The notes beneath the pieces are model-generated. The model saw only the letters and a program-made list of their open reading frames with translations, did not search any database and was not told the DNA's origin. The position numbers and the translations under genes were made by a program. Positions 1 through 32,963 of a stretch of DNA of 32,963 bases are shown here, in pieces. The DNA is from Gemmatimonadota bacterium (GTDB taxonomy: Bacteria > Gemmatimonadota > Gemmatimonadetes > Longimicrobiales > RSA9). Each line of letters opens with the position of its first letter. The first letter of the stretch is position 1. Where the stretch lies: assembly GCA_017881445.1 (NCBI GenBank), contig JADGQX010000020.1, positions 1 to 32,963 of the forward strand. The letters are read 5' to 3'.

Positions 1-828
1 GCCGCCGTCTACGGCCTCGGCCATTCCGAGGAGGTGGTGGGCCGGCTGCTGAGGGAGGTGCCCGCCGCCGAGCGGCCCCTGGTCTTCACCAAGTGCGGCA
101 TGGTCTGGGGCGACGATCCCCTGGCGATGCCGCTGCGCATGCTCACGCCCGCGTCGATCCGGCGCGAGTGCGAGGCCTCGCTCCGCCGGCTGGGCCTCGA
201 CACCATCGACCTCTTCCAGTTCCACTGGCCCGACGACAGCACGGACACGCCCGTCGAGGACTCCTGGGCGACGATGGCCGCCCTCATCGACGAGGGCAAA
301 GTCCGCTTCGGGGGCGTCTCCAACTTCGACGTCGCACTGCTGGAGCGCTGCGAGGCGGTGCGCCACGTGGACTCGCTGCAGCCGCCCTTCTCCGCCATCC
401 GGCGCGACGTCGCCGCGGCGGAGATCCCCTGGTGCCGCCAGCACGGCACCGGCGTCATCGTCTACAGCCCTATGCAGTCCGGCATCCTCACGGACCGTTT
501 CAGCCCCGAGCGCATCGCGCGCATGGCCGACGACGACTGGCGCAAGGATTCCCCCCGCTTCCAGTCGCCCGAGCTGGACCGGAGCCTCGCCTTGCGCGAC
601 GCCATGAAGCCCATCGCCGAGCGCCACGCCACGTCGGTCGCCTCCGTGGCCGTGGCCTGGGTCCTGGCCTGGCCCGGCGTCACCGGCGCCATCGTGGGCG
701 CGCGCTCGCCTGCCCAGGTCGACGGCTGGATCGGTGCGGCGAGGCTCGGTCTGTCCGCGCAGGACCTGGACGAGATCGCGGGCGCCATCCGCCGCAGCGG
801 CGCCGGCAGCGGCCCGGCCCAGCCATAG
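1..828 (+). CDS. Aldo/keto reductase, C-terminal part (5' end outside window)
   Basis: The frame is open from the first base to TAG at 826-828, so the start and the N-terminal part of the barrel lie upstream. The visible 275 residues read as the C-terminal two thirds of an NADPH-dependent aldo/keto reductase. They include an FTKCG strand, the segment RLGLDTIDLFQFHWPD (the conserved strand carrying the active-site His region), then GKVRFGGVSNF and a VYSPMQSGIL strand. The tail region VTGAIVGARSPAQV matches the family's conserved phosphate-binding end of the cofactor site. Substrate cannot be told from sequence; family members reduce aldehydes, ketones or sugars. The gene ends just before a palindromic repeat (846-973). 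The family assignment is secure and the function general. Confidence 0.9.
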   Translation, partial: AAVYGLGHSEEVVGRLLREVPAAERPLVFTKCGMVWGDDPLAMPLRMLTPASIRRECEASLRRLGLDTIDLFQFHWPDDSTDTPVEDSWATMAALIDEGKVRFGGVSNFDVALLERCEAVRHVDSLQPPFSAIRRDVAAAEIPWCRQHGTGVIVYSPMQSGILTDRFSPERIARMADDDWRKDSPRFQSPELDRSLALRDAMKPIAERHATSVASVAVAWVLAWPGVTGAIVGARSPAQVDGWIGAARLGLSAQDLDEIAGAIRRSGAGSGPAQP

Positions 829-845
829 AAACGGCAACAGCCATC

Positions 846-973
846 TCACCGCAGAGGCACAGAGGACACAGAGACGGCGGACCGCCCGGTGCCGGGCGTC
901 CGCCGGGATCTGCTGTGTAGTTATGTTAACAACAACAGATCCGTTCTCCGTGAACTCTGTGGCTCTGTGGTGA
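846..973. repeat. Palindromic intergenic repeat, copy 1
   Basis: The element opens with TCACCGCAGAGGCACAGAGG and closes with CTCTGTGGCTCTGTGGTGA, which are near reverse complements, so the whole unit could fold as a long imperfect hairpin. The right half carries a 23-nt stretch (925-947, centred on GTTAACAACAACAG) found exactly, on the other strand, in copy 2 at 2901-2923. It begins 17 nt after the aldo/keto reductase stop and ends 10 nt before the stop of the convergent glycosidase gene. No open frame in it looks real. Confidence 0.85.
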
Positions 974-983
974 AATGTCGTTC

Positions 984-2789
984 CTATCGCGCGCTGGCGG
1001 GGCTGAGCGCGGAACGTGTGAGGCCGTCTCCGGCGTGGTGGAACGGCGGGAGCGACACGGGCAGGTGGCCGCCGATCGGCTCCAGCCCCAGCAGCGCCCG
1101 GGCGGCGGCGCGCTGGCACACCTCGGCGCTGCCCCACGCCAGCATGTAGGCCGGCACCGTGGGCACGGCCGAGAGCAGGTAGGGCGAGCCGAAGCTGACG
1201 AAGACGACCGGTCGGCCACGGGCGGCGAGGTCGCGCACGAAGCCGGCGAGGCCGCCCCCCAGCGCGACGGACCCCTGGGACTCGCGCGGCACCACGTACG
1301 CCGAGGCGACGACCACGTCCGCCGAGTCGGCGCGGGCGGCCAGGGCCGTCCACTCGGCGGCGCCGGTGCGCTCGTCCACGCGAACGCCCGCCACGCGCTG
1401 GCCGCCTGCGGCCAGCTGGCGGTCGAACTCCCGCCCCGCGGTCAGTTCCGCAGGTCCCGCGTAGCTGAGCGAGAGCACGCGGGCGCCGGCGCGCAGCGGC
1501 AGCGTCCCCTGGTCGTCGCGGGGGAGGGTGATGGCGCGGCGCGCCACCTCGGCCGCCCTGGCGACGTGGGCCGCCGTGCCCACGTGAGCAGCCACGGAGT
1601 CCAGTGGCACCAGCGCGCCGTACTCCAGGCCGACGCGCGTCTTGGCCGCCAGGATGCGCCGCACCGAGGCATCGATGCGGGCCTGGGGAATGCGCCCCGA
1701 GCGCACCGCCTGCTCCAGGCCGTCGATGGCGCGGGTCACGTCCAGCGGCTTGAGCACGATGTCGGCACCGGCCTCAACGGTCCGGACCACGGCCTCGACG
1801 TCGCCGAAATGCCTGGTGATGCCGGCCATCTCCATGGCGTCGGTGATCACCAGCCCGCGGAATCCCATCTCCTCGCGCAGCAGCCGGGTCAGGAAGAAGG
1901 GCGAGAGCGTCGCCGGGGGCGCATCGGCGCCTTCCACACCGACCACAGCGATGTGGGCGGTCATGATGGCGTCCACGTCCTGGCCGATGGCGGCGCGGAA
2001 GGGCGGCAGCTCGACCGTGTCCAGGCGCGCGCGGTCGGCGGGTATGGTGGGCAGGTCGATGTGCGAGTCGGTGCGGGTGTCGCCGTGACCGGGGAAGTGC
2101 TTGGCCGTGGTCAGCAGTCCACCGGCTCGGGCACCGCGGATGAAGGCATTCCCCAACCGCGCCACCAGCGCCGGGTCCTCGCCGAAGGAGCGGGTGTTGA
2201 TGATGGGGTTGGCCGGGTTGGAGTTGACGTCCACGTCCGGCGCGAAGGTCATGTGCACGCCCACGGCGCGCGCCTCCTCGGCGGTGATGCGCCCCTGCTG
2301 CCAGGCGAGGGTGTCGGAGCCGATGGCGCCCAGCGCCATGACGGGGGGAAAGCGCGTGCCCCCGCCCTGGGCCTGCAGGTACGGCAGCGAGTAGACCCCT
2401 GCCAGCCGCTCGCCCGGTCCCGCCTCCATGTTGGATGTCACCAGCAGCGGCACGCGGGCGTGGCGCTGCAGCTCGTTGAGCTTGGCGGCGTAGCTGTGCG
2501 GCAGGCCGATGGAGAGGGAGATCCCGCCCACGCCGTCGCGCTCCACCCAGGCCAGCAGCCGCTGCATCTCGGGGCCATCCAGGGCGACGTACTCGCCACC
2601 GGTGCCGGGCATGATCATCTGCCCGAGCTTCTGCCGCAGCGTGAGCGACGCCAGCGTGGAGTCGATCCAGCGCGCGGCGGACCGGGGCGCGGCGGCGGGC
2701 GCGGGCGGCTGAGGCGCGCGGGACGCGCGGGGCGCCGATGCGCACGCGACCAGCAGCGCGGTGGCGAGCGAGAGCGATGGCCGTGGCAT
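984..2789 (-). CDS. Glycoside hydrolase family 3 lipoprotein, NagZ-type beta-N-acetylhexosaminidase-like
   Basis: A 601-residue protein. The N-terminus is a lipoprotein signal with lipobox LVAC, Cys16 being the likely lipidated residue, so it is probably membrane-anchored and periplasmic. The GH3 TIM barrel follows. KHFPGHGDTRTDSH (about 230-243) is the signature of NagZ-like GH3 enzymes, whose His/Asp pair acts as acid/base. ITDAMEM (315-321) places the nucleophile at Asp317, and SFGEDP is at 201-206. Residues after about 400 form a second alpha/beta domain that cytosolic single-domain NagZ proteins lack. Likely role: releasing N-acetylglucosamine from peptidoglycan fragments or chitin-like substrates outside the cytoplasm. 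The gene stands alone and is bracketed by inverted repeat copies 1 and 2. The exact substrate is uncertain. Confidence 0.88.
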   Translation of the reverse strand: MPRPSLSLATALLVACASAPRASRAPQPPAPAAAPRSAARWIDSTLASLTLRQKLGQMIMPGTGGEYVALDGPEMQRLLAWVERDGVGGISLSIGLPHSYAAKLNELQRHARVPLLVTSNMEAGPGERLAGVYSLPYLQAQGGGTRFPPVMALGAIGSDTLAWQQGRITAEEARAVGVHMTFAPDVDVNSNPANPIINTRSFGEDPALVARLGNAFIRGARAGGLLTTAKHFPGHGDTRTDSHIDLPTIPADRARLDTVELPPFRAAIGQDVDAIMTAHIAVVGVEGADAPPATLSPFFLTRLLREEMGFRGLVITDAMEMAGITRHFGDVEAVVRTVEAGADIVLKPLDVTRAIDGLEQAVRSGRIPQARIDASVRRILAAKTRVGLEYGALVPLDSVAAHVGTAAHVARAAEVARRAITLPRDDQGTLPLRAGARVLSLSYAGPAELTAGREFDRQLAAGGQRVAGVRVDERTGAAEWTALAARADSADVVVASAYVVPRESQGSVALGGGLAGFVRDLAARGRPVVFVSFGSPYLLSAVPTVPAYMLAWGSAEVCQRAAARALLGLEPIGGHLPVSLPPFHHAGDGLTRSALSPASAR

Positions 2790-3115
2790 CGGCGGTTTCC
2801 GGGTCGGGGAGGAGACGAGTCGGTCCCGACAAGTTAAGCGTAGTTCCGGGCCCGGTCGAACAACAACAGCATTTTCACCGCAGAGGCGCAGAGGTCACAG
2901 AGAACGGATCTGTTGTTGTTAACAAACAGCAACGGCCCGGCCGTCGCCTGGTTGCCGGCGGTTCGCCCGGCTCTGTGTACTCTGTGACTCTGCGGTGAAT
3001 GTCGTTGTCGTCTGCGGCATCGAGCGCGATCGGCTTTGACCGCAAGGAGCGGGTGGGCGGGGCCGGCGGGGATGGCTATCCTTCAGGCAGCGGGAAAGCC
3101 AACCTGGAGGAAACG
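2790..3115. other. Gene-free stretch between the GH3 gene and ada
   Basis: This 326-nt region separates two divergent genes and must hold both promoters. Most of it is repeat copy 2 (2874-2999). A short CCGGGCCCGG palindrome lies near 2845. The frame of ada stays open upstream through this repeat, but there is no ribosome site there, so that extension is not counted. No clear promoter boxes can be named. Confidence 0.6.
2874..2999. repeat. Palindromic intergenic repeat, copy 2 (inverted relative to copy 1)
   Basis: It starts TTCACCGCAGAGGCGCAGAG and ends ACTCTGTGACTCTGCGGTGAA. Read on the minus strand it aligns with copy 1 over its whole length, including the exact 23-nt block at 2901-2923 and a GC-rich central stretch. 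Copies 1 and 2 are therefore full-length inverted repeats around the GH3 gene, which lies 10 nt from one and 84 nt from the other. Confidence 0.85.
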
Positions 3116-4192
3116 ATGACAAGCGCGGGGCCGGCGGTACAAGAAGTTGACATTCCTGAAGATGCGGCGTGGCGGGCGGTGCAGGAGCGCGACCGGAGCC
3201 AGGACGGGCGTTTCGTCTACGCGGTGCGCACGACCGGGGTCTATTGCCGGCCGTCGTGTCCGTCCCGGCGGCCACGGCGGGAGAACGTGTCCTTCCATGC
3301 GACGCCGGACGAAGCCGAGCTCGCGGGCTACCGCGCCTGCCGGCGCTGCCGGCCGCGCTCGCTGGCGGGGACGGCGACGGAGCGGGCGGTCCGCCGGGCG
3401 CTGGACTTCATCGATGCGCACCTGGACGAGCGCATCACGCTGGAGCGGCTGGGAAGTGAGGTAGGCGTGAGCGCGTTCCACTTGCAGCGGACCTTCCGCG
3501 ACCGTGTGGGGCTCACCCCCAGGGCGTACCAGGACGCGCGCCGGCTGGAGCGGCTCAAGGGGCGGCTGCAGCAGGGCGACACCGTGGGGCGGGCCACCTT
3601 CGAGGCGGGCTTCGGCTCCGCCCGGGGCGCGTACGCCGGCGCCGCCGCCGGGCTGGGCATGACCCCGGGCGCGTACCGCCGGGGCGGGCGCGGGTTGGAG
3701 GTGCGCTACACCATGCTGGCGGCGCCGCTGGGCAGGATGCTGGTGGGGGCCACCAGCCGGGGCGTGTGCGCCGTCGCCCTGGGCGACGACGATGACGCGC
3801 TGGAAGCAGAGCTGCGCCAGGAGTTCCCGGCCGCCGCGCTGGTCCGGGACGATGCGGCGCTCCGGGAGTGGGTGGCGCCCATCGTCGCCTACCTGGAAAA
3901 CGGACACCCCGGACTGGCCCTGCCGGTCGAGCTGCACGGCACGGCCTTCCAGCTGCGGGTGTGGAACGCGTTGCGCGAGATCCCGCAGGGCGAGACCCGC
4001 TCGTACGGCGAAGTCGCCGCCGCCATCGGTCGGCCGGGCGCGGCGCGGGCGGTGGCGCGGGCGTGCGCGAGCAACCGCACGGCGCTGGTCGTGCCCTGCC
4101 ATCGCGTGCTGCCGGCGGGAGGAGGAGTGGGAGGATACCGCTGGGGAGAGGAAAGGAAGAGGGAGCTGCTGAGGATCGAGGGGGAAGGGTAG
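3116..4192 (+). CDS. ada: Bifunctional transcriptional regulator / O6-methylguanine-DNA methyltransferase Ada
   Basis: A 358-residue adaptive-response protein. The start at 3116 follows GGAGG (3106-3110) at good spacing. Domain order matches E. coli Ada. The N-terminal zinc domain has Cys44, Cys48, Cys75 and Cys78 (VYCRPSCPSR and CRRC), and Cys44 corresponds to the Cys that accepts methyl groups from phosphotriesters. An AraC-type helix-turn-helix region spans about 85-190 (LERLGSEVGVSAFHLQRTF). The C-terminal alkyltransferase carries VPCHRVLPAGG, with acceptor Cys328. Known role of the family: direct repair of O6-alkylguanine and phosphotriesters, then activation of its own promoter once methylated. 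All key Cys residues are present, so both activities should be intact. No alkB or alkA is adjacent. Confidence 0.95.
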   Translation: MTSAGPAVQEVDIPEDAAWRAVQERDRSQDGRFVYAVRTTGVYCRPSCPSRRPRRENVSFHATPDEAELAGYRACRRCRPRSLAGTATERAVRRALDFIDAHLDERITLERLGSEVGVSAFHLQRTFRDRVGLTPRAYQDARRLERLKGRLQQGDTVGRATFEAGFGSARGAYAGAAAGLGMTPGAYRRGGRGLEVRYTMLAAPLGRMLVGATSRGVCAVALGDDDDALEAELRQEFPAAALVRDDAALREWVAPIVAYLENGHPGLALPVELHGTAFQLRVWNALREIPQGETRSYGEVAAAIGRPGAARAVARACASNRTALVVPCHRVLPAGGGVGGYRWGEERKRELLRIEGEG

Positions 4193-4265
4193 AGCCTGCA
4201 GGATCTGGAGGCGGCAAAGCCCTGGCTGGAGAAAGCTTACGAGCGGGTCGGCGGCTAGCGGTCGC

Positions 4266-4294
4266 TTGACCTGTATACGCCAATGGCGTAGTTT
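4266..4294 (+). promoter_or_regulatory. Promoter with embedded palindromic operator of the toxin-antitoxin locus
   Basis: TTGACC (4266-4271) and TAGTTT (4289-4294) are 17 nt apart, giving a plausible sigma70-type promoter with a weak -10. Between them lies a perfect inverted repeat, TACGCC-AAT-GGCGTA (4276-4290), which overlaps the first two bases of the -10. This is where an autorepressing antitoxin would be expected to bind, and the HTH antitoxin is encoded about 160 nt downstream. The promoter call is inference; the palindrome is directly visible. Confidence 0.6.
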
Positions 4295-4317
4295 GCATCC
4301 TCAGCCCGCGAGGTCGG

Positions 4318-4455
4318 GTGCTGATCGTCGAAACCACGGTGTTCACCCGGCAAGTGACCAGGCTGCTCGACGCCTATGAGAAGGCGGAGCGCGAAGATCT
4401 GACGCCGCAGCAGGTCAAGGCGCTGAAGCGCGTGGTCCAGGAGGCATTCGGATGA
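4318..4455 (+). pseudogene. HigB/RelE-type toxin remnant with in-frame internal deletion
   Basis: A GTG-started frame of 45 codons. The first 17 residues (VLIVETTVFTRQVTRLL) match the N-terminus typical of HigB/RelE-like toxins. The rest, DAYEKAEREDLTPQQVKALK and onward to the end, matches their C-terminus, normally written YAYxKxExxDLTPxQ. The family is usually about 105-120 residues, so roughly 65 codons of the core, including the basic catalytic strands, are missing while the frame is preserved. The stop overlaps the antitoxin start (ATGA, 4452-4455), as in intact toxin-first operons. The fragment cannot be an active mRNA endonuclease. It may still be translated and keep the antitoxin coupled. 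Confidence 0.75.
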
Positions 4456-4748
4456 ACGACGAACTCTTCAACGAGCTGGTGGCGAGCGTACGCGAGGGCG
4501 GGAGCATCCTGCGCGGTGACCGCGACCCCAGTCGCTCCTTCGCGGTTGAGGAGCCCGACGTCGCCGCCATCCGCGAGGCTTACGCGCTGTCGCAGGAGCG
4601 TTTCGCGGCGCTGCTCGGCATCAGCGTGAGGACGCTGCAGAACTGGGAGCAGGGGCGTCGGCGGCCGCACGGCCCGGCGCGGGTGTTGTTGCGTGTTGCG
4701 GCCACACACCCGGAAGCCGTGCTCGACTCGCTCAGGAAGGCGAGTTGA
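4452..4748 (+). CDS. HigA/NadS-type antitoxin, XRE-family HTH protein
   Basis: A 98-residue protein. Residues 40-75 form a helix-turn-helix of the XRE type: LSQERFAALLGISVRTLQNW followed by EQGRRRPHGPARVLLRVA, the hallmark of HigA/NadS-like antitoxins paired with HigB-type toxins. The N-terminal 35 residues (NELVASVREGGSILRGD) are the usual family lead. Its ATG overlaps the stop of the truncated toxin by 4 nt. It probably binds the palindrome at 4276-4290 and represses its own operon. The toxin is broken and the antitoxin reads intact, so this may be a relic, a solitary regulator, or an anti-addiction factor against related toxins elsewhere. Confidence 0.88.
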   Translation: MNDELFNELVASVREGGSILRGDRDPSRSFAVEEPDVAAIREAYALSQERFAALLGISVRTLQNWEQGRRRPHGPARVLLRVAATHPEAVLDSLRKAS

Positions 4749-4969
4749 GCCGCCGCTCACGCTCACGGCCGTTCGGATAGTATTCCGTTTGACTTCCCCC
4801 TTCTCCCTTCGCACCTTGAACTGCACACTTGCGCGGCGGCTCCCGCGGTTGCCGCCGCGCCGCGAGGAAGCGGAACCCCTTGTCCCGCCTCATCCTGAAT
4901 CCTGAAGACGCCCGAGTGGTATCCGGACCCCGGATGCCGCCGGCGCGTCGTGTCGCCTGGAGGCGCTGA

Positions 4970-5470
4970 ATGCCCGCGATCACACTCATGGTGAACGGCC
5001 GCCGTCGCACGGTGGACGCTCTGCCGGACACTCCGCTGCTCTGGGTGCTGCGGGACGAGTTGAAGCTGAAGGGGACCAAGTACTCCTGCGGCATGTCCGA
5101 GTGCGGCGCCTGCACGGTGCACCTGGACGGCGCGCCGGTGCGCTCGTGCGTGACGCCGGTGAGCATGGCGGCGAACCGGAGCGTCACGACCATCGAGGCG
5201 CTGGCGACGACGAAGGACGCGCGGCTGCTGGCGCTGCAGGCCGCGTGGATCGCCGACGAGGTGCCCCAGTGCGGCTATTGCCAGCCGGGCATGCTGCTGC
5301 AGGCGGCGGGGTTGCTGGCGAAGAACGCGCATCCCAGCGACGCGGAGATCGAGCGCTGGATGGCGGGCAACCTCTGCCGCTGCGGCACGTATTCGCGCAT
5401 CAAGCGCGCGATCCGGCGCGCGGCCGGGACCGAGGCGGCGACGCAGACGACGGAGGCGGGCCATGACTGA
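4970..5470 (+). CDS. (2Fe-2S) subunit of a molybdenum hydroxylase, isoquinoline 1-oxidoreductase alpha-like
   Basis: A 166-residue iron-sulfur subunit. TGGAGG lies 6 nt before the ATG. The N-terminal plant-ferredoxin-type cluster is held by Cys40, Cys45, Cys48 and Cys60 (CGMSECGAC, then a later Cys). The helical second cluster is held by Cys101, Cys104, Cys136 and Cys138 (CGYCQPG and CRCGTY). Both sets are complete. This is the xanthine oxidase family small subunit, which passes electrons from the molybdenum site to an external acceptor. Its stop overlaps the large-subunit gene by 8 nt, so the two are co-translated. There is no FAD subunit, typical of the isoquinoline oxidoreductase type, where electrons leave to a cytochrome rather than NAD. 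Confidence 0.93.
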
Positions 5471-7568
5471 GCGGACCTTCAGTCGCAGGGACTTCCTGCT
5501 CACGGGCGCGGGCGCGGGCGTGGCGCTGGTGGTGGCGGTGAACCTGCCGCTGACCGACCTGGCGGCGGAGGAGGCCCGGGGCGACGCCGTCGTCGGCTTC
5601 CATCCGGCCGCCTGGATCAGCATCGACACCGATGGCATCGTCTCGGTGGTGGTGGACGAGCACGAGCTGGGGCAGGGCGTGCTGACGGCGCTGCCCATGA
5701 TCGTGGCCGAGGAGCTGGAGGCGGACTGGTCGAAGATGCGGCCGCTGCCGCCGCCGGAGGATCCGAGCACCTGGGTGCGCACGATCTCCACGGGCGGCAG
5801 CACCAGCATCCGCACGGCCTGGCAGCCGCTGCGCAACGCGGCCGCGGCCGCGCGCGAGATGCTGCGGACGGCGGCGGCGCAGACGTGGGGCGTGGACCGG
5901 GCGGAATGCGTCGCCCGTAACAGCGAGATCGTGCACCAGAAGAGCGGGCGCCGGCTCGGCTATGGCGCGCTGGTGGAGGCGGCGTCCAGGCTGCCGGTGC
6001 CGGCGGCGCCGCCGCTCAAGGCCAACAAGGACTTCACCATCCTGGGCAAGCCCAAGCCGCGGGTGGAGATCCGGGAAAAGGTCGGGGGCACCGCGCTCTA
6101 CGGCTACGACCTGGACCTGCCGGGCATGCTCACGGCCGTGGTCGCCCGGCCGCCCGCGTTCGGAGCCGTGCTGAAGAGCGTGGACGACGTCGCCGCCCGC
6201 CGGGTGGCGGGCGTGGTGGACGTGATCCGGATCCCGCAGGGCGTGGCGGTGGTGGCGAAGAACACGTGGAGCGCGCTCGAGGGGCGCAAGGCGCTGCGCC
6301 TCGACTGGGATGCCTCGCCCGCGAAGGGGCTCGGCAGCGAGGCGCTCTTCGCCGAGTTCCAGGAGCTGGCGAAGCAGCCGGGGCAGGTCACGCGTAATAT
6401 CGGCGACGCGCCCGCGGCCCTGGGCGCCGCCGCGAAGGTGGTGGAGTCGGAGTTCTTCTCGCCCTTCATGGATCACATCCCCATGGAGCCGATGAACGCG
6501 GCCGCGCTGGTGAAGGACGGCAAGGTCGAGGTCTGGGTACCGACGCAGATCGCCACCGGTTCGCAGCAGGCGGCCGCTGCCGTCGCCGGCGTGAAGCCCG
6601 GCGATGTCAAGCTGCACTCGCTGCTGGCCGGCGGCGCCTTCGGCCGGCGCCTCAGCCCCGACGACACCATCCTGGCCGTGGAAGTGGCCAAGCGGATGCC
6701 GGGCACGACCGTGCACGTGGTGTGGACGCGGGAGGACTCGATCCGCAACGGCACCTACCGGCCGCTGACCTATCACCGTCTGCGGGGCGGGCTGGACGCC
6801 GCGGGCAAGCCGGTCGCCTGGATGCACCACGTACTGGGGGCGGGAGCCGGCGGGCTGGTGGGCCGGGGCGACGAGGTACCCTACGCCATCCCCAACCTGC
6901 GGGCCGAGATCCACACGAAGAAGACGGCGATCCCCGTGGGCGCCTGGCGCTCCGTGCACTTCACCCACATGGGCTGGGTCATCGAGACCTTCATGGACGA
7001 GCTGGCCGTGGCCGCCGGCAAGGACCCGTACCAGTTCCGGCGCGATGCGCTCGGGAACAGCCCCAAGCTGCTGGCGTGCCTGGACCTGGCCGCGGAGAAG
7101 GCCGGCTGGGGCAAGCCGCTGCCGAAGGGGGTCTTCCGCGGCATCGCCTGCGCCTCGTCCTTCGCCTCCCACGCGGCCGAGGTCGCCGAGGTGTCGGTCT
7201 CGCCCGAGGGCCGGGTGAGGGTGCACCGGGTCGTGGCCGCGGTGCACGTGGGCACGGTGATCAACCCGGACATGCTGCAGGCGCAGGTCGAGGGCGCCGT
7301 GACGCTGGCGCTCTCCTACACGCTCAAGCACCAGATCACGGTGGAGGACGGCGCGGTGCGCGAGGGCAACTTCGACGACTATCCCATCATGCGCATGGAC
7401 GACATGCCGCCGGTCGAGGTGTACGTGGTGCCCAGCGAGGATGCGCCCACGGGCATCGGCGAGCCACCCGTCCCGCCGCTGCCGCCCGCCGTGTGCAACG
7501 CCATCTTCGCCGCCACGGGCAAGCGCATCCGCCGACTGCCGATCGATCCGAAGCTGCTGCGGGTGTAA
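5463..7568 (+). CDS. Molybdopterin-binding subunit, isoquinoline 1-oxidoreductase beta-like, Tat-exported
   Basis: A 701-residue catalytic subunit of the xanthine dehydrogenase superfamily. GGAGG sits 6 nt before the ATG. The N-terminus has a twin-arginine motif, SRRDFLL (7-13), and a hydrophobic stretch, so the folded complex is probably exported by Tat. Internal family segments include [24 protein letters not shown] and the C-terminal GIGEPPVPP, where Glu667 is the conserved active-site Glu. Known family role: hydroxylation of N-heterocycles or oxidation of aldehydes at a Mo centre, with oxygen drawn from water. The true substrate cannot be read from sequence. No XdhC/CoxF-like maturation protein is next door. 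A strong hairpin follows at 7606-7637. Confidence 0.92.
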
Positions 7569-7575
7569 ACGGCGA

Positions 7576-7607
7576 ACAGCGGGACAGCGGGACAGCGGGA
7601 CAGCGGG
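7576..7607. repeat. Tandem octamer array, four exact ACAGCGGG units
   Basis: Four contiguous copies of ACAGCGGG begin 7 nt after the stop of the large molybdenum-enzyme subunit and run directly into a terminator-like hairpin. A near-identical array occurs at 11305-11336, again between a stop codon and a hairpin. Confidence 0.9.
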
Positions 7608-7637
7608 AGCCCGGGCGGCGGCGGCCGCCCGGGCTCC
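7606..7637 (+). terminator. Hairpin terminator of the molybdenum hydroxylase operon
   Basis: A perfect 14-bp stem (arms 7606-7619 and 7624-7637, core GAGCCCGGGC) with a 4-nt loop, followed by GGTCGTTTCG, a short T-rich stretch. It is about 38 nt after the operon's last stop. Confidence 0.7.
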
Positions 7638-7766
7638 GGTCGTTTCGTCGCGTCGTCCCCTCGTCGCGTCGTCGAGTCTGTCGTCCCGCCCCGCCCCGGC
7701 ACGGTTGCCGCTACGCGCGCCCAGCCGCAGCTTCCGCCACGACCTCCGTCTCGCGAACCTGGACTC

Positions 7767-9125
7767 ATGCCCACGACGCTCCCGCAAAGCGCCGCATCCG
7801 GGACGAGACCCGGCCTCGAGCGCGCCATCGGATTGCCCTCCGCCACGGCGCTCGTGGTGGGGATCATCGTGGGCGCGTCGATCTTCGTGCAGCCTTCGGA
7901 GATCACGCGGGAGGTGCCGTCGCTGGGCGGCACGGTCGCGGTCTGGCTGGCGGCGGCGGTCCTGACGCTGGCGGGCGTGCTCATCGTCGCCGAGCTGGCG
8001 TCGGCGTTCCCGGGCTCGGGGGGCGTCTACGTGTTCCTGCGCGAGAGCGTCTCGCCCGGCGCGGCCTTCCTCTGGGGCTGGGCGATGTTCTGGAGCATGC
8101 AGACGGCGATCCTGGCCGCGATCGCCGTGGTGTTCGGCCGTTACCTGGCCTGGTTCATTCCCGTGGGCGAGGTGGGCGTGCGGGCGCTGGCGGTCGGGGC
8201 GATCCTGGTCGTCTCCGCGGTGAACCTCTTCGGGGTGCGCTACGGCAACCGCCTGCAGACCTCGTTCACCGTGGTCAAGGTGCTCTCCATCGCCGCGCTG
8301 ACGGCGGTGGGCTTCGCGCTGGGGGCGCGCCTCCCGGCGCACTTCGTGGTGCCGGCCGGCGGCGTGACGCCGCCTTCGGCGGGCGCGCTGCTGCGGGCGC
8401 TGGCGGCGGGGCTCTTCGCCTTCGGCGGCTGGCACATGGTCACCTACACGGCGGGTGAGACGCGCGATGCTGCTCGCACGATCCCGCGAGCGCTGCTGCT
8501 GGGGCTGCCCATCGTGGCCGCGAGCTACCTCGCGCTCAACGCCATGTACCTGTATGTCCTCCCGCTCCAGGCCGTGGTGCGGTCCACGCGCGTGGCCGCC
8601 GACGCGGCCGACGCCGTGCTCGGCTCGGGTGGCGCGGGGGCGATGTCGGCGCTCGTGGTCTTCTCGGCGTTCGGCGGGCTCAGCGGTCTCGTGCTCACGG
8701 CGCCGCGGGTCTACCAGCGCATGGCCGAAGATGGGCTGGCCTTCCGCTGGCTGGGCGCGATCCATCCCGCGTGGCACACGCCGCACCGCGCCATCGTGCT
8801 GCAGGCGCTCTGGGCGTCGCTGCTGGTGGCGACCGGCAGCTACCGGGAGCTGGTCGCGCGCGTCGTCTACACCGAATGGATCTTCTTCGCGGTCCTCGCC
8901 TTCGGCCTGCTGCGGCTGCGCCGGCGCGCGGACTACCGGCCCGCGTGGCGGCTGCCGGGCGCGCCGGTGGTCGCGTCTCTCTTCGCGCTGGCGGCGCTGA
9001 CCGTGGCGGCGGAGGAGGTGGCGTCGCGCCCGGGCGCGCGCCTGGCCGGGCTGGCACTGGTGGCCGCGGGTATCCCCGTCTACCTGTTCTGGACGTCTCG
9101 CGCTCGAAAGGGGGCTTCCTCGTGA
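7767..9125 (+). CDS. APC-superfamily amino acid/polyamine-type permease
   Basis: A 452-residue polytopic protein with about 12 hydrophobic helices. The first helix carries [20 protein letters not shown], the conserved GxxxGxGIF-type unwound helix of APC transporters that binds the substrate amino group. Later features include the [19 protein letters not shown] segment of LAT/AAT-type members and [15 protein letters not shown] in helix 6. Predicted role: uptake or exchange of an amino acid or related amine across the inner membrane. Its stop overlaps the start of the amidohydrolase by 4 nt (GTGA), which suggests the pair handles one substrate. There is no good ribosome site before the ATG, so the start is less certain than the family. 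Confidence 0.9.
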
Positions 9126-10111
9126 TCGTCGACGTGCACAACCACTACTATCCGCCGCGCTACATGGAGGAGCTGGCCCGCGGGCGCTCCAGCGTCACCG
9201 TCACGGTGGGCGACGACGGCGATCCCCGGCTCCATTACCCCGGGGACTACAACATCGCCGTGCGTGGCCACCGCGACATCGAGTACCGCGAGCACGTGCT
9301 GGAGGCGGAGGGCGTGGACCTGCAGGTGCTGTCGCTGACCACCCCCGGCACGCATGTCGAGGCGCCGGCGCGGGCCGTGGAGCTGGCGCGGCTGGTGAAC
9401 GACGAGTTCGCCCAGGCAGCGGGGGAGCGTCGTCGCTTTGCGGCGTATGCGACGTTGCCACTCAACGATCCGGCCGCCTCGGTGCGCGAGCTGGAGCGGG
9501 CGCTGGGCGAGCTGCGGCTGCCCGGCGCCATGCTCTTCTCCAACGTCAACGGCGTGCCGCTCCACGACGAGCGCTACGAGCCGCTCTGGGAGGCCGCCGA
9601 CCAGCTGGGCGCGGTGCTGCACATCCACCCCACCAACCCCGGCAGCGTCGAGGGGATGCGAGACTACTGGCTGATGCCGCTGGTGGGCTTCCTCTTCGAC
9701 AGCACGCTGGCGGCGGCAGGGCTGGTGTTCGCGGGCGTGCCCCGGCGCTACCCGCGCATCCGCTGGGTGCTCAGCCACCTGGGCGGCGCGATCCCGTACA
9801 TGGCCGAGCGGCTCGACCGCGGCTTCCACGCCTTCGCGGAATGCCGCCGGCACATCGACGCGCCGCCCAGCGACTACCTGCGCGACTTCTACTTCGACAC
9901 CGTAAGCTTCGACCCCCGCGCGCTGCGCCTGGCGGTGGACTTCGCCGGAGCGGGGCACGTGCTGGCCGGGAGCGATTACCCGCACCAGATCGGCAGCATC
10001 ACGGGGATGAAGGAGAGCCTGGCCGCGCTCCAGGTGAGCGACGCCGAGCGCGCGGCCATCCGGGGCGGCAACGCGCTGGAGCTGCTGGGGCTGGCGCCGG
10101 CCGGGGCCTGA
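9122..10111 (+). CDS. Amidohydrolase of the ACMSD-like (amidohydrolase 2) family
   Basis: A 329-residue TIM-barrel metallohydrolase. The GTG start at 9122 follows AAAGGGGG (9107-9114) and overlaps the permease stop. The metal-binding pattern of the ACMSD-like family is complete: His6 and His8 in DVHNHYYPP, His169 in LHIHPTNP, His219 in VLSHLGG and Asp285 in GSDYPHQ. Family members decarboxylate or hydrolyse carboxylated aromatic or heterocyclic compounds with a zinc or manganese centre. Coupling to the permease suggests catabolism of an imported compound. The nearby molybdenum hydroxylase might belong to the same route, but a terminator separates them, so that link is only inference. Confidence 0.9.
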   Translation: MIVDVHNHYYPPRYMEELARGRSSVTVTVGDDGDPRLHYPGDYNIAVRGHRDIEYREHVLEAEGVDLQVLSLTTPGTHVEAPARAVELARLVNDEFAQAAGERRRFAAYATLPLNDPAASVRELERALGELRLPGAMLFSNVNGVPLHDERYEPLWEAADQLGAVLHIHPTNPGSVEGMRDYWLMPLVGFLFDSTLAAAGLVFAGVPRRYPRIRWVLSHLGGAIPYMAERLDRGFHAFAECRRHIDAPPSDYLRDFYFDTVSFDPRALRLAVDFAGAGHVLAGSDYPHQIGSITGMKESLAALQVSDAERAAIRGGNALELLGLAPAGA

Positions 10112-10177
10112 GGATTGTCCCTTGCCGGGTGCAGCCGCGCCTTCCAGAATGCACCTCTCTCCAACCACGAGGTGGTC

Positions 10178-11302
10178 ATGCGGATCACGGTTGCCGGCGC
10201 GCTCGCCGCGCTCGCGCTGCTTGCTCCCGCCGCCGGCGCGGCGCAGTCGGGGGCGTATGTCGCCACGCTGGGACGCGACACGGTGGCGGTGGAAAGCTAC
10301 ACCTGGGCGCCGGGCTCGCTGACCGGGACCAGCGTGGTACGTACGCCGCGCACCCTGGTGCGCAGCTACGAGATGACGCAGGCGCCGGACGGGACGCCGC
10401 AGCGGTTCCACATGATGGCCAGGCGTCCGGACGGCGTCGTGATGCAGGAAGTGACCTACGACTACTCGCAGGACGACAGCGTGCTGGTGACGATCAAGCG
10501 CGACACGCTGACCCGCCGGTTCGCGGTCGCGGCCAGGGGCCGCCCCAATCCGTTCTTCGAGGACATGTTCGCCCCCTGGGGTGCCGTGGTCCGTCGGGCG
10601 ACGGGCGATTCGACGGTGCTCGTCGCCGGACGGCAGACGCTGAAGTTCGGGGTCGCCCGGACACCGGGCGCCTCCCGCTTCACCTGGCCGCAATGGGGCA
10701 CCGCGGTGGTGCAGACGGATGCCAGGGGCAACGTGACGGGGCTGGACTTCACCGGCACGACCACGAAGTTCGTCGTCACCCGGGTCGGCAGCGTCGATGT
10801 GCAGAAGCTGGCCGCGAGCTTCGCCGCCCGGGAACAGTCGGGCGCCGGGCTGGGTGAGCTGTCCCCGCGGGATACGGCACGGGCGGAGGTCGGCGGCGCC
10901 CACGTGCTGGTGGACTACAGCCGGCCGTCCGCCCGGGGCCGGACCATCTTCGGCGGCATCGTGCCCTGGGGCCAGGTCTGGCGCACGGGCGCCAACGCGG
11001 CCACGCAGCTCGTGACCGACCGTGACCTGGACATCGGCGGCGCCGCCGTGCCGGCCGGCACCTACACGCTCTGGACGATTCCCGGCCCGACCGGTTGGAA
11101 GCTCGTCATCAACAAGCAGCACGGGCAGTGGGGCACCGTCTACGACCCGGCCCAGGACCTCGCCCGCGTGGACCTCGCCACGGCCGCGCTGCCGCAGCCC
11201 GTGGAGCGCTTCACCTTCGAGATCGTTCCCGCCGCAAACGGGGGCACGCTGGCCTACGCGTGGGGCGATACGCGCGCGGTGGTGCCGGTCAAAGTGAAGT
11301 AA
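10178..11302 (+). CDS. Secreted DUF2911-domain protein
   Basis: A 374-residue protein. The start at 10178 is chosen because GAGG lies 5 nt upstream and a clear signal peptide follows (MRITVAGALAALALLAPAAG, cleavage near Ala-Gln). Residues about 25-230 form a beta-rich region I do not recognise. The C-terminal 130 residues are a DUF2911 domain: VDYSRPSARGRTIFGG, VPWGQVWRTGAN, VPAGTYTLWTIPG and a KLVINKQHGQWG segment. DUF2911 proteins are common in Bacteroidota and Gemmatimonadota and have no settled function. Export to the periplasm or surface is likely. An octamer repeat array and a hairpin follow immediately. Confidence 0.87.
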   Translation: MRITVAGALAALALLAPAAGAAQSGAYVATLGRDTVAVESYTWAPGSLTGTSVVRTPRTLVRSYEMTQAPDGTPQRFHMMARRPDGVVMQEVTYDYSQDDSVLVTIKRDTLTRRFAVAARGRPNPFFEDMFAPWGAVVRRATGDSTVLVAGRQTLKFGVARTPGASRFTWPQWGTAVVQTDARGNVTGLDFTGTTTKFVVTRVGSVDVQKLAASFAAREQSGAGLGELSPRDTARAEVGGAHVLVDYSRPSARGRTIFGGIVPWGQVWRTGANAATQLVTDRDLDIGGAAVPAGTYTLWTIPGPTGWKLVINKQHGQWGTVYDPAQDLARVDLATAALPQPVERFTFEIVPAANGGTLAYAWGDTRAVVPVKVK

Positions 11303-11304
11303 CG

Positions 11305-11336
11305 ACAGCGGGACAGCGGGACAGCGGGACAGGGGG
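11305..11336. repeat. Tandem octamer array, three exact ACAGCGGG units plus one variant
   Basis: ACAGCGGG is repeated three times from 11305, followed by ACAGGGGG and then ACAGAGAA. It begins 2 nt after the DUF2911 gene's stop and is followed by a hairpin. Same unit and same placement as 7576-7607. Confidence 0.9.
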
Positions 11337-11340
11337 ACAG

Positions 11341-11374
11341 AGAACCCGGCGACCTCAGGGCCACCGGGTTCTTC
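11341..11374 (+). terminator. Hairpin terminator after the DUF2911 gene
   Basis: A 9-bp stem, AGAACCCGG (11341-11349) with CCGGGTTCT (11364-11372), a 14-nt loop, then TCTGCGTT. It lies between two convergent genes. The A-rich left arm could also serve the opposite strand. Confidence 0.6.
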
Positions 11375-11474
11375 TGCGTTCGCGGATGGGCCGGGAACGA
11401 CGAGCGGCAGGAGAACGCCGCTCCCACTGTCCCACTCCTCGCCTTTCGGCGCGAGGAGACAGCCCTCGGATGTC

Positions 11475-12692
11475 TCAGCCCGGGGAGAGTGGTCTCCCCA
11501 GCACCTCCGCGATGATCGGCAGCGCCTCCTGCAGCTGCTCGCGCGTGACCACCAGCGGGGGCGCGAAGCGGATCACCTGCTCGTGGGTCTCCTTGGCCAG
11601 GATCCCGCGCTCCATGAGCGCCTCGCAGAAGGGACGCGCGGGACCCGCATCGCTGCGGATCACCACGCCGATCAGCAGCCCCCGGCCCCGGACCTCCTCG
11701 ACCACCGGCGACTCCAGCGCCCGCAGCTCGTCCATGAACCACGCGCCCAGCTCCGCCGCGCGCTCCGCCAGCCGCTCCTCGACCAGCACGTCCAGGGAGG
11801 CCATCGCCACCGCCGCGGCCAGCGGGTTGCCGCCGAAGGTGGAGCCGTGGGTCCCGGGGGAGAACACGTTCATCACGGCGTCGTCCGCCAGGATCGCCGA
11901 TACGGGATAGACGCCGCCGCCCAGCGCCTTGCCCACGATCATCACGTCTGGCCGGACGTCCTCCCAATCGCAGGCGAAGAGCCGGCCGGTCCGGCCGAGC
12001 CCCGTCTGGATCTCGTCGGCCAGCAGCAGGGCGCCGTGCTCGCGGCAGAGCGCCTTCACCGCCCTCATGAACCCCGGCGGAGGCACCACCACCCCCGCCT
12101 CCCCCTGGATCGGCTCCACCAGCACCGCGATGGTCCGCCGTGACATGGCCCCGCGCAGCGCCTGCAGGTCGCCGTAGGGCACCAGGCGGAAGCCCGGGGT
12201 GAACGGGCCGAACCCCTTCCGGTAGAGCGGCTCCGACGAGAAGCTGATGATCGTCGTCGTCCGGCCGTGGAAATTGCCGTCGAAGACGATGATCTCCGCG
12301 TCACCCTCCGGCACGCCCCGTACATCCTGGCCCCACTTCCGCGCCGCCTTGATCGCCGTCTCCACCGCCTCCGCGCCCGTGTTCATGGGCAGCGCCCGCT
12401 CGAAGCCCGTCAGCCGGCACAGGCGCGACAGGAACGGACCCAGCCGGTCGTTGTGGAACGCCCGCGACGTCAGCGTCAGCCGCTCCGCCTGCTCCACCAG
12501 CGCCCGCACGATGCGCGGGTGCCGGTGCCCCTGGTTCAGCGCCGAATACGCCGAGAGCATGTCCAGGTAGCGACGACCTTCCACGTCCCAGACGTACACC
12601 CCTTCCCCCCGCTCCAGCACCACCGGCAGGGGATGGTAGTTGTTCGCGCCGAATCGCTCCGCCTCATCCAGGTACTGTGCCGTCGTCGTCAC
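11475..12692 (-). CDS. rocD: Ornithine--oxo-acid aminotransferase
   Basis: A 405-residue class III PLP-dependent aminotransferase. The GTG start is preceded by a GGGAGAG ribosome site, and the protein begins with the expected family lead (AQYLDEAERFGANNYHPLPVV). Further landmarks are MNTGAEAVETAIKAARKWG, the ornithine aminotransferase version of the PLP phosphate-binding region, Asp226 in LLADEIQTGLGRTG, and the Schiff-base Lys255 in IVGKALGGGVYPVSA. It converts ornithine and 2-oxoglutarate to glutamate semialdehyde and glutamate, linking arginine breakdown to proline and glutamate. The start overlaps the stop of a possible 63-residue gene. Glutamate dehydrogenase is encoded about 5 kb away on the same strand but not in the same operon. 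Confidence 0.94.
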   Translation of the reverse strand: MTTTAQYLDEAERFGANNYHPLPVVLERGEGVYVWDVEGRRYLDMLSAYSALNQGHRHPRIVRALVEQAERLTLTSRAFHNDRLGPFLSRLCRLTGFERALPMNTGAEAVETAIKAARKWGQDVRGVPEGDAEIIVFDGNFHGRTTTIISFSSEPLYRKGFGPFTPGFRLVPYGDLQALRGAMSRRTIAVLVEPIQGEAGVVVPPPGFMRAVKALCREHGALLLADEIQTGLGRTGRLFACDWEDVRPDVMIVGKALGGGVYPVSAILADDAVMNVFSPGTHGSTFGGNPLAAAVAMASLDVLVEERLAERAAELGAWFMDELRALESPVVEEVRGRGLLIGVVIRSDAGPARPFCEALMERGILAKETHEQVIRFAPPLVVTREQLQEALPIIAEVLGRPLSPG

Positions 12693-12880
12693 GCGTGCTC
12701 TCTCCCATTGTCGGTGGACGACGCTGCATGCAGCCGCGCCGGCGTCGCCCGGGAATCCACGTGGCTCAAGAGCACGTCCCGCGCCCGGACCGCGAGGCGC
12801 TGCCACAGGGGCTTGGCCGGTCGGGCCACACCCGGCGCGGGCTTTTCGTCCCAGGCCGCGCGGCCAGCGCGTCCCAGCAT
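12689..12880 (-). CDS. Possible small protein coupled to ornithine aminotransferase
   Basis: A 63-codon ATG frame lies directly upstream of rocD, and its TGA overlaps the rocD GTG by 4 nt (GTGA). About 84 percent of its codons end in G or C, which resembles the real genes here. The product is basic, with a WQRLAVRARDVLLSHV helix-like stretch, and matches no family I know. Against it, the ribosome site is poor, the composition is Ala/Arg-rich like chance frames in GC-rich DNA, and the span could simply be an mRNA leader. I put it near even odds or lower. Confidence 0.35.
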   Translation of the reverse strand: MLGRAGRAAWDEKPAPGVARPAKPLWQRLAVRARDVLLSHVDSRATPARLHAASSTDNGREHA

Positions 12881-13159
12881 GGCTCGTCCGCAAGTGGCTG
12901 CAAAGCATAAACATGCAGCGAATCAGGGAAAGTATGCGCCCGCCGCGCGCGGCCCGGGCGGCGCGCGGCCGGCCGCAGCGCCGCCTCGGTCCGGCTAGCG
13001 TTCGGCGGAGCGGGCCGCGAGGGCACGGGGCGGTCGGCCCATGAACGTGGTCATCGGGCGGTTAGGGTCGCACGTTGCCGGGCTGCGCGTCGGGGCAGGC
13101 CCGGGCGCAGACAACCCGTATCGCCGACCAGTCCTGTGTCGGCGAGAGGAGATATGACT
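12881..13159. other. Divergent intergenic region with an AT-richer island and a GC hairpin
   Basis: No convincing gene is present. Bases about 12903-12935 are distinctly less GC-rich than their surroundings and probably hold the promoter(s) for the minus-strand rocD unit. A perfect 9-bp GC stem (12942-12950 with 12961-12969, 10-nt loop) lies beside it with no T-run. The cupredoxin gene's ribosome site GAGAGGAG ends at 13151. Confidence 0.45.
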
Positions 13160-13987
13160 ATGGTCCGCAGCATCCTCCTGGCCCCCGCCCTCGCCGCTCT
13201 CGCGTTTGCCGCCGCCGCGCCGCCCGGACACGGCCCGTCGGCGCCGCGCGTCGTGACCATCGTGGCGAGCGAGTTTCACTTTATGGCGCCCGCATCCGTG
13301 CCGGCGGGGCGGACCACGTTCCGCCTGGTGAACCACGGCCAGCAGGTGCACCACGTGACGCTGATCCGGCTCAACGAGGGCAAGACCGTCGCCGACCTGG
13401 AAGCGGCGTTCAAGCAGCCGGGTCCGCCCCCCGCCTGGGCGGTTCTCGTGGGCGGACCGAACGCGGCGAACCCGGGCGGCCAGCAGGAGGACGTGGTGGA
13501 GCTGCAGGCGGGCAATTACGCCATCGTCTGCTTCGTCCCCGACGCGGATGGCGTGCCCCACGTGATGAAGGGGATGGCACAGGCGCTGACGGTCACGCCG
13601 GCCGAATCCAAGTCCGCGCCGCCGGCCCGGTACGACCGCACATTGAAGCTCGCCGACTACGGCTTCATCCTGTCCGCGCCACTCACCGCCGGCACGCACC
13701 ACGTCCTGGTCCAGAACGGCGCCCTGCAGCCCCACGAGATCGTCCTGATTCGCCTCGCGCCCGACAAGCACGCCAAGGACTTCATGGAATGGGCGGCAGG
13801 CGGCATGCAGACCGCGCCTCCCGGCAGCTTCGAGGGCGGCGCCAGCCCCATGGCGCCCGGAATGGACAACGTCGCCACCCTCAACCTCCGCCCCGGACGC
13901 TACCTCATGGTCTGCTTCCTGGAAGACGGCAAGGACGGCAAGCCGCACTTCGTCCACGGCATGATCCAGGAGTTCGCGGTCAACTAG
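13160..13987 (+). CDS. Secreted protein with two tandem cupredoxin-like domains
   Basis: A 275-residue exported protein. Two in-frame ATGs (13154 and 13160) are candidates; 13160 is preferred because GAGAGGAG is 8 nt upstream of it but only 2 nt from the other. A signal peptide (MVRSILLAPALAALAFAAAA) precedes two similar halves. Half one (about 30-147) has HHVTLIRL with His65, then Cys124, His134 and Met139. Half two (about 158-275) has HEIVLIRL with His192, then Cys252, His263 and Met268. Each therefore has the His, Cys, His, Met order of a type 1 copper site, but with 9-10 residues between Cys and His, longer than the 2-4 of classical cupredoxins. Electron transfer or copper handling in the periplasm is plausible but unproven. 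A strong terminator follows. Confidence 0.8.
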   Translation: MVRSILLAPALAALAFAAAAPPGHGPSAPRVVTIVASEFHFMAPASVPAGRTTFRLVNHGQQVHHVTLIRLNEGKTVADLEAAFKQPGPPPAWAVLVGGPNAANPGGQQEDVVELQAGNYAIVCFVPDADGVPHVMKGMAQALTVTPAESKSAPPARYDRTLKLADYGFILSAPLTAGTHHVLVQNGALQPHEIVLIRLAPDKHAKDFMEWAAGGMQTAPPGSFEGGASPMAPGMDNVATLNLRPGRYLMVCFLEDGKDGKPHFVHGMIQEFAVN

Positions 13988-14011
13988 CGGCGGCGGCCTT
14001 CGCGCACGTTG

Positions 14012-14049
14012 CGGCCCCCGGGGAAGTGCTTCCCCGGGGGCCGTTCTTT
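14012..14049 (+). terminator. Strong hairpin terminator after the tandem-cupredoxin gene
   Basis: The 15-nt arms 14012-14026 and 14029-14043 are perfectly complementary (core GGCCCCCGGGGAAG), followed by TTCTTT. It lies 25 nt after the stop codon. Confidence 0.85.
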
Positions 14050-14263
14050 CGGCCCGCATGCGGGCGAATCGCCCCCCGGCCTTCCGCCTCGCGTGCACAA
14101 CTTGTCTCAGACGCCCCCGGGCTCCGGCAAGGACGCGCCGTCGTAATCAGTTGCAATACAAACAGTTGCGTTAGTGGTTGGCACCACGTCACGCGGGGGC
14201 CCGCCGCGTGCGCCGTAACAAGCTCCGGCATCGACGACGATGCTCTCTGCACCGAGGTACGTA

Positions 14264-14476
14264 ATGGACGCCAAGGCCCTGGTGGAGCTGTACGCCCGGG
14301 GAGTGCGCTTCGAGTGTGGCTGTGAGGAGAAGGGTCTGCACCCGGCCGTCGAGCGCGCACTCCTGGATGGAAGTGTGAGCACGACGGAGCTGCTCTACTG
14401 CCCCGTTCACTGGGCGCCCATGGTGGGCGCTCCCGTGGAGCCGCTCGCGCCGGCAGACCCGCTGATGAACGAGTGA
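14264..14476 (+). CDS. Small Cys/His-containing protein of unknown function
   Basis: A 70-residue protein starting MDAKALVELYARGVRFECGC. The ATG at 14264 is preferred over one 24 nt upstream because GAGG lies 6 nt before it. It has a Cys-Gly-Cys pair (FECGCEEKGLH) and a later CPVH, spaced 24 residues apart, which could make one zinc site from three Cys and one or two His. The Pro-rich tail has no recognisable motif. I know no named family for it. It stands alone between two terminators, so it is a separate transcription unit. Its use of GC-ending codons and the ribosome site support it being real. Confidence 0.6.
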   Translation: MDAKALVELYARGVRFECGCEEKGLHPAVERALLDGSVSTTELLYCPVHWAPMVGAPVEPLAPADPLMNE

Positions 14477-14518
14477 ATCGGCGCGGCGGCCCGCGCCCGC
14501 ACAGGAGCAACATTCTGC

Positions 14519-14554
14519 CCGCCGGAGACGCCGTCGTCTCCGGCGGTCCTGTTT
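14519..14554 (+). terminator. Hairpin terminator after the small Cys/His gene
   Basis: A perfect 12-bp stem, CCGCCGGAGACG (14519-14530) with CGTCTCCGGCGG (14535-14546), and a CCGT loop, then TCCTGTTT. It lies just before repeat copy 3. Confidence 0.85.
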
Positions 14555-14560
14555 CCTGTA

Positions 14561-14732
14561 TTCACCGCAGAGGCACAGAGTACACAGAGTTTGTATTGGT
14601 AAACTGCTACCACTTCAGTCCTGCCGGGACTTCCTCCGGGAAGTCCGTGTTATAACACAAAAAACAAAATGTTTCGCACCCGAGCGCCGGCGGTACGCCG
14701 GTCTCCGTGTCCTCTGTGTACTCTGTGGTGAA
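14561..14732. repeat. Palindromic intergenic repeat, copy 3, with a longer and different centre
   Basis: The outer arms match the other copies: TTCACCGCAGAGGCACAGAG at the left and CTCTGTGTACTCTGTGGTGAA at the right. The interior differs, carrying an AT-rich stretch around 14651-14673 and small hairpins, including a run GGGACTTCCTCCGGGAAGTCC near 14628. The element fills the space between the small gene's terminator and the stop of the convergent REC-PPDK_N gene. Confidence 0.85.
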
Positions 14733-14761
14733 TGAAGTTATCCGTTATTCGTCCCGGAGTG

Positions 14762-17710
14762 TCACGCGGGCTTGCGGATGACGCCCTCACGCTTGCGGCC
14801 GTTCATCACGATGGTGAGGGGCCGGTCGAAGCGGAGGTGGCGCACGACGCCGAGTGTGGCCTGCTCGGGCTGCTGCGCCAGCCATTCCCAGTCCAGGGCG
14901 CCCTCGCCCCGCTGCGGGTTGACGACGAAGTAGCCGATGCCGGAGGCGGAGAGGTTGTGGAAGAAGTGGCTGCCCTGGGACGGGGCGACGTGGAGGTCGG
15001 CGCGGCCGGCCTCGACGATGGCGCGGGCGCCGGCGATGTCGTCCCAGTTGACGGGGATGCCCATCTGGGGGTGGCTCGATCCCCAGCGGCCGACGCCGAC
15101 CAGGAGATAGGGGCGGCGCTCGCGCGCGAGCTGGGCATTGAAGCGGGCGATGTGACGGGCGGTCTGCGGGTTCAGGTAGGGGTTGAAGGAAGCGGCGTCG
15201 ATGACGACGACGTCGCACACGTCCTCGATCCGTCCGTTGCCCAGGACCATGGTACTGCGGCAGACGAGGTCGTCCGGGTCGAATCGGCCGGTATCGACCG
15301 CCTCGAGCTCGCGGAGTGCGGCCAGCGGGCGGAGCTGGAGCAGCGCGAATTGGGCCGGCTCGCCGGCGGGCGGCTCGAGGTTGACGGCGAACTCGATCTC
15401 GACGGGCGAGTTGGTGGTGCGCATGCCCAGCTGGAGCAGCTCGCGCAGGATCTCGGCGACGGGGAACACGCCGTGCTTGAGCACGGGTGCGAAGGTGACC
15501 AGGCGGGCGCCGTCGCGGCCGATGCCGTCGTAGAGGGCGTTGTTCTCGCGCGAGTAGGTCGAGGCGACGGGGCCGAGGGTGCCGTCGGCCTCGGCGACGT
15601 CCAGCGCCAGGCGGACGACGGCGTCGAGCCGGTCGTCGTCCGGGCGGGAGAGGTCGATCGCATAGAATTCGCGCTGCGTGTTCCGGAGTGCCTCGAGTGG
15701 GTCGGTGAGCTCTGGCAGGTGCCGGGGGAACGCGGGCGAGAAGCGGACACAAGGACCATCCTCGACCACCATCTTGCCCAGGCCGAGTGCCACGGCGGCC
15801 ACGCCGTCATTGGCGGTGGCCGGCGCCAGCGGGTAGAAGTTGTGGGAGCGGGCGACGCCGGCGAAGCTGGGATAGAAGTGGGTGCCGTGGCGGGCGCCGA
15901 CCACCGGCTGGAGGACCACGGCCATGCGCGCCTCCTCCATGCGGTAGGGCGTCGCCTCCAGCAGGCGCCGGGCGCCACCGGAGAAAGCCGAGGCGTAAAC
16001 GTCCTTGATGGCGGTCTCGAGCTGGGCCAACCTGGTCGCCGGGTCGGCGGCGGCATTGGGCAGCATGCGGGTCTCGAAGATCCCGGCGAAGGGCTCGTAG
16101 GGCGAGTCCTCGAGCAGGCTGGAGGAACGGACCGCCAGCGGGGCGTGCACCGTGTCCAGGAACCGCTCCAGCTCGCGGCGCACGGCCTGGGGCAGGGGCG
16201 CCTGGCGGAACAGCCCGGCGCGGGCGGTATCGTCGTCCAGGTCCAGCGCCGCCTCGCGCAGGCGATTGGCATCCAGGAAGCCGTCGAAGACTTCCGTCGC
16301 GAGCACCACCGCGGGCGGCACGAGCACGCGCACGCCCCGGAAGCGCTCCCCGATGCGGAAGCGGTCGAGCATGCGGGCCGCGAAGGCGAGCCCGCGGGCC
16401 TTGCCGCCCAGGGAGCCGCCCCCGATGCGCGCAATGCCGCCGTGGGCACTGAACGCCCGCGGCTGGAAGTCGGCGACGGTGCCGCGGGCCCGCTCGCGGC
16501 GGCTCATCTCGATGGAGTGGACCAGCTCCCGGCGGAGCTGCTCCAGGTCGCCGAAGTCCGAGATCCGGCGCGGTCGCAGCCCGCGGGCGAGGTGGAACTC
16601 CGCGCGGACGCGCAGCCAGCGGGAGAAGTCGTTGCGCACGCCGTGGAAGGCGAGGCATTCCACGGGGACTTCGCCGATGAGGCGCACCAGGTCGTCGATG
16701 TTGGCCGCCCGGTCGATCTCTCGACCGTCCTGCGTGCGGAAGACGAAGTCGCCGAAGGCGAAAGCGTCCTTGAGCTGCTCCCGCAGCCGCTGCAGCAGGT
16801 GGGGCGAGCGCTTGGGCAGGAACACCGCGCCAATGCTGGCGGCGACGCGCTCGTTCTCGGCGTGGCTCGAATGCAGGGCGATGGTCACGTCCGGCCGGGC
16901 CTCGCGGATGAGCCGGGCCAGCTCGAGGCCCGCCTCGGGGGAGCGCTGCCCCCCGCGCGGGAACTCCACGTCCGAGATCACGCCCAGCACGTCGTCGGGG
17001 TAGGCCTCGAACCAGGCCTGCGCCTGCTCGAAGCTGGTCGCCAGCAGGATCTTGGGCCGCGCGCGCAGGCGCAGGATCCGCTCCGCCAGGTTCAGCCCCT
17101 CGGACGTGACCTGCTGCGAATGCCGCTCCACCTCGTCGTAGATCACTGGCAGGAACGACGAGTAGTTGCGGATGTTGTCCTCGACCACCAGCAGGATGGG
17201 CACGCCCGCTTTGGCGTCGTGGGCCACGTTGCGCTCGTCCTCCACGCCCTTCACGATGGCGAGCAGGATGCGCGCATCGCCCTGCCAGAGGAAGCTGCGG
17301 TGGATCGCGGACTGGTCCCCGCGCGACAGCACGTCCTTGAGCGCGCCGTAGTCGTAGGCCAGCAGCACCACGGGCAGGCCCGGCGCCAGCTCGCCCACCG
17401 CGGTGGCCAGCGCCAGGGCATCCATGTCCCCGGCGTTGAGCGCGGTCAGCACCATGTCGAAGTGCCGCCCGGCGCGCAGCAGGGCCAGCGCCTCGCCCCC
17501 GGTCGCAACTTGATGCAGGGTAGGGACTTGTAGCTGGTTGATGTCCTGGAACTTCGCCCGCACCACGTCGCCCAGCTCGTCCTCCGCCAGGATGAACGAG
17601 TCGTAGAGGCTCGAGACGAAGAGCACGTCCCGGACCTGGTCGCGCATCAGGTCCTGGAAGCCGTTTTCCGGGCCGGGGTGCTCGGGCGCGGGGGCGGGGC
17701 TAGTGCTCAT
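14762..17710 (-). CDS. Hybrid protein: two REC-like domains plus PEP-synthase-type ATP-binding domain (PPDK_N)
   Basis: A 982-residue protein. Residues about 28-160 form a degenerate receiver-like domain. Residues about 170-315 form a fuller one, PILLVVEDN with acidic Glu177/Asp178, phosphoacceptor-like Asp247 (ISDVEFP) and Lys300 (FLPKRSP). After a linker, GGGSLGGKARGLAFAARM (431 on) and AVRSSSLLEDSPYEPFAGIF (526 on) are the ATP-grasp nucleotide-binding motifs of pyruvate phosphate dikinase and PEP synthase. The swivelling phospho-His domain (GGxTSHAA) and the C-terminal PEP-binding barrel are absent. Instead the end has GRWGSSHPQMGIPV (874 on) and SQGSHFFHNL (911 on), conserved in this uncharacterised family as I recall it. 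It is probably a cytosolic phosphotransferase or sensor-coupled ATP-using enzyme; the reaction is unknown. The start at 17710 leaves out an unlikely repeat-encoded extension. Confidence 0.85.
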   Translation of the reverse strand: MSTSPAPAPEHPGPENGFQDLMRDQVRDVLFVSSLYDSFILAEDELGDVVRAKFQDINQLQVPTLHQVATGGEALALLRAGRHFDMVLTALNAGDMDALALATAVGELAPGLPVVLLAYDYGALKDVLSRGDQSAIHRSFLWQGDARILLAIVKGVEDERNVAHDAKAGVPILLVVEDNIRNYSSFLPVIYDEVERHSQQVTSEGLNLAERILRLRARPKILLATSFEQAQAWFEAYPDDVLGVISDVEFPRGGQRSPEAGLELARLIREARPDVTIALHSSHAENERVAASIGAVFLPKRSPHLLQRLREQLKDAFAFGDFVFRTQDGREIDRAANIDDLVRLIGEVPVECLAFHGVRNDFSRWLRVRAEFHLARGLRPRRISDFGDLEQLRRELVHSIEMSRRERARGTVADFQPRAFSAHGGIARIGGGSLGGKARGLAFAARMLDRFRIGERFRGVRVLVPPAVVLATEVFDGFLDANRLREAALDLDDDTARAGLFRQAPLPQAVRRELERFLDTVHAPLAVRSSSLLEDSPYEPFAGIFETRMLPNAAADPATRLAQLETAIKDVYASAFSGGARRLLEATPYRMEEARMAVVLQPVVGARHGTHFYPSFAGVARSHNFYPLAPATANDGVAAVALGLGKMVVEDGPCVRFSPAFPRHLPELTDPLEALRNTQREFYAIDLSRPDDDRLDAVVRLALDVAEADGTLGPVASTYSRENNALYDGIGRDGARLVTFAPVLKHGVFPVAEILRELLQLGMRTTNSPVEIEFAVNLEPPAGEPAQFALLQLRPLAALRELEAVDTGRFDPDDLVCRSTMVLGNGRIEDVCDVVVIDAASFNPYLNPQTARHIARFNAQLARERRPYLLVGVGRWGSSHPQMGIPVNWDDIAGARAIVEAGRADLHVAPSQGSHFFHNLSASGIGYFVVNPQRGEGALDWEWLAQQPEQATLGVVRHLRFDRPLTIVMNGRKREGVIRKPA

Positions 17711-17734
17711 CGGGTGTGTGGGACCTCGAAGATG

Positions 17735-17834
17735 ATGGGGAGATGGGGCGATGGGGAGATGGGGCGACGATGCGACCGGCGGTACACGGTGACCCCGACC
17801 GGTCCGGCTCGCCCCATCCCCCCATCCCCCCATC
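17735..17834. repeat. ATGGGG-type octamer array with an inverted partner
   Basis: Bases 17735-17766 are four alternating octamers, ATGGGGAG and ATGGGGCG, each twice. Bases 17811-17834 read GCCCCATCCC CCCATCCCCC CATC in register, the same motif on the opposite strand. The two could pair into a long hairpin. The array lies in the 192-nt gap between gdhA and the REC-PPDK_N gene, both on the minus strand, so it falls in the leader region of the latter. Confidence 0.75.
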
Positions 17835-17838
17835 AGTC

Positions 17839-17888
17839 TCCAGGCGCCCGCCCGCCCGGCCCAGGCCGGCAGCGGACGAGCGCCTGGA
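17839..17888 (-). terminator. Possible terminator after gdhA
   Basis: TCCAGGCGC (17839-17847) pairs with GCGCCTGGA (17880-17888) around a 32-nt GC-rich loop containing a smaller GGCCCAGGCC stem. It lies 15 nt past the gdhA stop. There is no good T-run on the minus strand, so this is weak. Confidence 0.35.
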
Positions 17889-17902
17889 TACGTGCACCGT
17901 GC

Positions 17903-19540
<1,638 letters not shown>

Positions 19541-19619
19541 TCACCGGACGTATTCACCGGCGCGGCGCGGTAGGGGCCGACCGGACACGTTCGCACGCAA
19601 GCAGGCTACAGGGTACCCG

Positions 19620-20840
19620 ATGCCGGAAAACAGGAAGGGCACGATCGCGATTCTGACGGGCGGCGGAGACGTGCCGGGGCTGAACCCGGCGATCCGCGCC
19701 ATTACCATCCGTGCGCTGCGCGAAGGCTACCGCGTCCTGGGCATCCGCCGCGGCTGGGCGGGGCTGGTGGACATGATCCCGGAGGCGGGCGCGGACAACA
19801 CCGACAGCATCATCGAGCTGACGGAGTCGGAGGTCAACCGGGCGGGCCGCACGGGCGGCACGTTCCTGCACTCGTCGCGCACGCGCCCGAGCCACCTGCC
19901 CAGGGCGCGCGTCCCCAGGCACCTCGCGGGGCGCTACGGGGCGGCCATCAACGACATCACGCCCGACGTGCTGACGAACCTGGCGTTCCTGGGCGTCGAC
20001 GCGCTCATCCCGATCGGCGGCGACGATACGCTGAGCTACGGCGCGCGTCTGCACCAGGAGGGATTCCCGGTGGTGGCGGTGCCCAAGACCATGGACAACG
20101 ACGTGCCCGGCACCGACTACTGCATCGGCTTCGGCACCTGCGTCACGCGCACCATCGAGCTGACGCACCGGCTGCGCACGTCCGCGGGCTCCCACGAGCG
20201 CTTCCTGGTCATCGAGGTGTTCGGGCGCTATGCGGGCTTCTCGGCACTGCTGCCCACCATGGCGGGCGCGGCCGACCGCTGCATGATCCCCGAGTACCAG
20301 GTGGACGTGGACCACCTGACGGAGCTGATGGTCTATGACTGGAAGCGCAATCCGAGCCACTACTCGGTGCTGCTCGTCTCGGAGGGCGCCACCATGAAGG
20401 GCGAGGCGGACATGTCGTTCACGAGCGCGGAAACCGACATGTTCGGGCACCGCAAGCTCGGCGGCATCGGGGACAAGGTGGCGGCGACGCTGAAGGAGCT
20501 CTCCCCGAAGTACAACAACGGGCGGCGCATCGACGTCGTGAACCAGCGACTGGGCTACCTGGTCCGCTCCGGCGATCCGGACGCCCTGGACTCGATCGTG
20601 CCCATGGCGTTCGGCAACCTGGCGCTCGATCTGGTGCTGGCCAAGCGCTTCGGCCGGCTGGTCTCGGTCCGCAACGGCTTCTACGACAACGTGCCGCTGG
20701 AGATGGTCATCGGCGAGAAGAAGTTCGTGGACGTGGAGAAGTTCTACAACACGGAGCGCCTGCGCCCGAACTACGAGGCCTTCCATGGCGGCCCGCTGTT
20801 CATCATGACCAGCGACAAGGATGCCGCCGCGCCGCGGTAG
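19620..20840 (+). CDS. 6-phosphofructokinase with PPi-type active-site residues
   Basis: A 406-residue PFK. The N-terminal ILTGGGDVPGLNPAIRA is the nucleotide/phosphate-binding loop. GGDDTLSYGARL (133 on) has Asp136 where ATP-dependent enzymes carry Gly, and VPKTMDNDVPGTDY (154 on) has Lys156 where ATP enzymes carry Gly; Asp159 is the catalytic base. In the PFK family the Asp/Lys pair marks pyrophosphate-dependent enzymes, which work reversibly between fructose 6-phosphate and fructose 1,6-bisphosphate. EVFGRYAGF (199 on) replaces the usual MGR substrate motif. The ribosome site before 19620 is weak and the frame is open far upstream, so the start is the least certain part. PPi dependence is inference from residues. 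Confidence 0.9.
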   Translation: MPENRKGTIAILTGGGDVPGLNPAIRAITIRALREGYRVLGIRRGWAGLVDMIPEAGADNTDSIIELTESEVNRAGRTGGTFLHSSRTRPSHLPRARVPRHLAGRYGAAINDITPDVLTNLAFLGVDALIPIGGDDTLSYGARLHQEGFPVVAVPKTMDNDVPGTDYCIGFGTCVTRTIELTHRLRTSAGSHERFLVIEVFGRYAGFSALLPTMAGAADRCMIPEYQVDVDHLTELMVYDWKRNPSHYSVLLVSEGATMKGEADMSFTSAETDMFGHRKLGGIGDKVAATLKELSPKYNNGRRIDVVNQRLGYLVRSGDPDALDSIVPMAFGNLALDLVLAKRFGRLVSVRNGFYDNVPLEMVIGEKKFVDVEKFYNTERLRPNYEAFHGGPLFIMTSDKDAAAPR

Positions 20841-20881
20841 CGGGCGCGGAACGAAACCGCGCGCGAGAGGCTTACGCTCGC

Positions 20882-21457
20882 ATGGATTTCGATTCGTCGC
20901 CCCTCGGGCCCATCGCCCTGCGCGCCCGCGCCAAGGGCGTGTTCTTCGCCGCCGTGGTCGCGGGCGTGGTGGTCGTGGACCTGCTCACCAAGCAGATGGT
21001 GACGCGGGCGCTCCCGCCCGGGCAGCCCGTGCCGGTCGTGGGCGACTACGTCACGCTGCTCTTCATCCAGAACCCGGGCGTGGCCTTCGGCATCGAGCTG
21101 GGGCCATACGGCCAGTGGATCATGGTCGGGCTGTCCTTTGCCGCGCTCATGCTGCTGGGCACCATGTACCGGACCACGGCCCCGCAGGACCGGCGCCGGC
21201 TGCTGGCCATGGCGCTCGTCTGGGGCGGCGCCATCGGCAACATGATCGACCGCCTGCGCTCGGCCCGGGGTGTGGTCGATTTCCTGGTCTTCCAGTACCA
21301 GGACTGGCAGTCGCCGGTCTTCAACGTGGCGGACGTCGCCGTCACCTCCGGTGCCATCCTGCTGGCGCTCTGCCTCTGGCAGGAGAAAGTGCCGGTCCCC
21401 GCACCGGCGCAGGAACGGCGTCGCGGCGCCGGTCCTGCGCGCACTCTTCCCGGCTGA
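20882..21457 (+). CDS. lspA: Lipoprotein signal peptidase II, copy 1
   Basis: A 191-residue inner-membrane aspartyl protease with four helices. All LspA landmarks are present: DLLTKQ (Asp33), the FIQNPGVAFG loop, GGAIGNMIDRLR, RGVVDF with catalytic Asp133, and FNVADVAVTSG with catalytic Asp151. It removes signal peptides from diacylglyceryl-modified prolipoproteins. It follows the phosphofructokinase gene by 41 nt and may share its transcript. The N-terminal 15 residues and a Pro/Arg-rich tail of about 25 residues extend beyond the typical 160-170 residue length. A second complete copy follows after 138 nt. Confidence 0.94.
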   Translation: MDFDSSPLGPIALRARAKGVFFAAVVAGVVVVDLLTKQMVTRALPPGQPVPVVGDYVTLLFIQNPGVAFGIELGPYGQWIMVGLSFAALMLLGTMYRTTAPQDRRRLLAMALVWGGAIGNMIDRLRSARGVVDFLVFQYQDWQSPVFNVADVAVTSGAILLALCLWQEKVPVPAPAQERRRGAGPARTLPG

Positions 21458-21466
21458 CCTCGCGGG

Positions 21467-21490
21467 AACCCGGCCGCGCGGCCGGGGTTT
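21467..21490 (+). terminator. Hairpin between the two lspA genes
   Basis: AACCCGGCCGC (21467-21477) pairs with GCGGCCGGGGTTT (21478-21490) with one bulged G, starting 10 nt after the first lspA stop and ending in TTT. A second perfect 8-bp stem (CCCGCCGG/CCGGCGGG, 21556-21573) follows. They may attenuate or end transcription between the two copies. Confidence 0.4.
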
Positions 21491-21595
21491 GAGGTAGTCC
21501 GCCCGCCCATGCCGCATTGCGCCGGCGCTGTCGCGAGCGGAAATTCCTCGTGAAGCCCGCCGGAGCCGGCGGGCGCGTCGCCGGGGGGACCGAAC

Positions 21596-22102
21596 GTGAA
21601 GCAGAAGTGGCAGTTCTTCGCGCTGACGATGACGGCGATCGTGGTGGCCGACCTGGTCACGAAGGCGATGGCCGTGCGCTATCTGCGCTTCGGCGAAACG
21701 CGCGTGCTGGCCGGTCTGGTCCCCCTCACCTTGACGTTCAATCGCGGCGCCGCGTTCAGCATCAGCGTGGGCGAGGCCTCCCGGTGGTTCTTCCTGGTGA
21801 CGTCGCTCCTGGCGCTCGCCGCCATCCTCGTGTTCTACCATCGCACGGACCCGTTGCACCGGATGCAGCGGCTGGCGCTGGCCCTCATCAGCAGCGGCGC
21901 CGTGGGCAACCTGATCGACCGCATCCGTTGGGAGCACGGCGTGGTGGACTTCATCGGGCCCATCAACCTGGGCGTGATGTTCTGGCCCGTGTTCAACGTG
22001 GCCGACAGTGCCATCACCTGCGGTGCGCTGTTGCTGGCTCTCGCGCTCTGGCGCTCGGACCGGGCGCCCGCGGTCGAGACCGCGACCCTGACCGACTCCT
22101 GA
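21596..22102 (+). CDS. lspA: Lipoprotein signal peptidase II, copy 2 (paralogue)
   Basis: A 168-residue protein with a GTG start after a GGGGGG-type ribosome site. It has the complete LspA set in a diverged form: DLVTKAM (Asp19), FNRGAAFSI in place of NPGxAF, SSGAVGNLIDRIR, HGVVDF with Asp118, and FNVADSAITCG with Asp137. Both catalytic aspartates are intact, so it should be active. Identity with the neighbouring copy looks modest and concentrated in the motifs, so duplication is old or the copy was acquired. The pair may split lipoprotein substrates, or one may be the housekeeping copy. Confidence 0.92.
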   Translation: MKQKWQFFALTMTAIVVADLVTKAMAVRYLRFGETRVLAGLVPLTLTFNRGAAFSISVGEASRWFFLVTSLLALAAILVFYHRTDPLHRMQRLALALISSGAVGNLIDRIRWEHGVVDFIGPINLGVMFWPVFNVADSAITCGALLLALALWRSDRAPAVETATLTDS

Positions 22103-22160
22103 GCGGCCGGCCGCGGCGGCCGCCGAGCAAGGCGCCGCCGCGCGTTCCCCCGGGTCGTCG

Positions 22161-22841
22161 CTACCCCACCCAGGCCACGCCCACGGACACGGAATCCGCG
22201 CCGGCCGGGCCCGGGCCCGACCGCGGCTCGAATCGAGCCGCGAGCCCCGCCGCCGCCAGCGTCTCCAGGAAGATCTCCCGCCCGACCCGCTGCGGGTCGC
22301 CGATCACGGCCCGACCCCCCCGGCCCACGAGCTCCGCCACCCGCCGCGCCGCGGCGCGCGCCAGCGCCGGCTCGTAGAGCACGTCGGCCAGGATCCCGAG
22401 CTCGCCCGGCGGCAGCGCGGCGTCGCCCGCCAGGTCGAAGGGCGCGGTCTCGACCTCCAGCCCCTGCTGCCGCGCGGCGTGCTCCAGCAGGCGCAGTGCG
22501 CCGGCGTCGTGGTCCAGCGCCAGCACGTGCGCGCCCAGCGCCGCCGCGGCCAGGGCGCACAGTCCCGTGCCGGTGCCGAGATCGAGGACGCGCTGGCCCG
22601 CCTGCACCCGGCCGGGCAGCTCCCTGGCCACGGCGACCGCCGCGGGCCAGAGAATCGCGGCGTAGGGATCGCCGCCGCCCGCGATGGCGGCCGTCAGCAC
22701 CTGCTCCGCGTCGGCGGTCTCCCACACCCAGATGCGCAGCGCGCGGGCGGACGGCGATGCGGGCGGCAGCACCAGCTCCGCCCGGCGGACGCACCGGCCG
22801 TGCAGCTCCACGATCGGGCCCGGATGCGGCTGCTCCTCCAT
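22161..22841 (-). CDS. Class I SAM-dependent methyltransferase, lysine-methyltransferase (MTF16/ETFB-KMT) type
   Basis: A 226-residue protein. The ATG at 22841 has GGGAG 6 nt upstream; an in-frame ATG 33 nt further up has no site. The AdoMet motif VLDLGTGTGL is at 86-94 or so, preceded by DPYAAILWPAAVAVAREL, and followed by ADVLYEPALA (152 on) and GGRAVIGDPQR. The LWPAA lead and DVxYE motif are typical of the small protein-lysine methyltransferase group that includes ETF-beta lysine methyltransferase. The protein target is unknown. It faces lspA copy 2 tail to tail and diverges from fabH across 112 nt. Confidence 0.85.
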   Translation of the reverse strand: MEEQPHPGPIVELHGRCVRRAELVLPPASPSARALRIWVWETADAEQVLTAAIAGGGDPYAAILWPAAVAVARELPGRVQAGQRVLDLGTGTGLCALAAAALGAHVLALDHDAGALRLLEHAARQQGLEVETAPFDLAGDAALPPGELGILADVLYEPALARAAARRVAELVGRGGRAVIGDPQRVGREIFLETLAAAGLAARFEPRSGPGPAGADSVSVGVAWVG

Positions 22842-22953
22842 CGATTCTCCCTTCCGGGCGGGTCCGTGCGACACCTGCCGAAAACCGGGGCCTTGCCGCC
22901 CCCGGATCCGGCGGCTAGCGTGCGTCCATCACCCCGAACAAGGCAAGGCGAAG

Positions 22954-23949
22954 GTGCCCCGTACTCAGTTCATCAGCACGGGTTTTCATGTGCCCGAGCG
23001 GATCGTCACGAACGACGAGCTGCGCACATGGTGGGATACCTCGGACGAGTGGATCCGCGCTCGCACCGGCATCGGTGAGCGCCACTGGGTGGAGCCCGGG
23101 CTCGAAGCCGGATCGGACCTGGCGCTCAAGGCCGCGCAGAGCGCTCTCGAGCGTGCCGACCTCAAGGCGACAGACCTCGACTGCATCGTCTTCGCGACCC
23201 TGTCACCGGACTACTTCTTCCCCGGCGGCGGCGTGTTCCTGCAGCGTAAGCTGGGCGTGCCCGGCATCCCGGCCCTCGACATCCGCAACCAGTGCTCCGG
23301 CTTCCTCTACGGCCTCTCCGTCGCGGATGCCTGGGTGCGCAGCGGCCAGTACAAGCGCGTGCTCCTCATCGGCGCCGAAGTCCACTCCACCGGCATGGAT
23401 TTCAGCCCGGGCGGTCGCGATCTCAGCGTGCTCTTCGGCGACGGCGCGGGCGCCGTCATCCTGGGTCCCGGCGACGACGGCCGGGGCGTGCTCTCCGTCC
23501 ACCTCCACGCCGATGGCGTGGGCGCGGAGCAGCTCTGGTGCGAGAGCGAATCCTCCGCGCGCATGCCGCGGATCAGCTATGACGACCTGGACGCCGGACG
23601 CCACTTTGCCAGGATGAACGGGCGCGAGGTTTTCCGCAACGCCGTGGTCCGCATGCCGGAGGTGGTCCGCGAAGGACTCGCGGCCAACGACCTCACCGCC
23701 GAGGACATCGACCTGTTCATCCCTCACCAGGCCAACCTGCGCATCAGCGAGGCCGTGCAGAAGCAGCTCGGGCTGCGCGACGACCAGGTGTACAACAACA
23801 TCGAGCGCTTCGGCAACACCACGGCGGCCACGCTCCCCATCGCCATGGACGAGGTGGCGCGCTCCGGTCGCCTCAAGGAGGGCGACCTGCTGGTGCTCTC
23901 GGCCTTCGGCAGCGGCTGGACCTGGGGGTCGGCCATCATCCGCTGGTGA
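22954..23949 (+). CDS. 3-oxoacyl-[acyl-carrier-protein] synthase III (FabH-like)
   Basis: A 331-residue thiolase-fold condensing enzyme. A GTG start is used, because no ATG precedes the conserved lead and the frame's homology begins at PRTQFISTGFHVPERIVTN. The catalytic triad is complete: Cys114 in RNQCSGFLYGL, His258 in FIPHQANLRI and Asn288 in RFGNTTAAT. DEWIRARTGIGERH near the N-terminus is the family lead. FabH condenses acetyl-CoA with malonyl-ACP to start fatty acid synthesis. The gene is not in a fab cluster, so a role in a specialised starter unit, for example branched acyl or an outer lipid, is possible. A terminator follows. Confidence 0.92.
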   Translation: MPRTQFISTGFHVPERIVTNDELRTWWDTSDEWIRARTGIGERHWVEPGLEAGSDLALKAAQSALERADLKATDLDCIVFATLSPDYFFPGGGVFLQRKLGVPGIPALDIRNQCSGFLYGLSVADAWVRSGQYKRVLLIGAEVHSTGMDFSPGGRDLSVLFGDGAGAVILGPGDDGRGVLSVHLHADGVGAEQLWCESESSARMPRISYDDLDAGRHFARMNGREVFRNAVVRMPEVVREGLAANDLTAEDIDLFIPHQANLRISEAVQKQLGLRDDQVYNNIERFGNTTAATLPIAMDEVARSGRLKEGDLLVLSAFGSGWTWGSAIIRW

Positions 23950-23978
23950 GGCAACGAATTTTCGGGCCCAGAACGAGC

Positions 23979-24013
23979 ACGAGCACGGCGCGGTTGCCGT
24001 GCTCGTTTCGTTT
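23979..24013 (+). terminator. Hairpin terminator after fabH
   Basis: An 11-bp stem, ACGAGCACGGC (23979-23989) with GCCGTGCTCGT (23996-24006), and a GCGGTT loop, followed by TTCGTTT. It lies 30 nt after the fabH stop. Confidence 0.85.
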
Positions 24014-24115
24014 CGCCACGTCGCCCCATCGCCGTGTCGCCGCGTCCGCTTGCGCGCGGGGGGCCGCCCGGCCTAACCTGCCGCGACGTTCGCCCCCCCG
24101 GTCGTCAGGATCGAC

Positions 24116-25354
24116 ATGGCCTCGTTCCGCTCCGTTTTCATCGCGGTGATCATCGCCACGGCCCTGCTCGTGGCGGCCCTGCTGATCCAGGCCCGGCGCC
24201 CGCGGGTGGAGGTGGTGCAGGCGCGGCCGGAGGCGGTGCGCGCGACGGGGAAATGCGCGTCCTGCCACCGGGCGGAAACGGCGGCGATCGTCCAGGAATA
24301 CGAGCTGAGCCGGCACGCGGCGGTGGGCACCACCTGCCTGGACTGCCATGGTGCCGCGGAAGGGCAGGAGAAGTACGAGCACCGCGGGTTCGTGCTGTCG
24401 AAGGAAGTGACGGCAAAGAACTGCACGCAGTGCCATGCCCGGGAGTACGAGGAGTTCCTGCGCAGCCGGCACGCCGCGCCGGCCTACGCGGCGATCCTGG
24501 GCCCCGGGTCCTTCACTCCCGAGCAGGTCGCGTTCTCCGAGCAGTACAACCCCGGCGCGGTCAAGAGGCCGGCCCATCCGCTGACGGGGCTCGAGGGGCC
24601 CGCGGCTGTGGCCTCCGGCTGCATTTCCTGCCACTCGGTGGGCAAGCCCAACAAGGACGGTTCCATCGGCGCCTGCACCGCGTGCCACACGCGCCACCGT
24701 TCGTCCGTGGCGCTGGCGCGGCTGCCGGAGACGTGCGGCCAGTGTCACATGGGCCCGGACCATTCGCAGCTGGAGATTTACCGCGAGTCCAAGCACGGCA
24801 TCATGTTCAACGCCTTCCGGGGCGAGATGAACCTGGATGCGAAGCCCAACGCGCTGCAGGTGGCCGACATGCCGGTGCCGACCTGCGCGACCTGCCACAT
24901 GAGCGGGCTGGGCGGCGGCCCGCCCACGCACAACCCCGGCGTCCGCCTCTCCTATTACCTGTTCGCGGAGATCACGCAGAAGCGCGCCACCTACCAGCAG
25001 GGGCGGGACGCCATGACCGCCGTCTGTGCCAACTGTCACGCCTCGGCGCACATCAAGCGCTTCTTCGCCGATGCCGAGAGCGTGGTGACGAGCGTGAACT
25101 CGCGCGTGCAGGAGGCGAAGACGCTCATGGATGGTCTGCGCGCCCGCGGACTGCTCACTCCCACCGCCCTGGACGAGCCGATCGAGTACACGTACTTCGA
25201 CTTCTGGCACTACTACGGCCGCACCGCCAAGCACGGCGCCTTCATGGGCGGCGCCGACTTCGTGCAGTGGCACGGCAACTACGAGCTGGTGAAGGGGTTG
25301 GTGGAGCTTAAGGCGCAGGCCGCCGGGCTGCAGGCGCCCGCCGGCGCGCACTGA
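24116..25354 (+). CDS. Membrane-anchored octaheme cytochrome c, hydroxylamine oxidoreductase (HAO) family
   Basis: A 412-residue protein with exactly eight CxxCH haem motifs: CASCH 47, CLDCH 74, CTQCH 103, CISCH 169, CTACH 187, CGQCH 207, CATCH 257 and CANCH 304. An uncleaved-looking N-terminal helix (VFIAVIIATALLVAALLI) anchors it facing the periplasm. Haem spacing and the C-terminal segment HGAFMGGADFVQWHGNYE match HAO-type octaheme enzymes. Relatives oxidise hydroxylamine or hydrazine, or run in reverse as hydroxylamine or nitrite reductases. Four Tyr residues follow haem 8 (358, 360, 366, 367), but whether one makes the cross-link to the catalytic haem cannot be seen. AGGA lies 5 nt before the ATG. 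The next gene starts 4 nt after the stop and is surely co-transcribed. Confidence 0.88.
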   Translation: MASFRSVFIAVIIATALLVAALLIQARRPRVEVVQARPEAVRATGKCASCHRAETAAIVQEYELSRHAAVGTTCLDCHGAAEGQEKYEHRGFVLSKEVTAKNCTQCHAREYEEFLRSRHAAPAYAAILGPGSFTPEQVAFSEQYNPGAVKRPAHPLTGLEGPAAVASGCISCHSVGKPNKDGSIGACTACHTRHRSSVALARLPETCGQCHMGPDHSQLEIYRESKHGIMFNAFRGEMNLDAKPNALQVADMPVPTCATCHMSGLGGGPPTHNPGVRLSYYLFAEITQKRATYQQGRDAMTAVCANCHASAHIKRFFADAESVVTSVNSRVQEAKTLMDGLRARGLLTPTALDEPIEYTYFDFWHYYGRTAKHGAFMGGADFVQWHGNYELVKGLVELKAQAAGLQAPAGAH

Positions 25355-25358
25355 GCCC

Positions 25359-26189
25359 ATGCGCATTCCCGGCCGGCCACTGCTGCTCGAGCTCTTCGCC
25401 ACGTCCAACCTGGCGTTCCTGGCGCTGGACGTGAGCCTCGCCCATTCGGCCAACGCGTTTGGCGCACCGCTGGAGTGGGTGCCCGTGGCGGCATCCGCCG
25501 GCTGCACCCTGGCTCTCGTCATCGGGCTCGGCGCCGCCCGCGAGCTGCGGCGCGGCGCCGGGTGGTGGATCGGCATGATCGTCGGCGGGGCCGCGCTCCT
25601 CGTCGGCATTGCCGGGATGGTGCTCCACCTCGAGAGCCAGTTCTTCCAGACGCTCACCCTGCGCGGGCTGGTCTACTCCGCGCCCTTCGTCGCCCCGCTG
25701 GCGTACGCGGGACTGGGCATGATCCTGCTGCTGAACCGGATGGTGCCGGGCGAGTCGATCGAATGGGGGCAGTGGCTGCTGCTGCTGGCGCTGGGCGGCT
25801 TCGCCGGCAACTTCGTGCTCTCCCTGGCCGACCACGCCCAGAACGGCTTCTTCAATCCGCTGGAATGGACCGCCGTGGCAGCCAGTGCCCTGGCGGTCGG
25901 GTTCTTTACCGTGGCGGTGGTCCGGCCGCGCGGCCGGCCGCTCTACGTGTCACTGCTCGTCGTGCTGGTCCTGCAGGCGACGACGGGCGTGCTCGGCTTC
26001 GTGCTCCACCTCCGCCATCTGCTCGACCCTACCATCGCCAACCTGGGCGACCGGGTCCTTTACGGCGCTCCCCCTTTCGCGCCGCTGCTTTTCGCCGACC
26101 TGGCGCTGCTGGGCGCGCTGGGAGTGTGGGATCTGAAGGCGAAGGGAATGTTCGAGGAGTCGGAATCGGTGGAGAATCCCGCGGAATAG
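25359..26189 (+). CDS. Internally duplicated eight-helix membrane protein partnered with the octaheme cytochrome
   Basis: A 276-residue protein with about eight hydrophobic helices (near 10-28, 40-60, 69-90, 104-125, 138-157, 168-188, 195-216, 234-256). It is two copies of a four-helix unit offset by about 130 residues. Residues 29-40 and 159-170 share H-x2-N-x-F-x2-P-L-E-W; VLHLES (88 on) matches VLHLRH (215 on); VYSAPFVAPL (105 on) matches LYGAPPFAPL. Two His per unit (29 and 90; 159 and 217) lie at ends of helices predicted to open on the same face, which could ligate haem b or form a quinone site. I recognise no named family. There is no ribosome site of its own; translation is likely coupled to the cytochrome. 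A membrane electron-transfer partner is the best guess. Confidence 0.75.
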   Translation: MRIPGRPLLLELFATSNLAFLALDVSLAHSANAFGAPLEWVPVAASAGCTLALVIGLGAARELRRGAGWWIGMIVGGAALLVGIAGMVLHLESQFFQTLTLRGLVYSAPFVAPLAYAGLGMILLLNRMVPGESIEWGQWLLLLALGGFAGNFVLSLADHAQNGFFNPLEWTAVAASALAVGFFTVAVVRPRGRPLYVSLLVVLVLQATTGVLGFVLHLRHLLDPTIANLGDRVLYGAPPFAPLLFADLALLGALGVWDLKAKGMFEESESVENPAE

Positions 26190-26278
26190 CCCCCCTTATC
26201 CTCCTGCTCCGGCTCCTGCTTCCCCTGATCTTCTCCCTCGACCCTTCAGGCCTATCGGGCGACGAGGGGCCAGGCGTG

Positions 26279-26716
26279 CTACCTCCGGAGCACCACGATC
26301 TGGCCCCACATCATCGGCATGTGCCTGGGGACGACGCAGTAGAAGGGGTAGATGCCGGGGCGGCGGGCCACCCAGGTCGCGCTGATCGTGCTCTGGCCCG
26401 GCAGCCTCAGCGCCAGGTCCGGCAGCACGAAGTTGTGCTCGTCGTCCTCGGGGTTCACCAGGCGCAGGCGCAGCGTGTCGCCCTGGAGCACCGTGATGGA
26501 CGACGGCACGAAGGCGTAGACCTCCTTGTCCGCCAGCACGCCACCGGGCGCGAAGTCCTGCTTCAGGAAGGGATAGACCGCGGCCATCTCCTTCGTGAGC
26601 AGCGGCACGGCCGTGATGACCACGTCACGGGAGCGGGCGCGCGAATCGGTGCGCTGGCTGCCGCTCACGGAGCAGCCGGCGAGGAACAACAGGAGCGGAA
26701 GCGCGTGACGGAGCAT
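26279..26716 (-). CDS. Cupredoxin-domain lipoprotein
   Basis: A 145-residue protein. The lipoprotein signal ends in LAGC (Cys15), so it is probably membrane-tethered in the periplasm. The rest is one cupredoxin fold: ITVLQGDTLRLRLVN, EHNFVLPD with His94, and the ligand loop YCVVPRHMPMMWGQ with Cys127, His132 and a Met at 135 or 136. That is the type 1 copper ligand order, though the Met is one residue closer to His than in the usual C-x4-H-x4-M loop. A small blue-copper electron carrier is likely. It converges on the octaheme operon with 89 nt between, so it is adjacent but not co-transcribed. GGGGA lies upstream of the ATG. Confidence 0.85.
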   Translation of the reverse strand: MLRHALPLLLFLAGCSVSGSQRTDSRARSRDVVITAVPLLTKEMAAVYPFLKQDFAPGGVLADKEVYAFVPSSITVLQGDTLRLRLVNPEDDEHNFVLPDLALRLPGQSTISATWVARRPGIYPFYCVVPRHMPMMWGQIVVLRR

Positions 26717-26809
26717 GGGAAGTCCCCATTGAAGGTGCCGGCACGCGCATGCAAGCGCCGGTCCTTCCTCATGCTCATGCCCATGCTCTTGCTGGTCCCG
26801 GATGGAAGA

Positions 26810-26843
26810 GGCGAGTGCGGGGGCCGCATCCCCCGCACTCGCC
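26810..26843 (-). terminator. Strong hairpin terminator after the DUF5916 gene
   Basis: The 14-bp arms 26810-26823 and 26830-26843 are perfectly complementary (core GGCGAGTGCGGGG), with a CCGCAT loop. On the minus strand it is followed by TCTTCCATC. It lies 27 nt past the DUF5916 stop, between it and the cupredoxin lipoprotein gene. Confidence 0.8.
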
Positions 26844-26869
26844 GAGGCCCGGTGGAAGCGTAGGCGCTG

Positions 26870-29605
26870 CTACCGCCCGAACCAGTAGCTCACTTTCAGC
26901 TGCAAGATGTTGTCGGCGTGCTGGCGGAAGACCGCACCGACGTCACGGCCCAGACTGAAATCGCCGAACGACTCATTGCCGGCGCGGGTCTGCTGCCAGA
27001 CCAGGAAGATGGTCGAGCCGGGACGCCACTCCCAGCGCAGCACCGCGTTCCCGCGCAGGGAGCGCACGTTGAAGTCCGGGTTGCCGAAGCTGAACTGGTC
27101 GCAGTTGGAGAACAGGCAGTACGTCGTGGGCTGGCCGGCGGCGTCGCGCGTGACCGACAGCTGGGTCGCGTCGAAGACGTGGGTCTCCAGCGTGCGCGGC
27201 CGGACGTACTCCTTGAAGCGGGAATAGGCGCCCGTGGCCACGAAGGGCTGGGCGTAGAGTTCCAGGGTGAGATTGGGCGTGAACGTGGCGCTGAGGCGCG
27301 TATCGAGGGAGATCGTGTTCTGCCTCAGGTCGGCGAAAACCACGCGCCGGCCGTAGAACGACGTCGCCGTGGGGTCCGTGAAGCTGGTGACGTACTGCGT
27401 CGTCCCCTCGCCGTGGCTGAAGCTGGGCGTCAGGTCGATGACCAGGTTGGAGGCCGCGCGCAGCCGCACCTCGAGGTTGAGGTCGTAGCTGTGCGTGCCG
27501 TCGTCGGCCCAGTTGTAGTCGGGGTGCAGGCCGAGCATGACCGGCTTGCGGCCGTCCGTGTTGATGTTGCTGAAGAGCATGTGCCAGCCCGGCTGGCGCA
27601 CGACCGGGCCGCCACGGGTGGCGCGGTCGTCGGCCCAGGATGGTTTCACGATCGCGAAGACGTTGACGTTCCAGTAGTTCGGCGTCTGGGTCTCGGCGTA
27701 CGCCTGGAACTGACCGTCGGTGCGGTCGCCCTCGAAGTTGTACTCCTGCTGGCCGCCCGCGATCAGCGCGACCTCGCGGTACCAGCGGGTCGGCTTGCTC
27801 CAGTAGGCAAAGAGGTTGGCGTTCTGCCAGATGTAGTCGCCCCGGCTGAGGAAGCCGAGGTCGTTCACCTCGAAGCCCGGTGAGCGGAAATTGACCGCCG
27901 TCTCCCAGCGCAGGATGCCCTGCTCCTTGGCCACGCGCGTGTAGCCTCCGATCCCTCGCAGCGCCGTGGCGGTCGGGTCGAAGGCGTCGCTGAACAGGCC
28001 GTTGCCGTGGTCGCCCCGGTCCGGCCGCTGGAAGTAGCGCGCGGGCGCTCGCTGGAGCAGGGCCATGGCGCTGTCGCTCCCGGAGACGTTCGAGACCACG
28101 AAGTTGGCCATCATGTGGTACATCTGGGACTTCCAGGTGGCGTCCAGGTCGGCGCCCACGGCTTCGGCGTGCCCCGGCAGCAGGTTCGTGAGCTGGGGAT
28201 CGTTCAGCTCCCGGACCACCGACGTGCCCATGGCGCCCAGGCGCACGCTGCCGCCGGCCAGGTTCTTCTTCACCCGCCCCACGAAATAGTTGGTGAACGG
28301 CTCGACCCGGGCCTGGCCCGGCAGACCGTTCGCGCCGATGTAGCGCATGTCCGCGGTCGACGTGGTGGCGTCCAGCAGCCCGACCTGGAGTCCGGACGCG
28401 GTCCGGCCCGTGACCTTGGCGGCGCCCAGGATGGTCGTGTTCTCCGGCTGCTCGACGTGCAGCGCGTCGTCCGGCGCGGAGCCGTGCGGCGGCCGGCCGA
28501 TGCGGCGCGAGTAGAAGAGCGACATGCCGGATACGTTGCTGCAGAAGTAGCAGTTGAGGCCGCCGAAATCGAAGAGGCCGCTGCCTTCGACGAAGAACGG
28601 TCGCTTCTCCTGGAAGAAAGTCTCGAAGGCGGAGAGGTTCACCACGGCGGGGTCCGCCTCCACCTGCCCGAAGTCCGGGTTGATGGTGGCATCCAGCGTG
28701 AGCGTGGAGGTGAGCAGCGCCTTCACGTCGGCGCCGGCGCGCCAGGCATAGTCGCGGGCATGCTCGTAAGGCGAGGTCGGGTCCCCGGGGCGCACGAAAG
28801 AGGCGCGGCTGACGGCGTAGGGCATCAGCTCGAAGCCGCGCGGCCGGCTGGCCATGCGCAGCCCCTCCAGGTGCCCGAAGCGCGGCGGACCGCCCTGCTC
28901 GTTCTTGCGCCAGAAGGCCCACATCGAGGTCTCGTTGGCCCGCTCCTCGTAGCGCCAGACCTGCATGCCCCAGGTCTGGAGCGAGTCCTTGGGGAAGCGG
29001 AGCTGCGACCAGGGGATGCGCATCTCGGACGTCCAGCCCAGGGAATCGACCGAGGTGGCCACGTCCCAGATCGGGTCCCAGGACATGTCCATGTTCGGTG
29101 CCGCCTGGCCCATGTCCATCTTCGAGCCCGCCGGGTTCACCTGCAGCCAGGTGCGGCCGGCGTGGTCGTGGAACGTATCGAAGACGAACGCGATGTAATC
29201 GCCATCGCTCTGCTGGTCCCGCCGCACCAGGCGCCCGTGCACCCCGGCGCGACCGGCCGTGTCGTACATGCGGGCGCCGATGTAGAGGGCGTCGTCGTCG
29301 TAGAGGAAGCGCACCTCCGTGCGCTGCGTCGCCGGCTGGCCCTCGTTCGGGTCCTGCTGGGTGAACTCGGTGGCGACGGGTGCGGCCTGCCAGGCGGCTT
29401 CGTCCAGCCGCCCGTCCAGCGTGACGGGCGTCTGCCGCGGCATGGCGCGGGCCTCGGGCCGCGCCTCGCGATGCCCGGGCGGGAGGCCGAGCGCGGGCAG
29501 GCCGCCGTTCGAGGTCGCGCCCTGCCCCAGCGCGGGGCGGGCGAGGGCCAGCATGGGCAGGACGACGGCCAGCACGATCGAAGGGAACGGATGGTGGCGG
29601 CGCAT
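26870..29605 (-). CDS. DUF5916 protein with N-terminal CBM9-like domain and probable outer-membrane barrel
   Basis: A 911-residue exported protein. A signal peptide (PSIVLAVVLPMLALARPALG) supports the start at 29605. Residues about 50-230 are a carbohydrate-binding family 9-like domain: TPVTLDGRLDEAAWQAAP, TEVRFLYDDDALYIGARMYD and a SEMRIPWSQLRF strand. Then comes DATINPDFGQVEADPAVVNLSAFETFF with EKRPFFVEGSGLF, the signature of DUF5916. The remaining 450 residues alternate in beta-barrel fashion and end LQLKVSYWFGR, with a C-terminal aromatic pattern typical of outer membrane barrels. There is no TonB plug. This family is frequent in Gemmatimonadota and Bacteroidota; its function is not established. 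A Cys pair (GLNCYFCSN) could form a disulfide. Confidence 0.88.
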   Translation of the reverse strand: MRRHHPFPSIVLAVVLPMLALARPALGQGATSNGGLPALGLPPGHREARPEARAMPRQTPVTLDGRLDEAAWQAAPVATEFTQQDPNEGQPATQRTEVRFLYDDDALYIGARMYDTAGRAGVHGRLVRRDQQSDGDYIAFVFDTFHDHAGRTWLQVNPAGSKMDMGQAAPNMDMSWDPIWDVATSVDSLGWTSEMRIPWSQLRFPKDSLQTWGMQVWRYEERANETSMWAFWRKNEQGGPPRFGHLEGLRMASRPRGFELMPYAVSRASFVRPGDPTSPYEHARDYAWRAGADVKALLTSTLTLDATINPDFGQVEADPAVVNLSAFETFFQEKRPFFVEGSGLFDFGGLNCYFCSNVSGMSLFYSRRIGRPPHGSAPDDALHVEQPENTTILGAAKVTGRTASGLQVGLLDATTSTADMRYIGANGLPGQARVEPFTNYFVGRVKKNLAGGSVRLGAMGTSVVRELNDPQLTNLLPGHAEAVGADLDATWKSQMYHMMANFVVSNVSGSDSAMALLQRAPARYFQRPDRGDHGNGLFSDAFDPTATALRGIGGYTRVAKEQGILRWETAVNFRSPGFEVNDLGFLSRGDYIWQNANLFAYWSKPTRWYREVALIAGGQQEYNFEGDRTDGQFQAYAETQTPNYWNVNVFAIVKPSWADDRATRGGPVVRQPGWHMLFSNINTDGRKPVMLGLHPDYNWADDGTHSYDLNLEVRLRAASNLVIDLTPSFSHGEGTTQYVTSFTDPTATSFYGRRVVFADLRQNTISLDTRLSATFTPNLTLELYAQPFVATGAYSRFKEYVRPRTLETHVFDATQLSVTRDAAGQPTTYCLFSNCDQFSFGNPDFNVRSLRGNAVLRWEWRPGSTIFLVWQQTRAGNESFGDFSLGRDVGAVFRQHADNILQLKVSYWFGR

Positions 29606-29741
29606 GCCGATCCCGGGCGAAGGAGGGGAGCGGTGTGTCGATACGTGTTGCTTGGACGAGTCGAGTCGCCAGATGGTTGCATTCACGCATGGCCAAGGGT
29701 CGAATGCACGACTCCTGGCGCACGCCGCGGGCGCAGGGGAA

Positions 29742-31454
29742 CTAGGCGCGGCGCACGCGCAGGCTGCGCAGCCGGCCCATGAACGCGGCCAGCTCGTGCA
29801 GGCGGAAGGCCGCCAGCTCCCCCGTGGGCTCGCCCTGGAAGGCATCCAGCCCGCGCTCGGCCAGGGCCTGCATCACCAGCGCCAGGGCCTCGGGCAGCGT
29901 GCGCCGGCCATCCAGCGCCCCCCCGAGCGACCACGCCAGGGCGTGGGCCATCCCCCGCACCTGCGCCGGCTCCACGATCTGCTCCACCGCCGCCAGCGAG
30001 ACCTCCTCCGTGCCGAAGAGCAGGCGCTCCTCGGAGAACGCCTTCACGCTCACCGCCCGGGGTCCGCGGCTGGGGTCCATGGACTCGGGCACGGGCACGC
30101 GGGCGCCGATCGGGCGCCAGGCCGAGAGCTGCGGCCGGCGGCGGGTGGGCAGATCCAGGGCGATGCGGCGCGCAGCGGCGGTCACCTCCAGCGGCTGGAA
30201 CTCGCGCATGGCGATCACCGTGTCCGCCACGTCCAGGTAGTCGCCCGAGCCCCCCAGCACGAGCACGGTGGACACGCCCAGCTCGGCGTGCAGCTGCGCC
30301 GCCCGATCGATGAAGGGGGTGATCGGCTCCAGCGCGTCCGGCACCAGTGCCTGCATGCGAGCGTCCCGGATCAGCAGGTTGGTGGCGGAGGTGTCCTCGT
30401 CCAGCAGCAGGCAGGAAGCCCCCACCTCCAGCGCCTCGACGATGGCGGCGGCCTGGGAGGTGGAGCCGCTGGCGTTGGCGGTCACGAACGCCCGCGTGTC
30501 GCCGCCGCCCGGGAGCGCGCCCACGAAATTGGAGATGTCGCTGCCGGCCACGGCGCGACCGTCCTCCGCCCGCACCTTCACCGCATCCGGCACGCTCACC
30601 ACCCGCTCCCGTCCGTCGCCGGGGACGTGGTCGTAGACCCCGCGCTCGATGGCCTGCAGCAGCGTGGACTTGCCGTGGAACCCGCCGCCCACCACGAGCG
30701 TGACGCCTGCCGGGATCCCCATGCCGGCGACGTCGCCGGCGTTGGGGGCTTCCAGCACCACCCGCAGCGACTCCGGCGAGCGGAAGGGAACGGCGCGGTC
30801 CGCGGACAGGGGGCGATCGTCCACGCCGCTGCGGCGCGGCAGCGAGCTGCCATCGGCCACGAAGGCGACGAGGCCCCGCGCCTTCAGCTGCGACCGCAGC
30901 GCCCGGGCGTCCTCCACGACCTCGACGTGGCGCCGCAGCGCCGCCGGATCCAGGGAGTGATAGAGCAGGGCGCGGTGCACGGCCTCCGGCAGCGCGTGGC
31001 CGAGCAGGTCGGCGGCGGCGTGGCCCAGGACCGTGCGTCCACGGGCCGGCAGGCCGACGCGGAAGCGCGCTTCCACGCTCCCCTCGCCGTCCACGTGCAG
31101 GGCGCTGCGCTCGAGCACCTGCTGGCCCGGCTCGAGCACGCGCAGCTCGCCGCTGCGCCCCGAGCCGCGCTCCGCCGACAGGTCCAGCAGCGCTTCGTGA
31201 AAGGCGCGGTTCAGGAAATCGGCCGCAGCCACGCGCCGGGCCTCGGTCAGGGTGGCCCATTCCGGCAGGCGGGCCGAGTCCGCGGGCACGATCACCCGCA
31301 GCCGGCTGGCCTCGGCGAAGGGATCGCCCTGGACGTGGTCGACGACGAGGCGGAAGCCCCCGGCGGCGTACGAACCGCGGACCTCCCTGTAGGCGGGATA
31401 GCCCTGTCCGTCCAGGCGGCGAACCCGGTCGGTGAGGGCGACGAGCGTTTCCAT
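29742..31454 (-). CDS. Predicted ATPase of the ABC class (PF09818-like)
   Basis: A 570-residue protein. GGAG lies 5 nt before the ATG. The middle holds VVGGGFHGKSTLLQAI, a Walker A motif with the GxHGKST form of this family (about 254-269), an ABC-signature-like ASGSTSQAAAI (328-338) and CLLLDEDTSATNLLIRD, Walker B plus the following loop (348-364). A VLVLGGSGDYLDVADTVIAM segment gives the last strands. The N-terminal 250 residues are specific to the family. These proteins occur in bacteria, archaea and fungi as soluble ATPases without a transporter; their function is not known to me. The gene is isolated: 136 nt from the DUF5916 start, 135 nt from the next gene. Confidence 0.88.
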   Translation of the reverse strand: METLVALTDRVRRLDGQGYPAYREVRGSYAAGGFRLVVDHVQGDPFAEASRLRVIVPADSARLPEWATLTEARRVAAADFLNRAFHEALLDLSAERGSGRSGELRVLEPGQQVLERSALHVDGEGSVEARFRVGLPARGRTVLGHAAADLLGHALPEAVHRALLYHSLDPAALRRHVEVVEDARALRSQLKARGLVAFVADGSSLPRRSGVDDRPLSADRAVPFRSPESLRVVLEAPNAGDVAGMGIPAGVTLVVGGGFHGKSTLLQAIERGVYDHVPGDGRERVVSVPDAVKVRAEDGRAVAGSDISNFVGALPGGGDTRAFVTANASGSTSQAAAIVEALEVGASCLLLDEDTSATNLLIRDARMQALVPDALEPITPFIDRAAQLHAELGVSTVLVLGGSGDYLDVADTVIAMREFQPLEVTAAARRIALDLPTRRRPQLSAWRPIGARVPVPESMDPSRGPRAVSVKAFSEERLLFGTEEVSLAAVEQIVEPAQVRGMAHALAWSLGGALDGRRTLPEALALVMQALAERGLDAFQGEPTGELAAFRLHELAAFMGRLRSLRVRRA

Positions 31455-31589
31455 GGCCACTCCGGCGGCGGTACGGTCCGCCGCCAGCTGCGGTCGGTCC
31501 CGGCCAGCTCCGCCTGAATGGATTCGCACCGGCCGCCGCCCGCAAGGTTGGACCCCGGGCCGGCGGCGCGGGTCAGCGCGGCGGGTCTG

Positions 31590-31847
31590 TCAGCGCGCTC
31601 GTCGCGAGGCGCCCATCACCAGGTGCAGCAGGAGGAGCAACACGACGGCGCCGATGAAGGCGACGAAGATGACGCCCCCGAGCCCGTGGAAGGGCACGTG
31701 AATGCCCAGCTTGGCGAAGATCCAGCTGCCCAGGAACGCGCCCAGGATCCCCACGACGATGTCGCCGACCAGTCCCACGCCGCCGACGAGGGTCGCCGCC
31801 AGCACCCCCGCCACCAACCCCACGATCAACCAGGTCAGCAGATCCAT
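31590..31847 (-). CDS. GlsB/YeaQ/YmgE-type small membrane protein
   Basis: An 85-residue protein with three hydrophobic helices. GAGGAG 7 nt upstream fixes the start at 31847. The family pattern WLIVGLVAGVLA, then GDIVVGILGAFLGSWIF, is clear. Members of this transglycosylase-associated/stress-response group are inner membrane proteins induced by acid or general stress in some bacteria; their biochemical role is unsettled. It lies alone between the ABC-class ATPase and hrpB genes, all on the minus strand, with gaps of more than 100 nt on both sides. Confidence 0.9.
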   Translation of the reverse strand: MDLLTWLIVGLVAGVLAATLVGGVGLVGDIVVGILGAFLGSWIFAKLGIHVPFHGLGGVIFVAFIGAVVLLLLLHLVMGASRRAR

Positions 31848-31961
31848 GTCCCATCTCCTCGAAGTAGGTGGCTGCGGTAGGGGCATTACGCATGCCGCGT
31901 CCATCGGGGAGGGGTCAGCGGGCCGGGCGCGCCGCGATCCGGGGCGGGGTGTAGACCGACC

Positions 31962-32963
31962 TCAGCCTTCGCCGGGCCTCCGGGCGCGGCGGGTGGGTGG
32001 CGCGGCCAGCGGGTCGTCCGGCCAGTAGTGTTTGGGGTAGCGCCCCTTCAGGTCCTTCCTCACCTCGAAGTATGCCTCGCGCCAGAAGCTGGCGAGGTCG
32101 CGCGTGACCTGCACGGGGCGGCGCGCGGGCGAGAGCAGGTGCAGGGTCAACGCCACCCGCCCGCCGGCGATGCGCGGCGTCTGCGCCAGCCCGAACATCT
32201 CCTGCAGCCGCACGGCCAGGACCGGAGCCGTCGGATCGGAGTAGTCGATGGGGACGCGCGAGCCGCTGGGCACGACCAGGTGCGTCGGTGCCAGCCGCTC
32301 CAGCGCGCTGCGCTGCCGCCAGTCGAGTCGCGCCTCCAGCGCCGCCCCCAGGTCGAGCTTCTCCAGGTCCGAGCGCGAGCGCGCCCCCTCCAGCCAGGGC
32401 GCCAGCCACTCCTCGAGCGCCGCCGCCAGCGCCTCGTCCGAGCAATCGGGCCAGGAATCGGGCTCCAGCGCGTGCAGGAAGCCGAGCCGCTGGCGCAGCC
32501 GGGTCGCCTCCTTGCCCCAGGGCAGCGAGGCCACGCCCCGGCGGCGGAGGCGCTCTAGCAACGCGCGGGAAACCTCCCCGGGCCCGGGCTGCGCGGGCGC
32601 GTCCCGCAGCACCAGCGCGCCCAGGGTCCGCCGGCGCCGGGCGCGCACGGCGTCCACATCCTCGTCCCAGGCGACGGTGGTCTCCTCCACCACCGCCTCG
32701 CCGAAGTGGCGCTCCAGCTCCGCCGGGTCCAGCGGAGCCGCCAGGTAGATGCGGCTGTCGCGGCCGGCGCCGTCCAGCTCGGCGGCCACGATCCACTCCT
32801 CGCGGGCGAGCGGCTGGTGCGGGTCCAGCGCCGCGCCCCGGCCGTTGCGCAGCAGGAAATGGCCCGGCTGGCCCGGGCGGCGCTGGGCGATGCGGTCGGG
32901 GTAGGCGAAGGCCAGCAGCAGCCCCGGCAGGCCCTCGTCCGGGGGAGCGGCATCGCGCTCGGG
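31962..32963 (-). CDS. hrpB: ATP-dependent helicase HrpB, C-terminal part (5' end outside window)
   Basis: The frame is open from the right edge of the window to TGA at 31962-31964, giving 333 residues. The visible part starts in the middle region (LLLAFAYPDRIAQRR, FLLRNGRGAALDP, WIVAAELDG) and covers the HrpB C-terminal domain. It includes HLVVPSGSRVPIDYS, MFGLAQTPRIAGGRVALTLHLLSPARRPVQVTRDLASFW and KGRYPKHYWPDDPL, the family's signature ending. The DEAH helicase core lies beyond the window. HrpB is a DExH-box protein widespread in bacteria, and its RNA or protein targets are poorly defined. The family is certain. Confidence 0.95.
   Translation of the reverse strand, partial: PERDAAPPDEGLPGLLLAFAYPDRIAQRRPGQPGHFLLRNGRGAALDPHQPLAREEWIVAAELDGAGRDSRIYLAAPLDPAELERHFGEAVVEETTVAWDEDVDAVRARRRRTLGALVLRDAPAQPGPGEVSRALLERLRRRGVASLPWGKEATRLRQRLGFLHALEPDSWPDCSDEALAAALEEWLAPWLEGARSRSDLEKLDLGAALEARLDWRQRSALERLAPTHLVVPSGSRVPIDYSDPTAPVLAVRLQEMFGLAQTPRIAGGRVALTLHLLSPARRPVQVTRDLASFWREAYFEVRKDLKGRYPKHYWPDDPLAAPPTRRARRPGEG

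Follow-up and report, generated by a model that had tools for sequence, protein, structure and literature searches.

In the reverse-HURM pathway of Nautilia profundicola, the octaheme HaoA works with CycB, a protein of the NapC/cM552 type, and with Hcp; the octaheme is proposed to convert nitrite to hydroxylamine, which Hcp then reduces to ammonium (PMC3701875). Caldithrix abyssi encodes an octaheme, epsilon-Hao (Cabys_2556), in a cluster similar to the cytochrome b/Rieske-octaheme-NapA clusters described below, and it is proposed to reduce nitrite to ammonia (PMC5317091). Octaheme HAO-like genes of Phycisphaerae (Planctomycetota) have been reported to encode putative nitrite reductases, possible substitutes where nirK/nirS are missing (PMC11266412). 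IhOCC of Ignicoccus hospitalis is membrane-associated by the title of a reference in PMC8840924. An eight-helix membrane protein as the partner of an octaheme was not described in the accessible portions of the open-licence literature.

The pair considered here lies in a window of 32,963 nucleotides (the whole stretch that was analyzed) from a Gemmatimonadota draft genome of 4.7 Mb in 420 contigs. The first gene (24116..25354, + strand) encodes an octaheme cytochrome c of 412 amino acids, and the second (25359..26189, + strand) encodes an unnamed eight-helix membrane protein of 276 amino acids. Both open reading frames start with ATG, and, as a preliminary description of the sequence had it, they are separated by 4 nucleotides (TGA GCCC ATG). 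That description also gave the octaheme eight CxxCH motifs, a membrane anchor, and an HAO-like C terminus, and all three were confirmed: the first cysteines of the motifs are residues 47, 74, 103, 169, 187, 207, 257, and 304, the structural model has a transmembrane helix at about residues 2 to 27, and the region around W364-Y389 can be aligned with IhOCC and other HAO-family proteins. The eight motifs together with a significant Pfam match (PF13447, 2.4e-29) and a place within a monophyletic clade assign the protein to the HAO/OCC family, and its catalytic part is predicted to be periplasmic.

Among solved structures, the nearest relative of the octaheme by sequence is IhOCC (4qo5, 1.6e-53), a chain of 521 amino acids versus 412 here, followed by HAO, anammox HAO-like proteins, and HDH. 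When structures were searched by fold with the AlphaFold model (pLDDT 83), solely members of the HAO family fell below an E value of 0.001, again led by IhOCC 4qo5 (E 3e-12), and since the model was built without haems its packing is poor and the overall superposition reaches a TM score of only about 0.4. Structures of NrfA, ONR, and MccA gave E values of 0.03 or more in the same search and thus no significant match. All eight motifs are CxxCH, the CxxCK catalytic haem motif by which NrfA/ONR membership would be recognized is absent from the octaheme, and the NCBIfam hydrazine dehydrogenase equivalog scored 83 bits against a cutoff of 900. The pair would share with NrfHA the layout of a two-gene, quinol-linked, periplasmic N-oxide reductase, as predicted, but NrfA is a pentaheme protein with no significant fold match to the octaheme, NrfH is a tetraheme protein of the NapC type, and neither was found in the source genome.

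Which way the octaheme works may be read from its active site. The fourth motif (CISCH, residues 169 to 173; 24620..24634, + strand) aligns with CTMCH of Nitrosomonas europaea HAO and is the equivalent of haem 4, the substrate haem, and the active-site residues Asp215-His216 of a GPDH motif (24758..24763, + strand) are invariant in 50/50 homologues. Residue 467 of the N. europaea HAO chain, the cross-linking tyrosine in GWTYTEGW, falls on His386 of the octaheme (25271..25273, + strand), and this position is histidine in all 50 homologues. Thus, the cross-linking tyrosine that marks oxidative HAO and hydrazine dehydrogenase (the P460 criterion) was found in none of them. A phylogeny of the family published in 2025 draws a similar line, with histidine at the key site of reductive enzymes and tyrosine at that of oxidative ones (PMC12758564). 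From His386 at the site of Tyr467 we predict an octaheme that lacks the P460 cross-link and works as a reductase. The site was located in two steps, through an HAO-like relative (L042) aligned both to N. europaea HAO and to the octaheme; of the grounds for the reductive prediction, this indirect alignment, made at low identity, is the weakest.

The preliminary description had allowed for either a reductase or an oxidase; the former is now favored, and the latter is disfavored because histidine replaces the cross-linking tyrosine. If the enzyme ran in the opposite direction, the octaheme would oxidize hydroxylamine (or hydrazine or NO) and the membrane protein would feed the quinone pool, as in nitrifiers. 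Membership in the HAO family is consistent with oxidation, as is a sister family of the membrane protein, considered below, that presumably delivers electrons from an oxidized substrate to the membrane. The substitution is invariant, however, and the neighbors of the pair are nitrate, nitrite, and NO reductases and Hcp, such that we give the oxidative direction little credence. In all, the octaheme itself is an ordinary HAO/OCC family protein that is predicted to be reductive.

What sets the locus apart is the company that the octaheme keeps. An alignment built from six close relatives of the membrane protein served to scan 84,980 named genomes, and the best 80 loci were taken; the scan used peptide seeds (DHAQNGFF and another) and therefore favored the near family. 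In 80/80 of these best relatives an octaheme lies directly upstream of the membrane gene: the octaheme gene, or a large part of it, is present on the same strand in 78, and the contig starts inside the octaheme in the other 2. The pair is kept at 42 to 64% identity across the 80 loci, well above what chance would give, and by record title these loci come from Planctomycetota, Poribacteria, Neomarinimicrobiota, Zixibacteria, Acidobacteriota, Verrucomicrobia, Gemmatimonadetes, Bacteroidetes and Roseithermus, Eisenbacteria, Hydrogenedentota, KSB1, Oligoflexales, and "Deltaproteobacteria." Thus, the unit spans about a dozen bacterial phyla. The association also holds when the octaheme is the starting point. 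Near octahemes (E value below 1e-100) occur in 8 of 395 Gemmatimonadota genomes and all 8 have the membrane protein, in one case (G150) with the locus split over two contig ends. Of the octahemes in 199 Planctomycetota genomes, the seven that score above 700 bits and an intermediate one at 536 bits are likewise all accompanied (8/8), whereas lower-scoring sister octahemes of the same phylum have the membrane protein in 0/22 loci.

The two genes also appear to have evolved together. In a tree, the 81 octahemes of the pairs form one monophyletic group (local support of 1.0), and pairwise distances of the octaheme correlate with those of the membrane protein (r = 0.75, with a permutation maximum of 0.16). 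We conclude that the octaheme and eight-helix genes are a fixed two-gene unit, and the preliminary suggestion that a conserved pairing would define a distinct octaheme subtype is borne out by the count and the tree. Most pairs have unrelated neighbors, and thus the unit moves as a cassette. With the membrane protein of the window as the query, no relatives were found on plasmids. Clustering of neighboring genes showed no conserved third gene beyond lineage-specific synteny. A cupredoxin gene of the window (26279-26716, - strand; PF13473), convergent with the pair, was also rejected as a third component, as a homologue is present in 0/80 loci. Its product is small and lipoprotein-like, is weakly similar to the C-terminal cupredoxin of NosZ, and has a single cysteine in FYCVVPRHMPM that suggests a mono-copper site.

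Neither Pfam, NCBIfam, nor the PDB gave a match to the sequence of the membrane protein, a Pfam search with 52 members of its family gave single weak matches at most and no family, and the best structural match in the PDB had an E value of 0.97. Known membrane quinol dehydrogenases (NrfD, NarI, cytochrome b, and NapC) resemble it in neither sequence nor fold, and it has no c-haem motif. The preliminary description had seen two four-helix repeats, and these proved real: AlphaFold (mean pLDDT of 90.5) places helices at residues 6-30, 37-59, 66-92, 108-128, 134-162, 167-188, 193-221, and 243-261, and the halves (about residues 1 to 132 and 133 to 276) are homologous to one another (hhalign probability of 98.4, E 4.6e-15). 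Exactly four histidines are invariant in 52/52 members, two per half, and in just one further column does histidine have a majority (29/52). These are His29 at the end of TM1 (25443..25445), His90 at the end of TM3 (25626..25628), His159 at the end of TM5 (25833..25835), and His217 at the end of TM7 (26007..26009), all on the + strand, and the repeat pairs His29 with His159 and His90 with His217.

Lysine and arginine are commoner in the N terminus, loops 2, 4, and 6, and the C terminus (about 1.5 to 2.0 per sequence) than in loops 1, 3, 5, and 7 (0.04 to 1.0). By the positive-inside bias, the protein would have its N terminus in the cytoplasm and its four histidines at the periplasmic ends of TM1, TM3, TM5, and TM7. 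Two histidines on alternate helices of a four-helix bundle, occurring twice, is the pattern that two b-type haems would be expected to give. Thus the eight-helix protein is probably, to judge from its residues, a redox subunit with two b haems that links to quinone, but the four histidines could instead hold a metal or serve the structure. The exchange of electrons with quinone that the preliminary description proposed is in the same way well motivated, both by the predicted periplasmic-side histidines and by sister octahemes that have a cytochrome b or Rieske protein in the same place.

Distant relatives of the membrane protein serve elsewhere. In one Gemmatimonadota genome (G035) such a homologue adjoins genes for a gluconate 2-dehydrogenase subunit 3-like protein and a GMC-like oxidoreductase, as judged by eye, and by the records' annotation the trio recurs on plasmids of Deinococcus, Nitrobacter, Burkholderia, Komagataeibacter, Croceicoccus, and Methylocystis, where the membrane gene is annotated "hypothetical protein" (e.g., WP_015231207.1). 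Both partner genes were beside the membrane gene in 7/7 loci of this sister family. The plasmid gene set (L131-L136 and L019) consists of a TPP enzyme, an enolase-like protein, the eight-helix homologue, gluconate 2-dehydrogenase subunit 3, and the GMC oxidoreductase, and the latter two proteins start without an obvious export signal. An inverted topology of the sister family was considered and rejected, as charge counts did not show one. The octaheme-paired and GMC-associated branches are homologous over 229 columns (hhalign probability of 97.4, E 1e-11) at about 25% identity, and the same four histidines are invariant in both. The GMC operon protein thus resembles the protein of the pair in descent and in histidines but accompanies a flavin dehydrogenase rather than an octaheme. 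The preliminary claim that the membrane protein is tied to octahemes therefore stands for the near family, which is always paired, and fails for the superfamily; homologues found mostly without octaheme neighbors, which that description had named as evidence against itself, were not seen in the near family. With the same four histidines and GMC neighbors, the superfamily appears to follow redox enzymes, and a membrane protein that keeps its four histidines alongside two redox enzymes unrelated to each other is most simply an electron-transferring subunit.

Sister octahemes point the same way. The closest are more than 50% identical to the paired octaheme around haems 4 to 7 and are longer, mostly about 480 to 550 amino acids. 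Many of them adjoin genes for a cytochrome b (PF13631/PF00033), a Rieske protein, or a molybdopterin enzyme of the NapA type, and clusters of cytochrome b/Rieske, octaheme, and NapA are common in Gemmatimonadota and Planctomycetota. As in the pair, a membrane protein adjoins the octaheme in these clusters, quinol oxidizing there and predicted to be so here, but the octaheme is longer, the neighbors are cytochrome b/Rieske and NapA, and the eight-helix protein is missing. Because the sisters belong to the same family and phyla and go with cytochrome b, the eight-helix protein may take the place of the cytochrome b quinol oxidase.

The preliminary description held that no known carrier accompanies the octaheme and that one conserved elsewhere in the genome would count against its proposal. 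Such a carrier was not found: NapC/NrfH (PF03264) is missing from 33 of 34 pair-bearing genomes, the Gemmatimonadota source genome included, and NrfA (PF02335) is absent from 34/34 beyond short haem-motif matches (best, 28.6 bits over 61 positions), Escherichia coli being positive as the control in both searches. These counts cover pair-bearing genomes, drafts that may be incomplete or mis-binned. Alternatively, the membrane protein might be an anchor, a maturation factor, or a channel for substrate or product, with electrons reaching the octaheme through alternative complex III or a soluble cytochrome. Its want of any match to a haem or quinone protein would fit such a role, and as the octaheme is already anchored, a second anchor would be redundant and a channel or factor is possible. 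Against this are four invariant histidines that are two-fold symmetric and common to a family serving a different redox enzyme, and the cytochrome b that sister octahemes have at the same genetic position. We consider a role outside electron transfer unlikely, if worth keeping in mind.

The substrate may be suggested by the neighbors of the pair. In two Gemmatimonadota genera, narGHJI and two narK genes lie beside it, narG being confirmed by profile. In three Verrucomicrobia, hcp is about 25 nucleotides upstream on the same strand, and a quinol-type NO reductase (qNOR) gene is directly downstream in two Verrucomicrobia and less than 1 kb away in one Planctomycetales genome. One Verrucomicrobia genome (G412) has two copies of the pair, with qNOR beside one (L108) and, beside the other (L171, 3074-5165), a NirK cluster with NnrS-like, DUF2249-like, and Crp-like genes, the minor names being assigned by eye. 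Finally, a deltaproteobacterium has, in order, a NapA-like gene, the pair, NirK, and a COX1-family NO reductase-like gene. Thus, N-oxide genes adjoin the pair in four phyla and support a nitrogen role. They are missing from the vicinity of most of the 80 loci, however, and with NarG in 6, NirK-like genes in 9, qNOR in 5, and Hcp in 3 of the 34 pair-bearing genomes, we rejected qNOR, Hcp, and NarG as obligate partners. Some of the hosts are probably aerobes.

Perhaps, then, the pair is a quinol-linked reductase of something else, such as sulfite, tetrathionate, peroxide, or an organic compound, and the nitrogen genes share only its anoxic regulation. Octaheme reductases are promiscuous, and the octaheme nitrite reductase also reduces sulfite (PMC8840924); moreover, NarG and NirK are absent from most host genomes, and the neighbors at many loci are unrelated. 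Nonetheless, where a functional neighbor turns up again in an independent phylum it is an N-oxide gene, and qNOR would be expected by chance about 0.03 times in 1.23 Mb of loci (an estimate based on 5/34 genomes of about 5 Mb) and was seen three times, twice in related genomes. We therefore regard another substrate as rather improbable and favor an N-oxide. By profile search the source genome has NirK and none of NarG, qNOR, or Hcp, and thus either nitrite or the NO that NirK produces could be the substrate here. The window also encodes a glutamate dehydrogenase (PF00208/PF02812; 17909-19513, - strand), an enzyme that handles ammonium and whose gene is about 4.6 kb away from that of the octaheme. 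Further from the subject are a protein of 1023 amino acids that unusually combines a pyruvate phosphate dikinase ATP-binding domain with a weak response regulator-like region (14765-17833, - strand) and a DUF5916/CBM9-like protein of 991 amino acids (26870-29845, - strand).

We think it reasonably probable that the pair is a self-contained, two-subunit, quinol-linked N-oxide reductase that resembles reverse-HURM but has a new protein for electron entry. The eight-helix protein would span the cytoplasmic membrane, its four histidines lying close to the periplasmic side, and each four-helix half would most likely hold one b-type haem through two of them. It would take electrons from (mena)quinol and pass them to the membrane-anchored octaheme, with which it may form a physical complex. 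At haem 4 the octaheme would then reduce nitrite, NO, or hydroxylamine to hydroxylamine and/or ammonium. Like reverse-HURM, the pair would have a quinol-linked octaheme of the HAO family that lacks the cross-linking tyrosine and for which reduction of nitrite to hydroxylamine is proposed, and Hcp, the partner there, is encoded just upstream in the three Verrucomicrobia loci. Reverse-HURM uses a tetraheme quinol dehydrogenase of the NapC type, however, and the pair has an unrelated eight-helix protein that lacks a c-haem motif. We conclude that the pair belongs neither to reverse-HURM nor to NrfHA, although it would work like them, because the defining NapC-type partner was looked for and is absent.

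The octaheme family is itself known, and what is new is the membrane partner and the fixed pairing. The pair looks like an undescribed wiring of a nitrite, NO, or hydroxylamine reductase to respiration. We speculate further, and hold both parts together only tentatively and a little short of even confidence, that the membrane proteins form a new superfamily of di-haem b quinone oxidoreductases, built from a duplicated four-helix unit and docking on unrelated redox enzymes (the octaheme N-oxide reductase and the GMC dehydrogenase) and that the octaheme branch is a widespread, unrecognized route of nitrite, NO, or hydroxylamine reduction in about a dozen phyla, within genomes devoid of NrfA. As a fixed unit of two genes, the pair makes the link of the octaheme to respiration directly testable in Planctomycetota and other phyla, and knowledge of it would let the genomes that carry it be annotated correctly. 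Ultimately, a family of membrane proteins without a known structure may prove to be a new kind of quinone oxidoreductase.
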